Part shown: in pieces, positions 1 through 64,000 of the stretch
Layout of the letters: each line of letters starts with the position of its first letter
Numbering within the stretch: position 1 is the first letter of the stretch
IMG/VR virus record: IMGVR_UViG_3300031525_000009
Location: 1 to 64,000 of that record
Length of the DNA: 64,000 nucleotides
Strand: one strand, 5' to 3'
Source: a virus
The notes under the pieces: model-generated
Told to the model about the DNA's origin: nothing
Seen by the model: only the letters and a program-made list of their open reading frames with translations
Databases searched by the model: none
Made by a program: the position numbers and the translations under genes

Positions 1-616
1 CCCGAGGACGCGCCTGCAACGGCGCCATGCCCCCAGGACCGCCCAACGCCCCCTGGGCACCCATAGGGGGCTGCCCCCCCATGAAAGGCCGCTGGACAGC
101 CCCTCCAGGCGCGTACAAGGCCCCTCCGGCGTTCTTCTTCACCGGTTTCGCCTTGCCGCCGCGTTTATAGTCCGGGCCGTTCGGGGGAACGGTCGTGCTA
201 TCATGCACGTGTCCCCCTTCCGCGTACGTCTCGGCGTGCTTTTCTGCCGCCGAGTACGAGTGGCTCACCGAGTGAGTCCGCCCCCCTTTCGCATGGAAGT
301 GCTTGTGCACATGGAAGTGCTTCGCGGCTTTCCCGCCCTTCTTGAAGCCCGACCGTAAAGGCGACGTGCCACCCGCCTCCTTCAACTCCTCCGTCATCGG
401 GGTGCTGCGGTGGATAAGCCCGTGATCTTTGCCATACGGCTTGAAGTCTGCTACGCCGCCCCCCTCGTGCTCGCCGGAGATCGCGTCTTTGACGCCGGCT
501 ACGGGGCCACCTGCGGCCAACCGGTTGACGGTACCGCCTGTCGCAAGGCCCACCGTGCCACCTCCCCAGTTGTGATGACCCTTGGTTGTTCGGGTTGAAT
601 CTTTGAAACCTGACAT
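1..616 (-). CDS. His/Gly-rich GG-motif virion-associated protein, 3' part cut by window edge
   Basis: This - strand frame is open from an ATG at 616 to position 1 and has no stop inside the window, so the C-terminus is missing. AGGAG lies about 8 nt upstream of the start. The visible 205 residues are rich in Gly and His, with a histidine patch around residues 105-125 (HFHVHKHFH). Short phrases of the type (A/K/E/R)GG(x)V recur: ATGGTV, AAGGPV, AKGGRT, AEGGHV, APGGAV. The same phrase occurs in five other virion-cassette proteins here (8569-8943, 45851-46675, 46675-48930, 50315-51439, 52136-54232). No known domain is recognised. By position, directly after the spike gene, a virion or metal-binding role is possible but unproven. 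Confidence 0.75.
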   Translation of the reverse strand, partial: MSGFKDSTRTTKGHHNWGGGTVGLATGGTVNRLAAGGPVAGVKDAISGEHEGGGVADFKPYGKDHGLIHRSTPMTEELKEAGGTSPLRSGFKKGGKAAKHFHVHKHFHAKGGRTHSVSHSYSAAEKHAETYAEGGHVHDSTTVPPNGPDYKRGGKAKPVKKNAGGALYAPGGAVQRPFMGGQPPMGAQGALGGPGGMAPLQARPR

Positions 617-628
617 AAATGCTCCTGG

Positions 629-2596
629 TTACGCGAGGTTGAACAACCCGTAAATAATGACGCTAAGCTGTTGCGGGGTTAGTTTACAACGCAGATAACT
701 ACAATTTCCAGGCGTCGCAGTCCACAGGTTGTTGCCTGAGCCATCGATAGTCACTGTACCGCTTGTGCCGCCATAATCGAAGATTGAGCCGACCCCGCCG
801 CTCAATAAGTACAACAGAGGCAAAGAATCCCAGCTTCCGCGTTGCCCGTTGGTCAGGTCCGTGGAGAGATTCCAAATATACTGTAGAATGTTCCCCGTCA
901 CCGCAGTAGCGTTATAGTACGGAGAGCTGGAAGACAGTGGGCTGGCGGGAGAGTAATCCCCCATCTCCACCCCCACTATTGTGATAGGCACCGGCCAGTT
1001 AGAGAACACGTTCTGACTAGCCGCGATATCCGTCAGGCAATTAAATTCGGGGGTAGATTGAAACGCGTTCAGTAAATTACTAGGCCACCGGCCCGCCCCA
1101 ACAACCAACCCTGTAGTGGCTTGGGAGATGAGCTGAGACCCCGTTAAGGGGCTGATGCTGTCTGCGGCAGAGTTCAAAAGCGCCGACAGATTAGTAAAGT
1201 ACCCATTACCAACAATGACGGCCTTGGTGCCGGAAGCAATGTTGTTAGCCAACGCGCGGCGCAGGATTGTTACGGGGATATTACCCGCCGCTCCGAAGGA
1301 AGCTTGGGTATACGCTGCCGTCCCCCACGCGGCGGCTACCGTTTGCGCCTGAAAATGGTTCGTTACGACCAAACTAGCTTGATTCATCCCCAGCGGAATA
1401 TTGCCCCGGCCGTAGTAGTTGTTGATGGCCTGCACCACTGCAGCGGAGTAGTTGAACCCGTCCACTACAGTCATGGCTTGGATAGTCCATAACCCTAAAT
1501 TAGCCCCCCGATGCAGAAAGGCGTATCCCATCAGATTATCAGAGTCATCCGCACAATCGTCGTCGTAGATGATGTTCAACGGGTAGACCAGGGGCTTCAA
1601 CTGCGGCACCCCCATACCTAACCCGTGTAGATACGCAATCTCACTCGTAGACAATTGAGACGTGAAAACCGCTAACTCGTCAATGTTCCCGTGGAAGGCG
1701 GATGGGGATGCAGCATTCTGCCGTCCAAGGTTGACCGCTACGGCAGAGCTGACACTGTCGGCGCCGAGCAGCGCGCTGATTGAGGTGGTATCCAACAACC
1801 CGTTTACTTGTATGGAAATGCCATTATTAGCGCTCGCAGCATTACCGTTAAACGACACTGCAATAAAGTAAGTACTGGTGTTCAACAGATCCGCAGAGGA
1901 CGTACATTGGTTGAAATGCGCGGCATTCGTCAAGCTACACATCGTCACCTTGACAACAGTCTTAACTGTCGTCCAAGAAAGGCCTATAGAAATGCCTCCA
2001 TAGTTGTTAGCCGAATCGCGATTTGACCACACAATGTAATCAGTGGCGCCACCGCTGCGGGTAACCGCAGGGTGGACTGCAAACATCACGGTCCAAGGAG
2101 TCGCAACGGAAGGTGACCAAATCGCACTAGCCGCTACGAAGCACGCACTCGTATTGAAAAAATAGCTGGGGTCGCAGTCCGGATTACTTACTAGCGCGGG
2201 GTTAATCAGGCCAAGACCGCCGCCGGGTAAAAGCCCGGGTTGCTGATAATTGGCTGCTATCGTGTTGGTAGCGGTAAGAACTACACCGCCTTTAAGATCA
2301 GTAATGTTGGGGGTAGTGTTGGACGGTATGGATTGTTCTGTGCAACGCCAAAGCCACTGCAGTGTTGGGTTGCTCAAAAGTCTATCGACGTACGGGCCGT
2401 ACAGCAGGTTTCCTTGTCCGTCAACGAACTGCACCCCGTCAGTGTAGACGGCTTTCATAGCCGAAGAACTGACTAACAGCGCAGGTTGTTTAGAAGTGGT
2501 TTTAAGTGACGTGCCGACTACGGAGGCGACGGCCGCGTTAAGGCTGGGACTAGCTGCCCCGCCAATAGTCCCAGGTCCCTCAACTGGATTACTCAT
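629..2596 (-). CDS. Tail spike-like protein with LamG and nucleoside-hydrolase-fold domains
   Basis: The protein has 655 aa. Residues about 165-325 look like a LamG/concanavalin-type beta-sandwich (YFIAVSFNG, ISIQVNG, GNIDELAVF, then a helix STSEIAYLHG). Residues about 340-655 resemble the inosine/uridine nucleoside hydrolase fold. The N-terminal Asp cluster YDDDCADDSDN carries D345, D347, D351 and D353 in the spacing of the calcium-binding DxDxxxDD motif. It is followed by an AMTVVDG strand, INNYYGRGNIPLG and later VPITIVGVEMG, all typical of that fold. The sequence shows the two domains. Adsorption or surface-glycan cleavage by a spike is inference from neighbours, since true nucleoside hydrolase activity is not demonstrated for phage members. 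Start ATG overlaps the upstream stop (TAATG). Confidence 0.8.
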   Translation of the reverse strand: MSNPVEGPGTIGGAASPSLNAAVASVVGTSLKTTSKQPALLVSSSAMKAVYTDGVQFVDGQGNLLYGPYVDRLLSNPTLQWLWRCTEQSIPSNTTPNITDLKGGVVLTATNTIAANYQQPGLLPGGGLGLINPALVSNPDCDPSYFFNTSACFVAASAIWSPSVATPWTVMFAVHPAVTRSGGATDYIVWSNRDSANNYGGISIGLSWTTVKTVVKVTMCSLTNAAHFNQCTSSADLLNTSTYFIAVSFNGNAASANNGISIQVNGLLDTTSISALLGADSVSSAVAVNLGRQNAASPSAFHGNIDELAVFTSQLSTSEIAYLHGLGMGVPQLKPLVYPLNIIYDDDCADDSDNLMGYAFLHRGANLGLWTIQAMTVVDGFNYSAAVVQAINNYYGRGNIPLGMNQASLVVTNHFQAQTVAAAWGTAAYTQASFGAAGNIPVTILRRALANNIASGTKAVIVGNGYFTNLSALLNSAADSISPLTGSQLISQATTGLVVGAGRWPSNLLNAFQSTPEFNCLTDIAASQNVFSNWPVPITIVGVEMGDYSPASPLSSSSPYYNATAVTGNILQYIWNLSTDLTNGQRGSWDSLPLLYLLSGGVGSIFDYGGTSGTVTIDGSGNNLWTATPGNCSYLRCKLTPQQLSVIIYGLFNLA

Positions 2597-3225
2597 TACG
2601 TCAACCCTGACTGCACCACTAAGAGTTTGGCAGTTCCTGTGCCGGAGTTAGTAAGGATGCGCACCGCACGCGTCGGGGCGATCAGCGTTCCATTCGCATT
2701 AGCCGACTGCGCTGTCAGAGCACTATGGTTGATCCAATTGAACGGCCCTGGAGCGCCTCCAAAAACATCGTCAAAGGTGTACTGAACCGTGTAATTGAGT
2801 GCCCCCGTCAGCTCAACTGCTAAATTCACGTTGTACGTCGTGATGTACAGGTCTAGCGGGATCTCTTGCGAAGCCCCCGTTGCCAGCGTATCGGCCGTGA
2901 CGTTGGTCCCCACGGCTGCACTGACCGCAATACTCGTGATCGTCTTGTAATTGAGGACAGAAGAAACGGTGCTGGCGTTGGGGCCGGCGAGCACCTCACT
3001 GATGACCCGCCCCTGCTGATCCGTCCCGGTCAACGTAAAATTGACGGCCGACAGGTTACCCGCGGACGTAATGCCCACAGTCCGCTGGGTGTCCAACGTT
3101 GCGATCCCGCCAGAAGCGAGGGTGCCGTTGATGAGCAGATTCCCTGCTCCTGCAGTCGTTTGTGCGGCTGCAATAGCGCCGACTACCGCAGCGACCAAAG
3201 CCCTGATTTGAGTGACGGGACGCAT
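2596..3225 (-). CDS. Putative virion structural protein, beta-rich
   Basis: The protein has 209 aa, is rich in Ala, Thr and Val, and has almost no charged residues. A hydrophobic Ala-rich N-terminus (residues 8-30) is followed by alternating short beta-strand-like segments. This composition is typical of small phage structural proteins such as head fibres or decoration proteins. It lies one nucleotide from the spike gene and 7 bp downstream of the next structural gene, so it is co-transcribed with the capsid operon. No specific family is recognised. Confidence 0.75.
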   Translation of the reverse strand: MRPVTQIRALVAAVVGAIAAAQTTAGAGNLLINGTLASGGIATLDTQRTVGITSAGNLSAVNFTLTGTDQQGRVISEVLAGPNASTVSSVLNYKTITSIAVSAAVGTNVTADTLATGASQEIPLDLYITTYNVNLAVELTGALNYTVQYTFDDVFGGAPGPFNWINHSALTAQSANANGTLIAPTRAVRILTNSGTGTAKLLVVQSGLT

Positions 3226-3232
3226 GGTTACC

Positions 3233-4024
3233 TCAGAACGGAGGCGTCTGCAGGAAGTTGGTACGTTCTTTCAATCCATACCAATAATCCACTTGCAGCG
3301 CGCGGGCAGCCGCAGTAGACGCACTAACGCCGGAGAGGAACGCAAGGAGCGTAGCCCCGGGGAAGTTCACAGGGGCGGGGATAGAACCCCGTGCGTTCGC
3401 TGTCAAGCCCGAGACGAGCGGGTAAGGCGGTGGCGCGCACTCCCACACAATGACCCCGTTGGGGGAATGGGGCGCATAAATGCCCCCGTCCCAGTACCAC
3501 CCTAGCGTTGCGAAGTTGCCCCCAATGAGGCTCACCCCACACGCAATCGTGGTCACTACCCCAGCTACCGCAACGTTGATGCTGAGCGCCCCAGTGTTGG
3601 TCGTAGAGAACCACACTCCATCCGTAAGCTGTCCGCCAGTAAACGGCGTGGCAGTAACGTTTGTCATCCCCGCGAGCACCAACCCTAGGATATTATCCAC
3701 AGATATCAATTGGCGAAAAAACCCGCGTAACCCTTTCACAATGGAGAAATGGCCCTGCTTTTGCAGTGAGGTAGGCTGTGACGCTACCGTGTTGATGCTG
3801 ATAACCCCGCCATCTACCGCAGGTTGCGTAACCGTGCCTGCACCGCCGCTAGAAAGAGTAAAACCACCTGTGGTCCCCGGCGCAGTAGGGCCGAAATAAT
3901 CATCAAAATCCTGAAAATAATTGTGGTTCTTGGTCCAGTCGTCTACCGGCTGGTCCGAGAACAACTCAGTATCGCGGGTGTTGTTCCACCCGAACTGCGT
4001 GCGGCTGACTGCAACATCAAACAT
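3233..4024 (-). CDS. Putative virion structural protein (263 aa)
   Basis: The start at 4024 (MFDVAVSR) is chosen over an upstream in-frame start because AGAGGT precedes it and the longer form would overlap the neighbouring 94-aa gene. The N-terminal half is Gly/Thr-rich. The centre (FRQLISVDNILGLVLAGM) and the WYWDGG and VDYWYGLKER segments resemble capsid-associated proteins encoded directly after Mu GpT-like major capsid genes in other phages. A head decoration or fibre role is inferred from location and composition. No catalytic motif is visible. Confidence 0.7.
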   Translation of the reverse strand: MFDVAVSRTQFGWNNTRDTELFSDQPVDDWTKNHNYFQDFDDYFGPTAPGTTGGFTLSSGGAGTVTQPAVDGGVISINTVASQPTSLQKQGHFSIVKGLRGFFRQLISVDNILGLVLAGMTNVTATPFTGGQLTDGVWFSTTNTGALSINVAVAGVVTTIACGVSLIGGNFATLGWYWDGGIYAPHSPNGVIVWECAPPPYPLVSGLTANARGSIPAPVNFPGATLLAFLSGVSASTAAARALQVDYWYGLKERTNFLQTPPF

Positions 4025-4035
4025 GGTCAATACCT

Positions 4036-4320
4036 CTAGTAGAATTCCATGAAGGACACAAGGCCCTTGCCGCCGATTGCGATGGCCCAAACTGCATCCT
4101 GAGTCGGCAGATCATAGTTGATCCCGCCTGCATTGGTCCCGAACGGCGGGTAACCCGTAGTGGCTCCTACAGACGTGTCCGCAATCAAAACCGGTACACT
4201 ACTCGCCAACGTCAACTTACTGCGCGTAGACAGCGCCGGCCGGATCTGCACCGCAGCCGATGGCGTCACCACTATCTGCCCGGTAGCAATCAGCGGGGAG
4301 GTGTCAGTAATGGATGCCAT
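4036..4320 (-). CDS. Small head-associated beta protein (94 aa)
   Basis: The protein has 94 aa and is made of short hydrophobic strands ending in WAIAIGGKGLVSFMEFY. The pattern of polar strand, GYPPFG turn, LPTQDAVWAIA and final strand is common in small capsid or fibre-base beta-sandwich proteins of phages. It lies between the capsid gene and two further structural genes on the same strand. Function is inferred only from that. Confidence 0.65.
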   Translation of the reverse strand: MASITDTSPLIATGQIVVTPSAAVQIRPALSTRSKLTLASSVPVLIADTSVGATTGYPPFGTNAGGINYDLPTQDAVWAIAIGGKGLVSFMEFY

Positions 4321-4335
4321 CAGCTACCCGGCGAA

Positions 4336-4410
4336 GCGCCCCGCGCGAGACATAGCGACCGTGCGCAGAGGACGAGTCCACGCAGGGGGGCTAAGCGTAA
4401 CGCGGGGCGC
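4336..4410. repeat. 10-bp inverted repeat downstream of major capsid gene
   Basis: GCGCCCCGCG (4336-4345) and CGCGGGGCGC (4401-4410) are perfect reverse complements separated by 55 nt. They lie in the 114-bp gap just after the capsid stop codon on the leftward transcript. There is no U-tract, so it is not a classical intrinsic terminator. An mRNA-stabilising or attenuating stem is possible. Confidence 0.5.
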
Positions 4411-4434
4411 CTCATAACTGACTACGGGACGACT

Positions 4435-5355
4435 CTACAGGCCAGGGGTTCCAAAAAGACACCGAGGGTCTGTGAACGAGGGTATATAGCGTTCTGTCGC
4501 CTTGTAGCGCATGGAATCAGTTTCGAAGTCCCCTTCCATGCTCTTCTCCAGCGTGCGACGCATGGCGAGCTTCAACCCCTGGCGCACGTCAGTCTGCACA
4601 AACCACGCAGTCTGCGAGGTGAGCCGCGCAATGTTGGCCTGCCCCTTCGGCAACAGCCCCAGAGACTTGATCGGGTTCACATCGTTGTTGGCCGTGCCCG
4701 CCCGCAGAACGCTCTTCAAGAGCACCTCACCCTGCATCACGTTCGAGGGGGACGTGACGAGCTGCAGCGGCGTTAAGCGGATGCGCTTACCGTTGTTGTC
4801 CACCGCGTTACGCACCTGGATGAGCATCTGCTCCAGCGACGTTTGTGAGAGTGCCGCAGCAGTCGTGAGCTGATTCGAGAACGTACCCGCAGGAGGTGCC
4901 AGGGGGTGGTTGGTCGCAATCAGTGCGACACCATCGCCGCCCGGAAAAGCCGCATTGAAACCGTTATTCAATACGTTTGCACACAGAGTCTCTTTCGTCT
5001 CAACGAGGGATTGCGCCAAGTGCTCCGCGTATATGGTGCCGATCTTGATGTGATCGCCGTCTTCCACCAACACCTTGGTGAGCGCGAAAGCCAAACCGAA
5101 CACCGCGTACAGGTAGCGCTGAATGAACAACACGCCGCCTGACTGGTACGTGACGGGCGTGCCGTCCGGCAGTGCAGGCGCTGCACCCATGCCAAAGAGC
5201 ACGGGCTCTTCATGGTAGTTGCGCGGTGTACCGCGGAACTCGCGGAAGATCATTTTCCATTCATCAGCGCGCTGGTCATAGATGCCGTCGAAAGTCTCGT
5301 TGAGGATCGGCTCAACGACTGAGCGGAAGTCGGTACTCCGCATGGGAAGGGCCAT
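4435..5355 (-). CDS. Major capsid protein, Mu GpT-like
   Basis: The protein has 306 aa, the usual length for Mu GpT-type (HK97-fold) major head subunits. Family-like features include an N-terminal helix with DQRADEWKMIFREF, the ATNHPL turn followed by a SN...TTAAALSQTSLEQML helix, LQLVTSPSNV, the GTANNDVNP turn, and a late beta segment with AWFVQTDVRQGLKLAMRR. AGGAGA sits about 8 nt before ATG at 5355. Its neighbours are scaffold and decoration-like genes, as expected in a head module. An inverted repeat follows the stop codon. Confidence 0.88.
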   Translation of the reverse strand: MALPMRSTDFRSVVEPILNETFDGIYDQRADEWKMIFREFRGTPRNYHEEPVLFGMGAAPALPDGTPVTYQSGGVLFIQRYLYAVFGLAFALTKVLVEDGDHIKIGTIYAEHLAQSLVETKETLCANVLNNGFNAAFPGGDGVALIATNHPLAPPAGTFSNQLTTAAALSQTSLEQMLIQVRNAVDNNGKRIRLTPLQLVTSPSNVMQGEVLLKSVLRAGTANNDVNPIKSLGLLPKGQANIARLTSQTAWFVQTDVRQGLKLAMRRTLEKSMEGDFETDSMRYKATERYIPSFTDPRCLFGTPGL

Positions 5356-5391
5356 AGTAGTTCTCCTGTGGCGTTAGGTTGCGGAGTGGGT

Positions 5392-6063
5392 TTAGTACGA
5401 GACGCCGGGCAGCGGCAGGTCTTGATGCAGAGCAATCTCGACGATCACCTGCGTGAACAAATCAGCAGGGTTGTTGTCGATCTGCTGTGCAAAACCTACA
5501 ATGCGAAGTTGGTTGAGGTTAGTGGAAGGCGGAACCACTAAGCTATTCGCAGTAGTAACGTCCACCGCAACCGTAGAGAACCCCGTCACCGCGTTTCCGT
5601 TGGCTGAGCCGTTGGTGCTGAATGACACCAAATTGCCCATGGACGTTGCGGGTACTGGGCCGTTAGCTTGCGCTTGGTATCGGATGCGCGGGTCACGCGT
5701 GATCCATGCGACCGTTTGGCTGTTCGCAAACGGTACCGTAGCCGCCGGCCAGAAATTGGAAACCGTACGTCGGCCGGTAGCAAGGGTGAACTCTACCCCT
5801 TGAAATGAACCCAACAGTTTCATCGCATTGGTTATGCTGCCGGAAGCGAGCCCCGCTCCTTGTGCAGCCACCAGCACAATGTTGGACGTAGGAGTCGCTA
5901 CGTCAACGCCTATCGGCGCATTCAGAAAGATGTTGTTGGCGTAGCCGCTCGCGATGGTATACCCACCAAGAGGCTGACCCCCGCCAGAGCCGAACGCAGG
6001 CCGGACTACGCCGGATTCGTGAGCAACGGGCGCCAGCCCGTACGGAGCAAGAATGAGTGACAC
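5392..6063 (-). CDS. Putative capsid decoration/structural protein
   Basis: The protein has 223 aa and starts with GTG at 6063, preceded by GAGG. The pattern of an N-terminal YGLAPVAH segment, GGYTIASGYANNIFLNAPI, LLGSFQGVEFT, RRTVSNFWPAA, RDPRIRYQAQANG and a closing LRIVGFAQQIDNNPADLFTQVIVEIALHQ is that of a conserved structural protein encoded immediately upstream of Mu GpT-like capsid genes in other phages. Binding to the capsid surface is inferred from that linkage; no experimental function is known to me. Confidence 0.75.
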   Translation of the reverse strand: MSLILAPYGLAPVAHESGVVRPAFGSGGGQPLGGYTIASGYANNIFLNAPIGVDVATPTSNIVLVAAQGAGLASGSITNAMKLLGSFQGVEFTLATGRRTVSNFWPAATVPFANSQTVAWITRDPRIRYQAQANGPVPATSMGNLVSFSTNGSANGNAVTGFSTVAVDVTTANSLVVPPSTNLNQLRIVGFAQQIDNNPADLFTQVIVEIALHQDLPLPGVSY

Positions 6064-6095
6064 GGTGAGAGCCTCACAGATGAGAGAGTCATCCG

Positions 6096-6674
6096 TTAGC
6101 CCTCCAACTCTTCGGATTCGCAGAAGTTGGGGGCATCACGGGCCTGTCCCAAATCTTCTGTGCCAGGGTCTACCTGCGGCGCACGCATCTTGCCGCCACG
6201 ACGCGCAGCCTGTGCTGCGACTTCTCCCGTCTGAAGAGCCTCGTTGTAGATGCTCTCTTCATTGCGGGCGGGTTCGTTGTGGTGCAGCTCTTCCATGAAC
6301 AGTTGGTACGTACTCAAGGGGAGTTTCATCCCCACCATCTCACGCCACGTCACGACCCCGGGGAAGTCCGCTGACTTCTGATCGGTGTAGGTGAACTCGG
6401 GCACTTCGGCCCGCGTGATGAAGGTATACCCCAACTGCTCACGCCCTTGTGGCGTATCGGAAGGATGCGTTGTGGACACCCAGCAGACATGATAGCCAGG
6501 AATCCGCGGTAAATTAGGCAAAGAAGACTGGAAATTTGCACGCTTCAACAGTTCCACGCGCTCACCATCAGTCAACTGCCTGCGCTGCGTAATCGCACGA
6601 TCTGACATCGCGCGATCTTCGCGGCTGGCTGCATCCTTCCGGATTCGTCTAATCGGTTGTCTTGGGTTTGCCAT
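6096..6674 (-). CDS. Conserved head-module protein (192 aa)
   Basis: The protein has a basic N-terminus (RRIRKDAASRED), then a recognisable core LPNLPRIPGYHVCWVSTT, the segment GYTFITRAEVPEF, an EMVGMKLPLSTYQLFMEELHH helix, and a charged Gly-rich C-terminus. This order is characteristic of a conserved but uncharacterised protein located between scaffold and capsid genes in several podovirus-like genomes. The gene is transcribed leftward with its neighbours (12-bp gap to the scaffold gene). Confidence 0.75.
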   Translation of the reverse strand: MANPRQPIRRIRKDAASREDRAMSDRAITQRRQLTDGERVELLKRANFQSSLPNLPRIPGYHVCWVSTTHPSDTPQGREQLGYTFITRAEVPEFTYTDQKSADFPGVVTWREMVGMKLPLSTYQLFMEELHHNEPARNEESIYNEALQTGEVAAQAARRGGKMRAPQVDPGTEDLGQARDAPNFCESEELEG

Positions 6675-6686
6675 AGGTGCTCTCGG

Positions 6687-7763
6687 TTACTTCGGGCGCC
6701 GTCCGGCTTCGCGATCGTATCTCGCGTAATATTCGAGTTGTCGTTTACGGGCTACGGGGTCATCCCATATCCCTTTCTCAATCATGGCCGCTTTGCGGTC
6801 CTCGTCGATGTACACCTCGCCTTTGACCAAGGTGCGCTCACGGCCACCCACTTTGATCGTAGGGCCAGTCGCACGGCGGGGCGCGCCATTCGATTTTCCG
6901 TTGCCGTTCACGCGACGAGTACGCGAGGCGGGTTCGTCATCCTCGTCGTCCTGTCCGTGCCCGTTGGCGTAACGCTCAGGCAGGCGCTTAGCGAGTCGCC
7001 GGTCGACTTCTTCCCAATACGCCTCCGTGCTGGGGTGCAAGCGACCTTCCCCGAAGAGGCGCCCTTCGACTGCCTTTACGATCGCAGAGTCCTCGTCACG
7101 TCCTGCCGGGTCAAACCACGCATGCTCGCGCTGCCACTCTTGTGCACGGCGGGCAATCGTAGGGTCTTGTGGGGGCTGCTGCGTCGCTTCCCGCTGTCGA
7201 GCCTGCCCATTCTGTACGGTCTGCTGCTTGACCGTCTGGTACTGCCGCAACCCCTCACGGAGCTCGTCACGGACGCGCAAAGCTTCCGCGATAGCGCCCT
7301 CGTCGCCGGACTTGACCGCTTGGGCGAACAGGGATTCCGCTTCCCGCACCTGCTCTTGGGCAGTCGCAATGCGGCCATCAATCGCAATGACGTCGCTTTG
7401 GGTCTGACGCGACTCTACCGCGGCCATCCGCTGAGAGTACCCCCGCTCCAGGTGCTCATTGCGGTGGCGCAGAAACGCGTTCTCACGCTCAGTACGCTCA
7501 AACTTCTCGCGACGCTTGCGGCGCTTCTTCTGCTCGCGACTGAGGGGCTGCCCATCTGCAGGCGCATCTGGGTCTTCCTCTGCGTGCCCCGTGCGCTCCT
7601 CACGGTTGGGGTCTTCCTCACCCCCCTCTTCGTCGGCGTAGCGATAATCCTCACCCGCACCTTCGTTGACGGGTTGCTGCTCGCCAGGGGGCGCGTCATC
7701 ATCGTCCGCGCCAGGGCCGACGATCGTTAAAGCTTCTTCAGTGTTGGTTTTGGTATCTGCCAT
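6687..7763 (-). CDS. Putative scaffolding protein
   Basis: The protein has 358 aa. Residues 1-70 are very acidic. Residues about 75-185 are basic/acidic heptad-like coiled coil (REKFERTERENAFLRHRNEHL, then Glu/Gln/Arg-rich). A central linker leads to a C-terminal basic region (about 290-358) with IKVGGRERTLVKGEVYIDEDRKAAMIEKG. An acidic coiled-coil protein with a basic C-terminal capsid-binding region, encoded between portal and capsid genes, is the usual picture of a podovirus scaffold. The assignment rests on composition and synteny. Confidence 0.75.
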   Translation of the reverse strand: MADTKTNTEEALTIVGPGADDDDAPPGEQQPVNEGAGEDYRYADEEGGEEDPNREERTGHAEEDPDAPADGQPLSREQKKRRKRREKFERTERENAFLRHRNEHLERGYSQRMAAVESRQTQSDVIAIDGRIATAQEQVREAESLFAQAVKSGDEGAIAEALRVRDELREGLRQYQTVKQQTVQNGQARQREATQQPPQDPTIARRAQEWQREHAWFDPAGRDEDSAIVKAVEGRLFGEGRLHPSTEAYWEEVDRRLAKRLPERYANGHGQDDEDDEPASRTRRVNGNGKSNGAPRRATGPTIKVGGRERTLVKGEVYIDEDRKAAMIEKGIWDDPVARKRQLEYYARYDREAGRRPK

Positions 7764-7818
7764 GTAGTAGCCGGACGCATAACGTCATCACGACGTGTTG
7801 CTCCGCCTTCTGTCGTCC

Positions 7819-8346
7819 TCAGATGTACGCCACCATATCGAGAACCTTGTCGTCCGGAATCCGCCCTTTCATGACGAGATCGTCGAACAGCACAAACAAC
7901 GCCTTACCGTCTTCAGAACCCGGCACGTCTACCCACCAGCGGTCACCGCCATACTTAGGCACCCGCACATAATCCCCGACCTTGCACCACGGGCCTTCAG
8001 GCCACGCCTGCAAAGTCTCTCGATTGCAGAACGCGACCGGTCCCGTAGCAACTACTTTCGCTACCTGCATATTCCACAGGTCCGTCTCGCGCGACTCCTC
8101 AGGCAAGTACAACCCGCCCTTGGTTCGCCGCTTGGGCGTACGGATCTGCACCAGCACATCCTGCCCGAACGGAATCAACCCCGGGTCTGCCTCGGGGAAA
8201 GCTTCTTCCAACGAATCGTACTGGATAGCCGACTTCGCGAACTTCGCAATCGCAACGTGTTCGAGCTGCTCCGGCGACACCTCGCGATTAGCGGGGATGC
8301 CAAAACCGTCTCGTTTTTCACGCCTTGCTGCGATGTCGTCCGCCAT
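7819..8346 (-). CDS. GroES-like (Cpn10) co-chaperonin-fold protein
   Basis: The protein has 175 aa. Residues about 55-165 follow the Cpn10 pattern: GQDVLVQI start strand, KRRTKGGLYLPEES as the mobile-loop region, VAKVVATGPVAF, then VGDYVRVPKYGGDRWWV and FVLFDDLVMKGRI at the end. The N-terminal 50 residues are an extra helical part. The second ATG (8346) is preferred because AGAAGG is correctly spaced from it. It overlaps the upstream gene. Phage GroES-like proteins can pair with host GroEL in capsid folding (known for T4 gp31); such a role here is inferred from its place in the head module. Confidence 0.8.
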   Translation of the reverse strand: MADDIAARREKRDGFGIPANREVSPEQLEHVAIAKFAKSAIQYDSLEEAFPEADPGLIPFGQDVLVQIRTPKRRTKGGLYLPEESRETDLWNMQVAKVVATGPVAFCNRETLQAWPEGPWCKVGDYVRVPKYGGDRWWVDVPGSEDGKALFVLFDDLVMKGRIPDDKVLDMVAYI

Positions 8347-8539
8347 CTGCATCCTTCTCGGGTTCGTTCAAAATCCGTTGCAACAGCGCTTCTGCTAACC
8401 GCAGGCCCTCTAGGCGTCCAACAGCTTTCCCGTACTCGAAGGCAGGATCTTTGCCTTCCGTCATACCTTCTAAGCTCTCGGTCGCCACTTGGGCGCGATA
8501 CGCTCCCAACTCACCGATGTAACGATCTAAAACGGACAC
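8318..8539 (-). CDS. Small helical protein upstream of GroES-like gene
   Basis: The protein has 73 aa and is almost entirely helical (RYIGELGAYRAQVATESLE, then EYGKAVGRLEGLRLAEALLQRIL) with a charged tail. It overlaps the GroES-like gene by 29 bp, so the two are probably translationally linked. Similar short proteins occur in the same position in related head modules. Function is unknown. Confidence 0.65.
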   Translation of the reverse strand: MSVLDRYIGELGAYRAQVATESLEGMTEGKDPAFEYGKAVGRLEGLRLAEALLQRILNEPEKDADGGRHRSKA

Positions 8540-8568
8540 GCTAAGGCTTTGAAGAAAAAAGTCAAGCG

Positions 8569-8943
8569 CTATAGACGGTTACGCGTCCCGCCCGTGCTGT
8601 GTCCACCAACCCCTTCGTGCTTCTCGTGGCCCCCGCCTGTCTCGATGTGTTCGGTACGCATTCCCGAGACGTGCTCGGACGTATTTTTCCCTTCATGAAC
8701 AAGGGAATGCACGCTGCCCGAGTGCCCCGCATGGCCGGTGTGCCCCGTGCCTGGATCCGTATGGTGTTCGTGGGGTCCGCGGTGTCCGTGCTTGCCGTGC
8801 CCGTGGTGTTCGCCGTGCTTCATCGAATGCCCTCCGGTGGAGTGAGAGACTGAGCCGCCCTTCGCGTAGCCGTCCGCATGCCCGGTCTGCGCCATCTGCT
8901 GATGCTTGCTGATCGGGCCTGAGCTGTACGGATCTTTCGGCAT
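8569..8943 (-). CDS. His/Gly-rich protein with GG-motif
   Basis: The protein has 124 aa from ATG 8943, chosen because GAGG lies upstream and the longer frame would overlap the next gene. Residues about 30-90 are an extreme His/Gly/Lys stretch (GEHHGHGKHGHRG, EHHTDPGTGHTGHAGHSG). An AKGGSVSHS phrase matches the GG-motif of other virion proteins here. Histidine density suggests metal binding. No known domain is present. It resembles the protein at 1-616 in composition, so the two may be related. Confidence 0.7.
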   Translation of the reverse strand: MPKDPYSSGPISKHQQMAQTGHADGYAKGGSVSHSTGGHSMKHGEHHGHGKHGHRGPHEHHTDPGTGHTGHAGHSGSVHSLVHEGKNTSEHVSGMRTEHIETGGGHEKHEGVGGHSTGGTRNRL

Positions 8944-9004
8944 GGGTTTAACCTCGCGCGAGTGGGGTGTCCCGCGCGAGCGTAGCCGTTTCAACCGCAG
9001 AAAG

Positions 9005-9208
9005 CTATTTCCCAGCCCCCGTGACATGATCGCGTGCCCAAAACCCCGCTTGCTGCATGTTGGTTACCGCAAGCGCCAACTCGCGGCTCTGCCCGATCTT
9101 GCGGCAGGCTAGGATGAAATCCTCCTCCAAGCTCTTCAGCTCCGTAAGCTGCAACTGCTGCTCGTAAGACAGCGGTTTGGGTTGGTTGCGAGTCGCTTCG
9201 TCGGTCAT
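9005..9208 (-). CDS. acb2-like: Acb2/Tad1-hairpin domain protein, candidate anti-CBASS cyclic-nucleotide sponge
   Basis: The 67-aa protein has two helices. An LSYEQQLQLTEL helix is followed by a C-terminal helix at residues 43-62 reading ELALAVTNMQQAGFWARDHV. This matches the diagnostic pattern LxxAxTxLQxAxxWAxxxV of Acb2/Tad1-hairpin proteins, including T4 Vs.4. Known family members sequester cyclic di- and trinucleotides made by CBASS, and related hairpins bind Thoeris signals. ATG 9208 overlaps the tad2 stop (ATGA) with GGGGGA upstream, so it is coupled to tad2. Assignment is from motif and partner; ligand is unknown. Confidence 0.65.
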   Translation of the reverse strand: MTDEATRNQPKPLSYEQQLQLTELKSLEEDFILACRKIGQSRELALAVTNMQQAGFWARDHVTGAGK

Positions 9209-9486
9209 AAAATCCCCCAATCATCCGCAAGCAGATCCGCCTGATTCGCAAGCCAACCCATTTGGATCTCCCCCGTCGCGGTTTTCATCGTAATACAGGG
9301 GAGCACAGTTGCCACACCGCCAGGTTGCCCATTGGCGAAGTCTTTGTTGGGGGGTGCCCAAAAGCTAGCGGCGGGCAAAGCCTGCACTCCAGGGGAATAC
9401 GCCAGCCACATCCCCTTGCCGTTCCACCCAATACGAGCAACCCGCTTGCCCGCTTTCAACGCGGTAACCGCTTCTCCGATGTTCAT
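9205..9486 (-). CDS. tad2: Tad2 (DUF2829) anti-Thoeris protein
   Basis: The 93-aa protein starts at ATG 9486, which overlaps the upstream stop by ATGA. It shows the complete DUF2829 signature: MNIGEAVTALKAGKRVARIGWNGKGMWL (residues 1-28), YSPG, a CITMKTATGEI strand, then GWLANQADLLADDW at 79-90. DUF2829 proteins are Tad2, which binds the glycocyclic ADP-ribose signal of Thoeris and so blocks activation of ThsA. Family assignment is strong; activity against a particular Thoeris system is inference. It is followed directly by the Acb2-like gene. Confidence 0.88.
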   Translation of the reverse strand: MNIGEAVTALKAGKRVARIGWNGKGMWLAYSPGVQALPAASFWAPPNKDFANGQPGGVATVLPCITMKTATGEIQMGWLANQADLLADDWGIL

Positions 9487-9782
9487 ACGACTTTCTTCAC
9501 ATCGCCCTTGAGTCGCGCACCAATCCCCTTCAGCCATGTCACCACGTGAGGGCTCTGCGCTGAATGCGTCACGTTGGGGGCCAACGCATGCACCACGTTT
9601 TCGAGCGCCGTGACGCGATCTTCCAAACTGGAAGCGTTCGCAGCGGGCTTCGCAGCGAACCCGATCGGCGGGTAGTTCTCAGCCTTGTAGCCGGCTGCGA
9701 TGTACTCCGCCAGCGTCGGCCCGTCCGTCCGCAGTGGCGCGTCTTTTGGCGGGGGCGCCTCTTTTTCCCATGCTTCAGTCAT
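9483..9782 (-). CDS. Small phage protein, first gene of the tad2 operon
   Basis: The 99-aa protein starts at ATG 9782 with a good AAGGAG at about -8. It has a Pro/charged N-terminus, TLAEYIAAGYKAENYPPIGF in the middle, and a coiled-coil-like C-terminal part (SLEDRVTALENVVHALA). It precedes tad2 with an ATGA overlap and follows the portal gene by 63 bp, so it may set the translation of the anti-defence pair. No function is recognised. Confidence 0.65.
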   Translation of the reverse strand: MTEAWEKEAPPPKDAPLRTDGPTLAEYIAAGYKAENYPPIGFAAKPAANASSLEDRVTALENVVHALAPNVTHSAQSPHVVTWLKGIGARLKGDVKKVV

Positions 9783-9845
9783 AGTCAACTCCTTAATAAT
9801 CGTTCTACCAAAGATAGTCTCTATCAAACAGCTCCGGAACAGCCA

Positions 9846-12431
9846 TCACTCAGGCCCTCCGCGGCCCGCAATACCCGTGCCGGTGGACAGGTCCGTCGAG
9901 TGACCAGTCTCAATCTTCGCAGCCGAAATCTCAAGCGCCGTGGTGTTGTCCGCTGCGTTGATCTGCTCCTGCGATTGGATCTTAGCCGCAGTGTCCTGTG
10001 CCTCGCCTTGCTGCTCCATCGCTGTTTGTTGCAGCATCGCCTGATTCTTGGATTGTACAGTCTGCTGGTCCTGCTGACCTTTCGCCTGGATCGCTTGTAC
10101 CTTGCCTTGTGTGTTCTCCTTAGCCACCGCAAGCGCCGCCTGCCCCGGGTCCTGCATCGGGGGTGGGGACAGAGACTGCAGGAGCTGCTGCGCCTGCTGG
10201 ATCGCGGGCGGTATTTTCGAGAGCACCTGCTTTGCGGTGTCCATGACGTGGTGGGACGCTTCCGCCAACAACTGATCCATCTGCTTGGACGTCTCAGGAT
10301 CTTGGAATGCGGTGAGCTTACCCAAATCCTGCGGTTTGCCCGTAGCGTCTGTCGCGGCTTTCGAGCCCAGCTCCACCGTCGTTGCCATGTACCAGTAGGC
10401 CAAATGCTCCACTAAGTGCGCGAGTGCTGCGGGGATGTACTTCGGCGCAATGATCGAGAGCATCCCAAAAAACGGGGAGAGCATGTAATCCAACAACACC
10501 TGGATATGCGCCAAGTGGTCCTGCTCCGGCTGCGCAATCACCGGGCGCCCCAGTGTCATCGCCACGTTCTCGTTGACCGCATTCAGCTCCTGCGCCTGCG
10601 TCTCCGGCTTGAGAAGATCCACCGCATTAGGGATCTTGGTCCGCTCCAGGATAAGCGTCTCCACTTTACGTGGATCGTATAACTCGGGATGCAGATCAGC
10701 ACGTTGTTGAATAATTTGGAGCTGTGCAAATCTCTGGATATCCGAAAATACCTGTGGATCCGAGACGGGGACCACATCAACAGGACCCTCATAGTCGGCC
10801 CGGTAGGCCAACATCTCACCCGTATCATCAAGTATTTCCTCATCCGTGATATACATCCGGTTGATACGGTGCAGGATACCGATCAGCCGATCCATCGCCC
10901 CGTGCAGGCGCATGTGAATAGCCGACAGGACTTTCAAGCCCTGCTCAATTAACGCTAACGTCGTGCCCACCGGCATGTTGGGCGAGCCGTCTTCCGAGAG
11001 GTTCTCGAACGTGGTGCGAACCAGCGCCTCGCCCTGCTCGGTGCACCAGCCCAAGAGCTGATACAGCATCGTAGACGGCGGGTTAAAGGGTACCGCCATC
11101 AGAATCTTGCGGATATCCTGATCGCCGATCGCAGCTCCCTCAATCTCCGTCACGCCACAGACGTTTAGGTTTAACGTCTGTCCGGACGAGGCTGCCCCTT
11201 TGAGTCGTAGCAAGGTGGGTAGATTGTTGACATGAGCAGTATCCAACAACGCCCGGAGTGAGCCCGTGCTGGCGCCGGCCAACGATCCTGCGTAATGAAT
11301 GAGCCCCACCGACTGCGCACCGCGCCACGGCAGGCACTCGAAGTCCACGAGCCAGCACAAGTTTTCGCACTTCTCGTCATATTCCTCCCAATTGCGCACC
11401 GCACGCAGGATCTCCCGCGCGAGCGGGTCTACCTCGATCAAATACGGCTTTGCCCCTTCGCGGGAGATAATCGAGTCAATATCCGGGTCTGCGTTACGCT
11501 GATCGCCCGCCACCCGTAACCGGTCTGTGTCCTCCAGCTCCGCAAGCACCTCCACCACATAAATGCGCCGCACTCCATCTTGGTTACCCGCACTGGTCGT
11601 GTCCTTGCCCTGCACCTTGTTGGTAGTCTTCTCCGCCTGCGTGCTTTCCGGTACCTGAGATGCTGCAATCACCGAAGTTTTCGCGTAGTACCCTTGCCGG
11701 ATGCGGGATTCCAACTCATGTTGGGTAATCGTATCAATCAGCGTACGCCGTTCGGCCGAGTAGAAATCCGCCGCTGCATCCGGGATGAGCACCTGATCGA
11801 TGGGCCAGAACGTCGGGACGGGCCGCTTTTTGTCCGAGTCGTACACCAAGCGCATGTACTGGCTGCCTGCGGGCAACTGCTGCGAGAGCAGCTTTTCCAG
11901 TTGTGAGCGGAATTCCGGCATTTGCTTGCGGAACTGCCAGTTCATGTGCGCGGTTTTGCGCTCTGCCTTCTCCACGCGCTCCGGGGTGCTCTTACCCGGT
12001 ATCCAGTCCTTCACCGGACCATTGGGCGGCATCAACTCACCGATCGTGTGTGACTGGTAATACAGAATCGCTTTGGACAACATCGGATGCGTGGCTTTGG
12101 AGCCCCCGTCAAAGGCGGGTGCACTGACGTCCTCGCCGGCTAATCCCGTGCGTTTGATGCCCTCGTCATACTGCTTATCCCGCCCTTTGCGAGACTCTTT
12201 GTCGTACTCGATACGCTCCAACAACTCCGCAGTAAACTGCGAGAGCTGCGAGGGGTCCAGTTCCGGCACCAAGTTGCGAAAAAAGTCCGACTCATCCGCA
12301 GGGGGTTCGTCTTCGTCATCATCAGTCTTGACGATCGCGCCGCCATCATCCGTGTCCGTCACCCCGGGGGAGGATTCGTTCGGCTCACCGTCTGAGGGGT
12401 ACGGCGAGCTGTCTTCGTCATCAAGCGCCAT
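9846..12431 (-). CDS. Portal protein
   Basis: The protein has 861 aa, long for a portal but within the range of podovirus P22/N4-type portals. An acidic N-terminus (1-45) is followed by the portal core: SQFTAELLERIEYDKESRKGRD, AILYYQSHTIGELMP, FRSQLEKLLSQQLPAGSQYMR, WPIDQVLIPDAAADFYSAERR and the later ISREGAKPYLIEVDPLAREI. Residues about 735-840 are a Gln/Ala-rich coiled coil resembling a barrel extension. The portal forms the dodecameric DNA gate at one vertex and is encoded after terL as usual. Its start overlaps the preceding 102-aa gene by 11 bp. Confidence 0.9.
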   Translation of the reverse strand: MALDDEDSSPYPSDGEPNESSPGVTDTDDGGAIVKTDDDEDEPPADESDFFRNLVPELDPSQLSQFTAELLERIEYDKESRKGRDKQYDEGIKRTGLAGEDVSAPAFDGGSKATHPMLSKAILYYQSHTIGELMPPNGPVKDWIPGKSTPERVEKAERKTAHMNWQFRKQMPEFRSQLEKLLSQQLPAGSQYMRLVYDSDKKRPVPTFWPIDQVLIPDAAADFYSAERRTLIDTITQHELESRIRQGYYAKTSVIAASQVPESTQAEKTTNKVQGKDTTSAGNQDGVRRIYVVEVLAELEDTDRLRVAGDQRNADPDIDSIISREGAKPYLIEVDPLAREILRAVRNWEEYDEKCENLCWLVDFECLPWRGAQSVGLIHYAGSLAGASTGSLRALLDTAHVNNLPTLLRLKGAASSGQTLNLNVCGVTEIEGAAIGDQDIRKILMAVPFNPPSTMLYQLLGWCTEQGEALVRTTFENLSEDGSPNMPVGTTLALIEQGLKVLSAIHMRLHGAMDRLIGILHRINRMYITDEEILDDTGEMLAYRADYEGPVDVVPVSDPQVFSDIQRFAQLQIIQQRADLHPELYDPRKVETLILERTKIPNAVDLLKPETQAQELNAVNENVAMTLGRPVIAQPEQDHLAHIQVLLDYMLSPFFGMLSIIAPKYIPAALAHLVEHLAYWYMATTVELGSKAATDATGKPQDLGKLTAFQDPETSKQMDQLLAEASHHVMDTAKQVLSKIPPAIQQAQQLLQSLSPPPMQDPGQAALAVAKENTQGKVQAIQAKGQQDQQTVQSKNQAMLQQTAMEQQGEAQDTAAKIQSQEQINAADNTTALEISAAKIETGHSTDLSTGTGIAGRGGPE

Positions 12432-12729
12432 CGTCTAACTCTTTAGTCGGCTCACGCGTCATCTGCTGTGTCACGGTCTGTTTTATTGGCGCCATCCACG
12501 CCTCGTACCGCTTGTGGAACTCTTCGTCAGTGCAGGGGTAAATTTCCTTCTCCCCTTGAATGCACCAGTCACCGCAGTTAACGCGTACTGGACCATTCAG
12601 AGTATACGCATGCAGTGCGCTACCCGACCGCATCAACAACTCCGGGGTCGCCCACGGCGGCCACTCAGCCTCTGGCTGGCCGTTCCAGCGAAATGCTTCG
12701 ATCAATCTAACTCGGGTGCGATAGGTCAT
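12421..12729 (-). CDS. Small conserved phage protein (GDWxIxG...YPC type)
   Basis: The 102-aa protein carries VRLIEAFRWNG near the N-terminus and VNCGDWCIQGEKEIYPCTDEEFHKRYE in the middle. That arrangement is typical of a widespread small phage protein in which a substrate-independent GDWII..G..YPC strand pair ends in F..xYE. It lies between terL and portal and overlaps the portal start. No function has been assigned to that family. Confidence 0.75.
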   Translation of the reverse strand: MTYRTRVRLIEAFRWNGQPEAEWPPWATPELLMRSGSALHAYTLNGPVRVNCGDWCIQGEKEIYPCTDEEFHKRYEAWMAPIKQTVTQQMTREPTKELDDGA

Positions 12730-12732
12730 ACG

Positions 12733-14223
12733 TTAGCCGTCATAAGGATTGCTCCGCCGTTGCTGCTTGAGACGTTCTGCCGCCTGCGCAACCGCCTTGG
12801 CAGGATCCACACGCACTGTCAAGCGAATATTGAACCGCTGCATAAAGAAAAGCAAAGCCTGCGTTGCCGTATCGAGTAAATCGTCGTGCGTAAGCGAGCC
12901 CTCGCCCACGTAGGTGCAGAGCTGCGTGATGACCCCATCCGCCCAGTCACGAGGCTGCCCCTGGTTCCGTAGGCTCTCTACGACCCATATGCGCCCTGCA
13001 GAGACGAGGGGCGAGGCGCCATGAAGCTTGGACAGCTTGTCCATGTCGGTCGGGTAGGGCTGGCAGATGACCCCCTCAACCGCGAGCATTTGGATGAGCG
13101 ACTTCCCGGAGCCGGTGTCCTCGACCAAAATCAAGTCAATCGGGCGCCCGGTGTGCTTCGGCCGCTGTGCCCGCGAGATGATCGCCGGGCGCAAGAGCGG
13201 CTCGTTCGTATCCCCGTAGGTGAAACTCTTCTCAAACTTCACGCGCCGGATCAGCTCAGGGAAGCCCAAATACTCCTCCCACGCCTCCAACAGCATGATG
13301 TGCTCGCGCCGTTCGTGCTCGAACAGACCCCACACGGTGCACGCAGTGGGGTCGCCGGTCTGCTCTTTCTTGTCCCAGGTTTTTTCTGTGAACGCCGTGT
13401 CGAGTGACATCAGCACAAAACGAAATTTGGGCAACGGCTTGCGCGCGGGCCACAAACGGATATCGGAGCGCTTGACGAAGCCGCCTTCCTCCGGGTCGAT
13501 CAGCTCCCCGTACAACTCCTGACGACCGATTTTCGTCCCTTCGTACTTGGCGACGTTCTCGTAGAAAATGTCAGTTAGGTTCTCCGCATTCTCGTAGGTG
13601 CTACCGGAAATAGTGAGAGAGCGCTTGAGGTTCATCAACATCTTGATGAACGGTTTGGGCTTAGGAGTGCCCGTCCAAAACACCTGCGGGTGATCGCCCA
13701 AGCGCAGCCCGAAGATCAGGTTATCCCATGTCTTTTCCGGGTAGCGCCATACTGCCACTTCATTGCATGTCGCCCGATGGCACTGCGGACCCCGCAGGCG
13801 CTCCGGGGTGTCTGCGGAAAACCCGCGGATGATCGCCCCGTTTTTCAGCGTAATAACCGGGGGCGACTTGGTGGAGTCCTTAATCAACTGCTTGGGGATG
13901 ACTGAGTGCAACCCAGTAGGCCCGTAGAAGTCCACCCCGATCACATCCTCATGCGTAGGGGATACTACGAAGTTATAAGAGCCGGGGTCTTGCGCCGCTT
14001 GCTGCCCTAGCCAATTGGATGACGAGAGCGTCTTACCCCAGCCGCGTCCCGATTTGATACCGAAAAAGTCCCACTTGTTGTCGTCTGGCGGAAGCTGCTT
14101 CCGGCGCGCGGTCGCTTTCCATTTCAGGCGCCAATTGAGTAGCGCTAAATCGTCGACAGAGAACTTAGCTAGATTCTCCCGCAACGTTTTCGGGTTGCGG
14201 ATATCAAGAGCAACCGCGGCCAC
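12733..14223 (-). CDS. terL: Terminase large subunit
   Basis: The protein has 496 aa. The ATPase part has Walker A SGRGWGKT at 58-65 and a Walker-B-like strand ending in N154-E155, followed by the coupling motif TGTP at 184-187. The nuclease part has D275 (MSLDTAF), ED at 368-369 (LVEDTGSGKS) and the Asp cluster THDDLLD at 446-451. Together these give the RNase H-like DNA-cutting site. TerL drives DNA packaging and cuts concatemers. The start is GTG 14223, overlapping the preceding stop (TAGTG). terS lies more than 9 kb away, at 23482-24126. Confidence 0.95.
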   Translation of the reverse strand: MAAVALDIRNPKTLRENLAKFSVDDLALLNWRLKWKATARRKQLPPDDNKWDFFGIKSGRGWGKTLSSSNWLGQQAAQDPGSYNFVVSPTHEDVIGVDFYGPTGLHSVIPKQLIKDSTKSPPVITLKNGAIIRGFSADTPERLRGPQCHRATCNEVAVWRYPEKTWDNLIFGLRLGDHPQVFWTGTPKPKPFIKMLMNLKRSLTISGSTYENAENLTDIFYENVAKYEGTKIGRQELYGELIDPEEGGFVKRSDIRLWPARKPLPKFRFVLMSLDTAFTEKTWDKKEQTGDPTACTVWGLFEHERREHIMLLEAWEEYLGFPELIRRVKFEKSFTYGDTNEPLLRPAIISRAQRPKHTGRPIDLILVEDTGSGKSLIQMLAVEGVICQPYPTDMDKLSKLHGASPLVSAGRIWVVESLRNQGQPRDWADGVITQLCTYVGEGSLTHDDLLDTATQALLFFMQRFNIRLTVRVDPAKAVAQAAERLKQQRRSNPYDG

Positions 14224-14516
14224 TACTTAGGAACAGGCGTCAAGAACTGAATGATGTTCTGCGCCTTAGCGATATCCGACAACCGCGCCTCGCGCGTGTG
14301 GTACGGGCTGGCCGGCGTAGTCGCAGTCGCGGCAACTGCCGGCTGGATCTTGTTCAACAAGCGCCCTAGCTTTTGCAGAAAGGGTTCGCCGTTGGTGTCG
14401 AGTGCAACATCGCATAGGGATGAGATAGTGCAGTCCGTCTCGTGCGTGAACACCGTCGCAGTTAGCACGTCCACGCCGCGGGCAAGAGAATATGCGAAAG
14501 TTTGTGAGAAGCTCAC
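14223..14516 (-). CDS. Small protein preceding terL
   Basis: The 97-aa protein uses a GTG start that overlaps the stop of the preceding gene (GTGA), and its own TAG overlaps the terL GTG. The sequence has an N-terminal FSQTFAYSLARGVDVLTATVF segment and a C-terminal helix (EARLSDIAKAQNIIQFLTP). Its position next to terL could suggest a packaging accessory role, but terS is clearly encoded elsewhere. Family unknown. Confidence 0.7.
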   Translation of the reverse strand: MSFSQTFAYSLARGVDVLTATVFTHETDCTISSLCDVALDTNGEPFLQKLGRLLNKIQPAVAATATTPASPYHTREARLSDIAKAQNIIQFLTPVPK

Positions 14517-14782
14517 GTTGTTTTCTCCGCGGGCTTTTGTGCGTAGCTGCTGAAGCGCATTCTAATCAAGTTACCTAACTTCCTATCGGTCGCGGGGTGC
14601 GGAAACATTCTCACGATAACGTAAGCACAACCCATACGTTTCAATGTATTCTCGAAATGCGGCTCATCCCCGATGAGCGTGTAGTACTCCTGTCCGTGCT
14701 GATCGCGTGGGCCAATCGGACCCTCTTCCCACTGGATGCCCTGCGCTTTCGCAAAGCTTGCCCACGCCTGTTTACCATTCAT
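14513..14782 (-). CDS. Hypothetical protein (89 aa)
   Basis: ATG 14782 (MNGKQAWASF) is preferred over the longer frame because it gives the tight overlap typical of this operon with the preceding Cys-rich gene (3-4 nt). The protein is basic, with EYYTLIGDEPHFENTLKRMG and YVIVRMFPHP as its central strand-helix pattern. No family is recognised. Confidence 0.6.
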   Translation of the reverse strand: MNGKQAWASFAKAQGIQWEEGPIGPRDQHGQEYYTLIGDEPHFENTLKRMGCAYVIVRMFPHPATDRKLGNLIRMRFSSYAQKPAEKTT

Positions 14783-14964
14783 GGTGAAAGCACCTGACCT
14801 ACTGCGCCGAAACCTAAACAATCCGGGCATTCAACAATACGGGTCTTGATGGGTGCCTCCCGCGGTTGACAGAGCCCATCAAGTGCTACAGGAGCCGTAG
14901 GGGTACCGAAGTCTGCGTACGCCTCTTGAACCGTCCCCGTATTCTTACATCGCCGGCAGTACAT
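14779..14964 (-). CDS. Small zinc-ribbon protein, DnaJ-type CxxC knuckles
   Basis: The 61-aa protein begins with MYCRRCKNTGTV and ends with VECPDCLGFGAVG. The two CxxC knuckles, each followed by a Gly turn (CRRCKNTG, CPDCLGFG), resemble half of a DnaJ-type zinc finger. The start at 14964 is chosen so that the first knuckle is at the N-terminus; it lies within the end of the preceding gene. Role unknown, possibly protein or nucleic-acid binding. Confidence 0.65.
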   Translation of the reverse strand: MYCRRCKNTGTVQEAYADFGTPTAPVALDGLCQPREAPIKTRIVECPDCLGFGAVGQVLSP

Positions 14965-15580
14965 TTGGCACCTCCTTAGCTGCGCGCAGTTTAGCGTTAT
15001 CTTCCAACAGCGCACCGATCTGCACGGTCATGCGCATGAGCGCTTGTGACATCTCGCTATTGTTCTTCAACATCTCCGCATTTTGTTTGAGTAGCTCATC
15101 CAAGCGAGCCGTGAGGGTTTCGTTGGATTTCGTCAGCTCGGCAAGCCTGCCAGCATCCGCGCCCGCTGATGCAAAACCGCTGGGCGCGGAGGGTCGGTTA
15201 CCGGCAAGCTTGCCAAGACTTTCCTGCGTGGGCGGCTGGTACGCCGCTTTGATGTTAGCCAACTGCACCCGCTGCGCGATCTGCGCGTCCGACAGCCCCA
15301 AGTGCTTGTAGTGTGCGCCGGCTTTCCTCGCATCCTCGGGCGGGTTGCACGCGAGGCAGTTCACCCAGGCCCAGCGCATGAGACGTTTGGCCCCCACCCC
15401 GCCCGCGCCAAAGAGCGGCTGCGCCTTGCTCCCACCGCCCGCCGCGACGAGTCCGGGAGTGAGCCCGTTCTGGCATTCCGGGTTCCTGCAGTCAGAACGC
15501 GCCCGTCGCCCCTGAGGGGCCGTCTGCGCTCGCGAGGCAAGTTCTGCGAGCCCTACGCTACGATCAGGGGGTTGCGCCAC
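14945..15580 (-). CDS. Zinc-knuckle and coiled-coil protein
   Basis: The 211-aa protein has a GTG start. An N-terminal CRNPECQNG knuckle (residues 31-38) and a WVNCLACN knuckle (about 72-79) form a four-Cys site. A helix SDAQIAQRVQLANIKAAY and a C-terminal heptad region (about 142-200, LAELTKSNETLTARLDELL) follow. DNA-binding or packaging accessory function is conceivable given the position upstream of terL, but there is no direct support. No family is recognised. Confidence 0.65.
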   Translation of the reverse strand: MAQPPDRSVGLAELASRAQTAPQGRRARSDCRNPECQNGLTPGLVAAGGGSKAQPLFGAGGVGAKRLMRWAWVNCLACNPPEDARKAGAHYKHLGLSDAQIAQRVQLANIKAAYQPPTQESLGKLAGNRPSAPSGFASAGADAGRLAELTKSNETLTARLDELLKQNAEMLKNNSEMSQALMRMTVQIGALLEDNAKLRAAKEVPNVLPAM

Positions 15581-15582
15581 GG

Positions 15583-16203
15583 CTAGCCCTGCAGCGTCGC
15601 ATAGGGAGCGCCATCAGGCTGCAGGAGGTTTCCCACTACTGAGAAGTTCGCTCCAGGGATTGCGACCCGGGTCATGATTTTGTATTGACGCGCAACCACA
15701 GGGTTGATATCTGGACCGAAACTCTGGTCTTCCTGAATGCGCTCCTGCACTGCATAGCGCCAATACAGAACGGGTCGATCCGACTTGCACGTCAGGTACA
15801 GTTTGTGGAATGAAGTGCCCATCGCCTGTCGCAATCGCTCTGGCGCATTCGGGACAGTAGCCGGCGCGAGCAGCCCCAACGTACGGTAGGGCCGGTATTC
15901 GTAGTCTCCACGCTCCGGGTTGTACACCGCGTGCGCATTGCGATGATCGCCGTCCCGGCAATCGAACAGACGTTCGACGTACTCCACTAGCTTTCCGATT
16001 GAACCGAATGGCGCGAAGGGCGGCGCTGATTCTGCGTGCAGCACCACTGAATCCGGCCGCTGTGCCCAACCTTTCTCCAGCGCGGTCACCCGGGCGCTCA
16101 GCTCCAGATAGCTACGCTGGATTGACGGAATCAGCGATGCCTCGTTGCGTGCTTCCGCTAGCTCGCGTTCCAGAGCAGAAACACGGTTTTCTAAGTCACT
16201 CAT
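15583..16203 (-). CDS. Hypothetical protein with N-terminal coiled coil
   Basis: The 206-aa protein has a clear heptad N-terminus (LENRVSALERELAEARNEA, residues 4-22, continuing to about 45). It is followed by a globular part with two short cysteine-containing turns (LFDCRDGDH, LYLTCKSDRP). It is coupled by a 4-nt overlap to the membrane-protein gene upstream. No homologous family comes to mind and no function is proposed. Confidence 0.65.
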   Translation of the reverse strand: MSDLENRVSALERELAEARNEASLIPSIQRSYLELSARVTALEKGWAQRPDSVVLHAESAPPFAPFGSIGKLVEYVERLFDCRDGDHRNAHAVYNPERGDYEYRPYRTLGLLAPATVPNAPERLRQAMGTSFHKLYLTCKSDRPVLYWRYAVQERIQEDQSFGPDINPVVARQYKIMTRVAIPGANFSVVGNLLQPDGAPYATLQG

Positions 16204-16625
16204 AGAACAGGCACCTTTTTACCGTTCTCCAACCACCACCCGATTTTGTGCCCCGAAATTAGCGCTTGCGGGCCATTCTGCCATGCAAATACGTACTTCA
16301 AATTATCACACGAGTTACGCCACGCAGACCAGCAATACGCCCGCCACCATGCCGGCGCATGGGGCATATACAACGAAGTCACGCCATTCACCCACACCAA
16401 CGCATATTGGCCGCTTACGCCGTCTTCGGGGTTGTCGTAAATACACCCTAAGGGTGCGAACTGCCAACGATCGATAGTGCGCTTGCCGTCTTTGATGGAA
16501 GGGAGCGCGCTGACGAACCACGCTTGCCGCACGCAAACCGGAATGAGGAGCACCCACCCTAGTACCGTGAAAAACAGCATGATGAGCTGCACTATTGCGT
16601 ACCACAGCCAGCCCAACACGTTCAC
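16200..16625 (-). CDS. Membrane protein, DUF7338-like
   Basis: The 141-aa protein has a Trp-rich hydrophobic N-terminus (residues 3-33, LGWLWYAIVQLIMLFFTVLGWVLLIPV) that would cross the inner membrane once or twice. It continues with FAPLGCIYDNPEDGVSG and AYCWSAWRNSCDNLKYVFAW. That NPEDG then WRNS.DNL.Y order resembles the DUF7338 phage membrane family. Function unknown. ATG start with overlap to the downstream gene. Confidence 0.65.
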   Translation of the reverse strand: MNVLGWLWYAIVQLIMLFFTVLGWVLLIPVCVRQAWFVSALPSIKDGKRTIDRWQFAPLGCIYDNPEDGVSGQYALVWVNGVTSLYMPHAPAWWRAYCWSAWRNSCDNLKYVFAWQNGPQALISGHKIGWWLENGKKVPVL

Positions 16626-16864
16626 GGTATACCTAACTTCGTTAACGCATCCTCAAATGACAGGCCAATGCGCAGCAGCTCGTCTACTTTCTCCATGTCC
16701 ACATTCAAGCAACGCTCCGCCAGCGCTTGAACTTCCTCAGCCGGCCCTACGTAAGCGTATTCCTTATACCCCCCGTTAAAAAGACTTTTTCGTCGTACGT
16801 ACAAACACTCATGCCCCTCCGGTATCGGTCGGGGATCGAACACCCCTTCAATAACGCTAATCAT
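16622..16864 (-). CDS. Hypothetical small protein (80 aa)
   Basis: ATG 16864 overlaps the stop of the preceding gene (ATGA), which decides the start over an upstream TTG. The protein contains HECLYVRRKSLFNGGYKEYAYVG and an acidic helical C-terminal half (EEVQALAERCLNVDMEKVDELLRIG). No family is recognised. Confidence 0.6.
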   Translation of the reverse strand: MISVIEGVFDPRPIPEGHECLYVRRKSLFNGGYKEYAYVGPAEEVQALAERCLNVDMEKVDELLRIGLSFEDALTKLGIP

Positions 16865-17238
16865 GTCAGACAACTCCCTACGCGTTTATCGTTAGCCTCT
16901 AATGCCCACTCACCCTCATCCAATGCGGGGCACTCCACAATGTTAACGTAGGGCGCGAATGGATTTTGCTTGGTGTGCGCCAGGATCGAAAACACGACGT
17001 TACGCGCCTGCAGCAAACGGATCGTATGCACGTACAGCGTGTACGCGAAGGACGGCCCCACATCGCGTGCCGCCATCTCCAGCGTAGTCTTGGAGAGCGC
17101 AAAGTAAGTACTGCCGCCGCGGCCATCCATGAGTGGCTCGTAATCGATGCGCTCTTCGCACAGATCGAAATAGCGCTTGGAGCGGGCGCGCTCCGCGATC
17201 TCCGCATCCAATCGGTCAATGTTGTTATGGCGGGTCAC
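16861..17238 (-). CDS. Hypothetical protein (125 aa)
   Basis: The GTG start overlaps the upstream stop (GTGA). The N-terminal half is charged and helical. A hydrophobic helix at about 60-85 (FAYTLYVHTIRLLQARNVVFSIL) is followed by NIVECPALDEGEWALEAN, which may be a small domain rather than a membrane segment. It sits in the run of translationally coupled micro-genes between N4 Gp49 and terL. Function unknown. Confidence 0.6.
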   Translation of the reverse strand: MTRHNNIDRLDAEIAERARSKRYFDLCEERIDYEPLMDGRGGSTYFALSKTTLEMAARDVGPSFAYTLYVHTIRLLQARNVVFSILAHTKQNPFAPYVNIVECPALDEGEWALEANDKRVGSCLT

Positions 17239-17420
17239 AGCTTAACCCCGCACTCATCGCACTTCTCTTTCAAGAAGTCCAATATCTCCAACCCATGCCC
17301 GTTACACATTACGCCAGCAGCCTTGGTAAGTGCATACAACTCGTCCTTACTGGCGATATCGATACGAACTGAGAACGGTTTGAACGTCTCCCCTTGAAAG
17401 GGTAGTTCGCGCACGTTCAT
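17235..17420 (-). CDS. Hypothetical small protein (61 aa)
   Basis: ATG 17420 overlaps the preceding stop (ATGA). It reads as strand-helix-strand (PFSVRIDIASKDELYALTKAAG) and ends with a KEKCDECGV knuckle that could bind metal together with C39. No family is recognised. Part of the coupled micro-gene run. Confidence 0.6.
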   Translation of the reverse strand: MNVRELPFQGETFKPFSVRIDIASKDELYALTKAAGVMCNGHGLEILDFLKEKCDECGVKL

Positions 17421-17611
17421 GCGCACTCCTCGAACAGTCGATCCAATGCGTCAGTCAGCTTGTCCGCACTCACTGTGCGGCTCGTAGCGCCGCTGGGACA
17501 CGTCAGCCGGTAAGCCGGAGGAGTAAACCCGATCGGGGTCACTTCGTCCGGATACTGGTACAGCGCCCATCCTTCGCAGCGAACCGTCTCTACTTTCAAC
17601 TTACGCTTCAC
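17417..17611 (-). CDS. Hypothetical small protein (64 aa)
   Basis: Of several in-frame GTG codons, 17611 gives the 4-nt GTGA overlap shared by its neighbours and is therefore preferred. The product is beta-rich (VRCEGWALYQYPDEVTPIG, YRLTCPSGATSRTVS) with a C-terminal helix. No family is recognised. Confidence 0.55.
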   Translation of the reverse strand: MKRKLKVETVRCEGWALYQYPDEVTPIGFTPPAYRLTCPSGATSRTVSADKLTDALDRLFEECA

Positions 17612-17796
17612 GGACACCCCAACGCATGCCACCGTTGCCACTCACGCGGCCACACCTTATGCGCCTCGCGTTGAAGACCGTACCGGTATGAGCGCTCTAG
17701 CCAACGCGAGAACTTCTCCGCCGCCAACGCGTGCCGCAATCGAATCAACGCCCGCCGCGTGGTCTTGTTGCCCAAATGACTACGCCTACGCTTCAC
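17608..17796 (-). CDS. Arg-rich small protein (62 aa)
   Basis: This GTG-initiated protein is strongly basic and rich in Arg and Trp (RRALIRLRHALAAEKFSRWLERSYRYG). It overlaps the preceding gene by 11 bp. A nucleic-acid-binding role is possible from charge alone. No family is recognised. Confidence 0.5.
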   Translation of the reverse strand: MKRRRSHLGNKTTRRALIRLRHALAAEKFSRWLERSYRYGLQREAHKVWPREWQRWHALGCP

Positions 17797-18034
17797 GACG
17801 ACACCCGCACTTTGTCACCCCACGCCAAGCGCCGATGGGGTCTAACACATTCTGATTGGAGCAACTACCTGCGTGACGCGGCAGCGCCCGAAACGCGCAG
17901 AGCTGCGTCACCATCGCGTACAGCTCCTCTGGACCGATAGGCGGATCGCAATGCGCCCAATCACGCTCGAACCGCAGGCGATCGAGAAGTGCTGCGATAT
18001 CAACCCGCATTTCAGTACCTTCGAAGCTCATCAT
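17786..18034 (-). CDS. Hypothetical small protein (82 aa)
   Basis: Starts at ATG 18034, overlapping the stop of the N4 Gp49-like gene by ATGA. It contains a helical part (VDIAALLDRLRFERDWAHCDPPIGPEELY) and three Cys in the C-terminal part. It is translationally coupled to the Gp49-like gene. No family is recognised. Confidence 0.55.
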   Translation of the reverse strand: MMSFEGTEMRVDIAALLDRLRFERDWAHCDPPIGPEELYAMVTQLCAFRALPRHAGSCSNQNVLDPIGAWRGVTKCGCRREA

Positions 18035-18588
18035 GAGTCTCCAAAGTCCCCGCCGTCGCTAGAGCGGTTAATCGCGTCGCGGTGCAGCCGCTCCTTGAGC
18101 AGATACCCCTCCAACATCCAAACCTTGTCCTTCGCATGCTGGCGCGCGATCTTCGCGCCCAAATCAGCATCGAAGTTCTCCGGGCTCGCGCAAGCGCTCT
18201 CTCCGGTCACTGTAAAACCGTTCTTCAGCACCAGCACGCAGATTGTCAGCAGCGCCAGAGAAGGCATCTGTGGGCAGCCCTGGGTCGCTTTGTCGGCCGT
18301 GAACACGTACTCCGCGGCAATGGCATCTTCGATCATCTGCGGCGTCACACGCGGTGCGGTCAAACCTTTAGCGATAATCTCTTTCTCGATGTCTTCGTTG
18401 CTCACGGGGTTTCTCCCAAAAAAAGCTGCATTCAACAACCCGCCGCGTGGCGGCTCACGAACCTCAATCTCTACCGTTTCCAGACTGTCAGGCGAAAGAT
18501 AAGGACGGCGCAGCCACGTCCACAAACGTTGGTACCACGCAGCTCGCGGGTGAGCTGCGGCAAAGAGCGCTACGCCGTCCTCGTCCAT
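18031..18588 (-). CDS. N4 Gp49/Sf6 Gp66 family protein
   Basis: The protein has 185 aa. Residues about 78-170 match the N4 Gp49/Sf6 Gp66 family: VTPQMIEDAIAAEYVFTA, SLALLTICVLVLKNGFTVTGESACASPENFD, and GAKIARQHAKDKVWMLEGYLLKERL. The N-terminal ~75 residues are extra compared with the usual about 100-aa family member. The family is common in podoviruses and temperate phages of enterobacteria, but its molecular function is not established. Confidence 0.88.
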   Translation of the reverse strand: MDEDGVALFAAAHPRAAWYQRLWTWLRRPYLSPDSLETVEIEVREPPRGGLLNAAFFGRNPVSNEDIEKEIIAKGLTAPRVTPQMIEDAIAAEYVFTADKATQGCPQMPSLALLTICVLVLKNGFTVTGESACASPENFDADLGAKIARQHAKDKVWMLEGYLLKERLHRDAINRSSDGGDFGDS

Positions 18589-18605
18589 GTGAATGTTCCT
18601 GTGAG

Positions 18606-19523
18606 TTAACTAAAGTAAATCTGCTTGCGCTTTTCGGTCACGCTGCCGGACAGCGTGCCGTGGCACTGCACTTTGTAGATCGTGCCGTTGGGAGTGCCCT
18701 TGCCGATGTTGAGCGCCTTCAGAGGCACCTGTGCCGTGAAGTACGTGTTGGGCTGGGTGCCCGCAGGCTGTTCGATCACGTAGCCCGCCGCAGGCTCACC
18801 CGGCAGTCCGCCATCGCCCGCCTGTTCGATGAAGATTACCCAGCTTTCACCTTCAGGGCCGGCCAAATCCAGGTTGAGCGTAGTGTACTCACTGACGTCA
18901 TAGGACGAGTTCGGGAACCACCACTGATTGCCCCCTTGGCTGGCAGAGTTGAAAGTAATGCCGCCGTCCGCATTGCCGTACTGGACTGAGTTCTGCCCAT
19001 AGGCGTAATCGCCCATGCCGTAGAACACCCCATCCATGAGAATGTTGGGCGAGGTGGCGTTGCCCGTGCCGCCCGTGGGGGTCACGCCATTCGACGGCGC
19101 AGAAACCGCACCACTGGTGCCGTCCGTGTAATTGGCAACGACCGTGAACTCGTTGGGACTGCCGCCCCACCCGGGGTTGCCGCCGCTGACCAAGATCGGG
19201 GATGCAGGCGCACTACCCTGAATCCAGCCTTGTGTGGTGGACACGGCGGTAAAGCCCTTCAGCGTCTTGCCAGCAGGCACTGGACCTGCGGTGAAGGCCA
19301 CCATGGCGGTATACGGCTGCGCCGTCGCCACGACGGCCGTAGGCGCGTCAGAGCCGGTGACTGGGGCAGGCTGCGGCTGAGTCGGCTGCGGGGTCGGCTG
19401 TGGCTGTGCGGGAACCATCAAAAGCGTTGCGACTGCCGGCGCGAGGATAGCAGCAAGTGCGCCCACTTGAGCTGAGTCCAGGGTGAGGTTCAAAGGCAGA
19501 ACGAGAGTCTCAGGCGTTGTCAT
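18606..19523 (-). CDS. Pro/Gln-linked protein with beta C-terminal domain
   Basis: The protein has 305 aa. A hydrophobic N-terminal helix (about 8-37) is followed by a PQPTPQPTQPQPAP spacer, a Thr/Val-rich domain to about 140, and a C-terminal beta domain (about 158-305). The latter includes GDYAYGQNSVQYGN, YDVSEYTTLNLDLAG, WVIFIEQAGDGGL and FTAQVPLKAL, a pattern that suggests a carbohydrate-binding jelly-roll. It precedes a gene for a hydrolase-like protein by 12 bp, so the pair may act on surface glycans. No enzyme motif is seen. Confidence 0.65.
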   Translation of the reverse strand: MTTPETLVLPLNLTLDSAQVGALAAILAPAVATLLMVPAQPQPTPQPTQPQPAPVTGSDAPTAVVATAQPYTAMVAFTAGPVPAGKTLKGFTAVSTTQGWIQGSAPASPILVSGGNPGWGGSPNEFTVVANYTDGTSGAVSAPSNGVTPTGGTGNATSPNILMDGVFYGMGDYAYGQNSVQYGNADGGITFNSASQGGNQWWFPNSSYDVSEYTTLNLDLAGPEGESWVIFIEQAGDGGLPGEPAAGYVIEQPAGTQPNTYFTAQVPLKALNIGKGTPNGTIYKVQCHGTLSGSVTEKRKQIYFS

Positions 19524-19535
19524 CGGGGAATTCCT

Positions 19536-20720
19536 TCAGGTGAGCGCGGCCGGGCGCGCCGTGTTGGTTAAGGGGTTGGCTTTCAGGAATGGCGCCAGCT
19601 TACTCGCAAAGTCATACGCGCCACCGGAGAGGATAACCCAAAAAGCGAGCTGACAGCCCAGTGCATTGATCGCATTGAGGGAGGTTTGCGGAGTCGAGAA
19701 GCTTGCGTATTTCGCAATCGTCTCCTGCTGCACTGAGCCGATCGAAACGTATTGGCCGCGTAGATCCTTGCCGCCCGCGACCCACTGGTTGAGCGTGCCG
19801 GACCACTGTAGTCCAGTGAACTCTGCCATGAACCAGTCAGTGTGCGGCGACAAGTTGTTATTGCTGGAGTAATAACAATCCGGCCCGCAGCGCGCAGCTC
19901 CGGCTGCCAGAACGTCAGTCAACAGCGAGGCGACATTCGCCTGCTTGTTCAAGTAATTCAACATGGGCGCAGGGATAGCGGTCGGAAAGCTTTCCGCAAC
20001 CGTGCTGGTCCACGCCTCAATCGCCGCGATCAAACCTACATCGTTATAGTCGCTGCCTGAAGCCAAAGAGAGCGAGGATTCTCCGGAAAACGGACACTGG
20101 AACAGCGGACACGTGCCGAAGGTTTCCCCGGTAAGTGCGCCGGGTCGATTGGTAGGTTGTGCCGCCAGTGCCTGCCATAACGCGTTGTAACGATCTGAAA
20201 CCGCACTGCGCCACAACGCCGCGGTACCGCCGCACAACGTCGGTGGGTTGTACGAGAAGGGCCAGGAACCGTAATTAACCGCCCCCACATACCCCGCACC
20301 GTACATCCCCGTGTTGAGAATATAGTCTGGCGTACCGCGCTGCTGCGGTGTCGTGCCGCTGAAGCTACATCCCCAAATCATGATGGAGACCGGCAGCGTC
20401 GGACACTTCGCCCAAAACGCGTTGCAATCGGCGACTACGGTATTGAGGAAGTTATACCCGTTATCAGTCGGCTCCAGATTGCGCCACGTGTAAATGAACG
20501 CGTGTCCTGCGATCGGACAGCCTGCGGCGATCGCCTGTGCGATGAGCGCGATCTCCGCATTGTTGAGCGCCCCCGTGCCGTCCACTTGATTCGACTGCGT
20601 GTGGTGCCCGGAGAAATAGACGTGTTTGAATACGGGTGGCGGCGGTGGCGGTGGCTGCAGCACCGGAACCAGTTGGTAAGTGCCTGCGGGCAAATCCGAA
20701 TCAGTAACGATAATAGTCAT
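19536..20720 (-). CDS. Putative glycosidase-like TIM-barrel protein
   Basis: The protein has 394 aa. It starts with a short strand and a PPPPPPP linker (residues 23-29), then HVYFSGHHTQSN. IYTWRNLEPTDNGYNFLNTVV at about 77-95 resembles the strand 2/3 region of GH5/GH42-like barrels, where W..LEP..G.Y.F is common. ETFG and TGLQWSG segments follow later. Cys pairs may form disulfides. Family and active-site acids cannot be fixed by eye. A role in degrading capsule or cell-wall glycan is inference. Confidence 0.55.
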   Translation of the reverse strand: MTIIVTDSDLPAGTYQLVPVLQPPPPPPPVFKHVYFSGHHTQSNQVDGTGALNNAEIALIAQAIAAGCPIAGHAFIYTWRNLEPTDNGYNFLNTVVADCNAFWAKCPTLPVSIMIWGCSFSGTTPQQRGTPDYILNTGMYGAGYVGAVNYGSWPFSYNPPTLCGGTAALWRSAVSDRYNALWQALAAQPTNRPGALTGETFGTCPLFQCPFSGESSLSLASGSDYNDVGLIAAIEAWTSTVAESFPTAIPAPMLNYLNKQANVASLLTDVLAAGAARCGPDCYYSSNNNLSPHTDWFMAEFTGLQWSGTLNQWVAGGKDLRGQYVSIGSVQQETIAKYASFSTPQTSLNAINALGCQLAFWVILSGGAYDFASKLAPFLKANPLTNTARPAALT

Positions 20721-21118
20721 TGCCCATACACTCCGAGTTTCTTATTCCAAGGTTTGAATGCGCGCAAGTCCGCAAGCAACGGCCATTGCCCTGTGAATGT
20801 GATGGCTCGGTCATCTATCGTCACCAGTGCCGAAGGCTTCCAGCGGGTAAAGCGCACCTCGGATATCGCTACCCCCATCGTGTCCCAACTATTGCCCGCG
20901 TGGTGCCGTAACCAACTACGCATTGCCGTAATCCCACCGAAGTAGCGTGCACGCGAGCTGTGAATCACGACGTCCCAACCGGCCAACAATGCATCCTCCA
21001 GAAAGGTCATCGCACCCGCCACTGGCGGATCAGGGATGTTTCTCGCGCCTTTCCAACCGCTCGTATAGCTGTGCAGAACGCCGTCGAAGTCGAGACATAG
21101 AATAGGTTTCTTTTTCAT
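20717..21118 (-). CDS. HAD-superfamily phosphatase-like protein
   Basis: The 133-aa protein has HAD motif I LCLDFDGVLHS (D9, D11), motif II around VIHSSRAR (S54), and motif IV VTIDDRAITF (D101-D102). Catalytic Asp, phosphate-binding Ser and metal-binding Asp are therefore all present, and the lack of a large cap is typical of small phage HAD proteins. Substrate unknown; nucleotide or polynucleotide 5'/3' phosphates are plausible. ATGA overlap to the downstream gene. Confidence 0.85.
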   Translation of the reverse strand: MKKKPILCLDFDGVLHSYTSGWKGARNIPDPPVAGAMTFLEDALLAGWDVVIHSSRARYFGGITAMRSWLRHHAGNSWDTMGVAISEVRFTRWKPSALVTIDDRAITFTGQWPLLADLRAFKPWNKKLGVYGQ

Positions 21119-21327
21119 TCCAACTGCCGCGGCTGCTCGCCGTCCAAATCGCTAATCACATGAATGTTGGAATGCGCACAGTTCGCATTAGCACAACCAT
21201 GCCATGCGCGCACCCCATCCTGCATGGAGTACTCCGCATTGCACGTATTGCAGCGGTACCAGCGCAAGGTGGGAATACCTGCAAGCTTGCGCCGCTGCTC
21301 CTCCTGCTCGTACCCGGAACTGACCAT
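21115..21327 (-). CDS. Small zinc-ribbon protein (70 aa)
   Basis: RWYRCNTCNAEYSMQDGVRAWHGC...CAHSN gives a CxxC knuckle followed by Cys/His, consistent with one zinc site. Its ATG overlaps the stop of the DEDD exonuclease gene by one nucleotide. Probably nucleic-acid or protein binding; no family name recognised. Confidence 0.65.
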   Translation of the reverse strand: MVSSGYEQEEQRRKLAGIPTLRWYRCNTCNAEYSMQDGVRAWHGCANANCAHSNIHVISDLDGEQPRQLE

Positions 21328-22073
21328 CAGCGGATAATCCCCAAGCCGCCGATCGTGGGAGTTGACGCAGCAGGGGCATCCGGAGTTGCCGGTTTGCTGG
21401 GGAACTGCTCACAGCCTGAAGCCACGTGCGCGTTACCCACCGGAGGCGCTTTCGCAGCCGCGGCAAGTTTGCTGAAGTCTTTGATCGCGAAGTACACGGC
21501 CATGCACGCTTTCACGTCCACCATAGCGTTGTGCGCGCCTTCCAAATGTTGGCCGGTGAAGTGTTCGTACGCCTCTGCCAGATTCGGGCTCTTGTAGTGA
21601 TACCTCCCCGCGCTGCGCATCCGCTCGCTGGGGGGTAGCTTCAAGATCGGAGTTGCCAGACGTTGCGTGCACTCCGCAGGAGCGGCTTTCCACACATCCG
21701 GGTCCAAGATGCCCGCGTAACGCTTGAGCGCAATGCGAATGATGCGCGCATCGAACGGCTCGTTATGCGCGATGCGCTGAGTGAGATTAGGTGCGGCAGT
21801 GTACAAGTCAATAAACGCGGCCAACACGTGAGCCTCAGGCACGCCTACCCACTGCGCATCCTCGGTCGTAATCCCGTGAATCGCGGCAACGTCATCGGGA
21901 ATGTCCCACCCGTCCGGACGCACAATAAAATCGAGACTCGCCAGGATCTCGCGCGTGTCCAAATCCACCTGGAGCGCGGCCAACTGCACAAGGTGCGGCT
22001 GGCGCGGGTCTTCGGATGGCTCATGAAACAGCGGCAGTCCCGTCGTTTCCGTGTCGTAGAAAATGCCGATCAT
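21327..22073 (-). CDS. DnaQ-like DEDDh 3'-5' exonuclease
   Basis: The 248-aa protein shows Exo I DTETTG (D7, E9), Exo II AHNEPFDARI (D108) and Exo III GAHNAMVDVKAC (H181, D186). This is a complete DEDDh catalytic set as in DNA polymerase III epsilon and phage exonucleases. Residues after about 205 are a Pro/Ala-rich tail ending in GGLGIIR. It would remove nucleotides from 3' ends. The UDG-polymerase at 36031 has its own exonuclease domain, so this is a separate repair or nucleotide-scavenging enzyme. Confidence 0.9.
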   Translation of the reverse strand: MIGIFYDTETTGLPLFHEPSEDPRQPHLVQLAALQVDLDTREILASLDFIVRPDGWDIPDDVAAIHGITTEDAQWVGVPEAHVLAAFIDLYTAAPNLTQRIAHNEPFDARIIRIALKRYAGILDPDVWKAAPAECTQRLATPILKLPPSERMRSAGRYHYKSPNLAEAYEHFTGQHLEGAHNAMVDVKACMAVYFAIKDFSKLAAAAKAPPVGNAHVASGCEQFPSKPATPDAPAASTPTIGGLGIIR

Positions 22074-22360
22074 TAAAAATCCCCTAAGATAAGGTTACCC
22101 AACTGCGGGTTTTGTACAGAGTTCTGTGCTTGTCGAATAGCCAGTCGATGCTCGTGCGCCAACACTGGGTGCATGATGAGGGTATCGCCGTTCAGTATGT
22201 ACGCTGCGGGTACTGCGTGCGCGCCATAGCGCTTAGCGTACTTCTTGTCCATGCGCGCCCAATGCCGCGGTGACTTCGCGCGACGTTTCGCATACCTGCG
22301 GTTGCGCTCATAAGTGCACGCAGCCGTACTCTCTATGATCCGGTAGCCGGCGCCGATCAT
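22073..22360 (-). CDS. Hypothetical basic protein (95 aa)
   Basis: ATG 22360 overlaps a preceding stop (ATGA) and has GGGAG at a good distance. The N-terminal half is very basic (YERNRRYAKRRAKSPRHWARMDKKYAKRY). The C-terminal half contains RQAQNSVQNPQLG, whose coding DNA shares a 20-bp exact word with the gene at 50315-51439. No family is recognised. Confidence 0.6.
   Translation of the reverse strand: MIGAGYRIIESTAACTYERNRRYAKRRAKSPRHWARMDKKYAKRYGAHAVPAAYILNGDTLIMHPVLAHEHRLAIRQAQNSVQNPQLGNLILGDF
22110..22129. repeat. 20-bp word shared exactly with 51189-51208
   Basis: The 20 bp at 22110-22129 recur exactly at 51189-51208. Both lie in - strand genes and encode AQNSVQN in the same frame. Neighbouring codons are also similar (QAQNSVQN-x-Q in both). 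By chance one such match in 64 kb is unlikely. Confidence 0.8.
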
Positions 22361-22509
22361 TGTAGCTCCCAACCAATATGCAAACGGTAAACCCACACTA
22401 GCGCATTGCGCCAGCCGTACTTAGAGACCATGCACCCCACCCACGGGCGAAACCAACCGCTGTCCCAGTAAATAGTGACTTTACCGACGCACAAGCGCCA
22501 CGCGATCAT
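22357..22509 (-). CDS. Micro-gene, 50 aa, Trp-rich
   Basis: This frame (MIAWRLCVGKVTIYWDSGW...) runs from ATG 22509 to TGA at 22357-22359. Both ends show ATGA overlaps with flanking genes, which is the best argument that it is translated. The product has seven Trp in 50 residues. No family is recognised. Confidence 0.55.
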   Translation of the reverse strand: MIAWRLCVGKVTIYWDSGWFRPWVGCMVSKYGWRNALVWVYRLHIGWELQ

Positions 22510-22694
22510 AAACGTGTTGGCTCCTCACCCGTTTCGACCCAGTGACGATGTTGCTCAGGCGTCCAGCCATCGACTATGTGCGTTTCCAATGCTTCCAGCG
22601 TATTGCGGCGACTGCGCTCCAACGCTTTCGAGTACACCGCGCCAACTGTCGCATACGGATCGTCGGGTACGTGAGTAGTGTCAAACGGGTTCAT
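22506..22694 (-). CDS. Hypothetical small protein (62 aa)
   Basis: ATG 22694 (MNPFDTTHVPDD) overlaps the preceding stop (ATGA), which decides the start over the longer frame. The protein is mostly helical (VGAVYSKALERSRRNTLEALE) with a C-terminal DGWTPEQHRHWVETGEEP. No family is recognised. Confidence 0.6.
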   Translation of the reverse strand: MNPFDTTHVPDDPYATVGAVYSKALERSRRNTLEALETHIVDGWTPEQHRHWVETGEEPTRL

Positions 22695-22810
22695 ACGTAC
22701 AGATGCTCCCAAACCGCTTTCCACCGTTTGCGCAACCGCGCAGGCATTTTGTAGATGCACCCACGGACGTGTTCTACGCACTCCTCCTGTGAGCGAAGTA
22801 CCGGAGTCAT
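22691..22810 (-). CDS. Micro-gene, 39 aa
   Basis: ATG 22810 to TGA at 22691-22693, with ATGA overlaps at both ends and AGGA upstream. The peptide is basic at its C-terminus (MPARLRKRWKAVWEHLYV) and has two cysteines in its first half. Unknown function; supported only by the overlap architecture. Confidence 0.45.
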   Translation of the reverse strand: MTPVLRSQEECVEHVRGCIYKMPARLRKRWKAVWEHLYV

Positions 22811-22911
22811 TTGCGGTTCTTCCTGCGTTGGACTTTCGCCAGCTTCTTGCGGGCACGCGCAGCGCGGAAGCGTTTATCGAACTCCTTAGTGTTGCCTGTG
22901 CGGTGACTCAC
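22807..22911 (-). CDS. Micro-gene, 34 aa, Arg/Lys-rich
   Basis: GTG 22911 overlaps the preceding stop (GTGA) and the stop overlaps the next ATG. Fifteen of the 34 residues are Arg or Lys (RAARARKKLAKVQRRKNRK). It may be nucleic-acid binding by charge. Supported by coupling only. Confidence 0.4.
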   Translation of the reverse strand: MSHRTGNTKEFDKRFRAARARKKLAKVQRRKNRK

Positions 22912-23159
22912 TTCTTCGGCGCCTCGTGCTCAGAGTTATCATGCCAACTGCGTGACAGTGGATTCCCTGGGGCGGGCACGGGCTCATCGAGCTTGTTGCA
23001 TTGACAGGTCGCACAGTGCAACGGCTTGGCGAGCGCGGCATCGATCCGAGCGCGCAATGCGGTGAATTCCACCCCGCCGATGTACTCGCCGCCGTGCTGA
23101 TCGCGATAGAGCTGCAGCTTCTGGCGGCAGTCACTGAGCAACTGGTGTAGCTCATTCAT
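22908..23159 (-). CDS. Hypothetical protein with CxxC knuckle (83 aa)
   Basis: ATG 23159 overlaps the stop of the upstream membrane micro-gene (ATGA). An N-terminal helix (MNELHQLLSDCRQKLQLYRD), GGEYIGGVEF, and a HCATCQCNK Cys cluster at about 48-54 are visible. A single metal site is possible. No family is recognised. Confidence 0.6.
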   Translation of the reverse strand: MNELHQLLSDCRQKLQLYRDQHGGEYIGGVEFTALRARIDAALAKPLHCATCQCNKLDEPVPAPGNPLSRSWHDNSEHEAPKK

Positions 23160-23248
23160 GCTGTGGACCACTCAAACATGACGTAGACGTAGGCCACGAA
23201 CAGGATTCCCGCGGTAATGCGCAACGTGATTTTACACGGGGCTCTCAT
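23156..23248 (-). CDS. Micro-gene, 30-aa single-pass membrane peptide
   Basis: ATG 23248 to TGA at 23156-23158, whose stop overlaps the next ATG. The peptide has a basic start (MRAPCKITLR) and one hydrophobic segment (ITAGILFVAYVYVMF). It has the shape of small phage inner-membrane peptides. Function unknown. Confidence 0.45.
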   Translation of the reverse strand: MRAPCKITLRITAGILFVAYVYVMFEWSTA

Positions 23249-23318
23249 CGCCCGCCCTCGCCTTCCCACGTATCCATATCAACCGCTCATGCGGCTCCAG
23301 AATATCGTTAGCGTTCAC
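23232..23318 (-). CDS. Possible micro-gene, 28 aa
   Basis: GTG 23318 to TAA at 23232-23234, preceded by GGAG and overlapping the next small gene by 17 bp. The peptide (MNANDILEPHERLIWIRGKA...) has no recognisable feature. Weakly supported. Confidence 0.3.
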   Translation of the reverse strand: MNANDILEPHERLIWIRGKARAGDESPV

Positions 23319-23321
23319 GGT

Positions 23322-23485
23322 TCACGCTCCAACATGGGTCCAGCCTTTAATACATGCATAGCTAATAGCGGACTGAGTTACCCCGTAAACCCTGGCTAAA
23401 TCAAGCTGCGCACTTTACCGCACGAAGATACTTGGTAGATTCCTTCCCAACCAACAATAGCGCGCCAATGCATTATTTTTCTCAT
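23322..23485 (-). pseudogene. Remnant of an HNH homing endonuclease (NUMOD4 + C-terminal HTH)
   Basis: From ATG 23485 the frame reads WRAIVGWEGIYQVSSCGKVRSLI then stops at 23396-23398. This is a NUMOD4 motif, the N-terminal module of many phage HNH homing endonucleases. Directly after it, in another frame, comes QLDLARVYGVTQSAIS...KGWTHV (about 23322-23405), the HTH found at the C-terminus of the same enzymes. The whole HNH nuclease centre (about 100 residues expected) is absent. The start overlaps the terS stop (ATGA). It is therefore a deletion derivative left after a homing endonuclease lost its catalytic part. Confidence 0.75.
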
Positions 23486-24126
23486 CGCGATCTCGGTTCG
23501 TCCTCGTGTGAATGCGGGTCACTCTGCGGGTCGGCCTTCGGCTGTACCAACTTTACGATTGAATCGATCAGCGCGTTGCGGGTCGTCACATCGATACTCA
23601 CCCCATCGGGCGTGCGCAAATCCACTTCCGACTTCTCACCATACACGTGCCGGAGCACTTTGCTCGCGGTCCACTTGCGCGAGTCTACCCGCAAGCGGCT
23701 GCGCTCGAAGTTCTCGCGGGACCAGACCTTCTGCGTGCCGCCGTTCTTCAACACGCGCTCGACGTAATCGTTGCTCGAATCGTCCGCAATCTCGATGATC
23801 TCATCCGCCCACTTCTCGCAGCAGCTCTGGCGCGCGATGGTGTAGGCCCGGTTGAAGTCCTCGTCCTGCTCACGCCATTTGTACAGCGTGTTCCAGGTCG
23901 GCATGGTCTCATCACGGACGACTTCGGAAGTGGTCTGCCCATTAGCGATGCGCTCACAGATCGCCTCCAGGAGCGCCGCAGAAGGCACGGTGGGGCGGAA
24001 TCGAGGCGCATCAGTGTCAGGGTAGGGGTCCGGGGTCGATCGCGGCTCTGAGGCCTTCGTAGACGATTTGGTGAGCTTTACACGGCGGGCACCTCGCTTG
24101 AGCTTCTTGATTTTGCGTGCTGGCAT
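23482..24126 (-). CDS. terS: Terminase small subunit
   Basis: The 214-aa protein has a basic N-terminal tail (KIKKLKRGARRVKLTK). The usual phage TerS helix-turn-helix follows at about 50-110: LLEAICERIANGQTTSEVVRDETMPTWNTLYKWREQDEDF, then ARQSCCEKWADEIIEIADD. The segment RLRVDSRKWTASKVLRHVYGEKSEV is a family hallmark. TerS recognises the packaging site and regulates TerL. The gene is separated from terL by about 9.3 kb, which is unusual, and is followed directly by a homing endonuclease remnant. Confidence 0.85.
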   Translation of the reverse strand: MPARKIKKLKRGARRVKLTKSSTKASEPRSTPDPYPDTDAPRFRPTVPSAALLEAICERIANGQTTSEVVRDETMPTWNTLYKWREQDEDFNRAYTIARQSCCEKWADEIIEIADDSSNDYVERVLKNGGTQKVWSRENFERSRLRVDSRKWTASKVLRHVYGEKSEVDLRTPDGVSIDVTTRNALIDSIVKLVQPKADPQSDPHSHEDEPRSR

Positions 24127-24136
24127 AGGCTAAGCC

Positions 24137-24199
24137 TACCCGAAAACCGCCCGAGGGTACCACTGTACGATTGAGGATTCAAGCCGCGTTGCGCAACGC
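24137..24199 (-). promoter_or_regulatory. Candidate leftward promoter and operator upstream of terS
   Basis: On the - strand, TTGAAT (24182-24177) and TACCCT (24159-24154) are 17 bp apart. Just upstream of the -35 lies a perfect 14-bp palindrome GCGTTGCGCAACGC (24186-24199). A second inverted repeat, TAGGCT-A-AGCCTA, covers the terS ribosome-binding region (about 24125-24137). The layout suggests a regulated start of late transcription, but it is predicted from sequence only. Confidence 0.4.
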
Positions 24200-24213
24200 C
24201 CGGTTATGACCGC

Positions 24214-24450
24214 TTACGACCGCAAGCGCAGTTCCGCCACGCTCACGCCATAGTGGCTGACGATCGTCGTCCAGGCAATCCCACTCTCGCGGCTCCACGC
24301 CTGAGCCATAGCCAACAGCGCTCCTCGGAGTTTCTCGAGCTCATCCGCTGCCGCATTCAACGCATCTGCTGCGAACTGATCGCCAAAGCGGTCTTGGCGA
24401 ATCCGCATTGCGCGTTGTCGTAGGTCCTCCAGCATGTTGGTATCCATCAT
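24214..24450 (-). CDS. Hypothetical helical protein (78 aa)
   Basis: Starts at ATG 24450, overlapping the stop of the upstream gene. Entirely helical and charged (LEDLRQRAMRIRQDRFGDQFAADALNAAADELEKLRG), then a short IAWTTIVSHYGVSVAELR, which could be an HTH-like turn. It may be a small regulatory or structural helper. No family is recognised. Confidence 0.65.
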   Translation of the reverse strand: MMDTNMLEDLRQRAMRIRQDRFGDQFAADALNAAADELEKLRGALLAMAQAWSRESGIAWTTIVSHYGVSVAELRLRS

Positions 24451-24719
24451 TTGCGCAGCGCCTCAGCCGCCGCATTCGCCTGTGCGATCGACTCGGCAGA
24501 CACTTCGAACAAGTCTCCATAGCCACTCACCGAGTAACCGATGAGTTGATAAAACTGCTGCCAGTCTTCCTGAGTGAACTGCATGCCGATCGCGGCTAAC
24601 CAATTCAGATCAACCGGCCCTGAATCCAACAAAAACCGCACGATGGAATTTTCTTTGAAACGCACTACACCGTGCGCATCCCGCACGACAGGTTGCATCG
24701 GGTTTTTAGTACTGCTCAT
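24447..24719 (-). CDS. Hypothetical protein (90 aa)
   Basis: ATG 24719 overlaps the stop of the membrane gene upstream (ATGA); the longer frame is rejected for that reason. It contains AHGVVRFKENSIVRFLLDSG and TQEDWQQFYQLIGYSVSGYGDL. These segments resemble a conserved small phage protein in which VVRFKEN..V.FLLD is followed by an LIGYSVSGYGEL motif. Its function is unknown. Confidence 0.7.
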   Translation of the reverse strand: MSSTKNPMQPVVRDAHGVVRFKENSIVRFLLDSGPVDLNWLAAIGMQFTQEDWQQFYQLIGYSVSGYGDLFEVSAESIAQANAAAEALRK

Positions 24720-24964
24720 TTGCGCTCCATCGCTAGCGCAATGCTGCGCAGCATCCCCACAATCGAGACCAGCACAATCGCGAACATCGTCACGCTGCCG
24801 ATTACTCCCCAAGCGGGTGCGGGGATGTGCAGCAGTCCCCACACGATAGCACCGACGATTACGAGTCCCGCCACAAGTCCGGCCAGATAAGCCAGCGCGG
24901 TGCGCACGGCTGCTGCACCAAACAGCAGGGTGCAGACAATCACCATCAGCAGTATGTCAGTCAT
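24716..24964 (-). CDS. Small membrane protein (82 aa)
   Basis: ATG 24964 (MTDILLMVIV) overlaps the preceding stop (ATGA). Three hydrophobic stretches (about 3-18, 22-45 and 52-75) predict two or three membrane segments with short polar turns. It is outside the lysis cassette, so a holin role is unlikely but not excluded. No family is recognised. Confidence 0.65.
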   Translation of the reverse strand: MTDILLMVIVCTLLFGAAAVRTALAYLAGLVAGLVIVGAIVWGLLHIPAPAWGVIGSVTMFAIVLVSIVGMLRSIALAMERK

Positions 24965-25212
24965 GTTGATTGCTCCTGCGGCCACTGCATGATGCGGAGC
25001 TTGATGAAATTGCCGCAATCAGCCGCGACCTTGCAATGAGCCGCATCTATTCCGTACGTCGTCACGTGCTCGCCATGCGGCTCGGGCGCTTCCCCTACCC
25101 GACGCGCAATCACGATGACCTGATCGTAACCGTACTTGTCCGCGATCTCCCGTGCCGCGCTGATCGGTATCGGGCGCATTTGTCTTGGCAACGGCTTAGG
25201 GGTCTTCTTCAT
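24961..25212 (-). CDS. Conserved small phage protein (83 aa)
   Basis: Contains YGYDQVIVIARRVG, then EHVTTYGIDAAHCKVAADCGNFIKLRIMQWP. That closing pattern (TTYG...HC..AA..G..L....M.WP) is a recurring small protein in phages of Proteobacteria, without assigned function. Overlaps the downstream membrane gene by ATGA. Confidence 0.75.
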   Translation of the reverse strand: MKKTPKPLPRQMRPIPISAAREIADKYGYDQVIVIARRVGEAPEPHGEHVTTYGIDAAHCKVAADCGNFIKLRIMQWPQEQST

Positions 25213-25249
25213 GTTGGTTTCGTCCTATTTGTGTTAGTTAAATTACCAG

Positions 25250-25594
25250 CTAGCCTTCTAACTCAAGTCTATCCGGTTTGAAATATTCCCACTCTCCAGC
25301 GACGATTTTATAAACGCCTTCGGGAAGTGTGCCGGAGAATACTTCGACGCGTTTTACCTCCGGGTCTATGTCGGTGAATAACCGGATAGCGCCACTCATG
25401 TTGACGCTGTAGCCGTCCGGTAAGTACAAGCGACCCATCCGTTGCTCAACTAAGTACTCAATACGGGCTACCCCGGTAACTAAATCGTCTCTCTGTCGAA
25501 TGCGCAGTGGTTCGCCTTCCAGAATCTGCGCCAACATTCTCTGTACTTCGCGCATTGCACCGGCTATTCCGAGGGGTCTCTTTTTCACAGTCAT
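25250..25594 (-). CDS. Hypothetical protein (114 aa)
   Basis: ATG 25594 (MTVKKRPLG) is preferred; an upstream GTG would begin inside the GATC-rich repeat region. The N-terminal half is helical and basic, and the C-terminal half is strand-rich (RLYLPDGYSVNMSGAIRLF, VKRVEVFSGTLPEGVYKIVAGEWEYF). It is the first gene downstream of the repeat cluster on the leftward strand. No family is recognised. Confidence 0.65.
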   Translation of the reverse strand: MTVKKRPLGIAGAMREVQRMLAQILEGEPLRIRQRDDLVTGVARIEYLVEQRMGRLYLPDGYSVNMSGAIRLFTDIDPEVKRVEVFSGTLPEGVYKIVAGEWEYFKPDRLELEG

Positions 25595-25623
25595 GGGGCT
25601 GGCCTCGCGTATACTCTCTGAAA

Positions 25624-25798
25624 ATGATCCTTTGAACACTTATACTCTATATATTAAGTAGTTTAAAGAAGATCATCATATGATCCTTTGATGATCCTCT
25701 GTATATCGTTAATAGTCTTCAAAGGATCATCAAGAGATCATCCTATGATCCACTCTCAAATATCGGTAAAACAAGCATAAAACCCTTCAAAGGATCAT
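25624..25798. repeat. GATC-rich inverted-repeat cluster, candidate replication origin or operator
   Basis: The 242-bp AT-rich gap 25595-25836 holds four copies of a 12-bp word. ATGATCCTTTGA occurs at 25624-25635 and 25680-25691; its reverse complement TCAAAGGATCAT occurs at 25719-25730 and 25787-25798. A second pair, GATCATCATATGATCC (25672-25687) and GATCATCCTATGATCC (25736-25751), lies between. Eight GATC sites fall in about 175 bp. The region lies immediately downstream of the primase-helicase gene. Iterons and dense Dam sites are typical of origins; a regulator-binding region is the alternative. Confidence 0.6.
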
Positions 25799-25836
25799 AT
25801 CTGAGTGTATATAGAGAAACCTTGATTTTTCGTACT

Positions 25837-27678
25837 TTAGTCACCCTTTTCAGGCAGCCGCCAACGAAAAGCATTTTTCCCGACACGCATGGATTCTATT
25901 TTCAATTCTTCCTTTGCCCGCTTTAGCGTTATTCCGGCAACCTGCGCTTCCTCCGCCTGCTTGCGAACTTCCCACACGTTCACCGAGCCCTTCTCCAACA
26001 ACCTGCGCAGGAACTGTTTGGCAATCCCCAGCTTTGACTCCCCATCCCCGTTGCCTTCCGCTTCCGAAATGATGTGCAACCCCGTGCCGTCCAGGTATCT
26101 CCCCCATGCGGTCCGTGCAATCTCCGTGTTGGGTTCCTCCTCAAACCCGTATTCGTACCCGCCTTTCTGCTTCTTCGCGAATGTCTTGATGCAAGTAAAT
26201 ACGTACTTGGTCGGATCGCGCCCTTCACCATCCACAATCGGGGCAGTCGCCAGCACGATGCGCGGCGCTTGAGACCAGCCACCACTACCCGTGATGCGCT
26301 CCACCGGGTCCTTGCCTTTGCTGCCTTTGTTAAAATGCTGGATGCCCAACACAACACAGTGGTACTTCTTGGCTAACCGTTGTAAGGGCAACAATGCGCG
26401 CCTGACGTCATTCACGTGGTTGTTATCTTTCTCGACGATGACGACAATTGGGTCAACGATAATGAGGGATACTTCTCCTAACTCTTCGCATACCCGCTCC
26501 AGCAACCCCATATCCTGCGCCGGATCAAATGCGCGCTCGGTTTCATCTTCCTTCACCCCCACCAACACCGTACAGCGCTCCTGATCTCCGCCTGACCAGC
26601 GAAAGCGTGGTTTGACCGTATCGCCCAGATCATCCTCACCCGTCCACAGAATCACATTGCCCCGCGGACATTTCGTGCCGTCCGGCCATTTGCCGCCACG
26701 AGTTATAGTTGCAGCCATTGAAAGCGTCAGCGTTGATTTCATCGTAGCTCCCGCGCCCGCAATGATGTGCACCTTGTTGCGCGCCAGGAAGCCTTTCCAT
26801 AACCAGTCAACTGCCTCCTCCTCAATCTCAGACATCTTCATGACAACTGCGGATAACTCTCCTGCAATAAACTTGCGTTTACCGCGGACGATACGCAGCA
26901 GCTCTTTTTCAGTCTTGGGGGGTTTGCAATGTTGTTGCGAAAGCGCATGCAACATCTGCAGAATCTTTGCCTCGCTCCAGCCACTCTTCGCCAGCGAGTA
27001 GGCCCGTGCTGAGAGCCAATCACCCCGTTGACCGTCAGGCACATCCTCGAACACCCCTGAAGTGTCGTGTCCATTGGCGCCGTTCGATTTTCGAGCGCTG
27101 CTTGACTTAACCCGTTTAAGCAGCCACTCCGGGGCATTGCCAGGAGTTCCGAACGCCTCACCCCCGTGTGCGGCCCACCAGATGACATAGCCGCCCTCAC
27201 CTCGCACATCGACCCCCTCGGACACCCGGGAAGTGCTGTTACCGACCCCCTCCACATGCTGGTACAGCAAGTGCTTGCCGCGACGCGTCTGGTGCAGCCG
27301 GTACTCCCCCAGACGATCCTTGTGCCGCGCGTACCAGTCGCCACTCTTGGGGTCGCAGTCAATCGCCAATAGGCCCGACGCAGGACCCGTAGGAACCCCG
27401 ATCAGCGCTTGGGGGTAGCTCTGCCACCACTTGGCGATCTGCGCCGCGTCCTGGGTCGCAGCATAGAACCCCCGCTTGACCAGGGGTTCCTTGGTCACCC
27501 CGTCACACGGAAACACCGGATACTGCAAGGCGACACGCAGCGCGGCACGAACCGCAGGGCTGCTTAAGATCGGTCCTGCGGACCCGTTCCCGTTGACTTT
27601 ATGAATTTTGCGTGTCGGGTCGCTGCTCTCATCTGGAGGTGCTTGACGGTGGAGGCGTTCGTCCGTTATTTTCTTCAA
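25837..27678 (-). CDS. Bifunctional AEP primase-polymerase and RepA-like helicase
   Basis: The protein has 613 aa. The N-terminal prim-pol domain (about 40-195) has IGVPTGPASGLLAIDCD with the catalytic DxD at 107-109, HQTRRGKH at 129-136 and GVDVRGEGGYVIWW. The C-terminal RepA/AAA_25-type ATPase (about 285-520) has Walker A GAGATMKST at 308-316, Walker B LIIVDP at 405-410 and GIQHFNKG at 445-452. An HTH-like tail follows. It would both prime and unwind DNA at the fork. Start is TTG 27678, the only in-frame start with a good AGGA; no upstream ATG exists. Confidence 0.9.
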   Translation of the reverse strand: MKKITDERLHRQAPPDESSDPTRKIHKVNGNGSAGPILSSPAVRAALRVALQYPVFPCDGVTKEPLVKRGFYAATQDAAQIAKWWQSYPQALIGVPTGPASGLLAIDCDPKSGDWYARHKDRLGEYRLHQTRRGKHLLYQHVEGVGNSTSRVSEGVDVRGEGGYVIWWAAHGGEAFGTPGNAPEWLLKRVKSSSARKSNGANGHDTSGVFEDVPDGQRGDWLSARAYSLAKSGWSEAKILQMLHALSQQHCKPPKTEKELLRIVRGKRKFIAGELSAVVMKMSEIEEEAVDWLWKGFLARNKVHIIAGAGATMKSTLTLSMAATITRGGKWPDGTKCPRGNVILWTGEDDLGDTVKPRFRWSGGDQERCTVLVGVKEDETERAFDPAQDMGLLERVCEELGEVSLIIVDPIVVIVEKDNNHVNDVRRALLPLQRLAKKYHCVVLGIQHFNKGSKGKDPVERITGSGGWSQAPRIVLATAPIVDGEGRDPTKYVFTCIKTFAKKQKGGYEYGFEEEPNTEIARTAWGRYLDGTGLHIISEAEGNGDGESKLGIAKQFLRRLLEKGSVNVWEVRKQAEEAQVAGITLKRAKEELKIESMRVGKNAFRWRLPEKGD

Positions 27679-27702
27679 TGCGGTCGTCCTGTGTATTGGG
27701 AG

Positions 27703-27735
27703 AGACCGGTTCCGTCTCGCAAGGTGGTCCGGTCT
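27703..27735. repeat. 7-bp inverted repeat upstream of primase-helicase gene
   Basis: AGACCGG (27703-27709) and CCGGTCT (27729-27735) are perfect reverse complements 19 nt apart, in the 104-bp gap upstream of the primase-helicase start. Could be an operator; no clear promoter accompanies it. Confidence 0.3.
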
Positions 27736-27782
27736 ACTTCCAAGTCAGATCAAAGGGGAGCTGACGCTACGCGCGCTCAGGC

Positions 27783-28049
27783 TCAAGCGTCAAGACGGGG
27801 TAGTCGCCGAATTTTGGGCCGGTAGGGTGAATTGCGAGCATAGGCATTCATGGCAGCATGCGTAATGCGGTCGGTCGCAAAGCCTCGAAAGCCTCCCGGC
27901 TCGCGCCAAGTGCAAATGACTCCCCCTCCCCAAACATCACTCAAACTCTCGCGGTCAACCCGTTCCAACAAACCACGACCCGCGACTAAATGTATGCAGC
28001 CGTCGTCGAATGCGCTCCAATCACCGAATGCCGGGTTGCGTGTATTCAT
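27783..28049 (-). CDS. Hypothetical protein (88 aa)
   Basis: Starts at ATG 28049. Contains WSAFDDGCIHLVAGRGLLERV, a compact globular-looking start, and a basic C-terminal part (AYARNSPYRPKIRRL). Located just upstream of the primase-helicase gene on the same strand. No family is recognised. Confidence 0.6.
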   Translation of the reverse strand: MNTRNPAFGDWSAFDDGCIHLVAGRGLLERVDRESLSDVWGGGVICTWREPGGFRGFATDRITHAAMNAYARNSPYRPKIRRLPRLDA

Positions 28050-28062
28050 AGCGTCAAGACGA

Positions 28063-28281
28063 TTACTTCAAGCGGATCAAATTCGGAAGCCGGCTCAAAT
28101 TGTGCTCCCGCGCTTCCTTGCACGCATCCTCCAGGTGCGTCACCAACACTTCAAACTCCTCCTGACTACGTGCGAAAGCGTCAATCGACTTCACCGCGTT
28201 CGAATAGCGGGGGCGCATTGGATCCAACCGTTTCGTGACATACGGCGGATAGGCGCTTTTCTTGATGAGCTTCACTGCCAT
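28063..28281 (-). CDS. Hypothetical protein (72 aa)
   Basis: Basic N-terminus (MAVKLIKKSAYPPYVTKRLDP) followed by a long amphipathic helix (NAVKSIDAFARSQEEFEVLVTHLEDACKEAREHN). An alternative start at 28293 adds four residues. It slightly overlaps the membrane micro-gene upstream. No family is recognised. Confidence 0.55.
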   Translation of the reverse strand: MAVKLIKKSAYPPYVTKRLDPMRPRYSNAVKSIDAFARSQEEFEVLVTHLEDACKEAREHNLSRLPNLIRLK

Positions 28282-28376
28282 AGATAAACCCATTCCAGAT
28301 CCAGAAAGCCGACGAACAGCACCAGGGTAACCGTTACGAGCAGCCAAAAAAGCAGCTCGCGCCAGAAGTTACCCAC
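28272..28376 (-). CDS. Micro-gene, 34-aa membrane peptide
   Basis: GTG 28376 to TGA at 28272-28274. The peptide has one strongly hydrophobic segment (LLFWLLVTVTLVLFVGFL) bordered by charged residues, so a single-pass inner-membrane peptide is likely. Starts 3 nt after the HTH gene's stop codon. Function unknown. Confidence 0.45.
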   Translation of the reverse strand: MGNFWRELLFWLLVTVTLVLFVGFLDLEWVYLWQ

Positions 28377-28378
28377 AA

Positions 28379-28582
28379 CTAATCCACAACCCGGAATACC
28401 GGGTGCTTTTCACGCTGTAAACCCAGTTTCCTCAGGGTCTTGGCGGAAGCGCCGGAACGCCGCCCGGTGTGCAATCTCCACAGGATCGACCAGTGCACCT
28501 CCAGTGCGTCGGCGGCTTGCCGGTAGGTGCGCCCCCCGATCAGGGTATCCAGGTGCTTTTGCAGTTGCGTTTTGGGTGCCAT
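28379..28582 (-). CDS. Small HTH DNA-binding protein, candidate repressor at the divergent control region
   Basis: The 67-aa protein starts at ATG 28582 with AGGA upstream. Residues about 18-50 form a Cro/XRE-like helix-turn-helix (GRTYRQAADALEVHWSILWRLHTGRR), with a basic tail. It is the first gene of the leftward unit and faces the rightward early promoter across about 100 bp, the classic place for a switch regulator. A GGCTAC site lies against its start codon, and a GGCTAC/GTAGCC dyad covers the opposite promoter. Binding of those sites by this protein is inference. Confidence 0.65.
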   Translation of the reverse strand: MAPKTQLQKHLDTLIGGRTYRQAADALEVHWSILWRLHTGRRSGASAKTLRKLGLQREKHPVFRVVD

Positions 28583-28625
28583 AGTAGCCAAATCCTGCCA
28601 CAACCGGGTGTGTGACGCAATACCG

Positions 28626-28658
28626 TTGACAAATATGGCTACAACCTTTAAAGTAGCC
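28626..28658 (+). promoter_or_regulatory. Early promoter P1 with GGCTAC/GTAGCC operator dyad
   Basis: TTGACA (28626-28631) and TAAAGT (28649-28654) are 17 bp apart. Inside and past the spacer, GGCTAC (28636-28641) and GTAGCC (28653-28658) form an inverted repeat over the -10. AAGGAG follows before the first rightward gene. The same core recurs at 29539 and 30491. Confidence 0.7.
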
Positions 28659-28680
28659 TCACCAGTTAAGGAGAACATAG

Positions 28681-28758
28681 ATGGCCGCAACTCTTCCTGA
28701 CCGCAAAATAAACGCCGCCAAGCGACTCGACAAGGCTGCTGAGGGGATACACGTATGA
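28681..28758 (+). CDS. First rightward micro-gene, 25 aa
   Basis: ATG 28681 preceded by AAGGAG; its TGA overlaps the next ATG. The peptide is basic and helical (MAATLPDRKINAAKRLDKAA). It may be a leader that couples translation of the early operon. Supported by the strong SD and overlap. Confidence 0.55.
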   Translation: MAATLPDRKINAAKRLDKAAEGIHV

Positions 28759-28970
28759 AACGGCATTACGATCGCGCGCACCCCGGTACAGTCACGGGCG
28801 CACCGAAGCAGAACCCGGAAGCCTACCGGGGTTATACCATCCATTTTTCCGCGCTCAGCAATCACATGTGGATCGAGAAAGGCATGGCGCACATTGCCAG
28901 CGTGCCAGACACACAGAGCTGGGCGCACGCTCGCAGCATGATTGACCAACTTGTGGAGTGTGCATCATGA
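28755..28970 (+). CDS. Hypothetical early protein (71 aa)
   Basis: ATG 28755 overlaps the preceding stop. Contains YRGYTIHFSALSNHMWIEKG followed by VPDTQSWAHARSMIDQLV, a compact beta-alpha pattern. Behind promoter P1. No family is recognised. Confidence 0.65.
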   Translation: MKRHYDRAHPGTVTGAPKQNPEAYRGYTIHFSALSNHMWIEKGMAHIASVPDTQSWAHARSMIDQLVECAS

Positions 28971-29368
28971 GAACACGGAACAACAAAACGCCATTCAAAC
29001 CGCTGTGGGTTATGGCGCTGTCATCCGGCGATCTGGTGCGCCGTTTCGGCAGTCCGTGCGTCACAGTTCGGGAAAACTACCGCAAGCACCATGCGGCCAT
29101 CAAGACCACACACGACTTGCGCGCCACGCTGCGCGCGGGGCGCTACACCAGCTTGGGAGGGTATCCGCTCTTTTTCTACACCAGTGACGGAGCCGCGCTG
29201 TGCTTCGCATGCTGCGCCAAAGAGTACCGCCAAGTCAGCACAGAGATACGGGAGCGCTCCAACTGTGGCTTTCGCGTGGTTGGTGCGGAAATCAACTACG
29301 AAGATAAAGAGCTGACGTGTGACCACTGCAGCAAGGCGATAGAATCCGCCTACGAACAGGACGAATAA
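28967..29368 (+). CDS. Conserved early protein with zinc knuckles (133 aa)
   Basis: ATG 28967 overlaps the preceding stop, which decides the start over an earlier in-frame codon. YTSLGGYPLFFYTSDGAALCFACC, FRVVGAEINYEDKELTCDHCSKAIESAYEQDE at the end is a pattern known from small phage proteins that carry GGYPvff.tsDg followed by a C-terminal C.HC. Four Cys could hold one zinc. Function unknown. Confidence 0.75.
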   Translation: MRTRNNKTPFKPLWVMALSSGDLVRRFGSPCVTVRENYRKHHAAIKTTHDLRATLRAGRYTSLGGYPLFFYTSDGAALCFACCAKEYRQVSTEIRERSNCGFRVVGAEINYEDKELTCDHCSKAIESAYEQDE

Positions 29369-29370
29369 CC

Positions 29371-29541
29371 ATGCCAAAGCTAACAGTCAGACCGGGCGAA
29401 ACCCTCAATACGCGATTCTGCCGCATTCTGTTGCAGCAAACGTTGCTGGACCTTACCGGGCGCGAGCTGGCGCACTACCGCCGCGTCAAGGAAACCCCCG
29501 GAGCCGTGACGTGGCTCCCAATTCGGTACTTTGCCCAGTAG
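29371..29541 (+). CDS. Small early protein (56 aa)
   Basis: ATG 29371 to TAG 29539-29541, two bases after the preceding stop. The peptide is basic (TLNTRFCRILLQQTLLDLTGRELAHYRRV). The stop codon is the first three bases of the -35 box of promoter P2. No family is recognised. Confidence 0.55.
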   Translation: MPKLTVRPGETLNTRFCRILLQQTLLDLTGRELAHYRRVKETPGAVTWLPIRYFAQ

Positions 29542-29567
29542 ACAACCTTGGCTACAACCGGTAAGCT
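29539..29567 (+). promoter_or_regulatory. Early promoter P2 (GGCTAC core)
   Basis: TAGACA (29539-29544), 17-bp spacer containing GGCTACAAC, TAAGCT (29562-29567). Matches P1 and P3 in spacing and core. It lies at the stop of the 56-aa gene and 31 bp before the next start. Confidence 0.6.
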
Positions 29568-29598
29568 TGGCTCTCACTAAATCACGGAGCGAAACGAG

Positions 29599-29880
29599 AT
29601 GGGCCGCAAAGTGGATTACTCGAAATTTGAAACCCGGACTGTCGTGCACGAGGGGACCCAAGTGGGGCAAATCGTAGTCGCCTATGAGCGTAAGCCCGGC
29701 GATCCACACGGGCCAAAGACACTGGTGCGGTACATACGCATCCAACACGTATCCCGGTTGACCGACCGCAACACGGGTTCGGTTGATTATATGGGATTCG
29801 GGAAGTATGTCACGGAACAGGTGTTTCGCAATTCGTTGTCCCCCGCAATCGCGCTCACCGAAGACCAAGTGCATTCCTGA
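29599..29880 (+). CDS. Hypothetical early protein (93 aa)
   Basis: First gene behind promoter P2. Beta-rich (FETRTVVHEGTQVGQIVVAYERK, then VRYIRIQHVSRLTD) with a C-terminal helix. No family is recognised. Confidence 0.65.
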   Translation: MGRKVDYSKFETRTVVHEGTQVGQIVVAYERKPGDPHGPKTLVRYIRIQHVSRLTDRNTGSVDYMGFGKYVTEQVFRNSLSPAIALTEDQVHS

Positions 29881-29901
29881 ATCACGGATGGAGCAACGAT
29901 C

Positions 29902-30060
29902 ATGAACGTCTCTCTCAAAACCTACGAGCAACTCATTGCGCTCCTGCGCAATCCGCACATCTCATCGACCGCGGCTGAGTACGTGCGCGCCGAGCTGCGC
30001 TCCCGCGACCGCGCACTGCGCAACCAGGAAGCCGCAGTGTTCGCGGTAGGTGCGTTATGA
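29902..30060 (+). CDS. Hypothetical early protein (52 aa)
   Basis: ATG 29902 to TGA 30058-30060, whose stop overlaps the next ATG. Helical and charged (MNVSLKTYEQLIALLRNPH, then AEYVRAELRSRDRALRN). No family is recognised. Confidence 0.55.
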   Translation: MNVSLKTYEQLIALLRNPHISSTAAEYVRAELRSRDRALRNQEAAVFAVGAL

Positions 30061-30272
30061 ATAACTTTTTCTTCACTGACTATCGCGTTGCGCTCAATTA
30101 CGCAATTATGGAAGCCCGCAAAGGTAATCGCATCATGCGCTTAAGCAAGGGGCAGGAATACACCAAAAAGGGGTTCTACGTGAACCTTGCGATTCAAGAC
30201 CCCGCTAAGCGTTTTGGGCGCGATTTGGAAGGAGAATTCATCAAGCCAACTGATCCATTAAGTGCCCTGTGA
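30057..30272 (+). CDS. Hypothetical early protein (71 aa)
   Basis: Overlaps its neighbours at both ends (ATGA, GTGA). FFFTDYRVALNYAIMEARKGNRIMRLSKG then a short beta part (FYVNLAIQDP). Possibly a small helical domain. No family is recognised. Confidence 0.6.
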   Translation: MNNFFFTDYRVALNYAIMEARKGNRIMRLSKGQEYTKKGFYVNLAIQDPAKRFGRDLEGEFIKPTDPLSAL

Positions 30273-30493
30273 CGCGCCGCAAACACGAAAATCTGGCAGA
30301 AGCCGTGCCGACGTTCGTCAAGACGGAAGGCGGCATGACGTATTTCAAGTTCTTGGGGTTCTCCTACCGCACCGATTCAGTGCGCTATTTGATTCAGGCA
30401 AAAGACGGTCAAGCGTGGAACCGCACACACTCCGCGCGAGTCTCCGCCGCGGCCAAACAGATCCTGGAACAAATTAGCGTTAATTTGTTGTAG
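30269..30493 (+). CDS. Hypothetical early protein (74 aa)
   Basis: The GTG start overlaps the preceding stop. Beta-rich start (TFVKTEGGMTYFKFLGFSYRTDSVRYL) then a helix (RVSAAAKQILEQI). Its TAG stop is the start of promoter P3. No family is recognised. Confidence 0.6.
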   Translation: MTRRKHENLAEAVPTFVKTEGGMTYFKFLGFSYRTDSVRYLIQAKDGQAWNRTHSARVSAAAKQILEQISVNLL

Positions 30494-30519
30494 ACAACTT
30501 CGGCTACATCGATTAAGCT
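30491..30519 (+). promoter_or_regulatory. Early promoter P3 (GGCTAC core)
   Basis: TAGACA (30491-30496), 17-bp spacer with GGCTACATC, TAAGCT (30514-30519). Like P2, it begins at the stop codon of the preceding gene and serves the next gene group. A 6-bp hairpin CGATGC-ACTCA-GCATCG lies downstream at about 30717-30733. Confidence 0.6.
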
Positions 30520-30560
30520 GTCCTCGCATTGAAGTAACGTACCGAACTGGAGAAACTAAC

Positions 30561-30680
30561 ATGAAGCCTTGGACTGGAAAACAGATTTGTAGCGTACCCG
30601 GCGACAATCGCGTTTTCATGACATATGTCGAATATATGGTAGCTGTTGCCGCGTACCGCGCTACCTTAGTTGCTGCCTGA
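30561..30680 (+). CDS. Micro-gene, 39 aa
   Basis: ATG 30561 to TGA 30678-30680, first frame behind promoter P3 and preceded by GGAGAAAC. The peptide ends in a hydrophobic helix (VEYMVAVAAYRATLVAA). No family is recognised. Confidence 0.45.
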   Translation: MKPWTGKQICSVPGDNRVFMTYVEYMVAVAAYRATLVAA

Positions 30681-30779
30681 ATCCAGCGTCTGAGGCTTAC
30701 GAATGTGAGTCTCAGGCGATGCACTCAGCATCGAACGACGCAGCGCCGTGATGCGCAGCACAGAAAAGGACGACAGCAT

Positions 30780-31061
30780 ATGACATTAGCCAAGCCGCTC
30801 ATCAATGACCTTCGTGAAGTTGCGTCCAATGCTGAGCGTATTTTCGAGACTCTTTTGCGCGAAAAATATCCCCGCGCGGATAGGTTTGTCTGGCTCCGTG
30901 CGTGTGAGGCGCTGCGCAATGGCACTGCGGATAGGTTTGACCGGGATATGGCAAATGATCCGCAAATCCTACGGGCACACGATGTCTACATTGAGGCGCT
31001 GCACGCGTTCTATCACGCTCGCGACGGGGAACGCGGATTTCTAGGCACCCGGGGGCTTTAA
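30780..31061 (+). CDS. Hypothetical early protein (93 aa)
   Basis: ATG 30780 with AAGGA upstream; the longer in-frame extension has no SD. Helical: LINDLREVASNAERIFETLLREKY, FVWLRACEALRNGTADRFDRD, then VYIEALHAFYHARDGERG. It resembles no family I can name. Confidence 0.65.
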   Translation: MTLAKPLINDLREVASNAERIFETLLREKYPRADRFVWLRACEALRNGTADRFDRDMANDPQILRAHDVYIEALHAFYHARDGERGFLGTRGL

Positions 31062-31082
31062 CCGGATAAGCATGGAAACAAC

Positions 31083-31388
31083 ATGAACAACTACACACCT
31101 ATCTACGCGCAACGCGCCGCCTTGGCGCACGCTGCCGCAGAGTCTGCAAGCGACCCACGCGACAAGGCAGCCTTCCGCGCTGCTGCGCAGACGTGGGAGC
31201 GGCTAGCCAAGCCGGCCACGCAAACGTACTCGATGGCGCCGCACCGTCTGCAGGTTGCCGAGCTCAAGCGGGACGTCGCTGAAGCGATTGACGCACCAGC
31301 CTCTACCCCCGCAGTTAAAGAAGTGATCTTAGCTGCCGCTCACGGCATGAATCGAGTTATCGCTAAACCGGTCACCATCGAATTTTAG
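31083..31388 (+). CDS. Ala-rich helical early protein (101 aa)
   Basis: Mostly Ala-rich helices (AQRAALAHAAAESASDPRDKAAFRAAAQTW) with a C-terminal AVKEVILAAAHGMNRVIAKP. Precedes promoter P4. No family is recognised. Confidence 0.65.
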   Translation: MNNYTPIYAQRAALAHAAAESASDPRDKAAFRAAAQTWERLAKPATQTYSMAPHRLQVAELKRDVAEAIDAPASTPAVKEVILAAAHGMNRVIAKPVTIEF

Positions 31389-31391
31389 TTG

Positions 31392-31420
31392 TTGACTAAT
31401 TTATCGCTAACGTTTAATCT
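31392..31420 (+). promoter_or_regulatory. Promoter P4 upstream of DUF932 gene
   Basis: TTGACT (31392-31397), 17-bp spacer, TAATCT (31415-31420), 70 bp before the DUF932 start. Unlike P1-P3 it lacks the GGCTAC core (it has CGCTAAC instead). The 102-bp gap 31389-31490 contains nothing else obvious. Confidence 0.5.
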
Positions 31421-31490
31421 CTCACACATCGCAGCGAAACGCTGCAACGCACGGGTCCGGCGGATCGGATCCACTTGAGGAGACTTCATC

Positions 31491-32588
31491 ATGTTGCACA
31501 ATATGTCGATCAACGAGCAGTGGCGCACCCGTCCGGCCGATGAGCGCTACACCTCGCTTATTGAGCTGCAAGCCGCGGCTCATCACGTCATGGACCACAG
31601 TAGCGCGAAAGTCGTCGCAAGCCGCTCACTGACGGCCGATTTGGACAGCACGGGCAAGCTGGTCCTGAAAGGCCCTAGCGGCAATGCCGCGGTGCCGACG
31701 CACTGGGCCTTCGGGCAGCTCGCGCAGCGCGCGGGCGCTCCTGCCGGATACCTGCGCGATCTTCCCAATGCACTGGCCGCTGACTGCATCAACTACGGGT
31801 TGCATGTGGTGCGCCCGGTAGATGATATCGGGGTGCTGTTGTACAAAAACGGCGGGCCGGCCGAGCTGCACGCTGTGACGGGTCCGAATTACGGGCGCAT
31901 CTGGAACGCGCGATTGGCCGACGCGCTGGTGGAGACGTTCGGCGATGGGCGCACGGGTGCATTCCGCGTACCGGGCGAATTCGGCAAGCAGGTTGCGATC
32001 ACGAAGGACAACACGACTCTGTACGCCAGTGACCGGGACATGGTTGTGTTCCTCGCGGACGAAGACAAGAGCATCGACGTCCCGAACCGCCGCGACGGCA
32101 AGACCGGCCGGCTGTCATCGGGCATTGCCATCGGCAACAGCGACGTCGGCGGCGGACGGCTGTGGGTAGCCTCATTCGGTTTCGACTACATCTGTTGCAA
32201 TCGGATTATCTGGGGCATGGTGGACGTGGAGGAACTGGCGATTCGCCACACTGCCAGCGCGCCGCACCGTTTCATGTCGGAGGTCGTACCCGCGCTCAAA
32301 GAGATTGCGCGGACTAACATCGGACTACGCGAAGCGCAGATTGTGGCCGCGCAGAACGCGAAGGTTGACGACCTCGACAAGTTCCTCAGCTCGCGCAAGT
32401 TCAATCGCTCGCAGGTTAGCGGCATCAAGGCAGCCTACAAGACTGACGAAGGCAACGCGCTGATGGATGACTGCAGCGTGTGGGATGCCGTCGTAGCCGC
32501 TACGGCCTATGCCCGCAGCCTGCAGTACCAGGACGCACGCATCGACATCGAGACGGCTGCAGGCAAGATGCTGCGGCTGGCCGCGTAA
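31491..32588 (+). CDS. DUF932 phage/plasmid protein
   Basis: The 365-aa protein shows the DUF932 layout. An N-terminal helical part leads to PTHWAFGQLAQRAGAPAGYLRDLP, then YGRIWNARLADALVE, TTLYASDRDMVVFLADED, SIDVPNR...SSGIAIGNSDVGGGRLWVASFGFDYICCNRIIWG, and a helical C-terminus with AQIVAAQNAKVDDLDKFLSSRKFN. DUF932 proteins are carried by phages and conjugative plasmids and are expressed early; molecular function is not established. It is well separated from neighbours and has its own promoter and a hairpin after the stop, so it is a discrete transcriptional block. Confidence 0.88.
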   Translation: MLHNMSINEQWRTRPADERYTSLIELQAAAHHVMDHSSAKVVASRSLTADLDSTGKLVLKGPSGNAAVPTHWAFGQLAQRAGAPAGYLRDLPNALAADCINYGLHVVRPVDDIGVLLYKNGGPAELHAVTGPNYGRIWNARLADALVETFGDGRTGAFRVPGEFGKQVAITKDNTTLYASDRDMVVFLADEDKSIDVPNRRDGKTGRLSSGIAIGNSDVGGGRLWVASFGFDYICCNRIIWGMVDVEELAIRHTASAPHRFMSEVVPALKEIARTNIGLREAQIVAAQNAKVDDLDKFLSSRKFNRSQVSGIKAAYKTDEGNALMDDCSVWDAVVAATAYARSLQYQDARIDIETAAGKMLRLAA

Positions 32589-32601
32589 CCACCGACTTAC
32601 C

Positions 32602-32623
32602 GGGCGGGGACTGACACCCGCCC
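32602..32623 (+). terminator. GC hairpin after DUF932 gene
   Basis: GGGCGGG (32602-32608) and CCCGCCC (32617-32623) form a perfect 7-bp stem with an 8-nt loop, 13 bp after the stop. No U-tract follows, so partial or processing-type termination is more likely than a strong intrinsic terminator. Confidence 0.45.
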
Positions 32624-32642
32624 CTCTGAGGGAGCAACGAAC

Positions 32643-32825
32643 GTGGGAAAGCGACGAGAGAAAACAACAATCGACTGGATTATTGATATCCTGCAAACGG
32701 CTGACCTGAGACTGAGAATAGAGCACCCCACTAAGGTAAGCGCAAAACGCGAAGCACTTAAGGAGCTGATCATCGCACGTGATCAATTGCAGAGCTATAT
32801 TTCAGAACTGCGCGGGGAAGCCTAA
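32643..32825 (+). CDS. Small helical protein (60 aa)
   Basis: GTG start with GGGAGC upstream. Long helix with heptads (IDWIIDILQTADLRLRIEH, then KREALKELIIARDQLQSYISELR). Possibly a dimerising small regulator. No family is recognised. Confidence 0.6.
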   Translation: MGKRREKTTIDWIIDILQTADLRLRIEHPTKVSAKREALKELIIARDQLQSYISELRGEA

Positions 32826-32833
32826 CGTTAAGC

Positions 32834-32887
32834 GGCTGGGCCTTGTGAATAGTCTAGAGCGCGGTTGACACCCGACAAGACCCAGCC
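32834..32887. repeat. Long inverted repeat, 12 of 13 bp
   Basis: GGCTGGGCCTTGT (32834-32846) and ACAAGACCCAGCC (32875-32887) pair with one mismatch across a 28-nt spacer. They occupy the 95-bp gap between two small genes. A structured leader, terminator or small RNA is possible. Confidence 0.45.
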
Positions 32888-32920
32888 CTGAACGAAGGCG
32901 AGACGGAGCTTGACACGATT

Positions 32921-33067
32921 ATGCAACACATATCGATAATCAGAAAACGTCGCTTGGCGACTGTGCAGCGAGAGTTCGAGACGCACACCCGCGAAGCGTA
33001 CGCCGAGCTGTTGCTGTTCTGGCGTGCGTACAAGCAGCTCGCGCGGACACTGGAGCGCAAGTCGTGA
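32921..33067 (+). CDS. Small basic protein (48 aa)
   Basis: ATG 32921 to TGA 33065-33067, which overlaps the next GTG. Basic helix (IIRKRRLATVQREFETHTREAY) then an amphipathic part. No family is recognised; supported by overlap. Confidence 0.5.
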   Translation: MQHISIIRKRRLATVQREFETHTREAYAELLLFWRAYKQLARTLERKS

Positions 33068-33216
33068 GCACCATCTACGCAGGCACCCTCAAACCGCACA
33101 GCGAAGTGGCACTTTGTGACTGTTGCGACGAGCAGCCCGGAACGACTATGGTTGTCGTCAGCGGAATTGATACCTGGGTGTGCGACACCTGTCTAGACAT
33201 AGAAGGAGAAGAATGA
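33064..33216 (+). CDS. Zinc-knuckle micro-protein (50 aa)
   Basis: GTG 33064 to TGA 33214-33216. LCDCCDEQPG and WVCDTCLDIEGEE give two paired-Cys knuckles that form one probable zinc site. GTGA and ATGA overlaps at both ends support it. Function unknown. Confidence 0.55.
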   Translation: MSTIYAGTLKPHSEVALCDCCDEQPGTTMVVVSGIDTWVCDTCLDIEGEE

Positions 33217-33425
33217 TGGATCTGTCCAAACTCACCCCGGCAGAACGAGAAGTATTCAACCTGCTCGTCACGGGGGTCACCAACCGCCAGATCGGAGCTG
33301 CTCGACAGTGCAGCGAAAAAACCATCAAGACGCATGTGACCGCTATTTTCAAAAGCACCGGCTGCAAGAGCCGTGCGGATCTGATCGCCAAACACTATGG
33401 AGCAATGCACCATGCCAGTTCGTAA
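33213..33425 (+). CDS. LuxR/GerE-type HTH protein
   Basis: The 70-aa protein consists of almost only a LuxR/GerE DNA-binding domain: LTPAEREVFNLLVTGVTNRQIGAARQCSEKTIKTHVTAIFKSTGCKSRADLIAKHYG matches the family signature at nearly every position. No receiver or sensor domain is present. ATG 33213 overlaps the preceding stop. As a stand-alone regulator early in the replication unit it may control later genes or host promoters; targets are unknown. Confidence 0.9.
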   Translation: MMDLSKLTPAEREVFNLLVTGVTNRQIGAARQCSEKTIKTHVTAIFKSTGCKSRADLIAKHYGAMHHASS

Positions 33426-34107
33426 AGTCATCCCCAAGACCCCCGCCAAGCCGACCAGCATCACACTGGTAGAGCCGGCTGCGGATCCTGAGCTGTCCGC
33501 ATCCGCCAAACGTATGCTGGAGCAGGCCCGGGCACTCGAAGTCACCACAGCAGAAGATTACGAATCCGCCGCCGTCGTGCTGCAGACCTTGACGGCCCGC
33601 GAGAAGGAAGTCGAGGCGAAGAAGGCGGAGCTGTGGAACCCGCTGGCGAAGCTCACCAAGAGCGTACAAGCGCTGTTTAATCCGCCGCTCAAGGTGCTGG
33701 ACGAGGCCAAGAAGTTGGTCAGCAGCAAAATGGGCGCGTATGCGCTGGAACAGCGCAACATTGCTCTCGCTGCGCAGGCTCGCGCGGACGAGGAGGCTGA
33801 CGAAGCCCGCCGCAAGCTCGAAGCGAAAGCAGAGCGAGCTGAGGAGCAAGGCGACTTTGCACGCGCAGACGTGTTCACCTCCCGCGCTAACAGCATCGAA
33901 GCGCCAGAGATTGAAGCTGACATTCCCAAGGTGCACGGGGTGCAATTGCGTGAGCGTTGGCTGTTCGAAGTGACAGACGCGTCGCTTGTGCCGCGCGAGT
34001 ACCTCATGGTCGATGAGCGGTTGATCCGTGCGGAGGTTAACGCCAAGGAAAGCCTTGCGAAGATTCCCGGCGTGCGGATCTGGGCAACGCTCAAACCGCA
34101 GGGGTAG
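33412..34107 (+). CDS. Coiled-coil early protein (231 aa)
   Basis: ATG 33412 with GGAG upstream, overlapping the LuxR-type gene. A basic N-terminus is followed by a long coiled coil (about 35-160, Ala/Glu/Lys-rich, KEVEAKKAELWNPLAKLTKSV). A C-terminal domain carries VHGVQLRERWLFEVTDASLVPREYLMVDERLIRAEV and ends IPGVRIWATLKPQG. The latter arrangement recurs in phage proteins encoded next to recombination genes. Function not known. Confidence 0.75.
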   Translation: MPVRKVIPKTPAKPTSITLVEPAADPELSASAKRMLEQARALEVTTAEDYESAAVVLQTLTAREKEVEAKKAELWNPLAKLTKSVQALFNPPLKVLDEAKKLVSSKMGAYALEQRNIALAAQARADEEADEARRKLEAKAERAEEQGDFARADVFTSRANSIEAPEIEADIPKVHGVQLRERWLFEVTDASLVPREYLMVDERLIRAEVNAKESLAKIPGVRIWATLKPQG

Positions 34108-34138
34108 CCCCCGCACGCCAAGTGCAGGTGGAGGAGAA

Positions 34139-34342
34139 ATGAGAAAGCGTATCAATACCTTCGAAGAGCGCCAGCGCATCCGGGGGCAGGAGCAGAGCGT
34201 TACCCCGGCGCAGCTCTATACTTGCGGGTGCGGTTCACAGCTTTGGTTTCTGTTGCGCAATGGCGATTGCGTGTGCGCCGGTTGCAAACAAGCGCAAGCC
34301 CGTATCATCGTCAATGAGTTAGCCCCAGTGAAGAGTAAATAA
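34139..34342 (+). CDS. Zinc-ribbon micro-protein (67 aa)
   Basis: ATG 34139 preceded by GGAGG. Basic N-terminal helix (MRKRINTFEERQRIRGQEQ), then LYTCGCGSQLWFLLRNGDCVCAGCKQ, a CxC...CxxC zinc ribbon. Probably nucleic-acid or protein binding. No family named. Confidence 0.65.
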   Translation: MRKRINTFEERQRIRGQEQSVTPAQLYTCGCGSQLWFLLRNGDCVCAGCKQAQARIIVNELAPVKSK

Positions 34343-34375
34343 TTTTTTATCGTTAACACACGGAAGGACGAAGTC

Positions 34376-34678
34376 ATGAAGACATTGATTGGACTGGCCG
34401 CATTGATACTCGCAGGCTGTGCCTGCCTGGAACCCGACACCGTACGAGTCGAAGGCGAGCACCTCAGCCACACCAGTCAACACCTGGACGGCTCCCACCA
34501 GGACATTGGCGCTGAGCTGGTTGCAGTGCAGTTGCACTGGCAACACAACGGGGCCTATCTCAATGTCAGCGAAGGGTATAACCTCTCGAACACGGACGGT
34601 TATCGCTGTGACGGCGGGCTATGTGGAAATCACGAGGTTTTCCAAGCAGCGATCGGTTACGAATTTCCTCTTAAATAA
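34376..34678 (+). CDS. Lipoprotein, candidate superinfection-exclusion or envelope protein
   Basis: The 100-aa protein has a signal peptide and lipobox ILAGC, with the lipidated Cys at 15 followed by Ala, so it should go to the outer membrane. The mature part is short and strand-rich (LVAVQLHWQHNGAYLNVSEGYNLS, FQAAIGYEFPL). Phage-encoded small lipoproteins often block receptors against a second infection (for example Cor of phi80, Llp of T5); that is a guess here based on type only. Confidence 0.7.
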   Translation: MKTLIGLAALILAGCACLEPDTVRVEGEHLSHTSQHLDGSHQDIGAELVAVQLHWQHNGAYLNVSEGYNLSNTDGYRCDGGLCGNHEVFQAAIGYEFPLK

Positions 34679-34696
34679 ATACACGGAGTAAGTAAC

Positions 34697-34885
34697 ATGT
34701 TGGTACTTTCGAGGCGCCCGCGAGAAGAGCTGGTATTGCACACGGATGATGGATTCAAGATCACCGTAATGGTTCTGGGTATAACCGGCAATCAGGTACG
34801 CATAGGCGTTGACGCGCCCAAAGAGGTGCACATCGATCGGCGAGAAGTATATGATAAGAAGCAAGCGGAGAAAGCCGCATCATGA
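34697..34885 (+). CDS. csrA: CsrA-family RNA-binding translational regulator
   Basis: The 62-aa protein is full-length Csr[46 protein letters not shown]. The RNA-contacting start LxLSRR and the C-terminal R48 equivalent of E. coli R44 are kept. The tail QAEKAAS resembles E. coli CsrA. CsrA dimers bind GGA motifs in mRNA leaders and change translation and stability. The gene overlaps the J-domain gene by ATGA. It may redirect host carbon or virulence control or regulate phage mRNAs; targets are unknown. Confidence 0.95.
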
Positions 34886-35736
34886 GTTCTGTTGGACGGC
34901 GCCCTACGCTGCACGAATTGCTCTTAGCGTTGCACGCGATTATCCAAGTTGAGGCAGACGCCAGTGCGCTGGACCGCAGCGCAAAAACATTTCGCGTCGT
35001 GCTGACCTTCCGGCGAGAGGACTGCCCTAACGACTGGATCGAAGGAGAGCCCAAACCGACGTGGTTCATTGAGCAACTGCGGGAAGAAATGAACGCTTGG
35101 CTGCACCAGCGCAACCGCGAGGAGCAGTGGGTTTCGAAGGAAGAGCAATTCGGCGCGGGGATTGATACGTTGATTGCGCATCATTACGAAGAGCTGAAGA
35201 AGTATGAGAATGTGACGGCGGAAACGCTGCTGACTCGCGCACAGAAGCAAATCCTATCTAACACCATCCTACGCTTGAAAGAGCTGAAGGAGCGCCGCGA
35301 AGCGGGGGGAGTTTACTCGCAGACCGAGAGCAAACGTGAGAAGGCGCGCAAGGCGTGGATGGAGGATGAATTTGAAGGGCCAAAACGTGAAGAGGAGCAG
35401 CGTCGAGCACATACAAAAGCAAACGAAGACGAAGACTTACGAAGTGCAGCAGAGGAGTTACTTGATCGAATGTTTCGCACGTCTACCGGCTCTGGGTGGG
35501 ACAATATTTTTTGGAGACGGTACCGCACTCCGCCCCCGCAGCCGCCGAAGTCAGGCAACAAACAGCCGTGGTATGTGACTTTAGGGGTAAGCGCCGACGC
35601 ATCGAGACATGCCATCAAACTTGCGTACCGCAGGCTGGCGGCAAAATACCACCCCGACCGCTACAAAGAGGCGGATGGGCATGCGAAGATGGCGGAAATT
35701 AACACCGCACGCGATGAAGGGTTGAGGGGCGTATGA
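34882..35736 (+). CDS. J-domain (DnaJ-like) protein
   Basis: The 284-aa protein has a predicted helical, charged region at residues 1-215, probably coiled coil, with no known domain. The C-terminal J-domain at about 228-284 has [33 protein letters not shown]; the HPD motif at 257-259 is intact. A J-domain at the C-terminus rather than the N-terminus is unusual. It should stimulate host DnaK ATPase and direct it to a client held by the N-terminal part. Coupled to csrA. Confidence 0.9.
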
Positions 35737-35915
35737 CAAAAGATGAAATTGCCATTAGCGCTATTTGCGACGCAGCCAATGAGGTGCGCGAGCTACTCGC
35801 AGGAGTAGACGAGGGGAAAATCCCTATCCGCAGATATTTAGGTGCGTTGGTTAGGCAGCTAGAGAACGTTGCGGTGGATTTGGAGGACCGGTGCAAAGAG
35901 TGGTCTGGATCGTGA
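35733..35915 (+). CDS. Small helical protein (60 aa)
   Basis: ATG 35733 overlaps the J-domain stop. Helical throughout (IAISAICDAANEVRELLAGV, then YLGALVRQLENVAVDLEDRC). Could be a partner of the J-domain protein by coupling. No family is recognised. Confidence 0.6.
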   Translation: MTKDEIAISAICDAANEVRELLAGVDEGKIPIRRYLGALVRQLENVAVDLEDRCKEWSGS

Positions 35916-36034
35916 ACGAGTTGCGCGCTTTGGTGGCGGACATCCTGCTCATCCTCGTGCTCTCGCTAGTAGGCGGGATATTGGGCGCGGCGATATTCAA
36001 TTTGGGGCGGTATTTTCTTTCTGGTGGGGGATGA
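35912..36034 (+). CDS. Small membrane protein (40 aa)
   Basis: GTG 35912 to TGA 36032-36034, overlapping both neighbours (GTGA, ATGA). Single hydrophobic helix (VADILLILVLSLVGGILGAAIF). Its stop overlaps the DNA polymerase start, so it may act as a translational coupler. Function unknown. Confidence 0.55.
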   Translation: MNELRALVADILLILVLSLVGGILGAAIFNLGRYFLSGGG

Positions 36035-38568
36035 GAAACGCTAACTGCAAGTTGTGCCCCTTGCACGTAGGAGCGCGCACGGTATGTATTCCAGGCGACG
36101 GACCCAAGGATGCGGACATCCTCATTGTGGGCCAGAACCCGGGACAGCAGGAGGATCGACAAGGGCGCCCGTTCATCGGGCCGTCTGGCAAGCTGCTGAA
36201 GTCGCAAGTCGCAAAAGCGGGTCTCGATGCGCTCAAGGTGCGTTACACCAACATCGTGCGTTGCCTCACCCCGAACAACCGCGAGCCAACCGCAAAAGAG
36301 ATCAAAGCCTGCAAGCCGTACCTGGATGCCGAAATCAGGCTCATTGCCCCGAAATACGTCGTCCCGGTCGGTGCGCCTGCGACCAAGGCCGTCGCTAAGG
36401 CCAAGATTACGATCGCGCATGGGCAGATGATCGAGAAGGACGGGCGCATCGTCTGCCCAACGTATCACCCGGCCGCGACGTTCCGCGACCCCTCGAAGCT
36501 GCAAGTCATCCAGCAGGACCTAGCGCGCCTCCAGCGGCAGATCGACGGCACCCTGGGGGAGACCCAGGACGCGTTCAAATACCGCGTGGTGACGTCCAGG
36601 GAGGACCTGAGAGCATTCTGGAAAGCATTCGAGGGGGCGGACCTATGCGCCTACGATACCGAGACCAATGGCCTATTCCTGAAAAAGCCCGATTTCGTGA
36701 TCCGCTGCATCGCGTTCGCCCTGCCCGAATGCTCCTGGGTCATCCCGCTGGAGATGCCCGGCAGCTTCTACCAAGGAGCCCCCTGTGCACAAAGCGCACT
36801 GTTCCGCGTTATCGCCCGCAAAGCCGAAGGCAAGTGGGTGTCCACATTCCATGGCAAGTACGATAGCGGTGCGATTCGAACCGCTTACGGCGTGTCGCTG
36901 GCCTATCAGTTTGACGCCATGCTCGCGCACTACCTCATTGATGAGAATCAGGACCACGATCTGAAGTATGTTTCTCGTGTCGAGTTGGATTGCCCTGAGT
37001 ACGACTTGCTAAAGGAGTTGAAGCTCAGCGACAAACCAGAATGGTTGGAACTGATGCAGGACCCGGCCAACCGCGAGAAGTATTGGATGTACAACGGACG
37101 CGATGCGTGGAACACGCTGCACCTCGCGCTCAAGTTCGCGCAGAGATTCCAGCGCAACGCCAAACTGCGTAGGCTCTACAACAATCTAGTCATGCCGTCG
37201 TCTTACGCGCTGGAAGCGATCGAGGCGGAGGGGCTGCCTATCGATAAGACACAATATTCACGGATGGAAACGGAAACGCTGTTCAAGAAGAACGCGGCGA
37301 TGCAGACATTGAACGAGGCCGTGGAGGCACTGCGCGAAGCACCCGCGGAAGTGAACTGGAATTCCCCGCAACAAATTGCACAGGTGCTGTTCCAGGATGC
37401 GGGGTTACCTATTCAGGTGCTTACTCCGACTGGAGCACCTTCCACCAGCGAAGCGGCTATCGTCGATCTGAAAGGCAAGCACCCTATCGTTAACGAGCTA
37501 CTGCACTACCGCGAGCTGGACAAGATTCTTGGTACGTACCTCGAAGGCTGGAAGCAATATATTGTCGGCGATCGCCTCTATCTCAGCTACAAACAAACCG
37601 GCACGGTCACCGGTAGATTCAGCAGCCGCTTGCATTCGATCCCCACGGATGGCGACATTCGCTCCATTATCGCTACGGGTGAGGATAGTAAGTGGCAATT
37701 CGTTGCCGCGGATCTGTCGCAAGCCGAGCTACGCATTGCTGCGGAGTTTTCAGGCGACACGACGCTGATTGATATTTATCGTCGCGGGCAGGACGTGCAC
37801 TGGAACACTGTGCTGTTTCTCGTCGGCGCGGGGCATATGCCGGAGTACGCCAAGCAAGCACTGCTCACCGCGGAAGCTTTAGACCCGCACTACGTGAAGC
37901 GGCACGGGCGCACCTTAGCTACTGCGCTAGAGCTACTGCGCATAGCGGGGGTGGATGCTTGCACCAAAATTTGGAAGGAATGGAAGGTAGCGCGCACTAA
38001 CGCTAAAAGAATCTCATTCGGGTATCTTTACGGAATGTACGAGAATACTTTCATGCAAAAAGCGAAGGTTGACTACGATTGGTATTGCACCTACGCTCAA
38101 GCGCACGCATTCCGCACAGGGTTCTTTGAGGTATATTCCGAGTTGGAGCCCTGGCACACTCGCTGCAAGCGCATCGCACACGTAGACGGCTACGTCACGA
38201 ATATGTTCGGCCGCGTGCGTCGCCTGCCGGCCATCCAGAGTAGCGATAAGCTCGCGCGCATGGAGGCAGAGCGTCAAGCCGTCAACGCTCCCGTGCAGGG
38301 CACCATTGGGGATTGGAAAGCGGCTGCGATGGTGGAAATTCACGAGACAATCGATAAGGATCAGTTTAGACTCTGCGGCGAACATCACGATGCCCTCTTG
38401 GGGCTGGTCCGACGAGGCTGCGAGGACGACGTATTGCCACGAGTCAGACGAATCATGGAGCGCCCAAAGCTCCTCAAAACCTTCAAGATCAGAATGGCGG
38501 TGCCTATGGTTACCGATATCAACGTTGGGGCTTGGGGGCGTGGAACTGTCTACAGGGATCCAAAGTGA
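36031..38568 (+). CDS. UDG-DNA polymerase A fusion
   Basis: The protein has 845 aa from ATG 36031; the frame is open further upstream but that part overlaps two genes and the ATGA overlap decides the start. A uracil-DNA glycosylase-like domain at 1-170 has C6, C9, C78, C94 (family 4 Fe-S), GQNPGQQEDRQGRPFIGP (34-51) and HPA (146-148). The usual motif Glu (GEAPG) is Asn here, so activity is uncertain. The 3'-5' exonuclease (about 180-370) has D209, E211, D278, D358. The Pol A domain (about 380-845) has motif A with D561 (ADLSQAELR), motif B R655/K659 (FGYLYG) and motif C HHDAL (D787). Phage SPO1 polymerase has a similar UDG fusion. Confidence 0.93.
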   Translation: MRNANCKLCPLHVGARTVCIPGDGPKDADILIVGQNPGQQEDRQGRPFIGPSGKLLKSQVAKAGLDALKVRYTNIVRCLTPNNREPTAKEIKACKPYLDAEIRLIAPKYVVPVGAPATKAVAKAKITIAHGQMIEKDGRIVCPTYHPAATFRDPSKLQVIQQDLARLQRQIDGTLGETQDAFKYRVVTSREDLRAFWKAFEGADLCAYDTETNGLFLKKPDFVIRCIAFALPECSWVIPLEMPGSFYQGAPCAQSALFRVIARKAEGKWVSTFHGKYDSGAIRTAYGVSLAYQFDAMLAHYLIDENQDHDLKYVSRVELDCPEYDLLKELKLSDKPEWLELMQDPANREKYWMYNGRDAWNTLHLALKFAQRFQRNAKLRRLYNNLVMPSSYALEAIEAEGLPIDKTQYSRMETETLFKKNAAMQTLNEAVEALREAPAEVNWNSPQQIAQVLFQDAGLPIQVLTPTGAPSTSEAAIVDLKGKHPIVNELLHYRELDKILGTYLEGWKQYIVGDRLYLSYKQTGTVTGRFSSRLHSIPTDGDIRSIIATGEDSKWQFVAADLSQAELRIAAEFSGDTTLIDIYRRGQDVHWNTVLFLVGAGHMPEYAKQALLTAEALDPHYVKRHGRTLATALELLRIAGVDACTKIWKEWKVARTNAKRISFGYLYGMYENTFMQKAKVDYDWYCTYAQAHAFRTGFFEVYSELEPWHTRCKRIAHVDGYVTNMFGRVRRLPAIQSSDKLARMEAERQAVNAPVQGTIGDWKAAAMVEIHETIDKDQFRLCGEHHDALLGLVRRGCEDDVLPRVRRIMERPKLLKTFKIRMAVPMVTDINVGAWGRGTVYRDPK

Positions 38569-38861
38569 TGCGTAAGCTACCCAAAAAATCTCCGAAGCTG
38601 TACGGGCTGCTTTCAGACCCACTTCCCAAGCGTCACATGGTCGTGCAACTCCGATTCGACCGCGACGCGTTTGATTCGCTGAAAGAGTTGTTGCGGGAGA
38701 AAATCGCGCTACCCAGCAACCGACACGTCAAAACGACGGACCCGTTTACCCCAGTAACGTCTGCGTTAGCTAGAGAAGAGCCTATCAGCGGCAGGTTAAC
38801 CCGCGAAGCGCTCAAGCGCGTGTTCGATCAAATTCGAGACGTAGAGTACGACGATGTTTAG
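38568..38861 (+). CDS. Hypothetical protein after DNA polymerase (97 aa)
   Basis: The ATG overlaps the polymerase stop (TGATG). Basic N-terminus (MRKLPKKSPKLYG) then MVVQLRFDRDAFDSLKELLRE and a polar C-terminal part. Overlaps the nuclease gene downstream. Possibly a polymerase accessory by coupling; no family is recognised. Confidence 0.65.
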   Translation: MRKLPKKSPKLYGLLSDPLPKRHMVVQLRFDRDAFDSLKELLREKIALPSNRHVKTTDPFTPVTSALAREEPISGRLTREALKRVFDQIRDVEYDDV

Positions 38862-39816
38862 AACCGGCTTCAGCAAGGTCAACGCGTGGCGCAAGTGCAA
38901 TAAGCTCTACGAATACGCAGTCGTACGTAACCTGCAGCCCAAGCGTCGCGCAGCGTACTTCCTGCGAGGTACGATCCTGCACGAGATGTTGGAGGCGCGC
39001 GATAACGGCAAGAAAGCCGGCGACGTGTTCCTCAAGTACGATACGCAGTACGACACGCTGTTCGAGGAGGAGCGCGAGTTCTATGGCGAGCGCTTCATGG
39101 ACGACATCTGGCGCATTTATAAAGGCTACCTGCGCACCTATAAAACCGATGACTGGCAAGTACTCGCGACGGAAGGCTTAGTCCGTACGCAACTGACTCC
39201 GAAAATTGAATTTGAGGGCCACTACGATTTGCGCGTAACGCATCACGATCGACACTGGATTGCGGATCGCAAATGCATGAAGTCGATCCCGGATGCCGAC
39301 GAGCGTTTCGCCAACGTGCAAATGCTGTTGTATGTCGAAGCCTGGAACCGCGAGCACCGCAAAGAGCGGGTGGAAGGTGTCATCTGGGACTACCTGCGCA
39401 CGAAAGCGCCGACGATTCCCGAAGTGCTCAAGAGCGGTCAGCTCACGCGTCGCAAGGATCTGGACACCGACGTCTACACTTACCGTCAGGCCATCCAGGA
39501 CAACGAGCTTGAAGAAGACGCTTACGCCTACTACCTCAAAGAGCTCGGGAAACGCCCCCCAGACCGGTTTTACGCCCGCGTGCCGCTGCCTGTGCCATCG
39601 AAAGAGATGACCGCGACAGTCATTGAGGAGTTCACACAGACCGCGGAGATGATCCGCACTGCGAAGCATTTTCCTCGTAACCTGACGTTCATGTGCCCGC
39701 GGTGCGAGATGTTCAAGCTCTGCAAAACCGAGCTGTCCGGTATTAACGCTAAGTTCGTGGAGAAGAATGACTATGAGCAACGTCCAGAAGACGCGCGCGA
39801 AGGTGCAGACGAATGA
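38854..39816 (+). CDS. PD-(D/E)XK nuclease with Cas4/AddB-type Fe-S cluster
   Basis: The 320-aa protein shows the RecB/Cas4-like nuclease core: GTILHEMLEA (H43), FEGHYDLRV (D125), HWIADRKCMKS (D138, K140), and a helix with Q156-Y160. C15 at the N-terminus plus C281, C284 and C290 at the C-terminus are placed exactly as the four Fe-S ligands of Cas4 and AddB. Such phage nucleases are 5'-3' exonucleases that feed ssDNA to a recombinase. Next to the Sak4-like ATPase this forms a recombination module. Confidence 0.9.
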   Translation: MFRTGFSKVNAWRKCNKLYEYAVVRNLQPKRRAAYFLRGTILHEMLEARDNGKKAGDVFLKYDTQYDTLFEEEREFYGERFMDDIWRIYKGYLRTYKTDDWQVLATEGLVRTQLTPKIEFEGHYDLRVTHHDRHWIADRKCMKSIPDADERFANVQMLLYVEAWNREHRKERVEGVIWDYLRTKAPTIPEVLKSGQLTRRKDLDTDVYTYRQAIQDNELEEDAYAYYLKELGKRPPDRFYARVPLPVPSKEMTATVIEEFTQTAEMIRTAKHFPRNLTFMCPRCEMFKLCKTELSGINAKFVEKNDYEQRPEDAREGADE

Positions 39817-40015
39817 GCTTGAACCTGCACCGAGCAAATTAGAGCGTAAAATAACTGGGTTAACCTTACGAGTACGTAATTTACAATCTGAGGTTAGGTC
39901 GCTTAATAAGTCCGATATGTTTGCGGCAGATACGCTAAATTGCTTGCGAACCTTATTGAACGAATTACGAGACCTTAAAAAGAAAGTAGATAAGTTGAAT
40001 GAAAAAATTGACTAA
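39773..40015 (+). CDS. AT-rich coiled-coil protein (80 aa)
   Basis: ATG 39773 with GGAGAAG upstream, overlapping the nuclease gene by 44 bp. Basic N-terminal part then heptads (LRVRNLQSEVRSLN, LLNELRDLKKKVDKLNEKI). Base composition is clearly AT-richer than the neighbours, with codons such as TTA and AAA rare elsewhere, which hints at transfer or relaxed selection. No family is recognised. Confidence 0.65.
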   Translation: MSNVQKTRAKVQTNELEPAPSKLERKITGLTLRVRNLQSEVRSLNKSDMFAADTLNCLRTLLNELRDLKKKVDKLNEKID

Positions 40016-40109
40016 GCCATCGCGTTCCATAGAGAACCGCATCAAGCCGCTCTCCGACGTGGAGAGGCATGTAGCCGTCTTGTGTTATGTCGAAAAGGTA
40101 AGCAAGTGA
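39999..40109 (+). CDS. Truncated paralogue of the N-terminus of the Sak4-like ATPase (36 aa)
   Basis: ATG 39999 to TGA 40107-40109. The peptide MKKLTKPSRSIENRIKPL...LCYV is a diverged copy of residues 1-41 of the following ATPase (MKKLNEYTAP...RSIESRIKPL...LCYG). It ends exactly before the Walker A loop and then stops. Over about 23 comparable codons, most differences are silent (about eight) and the rest conservative (N/S, D/E, V/I, V/M). The stop overlaps the next GTG. It is probably translated and constrained, not debris. Confidence 0.6.
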   Translation: MKKLTKPSRSIENRIKPLSDVERHVAVLCYVEKVSK

Positions 40110-40933
40110 AAAAGCTCAATGAATATACTGCACCGCGACGCAGTACTCCGCTAAAACCTGCGCGCTCCATCGAGAGCCGCATCAAGCCGCTTTCCGAAGT
40201 CGAGCGCCACATCGCCATGTTATGTTATGGCGATCAGAAGACTGGCAAGACGGTCTTCGCATGCACGTTTCCCAAACCACTGCTGCTGATCGACATCTTG
40301 GAAGAAGGCACCGACTCTGTGATTGACGTGGACGGGGTGGACGTCATCTCCGCAACCAGCACGCAGGAGCTTGAGGATCTATACTGGCACTTGGAGAGTG
40401 ACGACAAGTACCGATCTGTCGTGTTGGATCAGATGACCGGACTGCAGGCGTTAGTGATCCGTGAGATGAAGGAGAAGAAGAACCAGCGCGCGGATGATGT
40501 CTTCTCACAGCGTTCGTATGGGCAACTCGGCGGTTGGATGACCCAGTGGATTCTCAACTACCGCAATCTCATCAAAACCGGCAAGCACGTCTGTTTCCTC
40601 TCGCACCAGAAACGCATTGAACCGCAGGACGAGGACGACGACCGGCTGGCGCCTGAAATCACCGCAGCACTGACCGCGGCAACAACCAATTTCCTACTGG
40701 GTGCAGTCTCCGTGATTGGCAACCAATTTGTGCGCGAGAGCTATGACAAGAAGACCAAGGAGACTGAGATGCAGTACTGCATGCGTCTCGTCTCAGGCTT
40801 CTACCGTTGCGGCATCCGTCGCCCGGTGTCCGCGGGTCCCGTGCCGGAATATATCGTTAATCCGACATTCGGTAAAATAATGCGGTTATCCAAAGGCGAG
40901 TCGTTGGCTCGCAAGGTAGTCAAGAAGGTATGA
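40106..40933 (+). CDS. Sak4-like RecA-fold ATPase (AAA_24), recombinase candidate
   Basis: The 275-aa protein starts at GTG 40106, which overlaps the paralogue stop. An N-terminal extension of about 40 residues leads to Walker A GDQKTGKT (42-49), then PLLLIDILEEG, Walker B VVLDQM, a QRSYGQLGGWMTQWILNYRNLIKTGKHVCFLSH segment with the sensor-like SH, and EITAALTAATTNFLLGAVSVIG. This is the phage AAA_24/Sak4 type of minimal RecA fold used in single-strand annealing or strand exchange. A Cas4-like nuclease upstream and an ssDNA-binding protein downstream support a recombination role. Confidence 0.85.
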   Translation: MKKLNEYTAPRRSTPLKPARSIESRIKPLSEVERHIAMLCYGDQKTGKTVFACTFPKPLLLIDILEEGTDSVIDVDGVDVISATSTQELEDLYWHLESDDKYRSVVLDQMTGLQALVIREMKEKKNQRADDVFSQRSYGQLGGWMTQWILNYRNLIKTGKHVCFLSHQKRIEPQDEDDDRLAPEITAALTAATTNFLLGAVSVIGNQFVRESYDKKTKETEMQYCMRLVSGFYRCGIRRPVSAGPVPEYIVNPTFGKIMRLSKGESLARKVVKKV

Positions 40934-41223
40934 ACATCATCAAGTCTCAGTCTCTTGGTGCGGTCGTGCTGCCCCTCGTGCAAGTTATGGCGGACGCGGA
41001 TCTGTCGTGGTCCGACCGCGAGAAAATCTCTGCGGCTATCCATAAGTGTCACCGACAGTGGACTGACATGGAGAAAGAGCGGCAAGCGGCAAACTCTCAA
41101 TCCGGGTATGGCCTGCAGGGGCCTGGGGGGCAAATAGGCCAAGTGGCAAACTCTCAATCCGGGCATACACCGCAGGGGCTTATGGAGCAAATAGGCCAAG
41201 TCTTTCCTAACTCACCACTATAA
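40930..41223 (+). CDS. Hypothetical protein with tandem C-terminal repeat (97 aa)
   Basis: ATG 40930 overlaps the ATPase stop. The N-terminal half is helical (SLGAVVLPLVQVMADADLSWSDREKISAAIHKC). The C-terminal half is two 19-aa units, ANSQSGYGLQGPGGQIGQV and ANSQSGHTPQGLMEQIGQV, encoded by a tandem 57-bp repeat. No family is recognised. Confidence 0.7.
   Translation: MNIIKSQSLGAVVLPLVQVMADADLSWSDREKISAAIHKCHRQWTDMEKERQAANSQSGYGLQGPGGQIGQVANSQSGHTPQGLMEQIGQVFPNSPL
41088..41201 (+). repeat. Tandem 57-bp direct repeat inside a gene
   Basis: Unit 1 41088-41144, unit 2 41145-41201. The first 19 bp and last 20 bp of the units are nearly identical, and the middle differs. In frame, so copy-number change would keep the reading frame. 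Confidence 0.85.
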
Positions 41224-41260
41224 TTGTTTCAACCAACCACGTAAGGAGTGATTCGCACAC

Positions 41261-41995
41261 ATGGCAAAAGTAAAGCGTCGAGTGAAAGGTAACGTTATCC
41301 ACGTCGATTTCAGCGGGGTCAAATCCGGAGGCGCGACGATCCCGGACGGTCGCTACGCCGCTAAGGTTACCGCAGTTGAGCAGAAAGAAGGCAAGGAGTC
41401 CGGCGAGCCCTACGTAGAGCTGACGTGGGAAGTCACCTCTCAGAAGTGCAGCGGGCGGGAAGTAAAATTCGATAACTACTCATTGCAACCGCAGGCATTG
41501 TGGCGGCTCAAAGGGCTGTTGGAAGCGCTGGAGATTGACGTACCGGACGACGAGATGGATGTTGACTTTGATGGCATTGTCGCGGATGAGACGGAATGCA
41601 TCATCGAGATCACGGGGCAAGACTCGCAGGACGGCCAACGCAAGTACGCTCGCGTCACAGGGCACGCGCCGCTGTCGGACGGGGGCACCGTGGACGACGA
41701 GGAGGAGGACGATCCGAAGCCTAAGAAAAAGTCCGCTAAAGACGAAGAGGAAGAAGACGACGCCCCTCCGCGTCGGGCCGGCAAGAAAGCCGCCAAGGAC
41801 GAAGAGGAGGAAGAGGACGATCCAAAGCCGTCCAACAAGAAGCTCAAGAGGGGCGCTAAGGTGAAATTCAAAGACGAGAAAAACAAGCTCACCAAGGGCA
41901 CCATCGAGAGTGTGGACGGCGACACCGCAACCGTGGTGACAGATAGTGAGGATACTTACGAAATAGACTGTGAGGAACTCACCGTCATCGGCTAA
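41261..41995 (+). CDS. DUF669-like ssDNA-binding protein
   Basis: The 244-aa protein has an N-terminal OB-like DUF669 domain, about 10-135: FSGVKSGGATIPDGRYAAKVTAVEQKEGKESGEPYVELTWEV, FDNYSLQPQALWRLKGLLEAL. A long spacer of Glu/Asp runs and Lys-rich patches (about 143-195) leads to a C-terminal KOW-like domain (KRGAKVKFKDEKNKLTKGTIESVDGDTATVVTDSEDTYEIDCEELT). Acidic tails are typical of SSBs for partner binding; here the tail is internal. It completes the recombination/replication module. Confidence 0.8.
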   Translation: MAKVKRRVKGNVIHVDFSGVKSGGATIPDGRYAAKVTAVEQKEGKESGEPYVELTWEVTSQKCSGREVKFDNYSLQPQALWRLKGLLEALEIDVPDDEMDVDFDGIVADETECIIEITGQDSQDGQRKYARVTGHAPLSDGGTVDDEEEDDPKPKKKSAKDEEEEDDAPPRRAGKKAAKDEEEEEDDPKPSNKKLKRGAKVKFKDEKNKLTKGTIESVDGDTATVVTDSEDTYEIDCEELTVIG

Positions 41996-42013
41996 CGCCG
42001 AGCAGAAGTCCCG

Positions 42014-42067
42014 CCCGCGCGCCGAAACGGCCACCCGAAAGGGGCTAACTCGCGGTAGGCGCGCGGG
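42014..42067. repeat. 10-bp GC inverted repeat after the ssDNA-binding protein gene
   Basis: CCCGCGCGCC (42014-42023) and GGCGCGCGGG (42058-42067) are perfect reverse complements 34 nt apart, in the 90-bp gap after the stop codon. Like the repeat after the capsid gene it lacks a U-tract and follows a gene expected to be highly expressed. Confidence 0.5.
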
Positions 42068-42085
42068 GTTTGGGCTAGGAACGAC

Positions 42086-42286
42086 ATGAAACCGCATTAC
42101 TTCGATCAAACAACTGCCGACCCTGACGACATGCAATTGAGCATGGCGAAGCACCAAGGCTATGTGCCCAAGACGTGCTTACTGGGGGGTATAACCGTAA
42201 TGAGTGAAGTAACCTTGGGCAACAACCCGTGTTGGGGGTGTGAAGGCCCTAGGGAGAGATGTGCGGGGAAACCTAAAAAGCCGTGA
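42086..42286 (+). CDS. Small Cys-rich phage protein (66 aa)
   Basis: The C-terminal NNPCWGCEGPRERCAGKPKKP, with three Cys plus C31, resembles a recurring small phage protein with NxPCxGCxGPRxxCxGKP. Probably one zinc site. Its stop overlaps the helicase start (GTGA). Function unknown. Confidence 0.7.
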   Translation: MKPHYFDQTTADPDDMQLSMAKHQGYVPKTCLLGGITVMSEVTLGNNPCWGCEGPRERCAGKPKKP

Positions 42287-43629
42287 AACTCCGTCCGTAC
42301 CAGAAAGAAGCCGTCGCCAAAGCGCTCTCCGTCATGCGCAAAGGGGGCGGCTTTGCGTTGTGGCTTGAAATGCGCACGGGGAAAACACTCACGTCGCTGG
42401 CAATTGCTAACGTGTTGCAACCCAAACACCTGTGGGTCATCTGCCCCAAGGCCGGCGGCGCAGCGCCCGAGGTGTGGTGGCGCGAGATCGGCAAATGGAT
42501 GAAGCTCCACAACGGGTTGGATGATACCCAGATCCGCATCGAGAATTACGAGCAATGGGTCGCTAAACGCAAACAGCTCTACAAGGAGGCGAAGAGCCTG
42601 TCTGACTTGATGATTGTCTGCGACGAGTCGCACTACATCAAAGCCCGTGGCGCGGCTCGCTCACGCACGGTGCGCCGACTAGGGCGCTTCGCCCGCTGGC
42701 GCTTGGCGCTGACCGGAACTCCGATCGCGCAAGGCATCCAGGATGCGTGGTCCCAATTTGATTTTATCGACCCCGCCATTTTCGGTCGGTTCGATAACAC
42801 CTACGAAGCGGATCACAAAACACTGATCGAAGAAGGCTTCGAGGGCCGCTACCTGATTCGCGGGGGTTACAAAAAGCACGACGTAGTGGGATTCAAGAAC
42901 GAAGACGAATTCTACCGAAAGTTCCACGCGCACTCATACCGCAAGACGCTGCGCGAAGCGCGCGACAAGCCGCTGATGTTGAAGTACACGGAAGTACCTG
43001 TGCAGCTCAAACCGGCTACCCGCGTTGCCTACGAAGAGCTGAAACAGGATCTGATTACCGAAGTCAATAAGCGCACCGTCAAAGTCAAGAACGTGTTAGC
43101 GAGCCTCATCAAGCTGCAGCAGGTAACGGGCGGTAGTGTGCTAAGCGCCCCCGAGGAATGCGAGGACAAACCCGTCTTGGTGGATATCAGCCGCGAGAAG
43201 CTCTACGCCCTGACGGTGCTCCTGAAAAAAATCCCGCGGGAGGATAAATTTATCGTTATCGCACGCTTTCGGCATGAAATCGACCGCATTGCGGCTGAGC
43301 TGGCCCGCGTCGGGTATCGCGTCGGGATCGTACGCGGCGGAGAGCCCTATGACGGCAAGTTCAAACAGGACTGTCTCGTGATGCAGATTCAGTCGGGCAT
43401 CGCTGTGGACATGTCCGCGGCCAACTACATCATCGGGTACAGCATCGATTTCAGCATGCTCAACTTCGAACAGGCGCGGTTCCGAATACTCGATTTTGAA
43501 AAGCCTGTCGGGCACTACTATTTCCTTAACGCTACTGATACTATCGATGAAGACATCTTCTTAGCGATAACACGCAAGAAACACGTAGCGACCCTGATTT
43601 GCGACACCTACAGGACGAGAACAACGTGA
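42283..43629 (+). CDS. SF2/SNF2-like DNA helicase
   Basis: The 448-aa protein starts at GTG 42283. Motif Q/I region LRPYQKEAV, then EMRTGKT (29-35), Ia VICPKAG, II DESH (114-117), III TGTP (144-147). The C-terminal RecA lobe has FIVIARFRHEIDRIAAELARVGYRVGIVRGG, then QIQSGIAVDMSAANYIIGYSIDFSMLNFEQARFRILDFEKPVGHYYF. It is of the compact DEAD/SNF2-type used by phages in replication or recombination restart. Confidence 0.9.
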   Translation: MKLRPYQKEAVAKALSVMRKGGGFALWLEMRTGKTLTSLAIANVLQPKHLWVICPKAGGAAPEVWWREIGKWMKLHNGLDDTQIRIENYEQWVAKRKQLYKEAKSLSDLMIVCDESHYIKARGAARSRTVRRLGRFARWRLALTGTPIAQGIQDAWSQFDFIDPAIFGRFDNTYEADHKTLIEEGFEGRYLIRGGYKKHDVVGFKNEDEFYRKFHAHSYRKTLREARDKPLMLKYTEVPVQLKPATRVAYEELKQDLITEVNKRTVKVKNVLASLIKLQQVTGGSVLSAPEECEDKPVLVDISREKLYALTVLLKKIPREDKFIVIARFRHEIDRIAAELARVGYRVGIVRGGEPYDGKFKQDCLVMQIQSGIAVDMSAANYIIGYSIDFSMLNFEQARFRILDFEKPVGHYYFLNATDTIDEDIFLAITRKKHVATLICDTYRTRTT

Positions 43630-44051
43630 AAGAAATACCGCGCTATCGAATGAACGGCCAAGCTTTTGCCAACCCAACAACCGAGGGTGAATGGTGCTAT
43701 TGGGTGGACGTCGAAGCGCTTCAAGCCGAGTTGAATGACGTACGCGCTAAGGCGCTTGCAGCAGTGTGGTCATTGCCCGAAGACGCAAACCACGCTAATC
43801 TGCATGCGCTGTACGAAGAGGCTCGCGACGTCTTCCTGGGCAAAGACAAGCAAATCGTCTCGAAGTTGCAGGACGAGCTAGCCTACGCTCGCGAAGCATA
43901 CCTGCATGCAGTGCGTCCACCGACTCCCGGCGTCAACGCGGTATACGGGGTCAGATCAGACGACAAAGCGGAGCTGCGCTATTCTTTGATGATTACCGGG
44001 GTCCGTCGGGCCAACAACGGTGGACTTGAAATCGAGGTGCAACTGCCATGA
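43626..44051 (+). CDS. Hypothetical protein (141 aa)
   Basis: GTG 43626 overlaps the helicase stop. The N-terminal part carries EGEWCYWVDVEALQAELNDV, then a helical middle with LQDELAYAREAYLHAVR and a beta end (LRYSLMITGVRRANNGGLEIEVQLP). No family is recognised. Confidence 0.65.
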   Translation: MKEIPRYRMNGQAFANPTTEGEWCYWVDVEALQAELNDVRAKALAAVWSLPEDANHANLHALYEEARDVFLGKDKQIVSKLQDELAYAREAYLHAVRPPTPGVNAVYGVRSDDKAELRYSLMITGVRRANNGGLEIEVQLP

Positions 44052-44437
44052 CCGACACCGAACCGCGCCGCATTCGTAAAATTGTTCGCGAACCCGTTAA
44101 GGCGCCCTTCTTCGGCCCGGAAACCGGCAACCGACTGCTCAACGAGAAAGAGCGACAGACGGTACCCAAACAAATCGCAGACGGGGTTAACCAGGATTTG
44201 CGTATACCGCACTCCACTCCGCGGGTAGTAGAAGGCTACGTGACGTTGCCGCAGTTGGCCGCGCAACTCAATATGCAGGCGCAGCTTGCCCGGCTGTGGG
44301 TCAAAGCCGCCGGGATCAAGAAGCCTGCTGACGGACGCTGGCGGTGGAAAGAAGGCTCACGCGAGCTGAGCCGAGTACGCAAGGCGCTGGCGCGGCCGGT
44401 GCCGATGAATTCCCCATTGAAGGATAAAACGCAATGA
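44048..44437 (+). CDS. Putative DNA-binding protein (129 aa)
   Basis: ATG 44048 overlaps the previous stop. Basic N-terminal half (RRIRKIVREPVKAPFFG). About 65-110 (VEGYVTLPQLAAQLNMQAQLARLWVKAAGIKKPADGRWRWKEGS) reads as a winged or MerR-like helix-turn-helix. It may regulate or bind DNA; no family name is certain. Confidence 0.6.
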   Translation: MTDTEPRRIRKIVREPVKAPFFGPETGNRLLNEKERQTVPKQIADGVNQDLRIPHSTPRVVEGYVTLPQLAAQLNMQAQLARLWVKAAGIKKPADGRWRWKEGSRELSRVRKALARPVPMNSPLKDKTQ

Positions 44438-44595
44438 CACCTAAAGAGAAAGCAGCTATTTTACTGTGCGCACAAAATATCAGCGAAGCTGCGCTGAGTG
44501 TACAGGATACAGCACCCTACGAGAGCGAACAGTACGCTTTGGCAGAACAGATTTATGACCTAGCCAACAAGCTAGAAGAATCGGTGTCAAAATAA
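44434..44595 (+). CDS. Small acidic protein (53 aa)
   Basis: ATG 44434 overlaps the previous stop (ATGA). Helical (MTPKEKAAILLCAQNISEAALSV, then YALAEQIYDLANKLEES). No family is recognised. Confidence 0.55.
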   Translation: MTPKEKAAILLCAQNISEAALSVQDTAPYESEQYALAEQIYDLANKLEESVSK

Positions 44596-44638
44596 GCAAC
44601 GCACACGCGCTGGGGTTGAATAAATAGGAGCATTCAAC

Positions 44639-44902
44639 ATGAGCGAACTGACGACCGTTCAGAAAAACGTGCTGCGTTACGTACAGGAACGTCTGCAAGC
44701 GGGTATGCCGCCCACGCGTGCCCAGATCGCGCAACACTTCATGTGGCGATCTGCCAATGCTGCACAAGAGCACTTGGCGGCTATCGCGAGGAAAGGCTAC
44801 ATACGATTGATCGGTGGAGCACGCGGAATTGAGCTGGTTAGCAAGGACCCTATGGTGTGCGTTCACTGTGGGCAATTGCTCCCCCCCAAGAGCGTACCGT
44901 GA
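44639..44902 (+). CDS. LexA-type winged-helix protein without peptidase domain
   Basis: The 87-aa protein is the LexA DNA-binding domain alone: LTTVQKNVLRYVQERLQAGMPPTRAQIAQHFMWRSANAAQEHLAAIARKGYIRLIGGARGIEL. A CVHCG knuckle follows. The Ser/Lys autopeptidase part of LexA is missing, so it cannot be cleaved by RecA. It may bind SOS-like boxes in host or phage promoters. Confidence 0.85.
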   Translation: MSELTTVQKNVLRYVQERLQAGMPPTRAQIAQHFMWRSANAAQEHLAAIARKGYIRLIGGARGIELVSKDPMVCVHCGQLLPPKSVP

Positions 44903-45066
44903 ATCCCGCACCGCCCGAAGATGCGTGGGACTTGCTTAATCGCAAGTTAGCGGAAGGACGAAAAGCAGCGGAGGAAAAACAGATCCAAGACTTTTGGAGC
45001 AAGAAAGTTGCCGACTTGCTGGCAGAGCCTGAAGAGTTGCAGGAGAAGCCCCGTGAGCGAAGCTAG
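44899..45066 (+). CDS. Small charged protein (55 aa)
   Basis: GTG 44899 overlaps the previous stop. Helical and charged (WDLLNRKLAEGRKAAEEKQIQDFWSKKVADLLAEPE). Overlaps the next gene by 14 bp. No family is recognised. Confidence 0.55.
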   Translation: MNPAPPEDAWDLLNRKLAEGRKAAEEKQIQDFWSKKVADLLAEPEELQEKPRERS

Positions 45067-45499
45067 CTTTTGGACGTATCTCTCTAAGCTCCTCCCGAAA
45101 GAGGGGCATTATTCCCGTATTGAGAGTCACGACACCGCAAGCGGGTTTCCCGATGTGGTCTATACCCTGAACGGCAGCAGCGGCACAATCGAGTTGAAAG
45201 ACGCCAAGCGCCCCGGCGCAAAGCACCCCTTCAAAGGCGAGAGCGGGTTGCGCAAGAGTCAAATTACCTGGATAAACGAGGAACTAGCCGCGAACGGTGA
45301 CCGAATATTTCTAGCGCTCCAATGTGGGGATCGGGTGTACCTGCTGGAAGCCGAACTGTATTACGACGAGCTGCACCGCATGACGGAAGACGATATCAAA
45401 CGTGTTGCTACTGTACACTGGGTGAAAGGCAAGTTGCGCAAAGACGAATTCCCGCCGCTGACCCCGGATATTCGTGATTTGTTGACAGGTACGTTGTGA
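45053..45499 (+). CDS. PD-(D/E)XK (VRR-NUC-like) nuclease, Holliday-junction resolvase candidate
   Basis: The 148-aa protein starts at GTG 45053. An N-terminal helix (FWTYLSKLLP), then RIESHDTASGFPDVVY and GTIELKDAK give the E...PD...(D/E)xK catalytic set. KHPFKGESGLRKSQITWINEEL and IFLALQCGDRVYLL complete the small fold. The length fits stand-alone VRR-NUC or resolvase enzymes. It would cut branched DNA before packaging. Confidence 0.75.
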   Translation: MSEASFWTYLSKLLPKEGHYSRIESHDTASGFPDVVYTLNGSSGTIELKDAKRPGAKHPFKGESGLRKSQITWINEELAANGDRIFLALQCGDRVYLLEAELYYDELHRMTEDDIKRVATVHWVKGKLRKDEFPPLTPDIRDLLTGTL

Positions 45500-45762
45500 C
45501 CCTACGCATTCCTAAAACTGTGTTCGTGCCGTTCGAGTTCGGCCCAGGGAAGCGCCCTCCGGGCATCAAGCGGGATGATCTGCCGCGATTCAAAGAGCCC
45601 GAGGAAGCGGCGCAGTACCTGTTGGATAACCCCACCGTAAGTTGGCGCGATGGTAAGCCGGTGTTCCTGCAGTGGCAGGAGCGCCATGAACCAGAGTTGA
45701 TTAAAGAATTCCTACGCGGGGTAGGGACGCCTGAATGGTTAACGTTGGGGGTAAAACTCTAA
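45496..45762 (+). CDS. Last rightward gene, hypothetical (88 aa)
   Basis: The GTG start overlaps the nuclease stop. Contains KTVFVPFEFGPGKRPPGIKRDDLPRF, then a helix and WRDGKPVFLQWQERHEPELIKEFLRG. Its stop codon is immediately followed by the first strand of the tRNA-like structure. No family is recognised. Confidence 0.65.
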   Translation: MTLRIPKTVFVPFEFGPGKRPPGIKRDDLPRFKEPEEAAQYLLDNPTVSWRDGKPVFLQWQERHEPELIKEFLRGVGTPEWLTLGVKL

Positions 45763-45855
45763 GTTAGGCGGGTTCGAGTCCCGCACCTGCGCCGGAGCAG
45801 GTAAACGTGACTGGTGGTCACACGAGGGTTTTGACAGTACCCTATCCGGACTAAC
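45763..45855 (+). ncRNA. tRNA-like four-arm RNA, possible circularly permuted tRNA-Val(GAC)
   Basis: Four hairpins occupy the whole convergent gap inside a closing pair GTTAG (45763-45767)/CTAAC (45851-45855). In order: a canonical T-arm GCGGG-TTCGAGT-CCCGC (45768-45784); ACCTGC-GCCGGA-GCAGGT (45785-45802), readable as 3' then 5' acceptor strands; CGTG-11 nt-CACG (45806-45824) with A14, GG and A21 like a D-arm; and GGGT(T)-TTGACAG-(T)ACCC (45826-45842), an anticodon-like arm with U33, GAC and A37. This is tRNA order starting at the T-arm. Weak points: a 6-bp acceptor, AAA instead of TA after it, a T-T mismatch, and no encoded CCA. The alternative is a bidirectional terminator. Confidence 0.35.
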
Positions 45856-46675
45856 CCCCCATCTGTGAGGGCTGACTCGCGCCCATCTGTGTCAAGCCCT
45901 GCGTAGCGGGAGCTAGCCCCTGTCCCGTCTGCAACGCGTGCGCAGCGAGTCTCACAACCGGGTGCTGCATCGCATGGGGGGAGGCGTGCAACGTGGCGGC
46001 GGCAGATGAAGCATCTTTGTTCTTCAGATGCGCCAACGCATTGCGTATTGCGGTGACCGCTTGCGGGGGAAGCTGAGGCACTGCGCCCCCTTGCGCATAA
46101 TCGCCCTGCTGCGGGGTCGCTGGCTGCGTAGGCCCGGGGTACGTGCCGTCCACCACCGCGTTTTCGTTCGCTTCGCGAGCTGCCTGTAGCTCACGACGCG
46201 GGCGGTCGATCATGTAATCTTTGAGCGCCGCGAGTGCATCTTTGACCGCACCGCTCATCCCGGGCGAGCCCGGAGAAGACGAGTTTACTTCACCCCCCGC
46301 ATCGTAGTGACCCCCGCGGCGTAACGCGGGCATCCGCATTCGTGCCCCGCCCATGTGCTGGTCAATGTTGTGGAGCGTGCCGGCGAGCGGCACATGCGGG
46401 GGGCGCATCGGGTTGCCCACCCCCATCGGGTGCCCGAGGTGCGGCATCGATGAGCGCATGGACATGGGGTTGCCTTCGAGCTGTGCGAGGGGGGAAATTG
46501 CCCCGCCCGCAGCGTGATGGTGTTGCATAGCGTGACTCAGTAGGGCAGAGCCCTTGTCGGCTTGATTAAATTCGATTGCGACCGCTTGCGACGGGGCATG
46601 CTTGAGCCCCGTAGGGTGCCAGCCGTGGGCGATGGCTGCCATTAGCCGAGCCTGCGGTTCGCTGGAGGAGGGCAC
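45851..46675 (-). CDS. Virion-cassette protein with GG-motifs (274 aa)
   Basis: GTG 46675 overlaps the stop of the gene upstream (TAGTG), which decides the start. An N-terminal helical part (RLMAAIAHGWHPTGLKH, IEFNQADKG) and a Met/His/Pro-rich middle lead to GGHYDAGGEV, YAQGGAVPQ and a helical end with repeated HLKNKDASSAAATLHASPHAMQ. Last gene of the leftward late unit, next to internal virion proteins. Function unknown. Confidence 0.7.
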   Translation of the reverse strand: MPSSSEPQARLMAAIAHGWHPTGLKHAPSQAVAIEFNQADKGSALLSHAMQHHHAAGGAISPLAQLEGNPMSMRSSMPHLGHPMGVGNPMRPPHVPLAGTLHNIDQHMGGARMRMPALRRGGHYDAGGEVNSSSPGSPGMSGAVKDALAALKDYMIDRPRRELQAAREANENAVVDGTYPGPTQPATPQQGDYAQGGAVPQLPPQAVTAIRNALAHLKNKDASSAAATLHASPHAMQHPVVRLAAHALQTGQGLAPATQGLTQMGASQPSQMGG

Positions 46676-48930
46676 TACTGCGCCCCCGATTGTTGCAACT
46701 GCTGCTGCAGTTGGCTCAAGCGCTGGGCTGCTTGCTGTTGATCCCACGATTGAATCGCCTGCTCGACGGGGGAAGAGCTGCTCACGCTGCCTCCGCCTGC
46801 GTACCCGCGGTCCTGTCGATCGAGTGCGGCCCGGATTCGATCCAGCGGGCTGCCAGTTGCCCCGCCCGGGCCTTCGAGGCGCAGATCGCCGGCCACCTTG
46901 CGCAGTCGATCGGCTGCGAGCTTGTTCCGAAATGCGAGCTGTGCCGGGGACGGTCCCGGAGATGGGGCGGTCGCGAGTTCCGGCGCGCCGGAAGGAGTCC
47001 TAACGGTCGGCTGATTGGGTGACTTCGCCGGGGGGCGGTAAGTGACCGCAGGAGCCCCTATGGGCGGGCGTTGTGTACCCCCCTGCTCTAAAACGTTCTC
47101 GAAGGGAATTCCCTCGAGGGAACTTCCTGAAGGGGCAGAGGGGGTTGCGGGGGGCGCGATCGAGAAGTCTCCCCACTTCTGTGGCCCTTGAAAGTCCACG
47201 GGCTCTGCGGGCCGCTCTGGAGGCGTCGCGAGCTGCTGACGCAGTGCGGCAAGACGCGCGGCTCCGGGGTGTTGGAGTCCGGCAGCTTGCACGTCCGGCG
47301 TAAGCCCTAGATTTTCCAAGGTATTAGCGGTTGAAGCCCCTCCACCCGCATTCACCATGGAGGGGGACGGAAGGCGTAGCGGGGGTCCAGGGAGCGGCGA
47401 AGAGGGCGCCAAGTTCCAACCGGTCGGCATTGGCTCTCCTCGCCGGAAGTAGCTGAGTGCAGGGTTCGTATCCGCGGCCGCGGCGAGATCAGGGTTTCCC
47501 CGAGTCCGCAACTGTTCGAGCTTCGCGCGGATCAACGGACCTGCGACCGCGCCCGCCATCCCGCCGACGCCTGGGATGCCGGCAGCGTGCCCCGCTAATT
47601 CACCCGCCCCTGCGCCCAGCGCAGCCCCGCTGAAATCGAATCCTGCCGCAGCTCCCGGGGGCAGGCCGTTCGCGACGTGCCCCACGATCGCAGCGTTACC
47701 GGTCAGTAGCCCGGGGTTCTTCTCAGCCGTGCGCGCGTAGACAGAGGGGTCAAAATGCTCTCCTCGCAGTGCGCCTTGCGCTTGGTAGTTCTTCGCCATG
47801 ACGGTGCGGGCCGCTTTCCAGTCATCCAAACTAACATCACTATCCTCAGCCTCACCCAGCCGCCTGCCCGCGAATTCTTCGTACGCGTTGGCAAGGCTAT
47901 GGTACGCATCTCCTAGAGCCCCCTTGTCGGGGTCATCCGATTTCCAATGCGCCTTGGCCCGCTCGCGCGCTTCGCGGATGTTGGCGAACAGCTCATCCCG
48001 CGTGAAGTCTGGTTTCGCCAGCATCGTCTCTTGCAGCGCGTCCACATCGGGGGAGCGGGGCAGTTGGCTAGTTTGATCGGGGAGGTTACCCAAATCCGTC
48101 TGCAGCTCGGGGTCTTGGGTTAGTTTCTCCGGGATAGCCTCCTCCGCGGCGCGGTACACCTTACCCGGACCTACTTTGATGGCGTTCTGTAACGCAGCCA
48201 CGCTAGGAGGTTGCCCGGGGACCATCCCTGCATCCTTGCTGATGAGCACATCCGTGATAGCTTGATTGCCCGGGGCGCGCAAATCCATCCGCGTCTTGAG
48301 CCCGGTGTACCCGACTGCTTTTCCGACTTCATCAGATGAACGCGCAATTTCCTGGGCCGTGACTTGCTCCGGCGTGAGTGCGCGTGCCCCAGGGATTCCC
48401 ACCAACGCTGCGATGTCTGGAACGGCTTCCTCAGTCGCTTCGAGCGCCCCACGCGCAGCGGGGGGAAGATTACCTACCGCTTTATCGATAGGCGCAGCAA
48501 CCGCTTCAGCGCCTTTCTGCGCAAGCCCCATGCCTTGCACCACGGGGTCATTCGACGGGGGTAGCTCAGTAGCTTGGTTCACCGCACCCTGCACTTTCTG
48601 CACAGTGTCGGGTCCACCAACTAGTCCCGCAATGCCGCTGGCCGCTTTTCCCCCAAGGCGCACGGCGCCTTGCACGGCGCGCTCAGCCATCCCAACGCCC
48701 GGCAAATCTCCAAGAGCCCGCATCACATCCGAGAAATTCTCATCGTGACGCAGAGTCTGTCTACCATCGTCGCCCGTCACTGCATAGAAGCCTGTCGGGG
48801 CTTTTCCCCCGGGCGGTAAGGGATCGTAATCTTTCGGTGGACCTGCAGGTAGCGCACTCCCCACAGGCTTTGCAGACGCCAAATCAAACCCCGCACCGAC
48901 GGGTTGTGCGCTAGCCAAATCGAAGGCCAT
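46675..48930 (-). CDS. Large internal virion/ejection protein (751 aa)
   Basis: It begins with a repeated FDLASAQPVGAGFDLASAKPVG phrase, typical of phage ejection proteins. Ala/Gly-rich helical regions (about 80-180 and 390-460, AAAGFDFSGAALGAGAGELAG), a charged central part (ANIREARERAKAHWKSDD), Pro-rich linkers, and a C-terminal YAGGGSV motif and Gln-rich helix follow. It should be stored in the capsid and injected with DNA. By-eye assignment from composition, motif and synteny. Confidence 0.75.
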   Translation of the reverse strand: MAFDLASAQPVGAGFDLASAKPVGSALPAGPPKDYDPLPPGGKAPTGFYAVTGDDGRQTLRHDENFSDVMRALGDLPGVGMAERAVQGAVRLGGKAASGIAGLVGGPDTVQKVQGAVNQATELPPSNDPVVQGMGLAQKGAEAVAAPIDKAVGNLPPAARGALEATEEAVPDIAALVGIPGARALTPEQVTAQEIARSSDEVGKAVGYTGLKTRMDLRAPGNQAITDVLISKDAGMVPGQPPSVAALQNAIKVGPGKVYRAAEEAIPEKLTQDPELQTDLGNLPDQTSQLPRSPDVDALQETMLAKPDFTRDELFANIREARERAKAHWKSDDPDKGALGDAYHSLANAYEEFAGRRLGEAEDSDVSLDDWKAARTVMAKNYQAQGALRGEHFDPSVYARTAEKNPGLLTGNAAIVGHVANGLPPGAAAGFDFSGAALGAGAGELAGHAAGIPGVGGMAGAVAGPLIRAKLEQLRTRGNPDLAAAADTNPALSYFRRGEPMPTGWNLAPSSPLPGPPLRLPSPSMVNAGGGASTANTLENLGLTPDVQAAGLQHPGAARLAALRQQLATPPERPAEPVDFQGPQKWGDFSIAPPATPSAPSGSSLEGIPFENVLEQGGTQRPPIGAPAVTYRPPAKSPNQPTVRTPSGAPELATAPSPGPSPAQLAFRNKLAADRLRKVAGDLRLEGPGGATGSPLDRIRAALDRQDRGYAGGGSVSSSSPVEQAIQSWDQQQAAQRLSQLQQQLQQSGAQ

Positions 48931-50315
48931 CAGTGCACCTCTTCGTACTGCTTGCCATCCGGCGACACGTACGCTTGATTGCCGTTTTTATCCGCGTGCA
49001 GTGCCCAGCCTTTAGCGTTAGTGGGCGCAGGCGCGCTCGCTGCCGCAGAAGCCCCCGTTGCGGCAGGTTTATTCAACCCCTGCGTCGCCATGTACTGCCC
49101 GAGGGTCAAATCAGGGTTCTGCTGATGCGCCTGTTGCAGCCCCGTCACGTCGTGATGCGTGAACGGGATGACCTGCTGTACTTGCCCGATGATGTCGCGC
49201 ACCGCCTGCTTCTGCTCCTCAGGAATCTTCGGATTAGATAGATTCGTCTCCAAGCCCTTCTCTACAATCTGACGGTACTCCGCCAGCTTGTGCAGCTTGG
49301 TGTAGTTGGTATCCCCTTCCCGCAACTCCAGTGCACCGAAGCTGTCCGTCAAGCTACCTTGCGGGGCGAGTCCCGCTGTTTCGATAGTCGCTAAGTTGCG
49401 TTTCAAGCCGGGGAGCATTGTCGAGTAGTCCTGCACATCCTGAGACGACAGCTTGTTGGTCAACACGCCTTTAGCCGAATCGAATAGGCTAGTACCAGGA
49501 GAGGCGCCCACGCCAAACCACCCGGTGTTGGCCCCCACGGGTAACTCAGTGATATTCTTGATGGCGGCGGCGGCTTCATTAGACGAAGACAACACACGTT
49601 GGAACATGATACCGCTACGGGAGTCTAGTCCGGCCCCCTTCACACTGGGGGTTGCATCTCCGTAAGGGGCAACTTTGCCCGAAGACGAATCCAGCATGTA
49701 CGTCTGTTTGCCGGGGGTACCGTCCGGCATGGTGACGTCGTGCTCAACTAACGAATAATGTGGCGCAGCCGGTTTGGGCGCATCACTAGCGGTTGCCTTC
49801 AGCGCGGTATTGAACATGGAGGCTTGCGTACGCTCTTTCAGCTCCTGTAACGCCAATTTTGCTTGCAGCGATTTCTGGTCTACCCCGGAGAGTTGCTGTG
49901 CGAGCCCCGTGTCCTGGTTACTCTGCTGCTGTTGGAACTCCTGATTCTGTTGCTTCCAATCCGCTACGGAACCTAGAGCATTGCTCAACTGGTTCGACAT
50001 CCCGCCCGCATACTTGGACGGCGCCATCATTGCCTGAGCGAATCGCAACCCCAGCACGCTGGGATCCATGCGCTGCGACGCTAAATGCTCGCGAGCCGCT
50101 TGCAGCGTCGCGCGGGCTTCCTGCGCATCCGCGTCTTGCTGCTGGAACAGCGCAGCCTCACCGCTGGTATCGACCCCCTCCGGGTGGGCCTTTAAATAGT
50201 TGTCCGCCCACGCACGTCCGCTGGGGGAGACCGCAGGAGCTTGCAGGCTGGAGAGTGCCCCCTGCGGCTGCTCATCCGGGCCGGTATCGTCCATGTCATC
50301 ATCAAGAGCAGCCAT
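48930..50315 (-). CDS. Internal virion protein (461 aa)
   Basis: Gln/Ala-rich N-terminal half with coiled-coil heptads (ALFQQQDADAQEARATLQAAREHLA, WKQQNQEFQQQQSNQ), then a mixed domain with QTYMLDSSSGKVAPYG, QDVQDYSTMLPGLKRNLATIETAG, and a C-terminal SPDGKQYEEVH strand. The start overlaps the preceding stop. Co-encoded with two other ejection-type proteins. No enzymatic motif is visible. Confidence 0.75.
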   Translation of the reverse strand: MAALDDDMDDTGPDEQPQGALSSLQAPAVSPSGRAWADNYLKAHPEGVDTSGEAALFQQQDADAQEARATLQAAREHLASQRMDPSVLGLRFAQAMMAPSKYAGGMSNQLSNALGSVADWKQQNQEFQQQQSNQDTGLAQQLSGVDQKSLQAKLALQELKERTQASMFNTALKATASDAPKPAAPHYSLVEHDVTMPDGTPGKQTYMLDSSSGKVAPYGDATPSVKGAGLDSRSGIMFQRVLSSSNEAAAAIKNITELPVGANTGWFGVGASPGTSLFDSAKGVLTNKLSSQDVQDYSTMLPGLKRNLATIETAGLAPQGSLTDSFGALELREGDTNYTKLHKLAEYRQIVEKGLETNLSNPKIPEEQKQAVRDIIGQVQQVIPFTHHDVTGLQQAHQQNPDLTLGQYMATQGLNKPAATGASAAASAPAPTNAKGWALHADKNGNQAYVSPDGKQYEEVH

Positions 50316-51439
50316 TACGCAGCCCTGCGCGCATAGTCGAAGGCGCTACGCGGCTTCGCAAATCGACGCACCGGGCCACCCCGCGCGCCGCCCGCGAGAG
50401 CGCTTCCCACAGTGCCGGAATTGAGCCCCGCGTATAGCCCGATCGATTGGCTCAGTGGAGACGCGCCGGTAGACGGCGCGTACGAAGTTTGCGACGTATT
50501 AGTCATCCCCGGAGTGTTGGTCGGGTTCGCAGTACCGCTCAGCATCTGAGACATCCAAGACGCCTCTTGGTAGGGGTACTGCTCCTGCTGGTTGAAATTC
50601 TGTTGTGCGACGTTCAGATTCTCTTGGTTGAGGTTTTGCTGTTCTCCCCCCGTCGTGTCGAGCGCAGCCGCCCCCTGCAGCCCCAGGCTCTGTCCCGTGC
50701 TGGCAAGGCTTCCCATCGTGTTCGCACCCTGCAGCCCCAATGCGCCTTGCTCGTAGCCAATACCGCCTGCGGTCTGCCCGAGCCCGCTTTCCAACTGGGC
50801 TCCTTGCAGTCCCGCGGTCTGAGCAGCGGTGTATGCCGAACCCAACGCAGCGTTACCGGTGGATTGGATGCTTTCCGCGAGCTGGTTCGCGCCCTGCGTT
50901 TGTGCCAACAAATCTGCGGATGACCCCGACTGCCCCGCCGCAGCGTACTGCTGCGCAATTTGCGGCTGCATTTGGTTCTGGAAAAACTGATTCGCCTGGG
51001 TCTCGGCGGCGCCGATGACGTTTTGTGCATAGGGGTTCATTTGCGCCTGAGTCGGCGCTAACGCTCCCTGGATCATGCCTTGCGCTTGCGGCAGGTACCC
51101 CAGAGCGCCCTGCAGCGCCTGCGGGTTGGACGCATTTGCTGCGGTGTTTTGCGCCTGACTCAGTGCAGGTTGGTACTGCCCCTGCAGATTTTGTACAGAG
51201 TTCTGTGCCTGCGTCTGTTGCGGAGTGAAGCCTGCAACTTGCGGGCCGCCATACGTTTGATACGGTTGGGAAGCCAGCGCTTCGGACTGCGCAAGAACCC
51301 CTTGCGTGTACTGCTGCAGCCATGTCGGGACGTTGCTCGCACTCTGGCCGTAATTGGTCCCCTGCGCAGGCGTCTGACCCTGGAACAGAAAGCTCAAGGG
51401 GCTCCCGCTGCTCGTCGTCGCGCTGCTCGTCGCGGTCAT
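50315..51439 (-). CDS. Gln/Ala-rich virion protein (374 aa)
   Basis: VPTWLQQYTQGVLAQSEALASQPYQTYGGPQVAGFTPQQTQAQNSVQ at about 37-83 is a widespread sequence phrase in internal or tail proteins of podovirus-like phages. The rest is low-complexity Gln/Ala/Gly repeats. The end GGARGGPVRRFAKPRSAF carries a GG-motif. Its coding DNA shares a 20-bp exact word with 22110-22129. Probably an internal or tail-tip protein. Confidence 0.75.
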   Translation of the reverse strand: MTATSSATTSSGSPLSFLFQGQTPAQGTNYGQSASNVPTWLQQYTQGVLAQSEALASQPYQTYGGPQVAGFTPQQTQAQNSVQNLQGQYQPALSQAQNTAANASNPQALQGALGYLPQAQGMIQGALAPTQAQMNPYAQNVIGAAETQANQFFQNQMQPQIAQQYAAAGQSGSSADLLAQTQGANQLAESIQSTGNAALGSAYTAAQTAGLQGAQLESGLGQTAGGIGYEQGALGLQGANTMGSLASTGQSLGLQGAAALDTTGGEQQNLNQENLNVAQQNFNQQEQYPYQEASWMSQMLSGTANPTNTPGMTNTSQTSYAPSTGASPLSQSIGLYAGLNSGTVGSALAGGARGGPVRRFAKPRSAFDYARRAA

Positions 51440-51440
51440 A

Positions 51441-52139
51441 TCACGGGCTCCCCTTCAAGTATGCCCTTCTATACCGTACTGCCCGGCCTTTCTCTAACGC
51501 TTTCAATGCCACAGCGCGGTGTATTGGGTCTTGCATGCGGCGCAAGTTGCCGGAGATATACGCATCTCGTTGTACAGGATCCTGCCACCTAACCAATTGT
51601 TGCTGCCTAATAACTTCACGACGTTGTGGCGTCATCTGGTTCAACGCGCGTTCTCTGCAGTCCGCACTAAACTGAGCGCTTCTTTTAGCCCCGCGGCGTT
51701 TCTCAGCACTTATAGCAATCATTTCAGGGTCGCGTTTTCGGCCGCGTAATGCGCTTGCGCGTTTCTCTACTGTTTCAGGTGACTGTGGGATACCCCGATG
51801 GCTTACGCGCAAGCGCTCTCTAGTGCGGTCAGTTATTTTGAAGCCGCTTTTTCCGCCGGATTGAGAGTTAAAGCCCCCCGGGTACAAACAATTCAAGTCT
51901 CGTATGTAGTTCTGCTCAAGAAGATCAGCTTTGTCCCTGCAAAGCGTAGTGCGTAGTTCGGTAATTTTAAAGTCTGCTTCTCCGCCCTCTTGAATAGCCT
52001 CAGCCAACTTGCCATGTTTCTTACTCGGCACTTTATGCCCCTGCCATCGGCGTAACGCAGAGTTCACAGTGACTCCTACATAGTTTTTGCCTGTAGAAAT
52101 TTGTGTTACTAAGTAAACCGTAAATACCCGCTGACTCAT
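51441..52139 (-). CDS. GIY-YIG homing endonuclease with NUMOD3 repeats
   Basis: The 232-aa protein has a GIY-YIG domain at 1-95 (VYLVT..., YVGVTVNSALRRWQGHK, ITELRTTL, and LLEQNYI with the catalytic Glu). NUMOD3-type DNA-binding repeats follow (ERLRVSHRGIPQSPETVEKRASALRGRKRD). A basic C-terminal half suits DNA binding. It inserts between two virion genes without disrupting either (1 bp to the left gene, 4-nt overlap to the right), as free-standing homing endonucleases do. Confidence 0.9.
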   Translation of the reverse strand: MSQRVFTVYLVTQISTGKNYVGVTVNSALRRWQGHKVPSKKHGKLAEAIQEGGEADFKITELRTTLCRDKADLLEQNYIRDLNCLYPGGFNSQSGGKSGFKITDRTRERLRVSHRGIPQSPETVEKRASALRGRKRDPEMIAISAEKRRGAKRSAQFSADCRERALNQMTPQRREVIRQQQLVRWQDPVQRDAYISGNLRRMQDPIHRAVALKALEKGRAVRYRRAYLKGSP

Positions 52140-54232
52140 ATTTTTCCCCGCAAATAAGTTTCTGGCGGTTTAGCGGCACTGTTCCCTATAGGGTGTTTGT
52201 TTGACGCCATAGCTTTTCCAACTGACTTACGTACGCGCTGTTGCAGTTTATCCAGGGCACGTGCGCCGGCTTCATTAGAACCGTTGCCTAAAGCACTTAC
52301 TACATGTGCCGGCATAACATACTCGCCACCCGATAGCTTGGCGTCGATATCGTCAGAAGTACCATCGCCGTGCCCTGGATCGGGTACATAGTCATCACCT
52401 TGAGTCGAGTCAAAGGGACCGCCTGCCGCCATGACCGGTCGCGGACCTTGCGGAATGGGTTGGATGTTGCTTTGCGGAACCCCTGGAGCCCCTGACATGG
52501 GCGGTTGCGCACTGGGTGCGGGAGACGACGCAGGAGACGCACTCGCCGGGGATACCCCCGGAATGCTGGGCAATTGATTATTGCTGAAAAAACTCTGCTC
52601 TGGCCCTTCGCCGTACGTGTACCAGTTAGCGACATTGGGCTGCGTGTAGGAGCGCGGTGACGTCGGCGTTGCGATAGAGGGGATTGCACCGTAGCCTGCC
52701 GGCGTAGCGGGCGCAGAGGCAGACTTGTTACCCCCCAGCGCCGCTGCGATCAACGGCGCCAAAGCGCCGTATTGCTGCACAAGCTGCCCCATGGAGGACA
52801 CCCCGAGGGCACTGCCCAGCCCGCTCAGCGCCCCCCCGGCACCTAAAACACTAGAGCCGCCTCCATTCGTTCCATAGTACGTGTTGGAATTGGACGAAGA
52901 TGGGGAATTCGAATAGTTACCCGTCCCATATGCCGAGGGTTGACCCGAGGGGCTTCCAATATCTACCGGGACGCCCTCTGCAGGGGTTCCCGCACCTTGC
53001 AGCCCAGAAGCGGGGGCAGTTGCAGGAGGTGGCACGTAGAAGTTGAATGGCGTATTAGGGTCGGGAGCGGCTGCTTGACTGTAATATCCCACCCCGCCGC
53101 CATCATCGAAATGGCGCGGCCGATCCGCAAATGACCCTTCGTACAGCTTTTTGATCCGAGCCCGTAATTCAGGGTTTTGCACAGAGCCTCCACTTTTAGC
53201 CATCATCGTCCCCGACGCAGGTTGAGTTAATCTAGGCGCAGTTGCGCCGGACGCTGCTGAATTAGCTGCTGCAGGCGTAGCCGCCGCCTGAAATGGGCTG
53301 TTGGCGTAGATGTTGGAGAACGGCGAATCGCCACCGACTGCTTTCCAGTCCTGTGCGGCATCCCCCGACATGTACTGACTCGTCATGTCTTCCAACAAGC
53401 CCTGATTCGTGGCCGCGTACGCAGAACCTACGTTCGAGTACCCAGACCCCATCGCGTTAACGTAAGGGGCCACTACGTTGGTGTACATCTCCTCTGGTGT
53501 CCAACTCGCCATCGTAGGGTCAGCTTCAACCGCATTATTGATGTGCTGCGTTAGAGCATCCGTAAAAGATTGCTCCCCCATCCGCCCGAATTGTTGGTAT
53601 TCAGGCAGCGTAGAAGAGCGGTCGTCCATTAAGCCTGCGAGTTCCAAGTAGGGGTCTTGCGCGCTTGCCGCCACGTTCGGGTTGTTCTGGTTCGCAGACG
53701 TCGCGTTGATGACGTTCTGTACGTCAGCCGTTTCAGGGTCTTTCTCGCCGGGTCCAAGAAGGGAAGACAGCGCACCTACCGCAGCGCCGCCCAACGCACC
53801 GATCGCAGTCCCAACCACCGGGACGACTGAGCCTATTGCAGCGCCAGTTTGCGCTCCCGCCAGGGCATCCGAACCCGTGCCCCCGGACTGCCAGTTTTTG
53901 ACTTCATCGTACGCATCCAGAGGAATCAGCGCAGCGCCCCCCGCGGTGCTCAGCGCAGTATCCCCTGACGCCAGTCCGGCCAACTGGAGCCCCGAAGCGC
54001 CCGCACGAGTGTCTCCTTGCCAACCCCCCTGCTGCAGCCCGGAGTAAACCCCTAGCGCATCCAGTGCGCCCGTAGCCCCCGTATTGAGCGCTGAGTTGCC
54101 GGAAAGCTTGCCATAGAGATTCGCGGCGCTTAGTCCAGAGCGCGCCTCCCCCAGGGGGTTGCCTGAGGTGAGCCCGCGGTAGATGTTGTAACCTGCAATC
54201 CCGGGCTGCACGTATTCTGCGGGGGTACTCAT
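52136..54232 (-). CDS. Large internal virion protein with DIDAKLSGGEYV C-terminus (698 aa)
   Basis: ATG 54232 overlaps the preceding stop. Gly/Ala-rich repeats (SLSAANLYGKLSG...) include a hydrophobic glycine-zipper stretch (AAIGSVVPVVGTAIGALGGAAVGAL, about 142-166) that could enter the membrane on ejection. GG-motifs (AKSGGSV, DDGGGV, AAGGPF) follow, with a C-terminal DIDAKLSGGEYVMPAHVVSALGNGS...ARALDKLQQRVR. That last phrase is common at the end of phage virion proteins. Likely ejection protein. Confidence 0.78.
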   Translation of the reverse strand: MSTPAEYVQPGIAGYNIYRGLTSGNPLGEARSGLSAANLYGKLSGNSALNTGATGALDALGVYSGLQQGGWQGDTRAGASGLQLAGLASGDTALSTAGGAALIPLDAYDEVKNWQSGGTGSDALAGAQTGAAIGSVVPVVGTAIGALGGAAVGALSSLLGPGEKDPETADVQNVINATSANQNNPNVAASAQDPYLELAGLMDDRSSTLPEYQQFGRMGEQSFTDALTQHINNAVEADPTMASWTPEEMYTNVVAPYVNAMGSGYSNVGSAYAATNQGLLEDMTSQYMSGDAAQDWKAVGGDSPFSNIYANSPFQAAATPAAANSAASGATAPRLTQPASGTMMAKSGGSVQNPELRARIKKLYEGSFADRPRHFDDGGGVGYYSQAAAPDPNTPFNFYVPPPATAPASGLQGAGTPAEGVPVDIGSPSGQPSAYGTGNYSNSPSSSNSNTYYGTNGGGSSVLGAGGALSGLGSALGVSSMGQLVQQYGALAPLIAAALGGNKSASAPATPAGYGAIPSIATPTSPRSYTQPNVANWYTYGEGPEQSFFSNNQLPSIPGVSPASASPASSPAPSAQPPMSGAPGVPQSNIQPIPQGPRPVMAAGGPFDSTQGDDYVPDPGHGDGTSDDIDAKLSGGEYVMPAHVVSALGNGSNEAGARALDKLQQRVRKSVGKAMASNKHPIGNSAAKPPETYLRGKI

Positions 54233-54453
54233 AGAGGCACAGCCTGCACAAACCGCTCTGCCCACGGAAGCCAGTGCACAAAACCCCGCGGGTCAGGGGG
54301 TGCCAATGCAGCTACCTTCGGCAGCGACAGAATGTTATACGCCCATCCCCGCCAGTCCTGTCCTTGCAGTCGTAGGGTAGGCCCTGAGCTGGCTAACGCT
54401 AAGTTCACCGCATCAGTCCACTGCGTCAAGGTCAAATGTCGCGGGTCGATCAC
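54229..54453 (-). CDS. Small structural-module protein (74 aa)
   Basis: The GTG start overlaps the upstream gene (GTGA). TQWTDAVNLALASSG, then QDWRGWAYNILSLPKVAALAPPDPRGFVHWLPWAERFVQ is a pattern I know from small proteins between tail and ejection genes. No function is established. Confidence 0.75.
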   Translation of the reverse strand: MIDPRHLTLTQWTDAVNLALASSGPTLRLQGQDWRGWAYNILSLPKVAALAPPDPRGFVHWLPWAERFVQAVPL

Positions 54454-56015
54454 TGGGTATACCGCCCATCGGTTTCTTCCAAATGCGCCAGCGTATGCCC
54501 TAGGGTGTAGTCCCCGCCCGGAACGTTGCTCTCGAACTGAAACGCTAGGAGCCGCGCATTCTGCTTGAGCGTTGTGAGTTCTTGGTCTGGAGTGGCAATA
54601 ACCGCAGGAATGTTGACAGGGGTCGAGGCGACTTGCGGCTCCCGCGCATTAGCCCGCGAGAATACCGTCACGGACAGGTTCGTAGCGTTGGCTCCAATCG
54701 GCGTGAAATCCGCCTCCACGAGCGCGACGCGGTATGCCTTGTCCTTCGCGGGAGTTTGAGTGACTGGAGAGTACTCCGCAGTTTTGAAGTAAGAGCGCAC
54801 GGGGAGCGCGCTTCCCCCGATAACTTTGTCCGTACCCGTCTCGTGCTGCCACAAGGTAAACCCTGTCGCAGTCGTGGTCAGATCCGTAAAGTACGGCTTG
54901 TTGAACACGCGAGGTGCTGTACCCGCGGAGCGGCTCCCCCCACCCACCCCGCCCACTGGATCGGGAAGCGGTGTGTCGTACCATACGTTGAGGTAAGTGT
55001 TAAAAATCAGTGCCCAATTGCACTCCGTAGCGCCGAACAAAGGCGCGCACCACCAGATTTCCCCGAACGACTGCACCTTGACTGCAAAAACTTTTTCCCG
55101 AAAAGCGAAGTTCAGGTTTTTGAAGAACCACTCGACGTTATAGGTGTTGGGTAATTCACGTACCACACCATTAAACATTGAGAAATGGTCCACCTCGGGC
55201 CAATAGTACAGGCCGTCGAACTCCACAATAGCCTGTGCGGAAAGCACCGAAGTCTCCGCGGAGATCGTGTTGAAATTGAATGGGATGCCTTGCAGCAGGC
55301 TGGGGTTGTACGTCATCACCACCAAGTCGGCGAGTGTCCAAAAGATCGCCGCAGGGCCACCTGAGCCGTTGCGTAACGGGAGCCCCTTGACCACTTTCTG
55401 ATCTGAGATGAATGCAGAGTTAAACGTAATGCCCGGGGTGATGTTGTTGATAGGCGAAACATCGATACGACCGAAGTTGCTGTACCCAATCAGATAAGGT
55501 GCAATCGAGACAACCCCTCCGCTAACGTTGGGCATGCCAGTTACGACAAGCGGGGTTGTCATCGCAGCCGGGCCGTAGAATATCGGGGTTTCTATGGCGT
55601 TAGTAATGTCAGTCAGGTTCTGCCCAGGGTTACCGATAATCGTCGTCTGCCCAGATACCGTGTCGTAAAACTGGTCAAAGCTCCACAGGTTGTTTCCGTT
55701 CGGCGTAAACCCAGAAAGCGGCGTACGATCTGCTTGCGCTCCAGGGTTTCCGAACATGTCGGACTGCACTTGGGTGACGAAGCTCGGGGAGCCTAGGTGC
55801 GTGTAATTGGTGCCTTGCGAGAAGTACGAGTCTATCCCGCGCACGGCTTCCGGCAAGTTAGATGTAACGGCTTTGTAGCCAGCTATTTTGCGCGGCAAGC
55901 CGCGACGGTTGAAGCGACACCACAACCCGTCTTTGTACTCTGAGCCCTCAAATAGCGTCCCGTCGCGCTTAATACCGGGTTGCGACTGAATGCGAAAAGG
56001 TTGTGGAGTGGGCAT
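54450..56015 (-). CDS. Tail hub/stabilisation-like protein (521 aa)
   Basis: ATG 56015 (MPTPQPFRIQSQPGIKRDGT) lies just past the preceding stop; the longer frame overlaps that gene. The sequence is beta-rich with propeller-like blades (IDSYFSQGTNYTHLGS, LWSFDQFYDTVSGQTTIIGNPG, AIVEFDGLYYWPEVDHFSMFNG, EIWWCAPLFG). The N-terminal RDGT...Y.DGLWCRF and the blade layout recall P22 gp10-type stabilisation proteins. It lies between adaptor-like and ejection genes. Assignment tentative. Confidence 0.65.
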   Translation of the reverse strand: MPTPQPFRIQSQPGIKRDGTLFEGSEYKDGLWCRFNRRGLPRKIAGYKAVTSNLPEAVRGIDSYFSQGTNYTHLGSPSFVTQVQSDMFGNPGAQADRTPLSGFTPNGNNLWSFDQFYDTVSGQTTIIGNPGQNLTDITNAIETPIFYGPAAMTTPLVVTGMPNVSGGVVSIAPYLIGYSNFGRIDVSPINNITPGITFNSAFISDQKVVKGLPLRNGSGGPAAIFWTLADLVVMTYNPSLLQGIPFNFNTISAETSVLSAQAIVEFDGLYYWPEVDHFSMFNGVVRELPNTYNVEWFFKNLNFAFREKVFAVKVQSFGEIWWCAPLFGATECNWALIFNTYLNVWYDTPLPDPVGGVGGGSRSAGTAPRVFNKPYFTDLTTTATGFTLWQHETGTDKVIGGSALPVRSYFKTAEYSPVTQTPAKDKAYRVALVEADFTPIGANATNLSVTVFSRANAREPQVASTPVNIPAVIATPDQELTTLKQNARLLAFQFESNVPGGDYTLGHTLAHLEETDGRYTQ

Positions 56016-56016
56016 G

Positions 56017-57684
56017 TTAGTTGCCGAAAACCGGCACCCACCCAGAAGTAATCCCCAGAGCCACTTCAATCCACCCTATTACGCTGTTAGCGCCTCCCGG
56101 CTTATTGGACGACAAGGTGGGTACACCGCCCCCTGTTTGAAAATAATTACTACCGAATTGAATAGCGACCGAGGAGCTACCACCGTTCACCAAGCTGATC
56201 GGGACAGCCGCCGCGGTGGGGGTAAACGTTACATTGCCGTTCGCTGCAACATTCATGCGTACGTTACCGCTGACGGTTACTCCCACATTGCCGGCGCTGG
56301 GGAGATAGAGTCCGCTGGTCGCGTCCGCCAAAAATGTCACGGAAGGCGCCGCGGCGGTACCACTAATCAACTCTACCCCGTTGGCTCCTATCTGGATAAT
56401 TTCGACCCCCGCGCTGGAACCTCCGATGAGACCCGCCCCCACGCGGTACCACCCAGTCGTCGTGTCGGGTAGGAACGCATAGCTCGGGTTGGCCGCGGAC
56501 CCCGCGATGGTCTCGATCCCCAAGCTCGAAAATTGAGCGACTTCAACCCCGGTACTGCTAACCCCAACGATTCCTGCGCTAACCCCGTAGAGCCCCGTTT
56601 GCGGGTCACCCGAGGCGCCAAAGTTGATGGATGGCGCGCCTACCGCTCCCCCCGCAAAGGGTTGCTGCGTGACCGCAGACAGCACGTTGGTCCCGTCGCA
56701 GAACAGGATAGAGCGCGTCCCATCCGGTACAGTGACCCCTGTGCCACCCGCATTGATCGTCAACGTAAACGCGCCAGTCGTCTCATTGTCTACCCAATAC
56801 TGCTGTACCGTCGTAGGCACTTGGACCACGAAATTGGCCGTTAGCGCCCCCGTGAAACGGTACGCGACGCGGTTGAGCTGCACCCCAGACAATACCAAGG
56901 GGCTGCTAAGCCCCGTCAGGCTGATGATGAGAAAGTTGAAAATAGAGTTGATCTGTTGCCCAAACCCCAACGTGTAAAAATTGGCGCCGTCGTAGATGAC
57001 GAATGCGGAGTTATCCAACGAAAAGTTGAGGGAAGCTTGACCGTCTATGAGTCCTGAAGACGGAGTAACTGCGACGATCCCCGTCCCCAAATTCTTAACT
57101 GCACAAAACCAGCCCGCGGTGATATTCGCGTTGAGGGGAAGGGTAATCGTTCCAGCCCCGCCCTCCCACTCGATGATCCTAGCGCGGTCTACTACCGTCG
57201 ATTGGTAATTGACATTTTGTACGTTGGTGACGTAGTTCTGCTGGAGCGCATTCACCAGTGCCGAGAGTCCCGCACCTGCCAGCGTTGCCGCATTCGCGTT
57301 AGACACCCCCGCACCGTATTGGAATACCCGCCAAGTCCCCTGCAGTGTCGAATTGTCTGCGAGGTAAAGCTGCCACGCCTGCCCAGAAGCGGGCGCCATT
57401 AGCACGTTGCCCTGTGCATCCAACAGGGTGAAAGTATTCGCACCGACGTTGTTAAAGAGAGCGCAATACCCGTTGCTGACCTGTCGCGCATCCGAGAGCT
57501 GAATAGTACTGCCAGGTATAGTTGCGCTGACTTCAATAATCTCAGCGGCCGCAGGCGAGATTATATTCGACTCTAAAGGCCACCCCAAAATAACGTTGGT
57601 AGTAAGCGATAAAGACAGAAACGTAGGGATAGCAGGAGCAACTACGTTACCCCCAAATACCGTACTATAGATGCTCCCCGCCAT
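56017..57684 (-). CDS. Fibre-like virion protein (555 aa)
   Basis: Highly beta, low charge, with repeated blocks such as VGAPSINFGASGDPQTGLYGVSAG, NPSYAFLPDTTTGWYRVGAG and APSVTFLADATSGLYLPSAG. These are the usual GL(Y/W) repeats of tail fibre or collar proteins. The N-terminal part has MAGSIYSTVFGG and ASATIPGSTIQLSDARQVSNG. Probably a tail or head fibre; no receptor-binding domain can be named. Confidence 0.75.
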   Translation of the reverse strand: MAGSIYSTVFGGNVVAPAIPTFLSLSLTTNVILGWPLESNIISPAAAEIIEVSATIPGSTIQLSDARQVSNGYCALFNNVGANTFTLLDAQGNVLMAPASGQAWQLYLADNSTLQGTWRVFQYGAGVSNANAATLAGAGLSALVNALQQNYVTNVQNVNYQSTVVDRARIIEWEGGAGTITLPLNANITAGWFCAVKNLGTGIVAVTPSSGLIDGQASLNFSLDNSAFVIYDGANFYTLGFGQQINSIFNFLIISLTGLSSPLVLSGVQLNRVAYRFTGALTANFVVQVPTTVQQYWVDNETTGAFTLTINAGGTGVTVPDGTRSILFCDGTNVLSAVTQQPFAGGAVGAPSINFGASGDPQTGLYGVSAGIVGVSSTGVEVAQFSSLGIETIAGSAANPSYAFLPDTTTGWYRVGAGLIGGSSAGVEIIQIGANGVELISGTAAAPSVTFLADATSGLYLPSAGNVGVTVSGNVRMNVAANGNVTFTPTAAAVPISLVNGGSSSVAIQFGSNYFQTGGGVPTLSSNKPGGANSVIGWIEVALGITSGWVPVFGN

Positions 57685-57687
57685 GGC

Positions 57688-58350
57688 TCAATCCTCGTTG
57701 CGCACAGCGGCGCGGTCTACCGAGCGCATCAAGTCTTCCTTCTCCAGCATCGTCACGGCTTCTTCATAAAGCGGCTGCCACGTAGCGACACGCTCGTCAT
57801 TCTTCAGGAATGGCGTGCACTCCAGCAGGCAGCGGTACAGCAATGTTTCCGGTGCGTAATTTGTCCAAAAGTTGGTCTGGTTGGACGAGTCCAGGAGCTG
57901 CGGCAAACCGTAGTAGAGGATCTGCCAAGGGTACGCAATCGGCGGCGTTGGCACGATGAGCCAGTGAGCATAATCATAGTCTGCGTAGTATTGCGGCTGC
58001 GCTGTCTGCGTCAGATCCGGCCAGTAACTCAGACAGTATTCGTAATTGCGCGCAAAAATAGGCGTCGCGGAGTTCTGCGCTGGGTCAGCACTCGTCGCGA
58101 CGCCAAAGCTCATTGAGATAGTCCGACGCCACCCGTTAGGCTTGGTATATACCGCGCTGTTAGCGGCTAGATTGCCGACAATCGGGATGTTCATCCCGAG
58201 GATCTTCAACCGCCGCGCAATCGCCCGCTCCGCGTTGTTGATGAGCAGCGGGAACTGGTTGAACACGACCGGGTCCGTCGTACCCGTGCCGCGCTCCAGG
58301 TAACTCTGCAGGGTAGCGATCAGTGCCGTGAAGGTAGTTGCTACGGGCAC
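57688..58350 (-). CDS. Head-tail adaptor, SU10 adaptor-like
   Basis: The 220-aa protein starts with GTG. TFTALIATLQSYLERGTGTTDPVVFNQFPLLINNAERAIARRLKILG (about 6-52), TKPNGWRRTISMSFG, IFARNYEYCLSYWPD and a helical C-terminus (LYRCLLECTPFLKNDERVATWQPLYEEAVTMLEKED) match the adaptor ring family found in podovirus-like phages such as SU10. It joins portal to tail. Confidence 0.75.
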   Translation of the reverse strand: MPVATTFTALIATLQSYLERGTGTTDPVVFNQFPLLINNAERAIARRLKILGMNIPIVGNLAANSAVYTKPNGWRRTISMSFGVATSADPAQNSATPIFARNYEYCLSYWPDLTQTAQPQYYADYDYAHWLIVPTPPIAYPWQILYYGLPQLLDSSNQTNFWTNYAPETLLYRCLLECTPFLKNDERVATWQPLYEEAVTMLEKEDLMRSVDRAAVRNED

Positions 58351-58356
58351 TGGGGG

Positions 58357-58551
58357 CTATTTTCCTGCGTCGCTGTCTAGCGGGTTGGGTAGTGGAGGTG
58401 CAGGCTGCACACGGGCCTGCAAGACCGCTTCCTGCTTGGCCTTCTGCACCTCTCCGATGGTCTGCGCCAGCAACATGAACTCCCCCCATCGCGGGTCATT
58501 CCTGGATAAGAGCAGCGCTTCAATCGTCGTCAATGTTTGCAGAGAAAGCAT
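58357..58551 (-). CDS. Small helical protein (64 aa)
   Basis: Helices MLSLQTLTTIEALLLSRND and FMLLAQTIGEVQKAKQEAVLQ, then a Pro-rich tail (PAPPLPNPL). Six bp before the adaptor gene. No family is recognised; may be an assembly helper. Confidence 0.6.
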   Translation of the reverse strand: MLSLQTLTTIEALLLSRNDPRWGEFMLLAQTIGEVQKAKQEAVLQARVQPAPPLPNPLDSDAGK

Positions 58552-58560
58552 GTTCGTCCT

Positions 58561-58746
58561 TCAGTGTAGCGAGCCTAAGTGACCGCCCTGTACGTACTGC
58601 AGCAGCCAGACCAGCAGAATCACGCCGATGATCACGTAGATCACTACTTTGACGATCTGCGGGATACCGGGCACCTGTCCGATACCCCACAAGATCAGCC
58701 CGATGATGCAGATAACAATGAAAACCGTCAGAAGGGTACTAATCAT
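58561..58746 (-). CDS. Thivi_2564-type small membrane protein
   Basis: The 61-aa protein has two hydrophobic segments (LLTVFIVICIIGLILWGI and VVIYVIIGVILLVWLL) joined by GQVPGIPQIV. This is the layout of the Thivi_2564 family, found in phages and bacteria. It lies beside the lysis genes, so it could be a holin or antiholin. Confidence 0.65.
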   Translation of the reverse strand: MISTLLTVFIVICIIGLILWGIGQVPGIPQIVKVVIYVIIGVILLVWLLQYVQGGHLGSLH

Positions 58747-58752
58747 GACAAC

Positions 58753-59271
58753 CTACTTTGCCGCAGCAATTTTGTTGATCGTGTCGGACTTCGCAGCGCT
58801 GCCCGCGCTGCTACCGAAGTAGAAACTGATGATCCCCGCCCACGCGGTGCTCAAGGAGCCCATCAGCACTAGAAGAATGTCACCCCCCGCGGTGGGTTTC
58901 CCGTATGCCACGAGATACCCCAGCACCCCGAAGAACCCGCAGGTGATGAAGTACGCCAGGTACCGCGGGGTCGAGTCGTGCGTGGCGATTTCCAGCGCCC
59001 GCGCGTTCGCCGTGTCGTCGAACGACAATTTCTCCTCACTGATCTGCAGATCCTTCATTTTCTCCTGCAGCTCCGCGTCCGCTGCTTTGAGCTTGACCAG
59101 GATGTCCGGGTCAGTGGACGTGATCGCCGCCTCCTGAGCCGCAGGGTCCGTCGTACCGAGAGCCTTGGCGAGTAGACCCCCCGCCAGTCCGCCGAATGGG
59201 CCACCCAGCGCGGTACCCAGAAGAGGAGCAACCGTCGCCAGGATCTGTTTTGCCGCAGTGCCAAAGCTCAT
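58753..59271 (-). CDS. Holin, 3TM family-like
   Basis: The 172-aa protein has a Gly/Ala-rich hydrophobic N-terminus, a charged central coiled coil ([21 protein letters not shown]), then [42 protein letters not shown] and [21 protein letters not shown]. This D..NAR.LE...D...RY.A arrangement plus C-terminal membrane helices is typical of the 3TM holin family. It would make the lesion that releases the lysozyme. Overlaps the lysozyme gene (4 nt). Confidence 0.8.
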
Positions 59272-59675
59272 ACAACCCCCGTCAAGAGTAGTTTTGCTAA
59301 TGTTGCGTAACGCCCTGCAAGCTCAGGGTTCTGGACATGGCACTGCGCCGCAGCCGCCGTCCAATCTTGCGCCTCAAGCGCATCGATCATCGAATGAAAC
59401 CCGAGGAGACCGCCCAGCCCCGAATTGACCGAGATGTCCAAGCACACCCCCTGACGCACCTCATTGAGCTGCGCGTACCAAGGCAGCTTGCTCAGCTCTT
59501 CATGCCGCTCTTGCATTTGTTCGCGCAGGAGTGCCCCAGCCGCGCGCTTGCTGATTCCCGCCTCGATGTTGAAACCGAACCCAATCGTTTCGATCCCGCG
59601 ACTATCGGTGTACTTGAGCGCACGAAACCCTTCTTCCTGACACACGCGGGGGAAAGCTTGATCGACTGCACTCAT
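59268..59675 (-). CDS. Endolysin, GH24 lysozyme
   Basis: The 135-aa protein has the T4-lysozyme triad with correct spacing: E15, D24 and T30 ([24 protein letters not shown]). [23 protein letters not shown] and [20 protein letters not shown] follow. It cleaves the MurNAc-GlcNAc bond. No signal peptide is seen, so release depends on the holin. Located between holin and membrane-anchored lysis partners. Confidence 0.92.
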
Positions 59676-59944
59676 CTAGGGTTATCCCGTTGATCCAAAC
59701 GACCCTTAGCCTCAGACGACTCCGCGGTCAACTTCAGCAATCTGTCCATTTTGCCATTAGTGGACAGATGTAGCTCATCTAACTTGACGTCTTGTTTAGA
59801 CAAATGGGCTCCAATAGCTTCTCGACTCGCCCTAGCGTTCAGCGCGTCTGCGCGAGCCCTAGTAAGCGTTACCCACGTGGTGCCAAGCTGTGAAATAATC
59901 ACAGAGGCACCCGTGAGCACGGCTGTCCATTCAGCCGGAGTCAT
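59672..59944 (-). CDS. Membrane-anchored coiled-coil protein, spanin candidate
   Basis: The 90-aa protein has an N-terminal hydrophobic segment (WTAVLTGASVIISQLGTTWVTL) followed by a helical periplasmic-type region ending LHLSTNGKMDRLLKLTAESSEAKGRLDQ. Single N-terminal anchor plus coiled coil is the shape of XhlA or Rz-like proteins. Overlaps the lysozyme gene by 4 nt. Confidence 0.6.
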   Translation of the reverse strand: MTPAEWTAVLTGASVIISQLGTTWVTLTRARADALNARASREAIGAHLSKQDVKLDELHLSTNGKMDRLLKLTAESSEAKGRLDQRDNPR

Positions 59945-59947
59945 ACG

Positions 59948-60424
59948 TTACTTGAGGGTCTCAGCCGCCCAGAGGAACACGTCGTTCGCAGTCTGGATCT
60001 CCTGCTTGGTCCACGAGTTCGAATCCTTCTTCAAAATCGGGTCCAGTGCCTTGAGCTGTACCGGCGACAGCTTGGTATGCACCAAAGGGCTCACCAGAGT
60101 CTGCTTGAGTACCTCAGCCGTGTTTGCCGCATTGATGATGATGATCCCGCCACCACTTCCGCCTGACATATTGATATCTCCTTTAGATAACCTAACCGCA
60201 ATAGCCTCCTCCGGAGGCTTCAACCCTGCATGGATGAACTTTGCATCCAGCTCCAACAAATAGTACTCCAGCATGCGCGTTTCGCGCTCTGCCCAGTACG
60301 CCAGCATTCCTGCAACCCCCGCCGCTACTATAGCGATTGATGCGAGGGTCTTTTCCGAAAAAATAACCGTCTGCCTATTGGCTTGAATGTGTGTTTGTCC
60401 CGGCGCCTCTTGCTCCAGCTTCAC
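59948..60424 (-). CDS. Membrane protein with in-frame internal start (158 aa)
   Basis: GTG 60424 overlaps the preceding stop. One membrane segment at about 27-45 (LASIAIVAAGVAGMLAYWAE). Residues 86-158 could also be made alone: an in-frame ATG at 60169 has a perfect AAAGGAG 8 nt upstream and gives 73 aa (MSGGSGGGIIIINAANTAEVL...). Two products from one frame would be comparable to holin dual starts. Lies in the lysis cassette. No family is recognised. Confidence 0.65.
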   Translation of the reverse strand: MKLEQEAPGQTHIQANRQTVIFSEKTLASIAIVAAGVAGMLAYWAERETRMLEYYLLELDAKFIHAGLKPPEEAIAVRLSKGDINMSGGSGGGIIIINAANTAEVLKQTLVSPLVHTKLSPVQLKALDPILKKDSNSWTKQEIQTANDVFLWAAETLK

Positions 60425-60687
60425 GACTCGAACCGCCAGTTCTGCCGCTTTTTGCGGGGCAGCTCAAGCTTGCGCATGACATCGTCCAGCTCGTAGTCGT
60501 GAACTCTCAAGTCTTCCCCGTGCACCGCCAGCAGCCCGTGGGCTTTCTCTATTTGAGTACGCGCATCCTCCATGTGAAACTCTAGCTTCACCAGCCCGAT
60601 CTTCATCCCCATATACGCGCCTAGCAGCCCCCCGGAGAGCCCAACAACCAGACTGATAAGAGAGATGACCCACTGGTACGTCCCCAT
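60421..60687 (-). CDS. Membrane-anchored coiled-coil protein (88 aa), spanin candidate
   Basis: N-terminal membrane helix (WVISLISLVVGLSGGLLGAYMG) followed by a helical region (EDARTQIEKAHGLLAVHGEDLRV) and a basic tail. Like the protein at 59672 it has a single-anchor topology typical of i-spanins. Start ATG 60687. Confidence 0.6.
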   Translation of the reverse strand: MGTYQWVISLISLVVGLSGGLLGAYMGMKIGLVKLEFHMEDARTQIEKAHGLLAVHGEDLRVHDYELDDVMRKLELPRKKRQNWRFES

Positions 60688-60693
60688 GCTTTG

Positions 60694-62730
60694 CTACTTA
60701 GGTAACCGCCGCTTTAACTCGTCAATCTCTTTCTGTTGCTCCTGGATTGCTTTGACTAATACCGCGGTGAGTTGCATGTAACGTACCCCGCGCGGGGACC
60801 CGTTATCGTCTACCGCGATCAGTCTAGCATCCACTTTCTGCACTTCCTCAGCGATTAGACCAACTTGAGGACCCAAGTGCTGCGGGTTGAATTCGGGCTT
60901 CAAATTGTAAGAAACCGGCCGTAACGACATGACCGTGGGCAATCCACTTATAAGAGGCTTGATGTGCTGCTTTATGCGGCGCGTAGAAGCCAGACAAGCT
61001 ACCGTGGTATCCACAGTTAGGTTGCCACCGGCAGTCCAGCACACCGTGCCTGTAGTCGCAGCGCTTGAGCTTGCGAGGGACGGCAGCGATACCGCACCTG
61101 CGCTAGTAATGGAGAGTCGCGAGGCGCCTCCTGTCGAGTCAAAAATATCCAACGTGCCAGTAGCCAACCCGCCGTCGCGTATTTGGTAAGCTCGCGCGCC
61201 GGCATTCCCATCTGTGAGCTGTATTCTTGCCGCGTCGGATGAAGCCCCAGTGACCCCGAGGTTAAGACTGCCTGAGACACTATTAATTTGAAGAGCAGTA
61301 ACCGCGGCGGTGGGAGTATCAATCGTTGCGCCGCCAGTAGGCCCGATGCGTACCCGCTCCACCCCGTTCGTACCGATAGAAATAGCGGCGCTAAAATTTG
61401 TCCCGAGAATACCCGCAGGAGCCACGCCCCCCGTAAAGGTAGTCACCCCCACGTTGGTGTTGTCGAATCCGATGAGTAAGTCATTACCCGAAGTGACGCC
61501 CTCGAACTTCAATTGTGTCTTAGCCGACGTACCCGTATTCGTATTCACGAGTCCGTTGAGAAAATTAGCGTTAGCCGTAGAGGTACCTAAAAATCCCCCG
61601 TTTAGGGCTACTGAGTTACTAAATACCCAGGTACCCGTCATAGTTGGCGAAATACTCTGCGAGAGCGGCGGTGCGCTATCCGAGGTCATGAACGTGGTTG
61701 CAGTGCCGTTGACCGCGGTCAACCCGACAGTCGCCGTGGGGTTAGCGCTAGCCACCGTGTTACAGCCAAAGACATGCGAACTAGTAGAGTACGAAAGCCC
61801 TTGGTTCACCGCGCTGCAATTGTTGATATTGACTGCTGCGGGGTCGGTAGTAGCTCCCCGCCCCTGCAGCACGGTATCCAGCGCCATCGCCGCGACATTA
61901 CCGACGTTTGCCGCCGCTTCCCCGAGCAGCACGGTATGCGCGGGTAGGGTAGCTAATCCCGTCCCCCCTTGGGCTACTGGAAGCTGGCTGGTGCTGAGAA
62001 CTCCACCATTCGTAGTAGCCCCTAGGTTGATCGGGGGGACATCCGTCAGCGCCAAAAGACTCCAAGCCGGAGCTGCCGAAACACTTCCGTTCCCCGTTTG
62101 TGTCAAAAAGTTCTTTGTCGCGGTTGTATTGCCCGACAGTGCAGTCATGGTATTAGCTGCGCTGGCGTACCAGATGTCTCCTAAAGTATCGAGATTCGGC
62201 AACGTAACAACCGACCACCCCGGCGCAGTAGCCACCCCCTTTGAACGTAGGTAACTACCCGTCGCAACATCGGACAGTTGGGTCAGTGATGTGGAAGACG
62301 CTGCGGTCAGCAAATCACCAATTGTATAGCTGGCTAACCCGGTACCCCCGTTCGGGGCAGTCAGCGGGGTCCCCAAGATCACTGAGGCAAATGTTACATT
62401 CGAGGCGGTTCCAATCGCCTGCGGAGTCGAAAGCGTCAAGCCCCCCAGTGCACCCCCATCTGTCAGGATGATTTCGTTAGCCGTACCGACCAGCGTACGC
62501 GAATTAGGAATCAGCGCGTTAGGCGCTTCCAACAAATAAGCCGCACTGAGTGGCGCAGAAGTCGCGAAAATATTAGTGATCGCGGTTTGCTTGGTCGCGC
62601 CCGCCTGCGTCATCGGCACAATTTCCGCACCGCTCAGGGGCAGCGTCGCCGGAGGCAGCTTCGAGATCGGGAATTGCGCCAGGGCAGGCAGCACCCATAA
62701 AAGCCCGAGCAGAATAAGCAACTTTCTCAC
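60694..62730 (-). CDS. Tail fibre with S74 chaperone domain and N-terminal signal peptide-like segment
   Basis: The 678-aa protein has a beta-helical repeat body (LTAPNGGTGLAS, VAQGGTGLATL and similar), ending in an intramolecular chaperone of peptidase S74 at about 578-678. The Ser-Lys dyad is S582 (STRRIK) and K587, followed by LRPVSYNLKPEF, QVGLIAEEVQKV and the terminal helix. S74 domains trimerise fibres and then cut themselves off. Residues 1-18 (MRKLLILLGLLWVLPALA) look like a Sec signal peptide, which is odd for a virion protein. Confidence 0.85.
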   Translation of the reverse strand: MRKLLILLGLLWVLPALAQFPISKLPPATLPLSGAEIVPMTQAGATKQTAITNIFATSAPLSAAYLLEAPNALIPNSRTLVGTANEIILTDGGALGGLTLSTPQAIGTASNVTFASVILGTPLTAPNGGTGLASYTIGDLLTAASSTSLTQLSDVATGSYLRSKGVATAPGWSVVTLPNLDTLGDIWYASAANTMTALSGNTTATKNFLTQTGNGSVSAAPAWSLLALTDVPPINLGATTNGGVLSTSQLPVAQGGTGLATLPAHTVLLGEAAANVGNVAAMALDTVLQGRGATTDPAAVNINNCSAVNQGLSYSTSSHVFGCNTVASANPTATVGLTAVNGTATTFMTSDSAPPLSQSISPTMTGTWVFSNSVALNGGFLGTSTANANFLNGLVNTNTGTSAKTQLKFEGVTSGNDLLIGFDNTNVGVTTFTGGVAPAGILGTNFSAAISIGTNGVERVRIGPTGGATIDTPTAAVTALQINSVSGSLNLGVTGASSDAARIQLTDGNAGARAYQIRDGGLATGTLDIFDSTGGASRLSITSAGAVSLPSLASSSAATTGTVCWTAGGNLTVDTTVACLASTRRIKQHIKPLISGLPTVMSLRPVSYNLKPEFNPQHLGPQVGLIAEEVQKVDARLIAVDDNGSPRGVRYMQLTAVLVKAIQEQQKEIDELKRRLPK

Positions 62731-63122
62731 GGTAGATCCAGAGGGCCGGGGGCCACGTCAATATCAATGTATTGGCCGCTTTCGGTCAAAATGGGCTGGC
62801 CGCTTTCAGTCACCAATCGCCGCGCCAGGACATCGAAGACGGGCAACGGCGAGTCATTAATGCCGGGCACCGAGCCGTACGGCGCCCCGTCATGGATCGA
62901 AACGTCTGGTCGCACGAACGGCAGATTGATATCCTCCGTCTCACGTGCGGGCAAGCGCCACGGGTCCAACACGTCCAAATCGTCCTTGCACACCATGAGA
63001 CCTGGAGAATTCGGATCAGAGGACAGCTCAGCCAACGGTAACTTCGCACTGCACCGACCGCAGAGCGCTACACCAAAGGTAGGCTCGCCAGTCGTATCCA
63101 CAAAGTAAGCGGGAGATTTCAT
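62727..63122 (-). CDS. Conserved virion protein with zinc knuckle (131 aa)
   Basis: The 131-aa protein carries FGVALCGRCSAKLPLAEL, then LMVCKDDLDVLDPWRLPARETEDINLPFVRPD. The C21, C24, C45 set and the DPWRL..R.....RPD continuation are a known small virion-module pattern. A second half has twice-repeated TESGQ (LVTESGQPILTESGQYIDI). Overlaps neighbours by 4 nt. Function unknown. Confidence 0.75.
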   Translation of the reverse strand: MKSPAYFVDTTGEPTFGVALCGRCSAKLPLAELSSDPNSPGLMVCKDDLDVLDPWRLPARETEDINLPFVRPDVSIHDGAPYGSVPGINDSPLPVFDVLARRLVTESGQPILTESGQYIDIDVAPGPLDLP

Positions 63123-64000
63123 CGTGTGTATGCGCGTATCATGGGCCGCAACATGATGGGGGAAGAGTCTGTTTCCGAAGCCCAGCCCTCACTCCAACGG
63201 TCCTTGTCCTCCTGCAACAGCGTCGTCTTGTCCAGATCACTCATATCCTTTGCCACTTCAGGAATCATGAGCATCAGCTCCTTAGCCAAGCGTGTGAGCA
63301 CTGCGAGAAACCAGCGCTGCGGCACCTCCACCGTCTGGGTAAGCGTACCGACGTCCTGCACATACCGCTGTGTATATAACACGATCTGCGAGTACGTGAA
63401 CTGTGCCGCAGGCGCCGGCCAAAGTGTCAAAGTCGGCTGGGGCTGAGTCTTGTTGTACCAGAACTGCAGCGGGCGCCCCGTGAACCACTTGTTCGGCAGG
63501 TTCGCGTAGTTGTCGCGGTTGATCTTGGCAATCGGGATTTCCTGCGGGGAAGACCCCGTGACAAACTCCGTCACGTTGAGCGTCGTACCCCCTGCCGCCA
63601 GTAAGCGTACGTACAACACGCCAGACTCCGGAATCCCCTCCACATCAGTCCAGAACCACTGGCCCGCGACGACGGTAAGCGTCGTGTTGGAGTACACTGT
63701 CGTATAGTTGATGCCGTCGTTGGACGTCTGGATAGCGACGTTCCACACCGCACTGGCATTGGGGAGGATCCCGAATACGACGGGCTGCCCGGCCGCGAGG
63801 TACTGCACCTGAAGAAACCCATTCGGTGCAGTCTGTACGCAGGCGGTCGCAAGGTTGTTATCGAAAGCATTCGCTGCGGCGCCGGTAGAAGAGCTATACG
63901 CCGCGGACGGCCCGAGCTGCAGTTGTGTAACACTACGCAAGTTGGCATTGAGGATGTCAACCGTCCCCAAGGGGGCCAGGATGTCCTGCGTAGCATCATA
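63119..64000 (-). CDS. Adaptor-like virion protein with discoidin insert, 5' end cut by window edge
   Basis: The frame continues past 64000, so the N-terminus is missing; the TTG at 63970 is not the start. Residues after the edge contain an F5/8C (discoidin)-like insert (AAYSSSTGAAANAFDNNLATACVQTA, WNVAIQTSNDGINYTTVYSNT, VLYVRLLA). Then comes INRDNYANLPNKWFTGRPLQFWYNKTQP...LTLWPAPAAQFTYSQIVLY and a helical end (RWFLAVLTRLAKELMLMIPEVA). The second part is the usual adaptor/tail-connector pattern; the insert suggests carbohydrate contact. Confidence 0.7.
   Translation of the reverse strand, partial: YDATQDILAPLGTVDILNANLRSVTQLQLGPSAAYSSSTGAAANAFDNNLATACVQTAPNGFLQVQYLAAGQPVVFGILPNASAVWNVAIQTSNDGINYTTVYSNTTLTVVAGQWFWTDVEGIPESGVLYVRLLAAGGTTLNVTEFVTGSSPQEIPIAKINRDNYANLPNKWFTGRPLQFWYNKTQPQPTLTLWPAPAAQFTYSQIVLYTQRYVQDVGTLTQTVEVPQRWFLAVLTRLAKELMLMIPEVAKDMSDLDKTTLLQEDKDRWSEGWASETDSSPIMLRPMIRAYTR

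Follow-up and report, generated by a model that had tools for sequence, protein, structure and literature searches.

A permuted tRNA-like RNA element with a pseudoknot in mostly unrelated phages

Can the short gap between two phage genes encode a tRNA whose arms are written in permuted order, or an RNA that only resembles one? The question is raised by the window analyzed here (positions 1 to 64,000 of the 64.5-kb IMG/VR phage record IMGVR_UViG_3300031525_000009), which encodes a terminase, a capsid protein, and a family A DNA polymerase. Its last rightward gene (45496 to 45762, + strand; 88 amino acids; stop codon TAA at 45760 to 45762) is small, of unknown function, and has homologs that are 56 to 76% identical in related phages. 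An 88-nt gap separates it from a converging gene (45851 to 46747, − strand; 298 amino acids), also of unknown function and with homologs in relatives, and this gap holds four hairpins in a row. A preliminary description had read these as T-arm, acceptor, D-arm, and anticodon arm, in that order, and had proposed a circularly permuted tRNA-Val(GAC) opened in the variable loop or, failing that, a tRNA mimic. Every part of that layout is present, and the region from 45768 to 45849 encodes a structured RNA of ∼82 nt that is one of at least seven members of a family.

Hairpins in a convergent gap

The T-arm (GCGGG-TTCGAGT-CCCGC; 45768 to 45784, + strand) has the TTCGAGT loop noted previously and is abutted by a 6-bp acceptor-like hairpin (ACCTGC-GCCGGA-GCAGGT; 45785 to 45802, +). 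What had been taken for a 6-nt acceptor linker is instead the 5′ strand of a pseudoknot (CCGGA; 45792 to 45796, +, within the acceptor-like loop), whose partner, TCCGG (45845 to 45849, +), pairs with it over 5 bp in the window and 6 to 7 bp in the other members. The D-like arm (GTGAC-TGGTG-GTCAC; 45807 to 45821, +) has a 5-nt loop carrying GG, like tRNA D-loops; the GG loop of the preliminary description is retained, but its 4-bp CGTG/CACG stem gives way to a 5-bp stem, which covariation backs. The fourth hairpin, delimited in the seven-member alignment, is anticodon-arm-like (AGGGT-TTTGACAGT-ACCCT; 45825 to 45843, +), and the right end of the element is where the converging gene has its stop codon. 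The GTTAG/CTAAC pair that was thought to enclose the whole is also present, but it adjoins or overlaps the stop codons of both flanking genes, and the relatives do not share it.

Tests confined to the window left the nature of the element unsettled. A linear tRNA or tmRNA gene was rejected, as neither ARAGORN nor Rfam, at normal thresholds, matched one in the window, and the folding energy is unremarkable (z = −1.3) and cannot serve as proof. When circularized by rotation, the segment is called as tRNA-Val(GAC) by ARAGORN at default settings, and among the three clusters found in a scan of all rotations of the window, the element has by far the most supporting rotations. However, 39 dinucleotide shuffles of the window gave 137 rotated-tRNA clusters, nine of them in the same score band (3.5 clusters per 64 kb and 0.23 at the score band of the element), and the rotated scores of the seven members reach only 95 to 108% of the threshold. 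The rotated call is thus marginal, too permissive to be taken as proof, and by itself possibly accidental. An intrinsic terminator (a G+C-rich hairpin followed by a U-run), which the preliminary description had named as the simple alternative, does not fit, as there is neither a U-run nor a plus-strand terminator match at the element. A TTGACA stretch was considered as a promoter and rejected because it has no promoter match.

The decisive evidence that the element is real is its independent recognition by a model of its relatives. A covariance model built from six relatives, with the window excluded and the pseudoknot omitted, matched positions 45763 to 45852 with 84.3 bits (E = 1.2e-23, E-values being rough by the tool's own statement) and had no second match in the 64-kb window at an E-value of 10.

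A covarying family of at least seven members

Relatives were found by pattern scans. When viral contigs were scanned for the anticodon-like hairpin, L028 and L035 were obtained, each with the whole layout, and two scans with loop letters set and stems mostly free gave L059, L060, L061, and L067, the last from a scan that left the anticodon-like loop unspecified. A later scan without any T-arm letters returned the same six members and otherwise only chance matches among the matches listed, so that the near-identical T-arm (GYGGG-TTCGART-CCCRC) belongs to the family rather than to the search. Broader variant scans gave no further members among the matches listed; exact-pattern scans undercount a family, and the number of members is therefore given as at least seven. 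All relatives are metagenome-derived viral contigs. In 84,980 prokaryote genomes, a pattern fitting most members had five matches, none of them true; each was considered a tRNA T-arm, or a stretch of chance sequence, fused to unrelated letters. Among named phages and plasmids, blastn returned T-arm fragments or short chance matches only. The family appears to be undescribed in the openly accessible literature searched, and an earlier description is possible.

Covariation demonstrates the secondary structure. Every cell of the seven-member alignment (100%) is paired in the T-arm, acceptor-like helix, and D-like arm, 15 of 26 pairs are changed on both sides (versus 8.6 expected), and the observed covariation was reached by none of 500 shuffles. 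Such changes occur in every helix, and pairing fails when strands are slid by one to three columns. The search patterns partly set the loop letters but left free the pseudoknot and those stem positions that covary. The T-arm shows C-G/U-A covariation at its second pair and has GYGGGTTCGARTCCCRC in all seven members; the acceptor-like hairpin has three pairs changed on both sides, with its loop-side U-A and G-C pairs invariant; and the D-like arm has four such pairs and the loop UGGUR. The anticodon-like loop is nearly fixed (UUUGACAG in six of seven members and UUUGAAAG in L067). The U33-GAC-A37 motif of the preliminary description is kept in six members, but one reads GAA and the loop has 9 to 10 nt. 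A coding explanation of the element was rejected, as the frame that is open through L035 and L067 has stops in L059 and L060 (judged by eye).

In all seven members, the acceptor-like loop is complementary to a stretch starting 1 to 2 nt after the anticodon-like stem, with differing sequences (loop/tail): CCGGA/TCCGG in the window, TCCCGGA/TCCGGGA in L028, TAACCGA/TCGGTTA in L035, TTGCGGT/GCCGCAA in L059, TGGGATC/GATCCTA in L060, GCCCGG/CCGGGC in L061, and TGAGTC/GACTCA in L067. The true assignment of loops to tails is uniquely the best of all 5,040, beating the 5,039 re-pairings, and its score was never reached by 20,000 shuffled sets. At the level of sequence, an H-type pseudoknot between the acceptor-like loop and the 3′ tail is shown to be conserved across the family. 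Covariation in relatives, which the preliminary description had asked for, is therefore found in every helix and in the pseudoknot.

The seven phages are mostly unrelated, most share no genes with the window, and the positions of their elements are unrelated. Many genes are shared only between the window and the phage of L061 (most ∼30 to 50% identical in protein), and even there the elements lie at different, nonhomologous places. In the closest relatives of the window phage, found by their helicase, the element is absent at the same gene junction, where other small genes are located. Each of the seven genomes has one strong match, and no conserved protein partner is encoded near the element across them. 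The neighbors are recombination genes in the phage of L060, an SbcC-like gene downstream in that of L067 (by eye), ParB-like and integrase genes in that of L035, and, downstream in that of L028, an antiterminator-like gene (a weak match) and one resembling a terminase gene (by eye). In the phage of L059, the element heads a short rightward open reading frame within a leftward tail operon, which is the position of an accessory gene. The copy of L067 (L082:5035-5125, + strand) overlaps the C-terminal portion of a reading frame, the phrog_3657 match of which ends at residue 322, before the element. Such differing neighbors in mostly unrelated phages are the behavior of an accessory gene. The phage of L035 appears to be a provirus: it encodes an integrase, and T-arm copies are found at the two ends of its contig. 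A reading of the element as an attachment site was rejected, since the element is separate from those copies.

Comparison with known tRNA-like RNAs

Measured against tRNA, the element has a proper T-arm (5-bp stem and TTCRANN loop) and keeps the U33-like and A37-like positions. Elsewhere it departs from the tRNA plan. In place of a 7-bp acceptor stem with a free end and CCA, there are 6 bp and a loop that pairs with the tail in every member, and no CCA or discriminator pattern is conserved in the alignment. In place of a D-arm with 3 to 4 bp, a loop of 8 to 11 nt, and a U8-A14 pair, there are a 5-bp stem and the UGGUR loop, with no conserved U at the U8-equivalent position in the alignment. 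Finally, the anticodon-like loop has 9 to 10 nt by Watson-Crick pairs in all seven members rather than 7 nt on a 5-bp stem. The short D-like loop (5 nt), long anticodon-like loop, lack of CCA, and blocked acceptor end make a decoding permuted tRNA-Val unlikely, and the element probably mimics a tRNA without functioning as one.

Circularly permuted tRNA genes are found in red and green algae and in archaea (PMC3978253, PMC3218864). They likewise place the 3′ half before the 5′ half and connect the two, at the acceptor end, through a short intervening sequence. Unlike the phage element, they yield full cloverleaf tRNAs, the algal ones maturing through a circular intermediate, whereas the element has a conserved pseudoknot strand as its intervening sequence and lacks several tRNA landmarks. 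Permuted (two-piece) tmRNA also encodes the T-arm and 3′ acceptor strand first, but the element has no tag-peptide module, and its T-arm alone matches RF00023 (11.7 bits). The tRNA-like structures of plant viruses of the turnip yellow mosaic virus (TYMV) type lie at the genome 3′ end and have an acceptor pseudoknot and a free, chargeable CCA. They too join tRNA mimicry with a pseudoknot at the acceptor end; compared by general description, they differ in this free CCA, in their genomic position, and in order and topology. To our knowledge, permuted tRNA-like RNAs in bacteria are mainly Y RNAs and two-piece tmRNA.

Among known RNAs, the element comes closest to the permuted tRNA-like module of bacterial Y RNAs (YrlA; RF02553). 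Both have the T-arm, closed acceptor-like hairpin, and D-arm in the same order, with the T-loop and the GG of the D-loop in common, the shape of the D-arm being unusual in the phage element. In contrast to YrlA, the element has an additional anticodon-like hairpin on its 3′ side, an acceptor-loop pseudoknot, and a 5-nt D-like loop. The long Ro60-binding basal stem is missing, the flanking duplex being no stronger than in shuffles in any of the seven members, and no Ro60/TROVE gene is present in the seven phage records; a host copy is possible. The Rfam gathering cutoff for YrlA (69 bits) is not approached by the window or L060 (18.3 and 14.7 bits), and there is no YrlA match at the gathering score in the window. 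For these reasons, the element is not filed as a Y RNA, but it may work as a portion of one does.

A T-arm/D-loop scan also gave five phage loci with an outer stem: L094:5678-5799 (+), L096:7401-7522 (−), L124:1384-1505 (+), L142:1767-1888 (+), and L152:1756-1877 (−). All have a permuted T-arm, a closed acceptor hairpin, and a canonical D-arm, the outer stem being weakest in L142, and all five records encode Ro60/TROVE. Except in L124, a clear anticodon-arm-like hairpin lies in front (Asn GTT, Gln CTG, Gly GCC, and Cys GCA). Circularizing the whole segments is confounded by outer stems and nearby ordinary tRNAs; rotated by hand, four loci reach 110 to 119% of the ARAGORN threshold, like real tRNAs. 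None matches YrlA at the Rfam cutoff, and the five are most likely phage Y RNAs missed by Rfam gathering thresholds. They support the idea that phages make recurrent use of the permuted module. The same module of T-arm, closed acceptor hairpin, and D-arm was seen in four phage records without a TROVE match (L143:12809-12930 [+], L188:10471-10592 [−], L091:3933-4054 [+], and L144:5939-6060 [−]), three of which have tRNA genes and one of which (L143) also has a GOLLD RNA.

Possible roles of the element

We tentatively favor a trans-acting tRNA mimic, encoded by an accessory phage gene, as the most likely explanation, because the element occurs once per genome in mostly unrelated phages, has no conserved protein partner nearby, is absent from the same junction in the closest relatives of the window phage, and occupies the position of an accessory gene in the phage of L059. 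The GG of the D-like loop would dock with the T-loop the way it does at the elbow of a tRNA, and the RNA would present this elbow and the T/acceptor stack, while its acceptor end, sealed by the pseudoknot, could carry neither CCA nor an amino acid. Spread horizontally and made with early or accessory transcripts, such an RNA would occupy in trans a host factor that recognizes tRNAs, candidates being a tRNA-cleaving defense nuclease, a tRNA-processing or -modifying enzyme, or PNPase, and the near-fixed UUUGANAG hairpin may give specificity. As only 1 to 2 nt separate the anticodon-like stem from the pseudoknot strand, it is doubtful on geometric grounds that the RNA forms a true L with an anticodon arm positioned as in tRNA. 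In bacterial YrlA, the tRNA-like module is a substrate for modification by tRNA enzymes and also binds PNPase (PMC8394870); a module of this kind can therefore act as a mimic. Phage tRNAs that answer tRNA-cutting defenses are established, according to two reports (PMC10264068, PMC11555353). That the family represents a novel type of phage RNA acting in trans, a pseudoknot-sealed mimic of the permuted elbow, encoded by an accessory gene disseminated among unrelated phages, that counters a tRNA-targeting defense or another tRNA-binding host factor, is conceivable but on balance unlikely.

The main rival to a trans-acting mimic, to which we give a lower probability, is a role in cis in transcript processing. 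The elbow and pseudoknot would then punctuate polycistronic messages, separating or stabilizing them by RNase P cleavage or by blocking exonucleases, or would gate the next gene. RNase P has the T/acceptor stack as its core substrate, the element lies between genes, and the window copy closes a rightward operon. A codirectional gene begins shortly downstream (∼5 to 80 nt) in five of the seven phages (L035, L059, L060, L061, and L028), which a cis-acting leader would also fit and which counts against a trans-acting mimic. In the window, however, the downstream gene converges on the element, leaving no gene to gate, the copy of L067 overlaps the C-terminal reading frame of a gene, and the neighboring genes differ in every phage.

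A YrlA-type module that has no Ro-binding stem and recruits PNPase or host Ro60, altering RNA decay during infection, is improbable. YrlA is the best whole-element Rfam match, and the family model matches most of the Y-RNA-like loci of other phages (∼20 to 29 bits) through the permuted T-arm, acceptor hairpin, and D-loop; against this stand scores far below the YrlA cutoff, the missing Ro60 gene, the absence from YrlA of both pseudoknot and anticodon-like hairpin, and flanks without a basal stem (z between −1 and +1.1, versus −1.5 to −5.6 in the five Y-RNA-like loci). Much less probable is a working permuted tRNA-Val(GAC), for which the acceptor loop would be the site of processing and the variable loop that of closure. 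The rotated ARAGORN call and the U33-GAC-A37 motif speak for it, but the pseudoknot holds the acceptor loop, both loops have the wrong length, CCA is lacking, rotated scores are marginal, one member reads GAA, the near-fixed loop is unlike that of a set of tRNAs, and we know of no ligation chemistry for such an RNA in the phage. The tRNA-Val reading of the preliminary description is thus not supported, while its permuted arm order and its suggestion of a mimic are upheld. Ordinary hairpins of a convergent gap, such as a bidirectional terminator, with a chance likeness to tRNA, have a negligible probability. Location, unexceptional energy, and rotated calls of the same score in shuffles would all be compatible with them, but the match of the model built without the window and the covarying pseudoknot refute chance, and the other copies lie outside convergent gaps, with neither a U-run nor a plus-strand terminator match at the window copy.

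The family shows that phages put the permuted tRNA fold to another use, one with a pseudoknot-closed acceptor end, and that it is present in unrelated phages. The element offers a compact, testable tRNA mimic, the partner of which may be a host defense or tRNA-processing factor.

Other features were noted in the window and in related phages. In L004 (5024 to 5040) and L012 (5561 to 5577), from phages related to that of the window, a 17-nt hairpin, CAGGGGTTTTGACAGTACCCC, identical to part of the window element, lies downstream of an SSB-like gene without any T-arm and may be a remnant, an independent motif, or chance. In the window, a single frame (35869 to 38568, +) joins a uracil-DNA-glycosylase superfamily domain to a 3′-5′ exonuclease/family A DNA polymerase. 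The intergenic region after its SSB-like gene (41996 to 42090, +) contains a long G+C-rich inverted repeat (CCCGCGCGCC...GGCGCGCGGGG), and a similar stretch also follows the SSB-like gene in L004 and L012.
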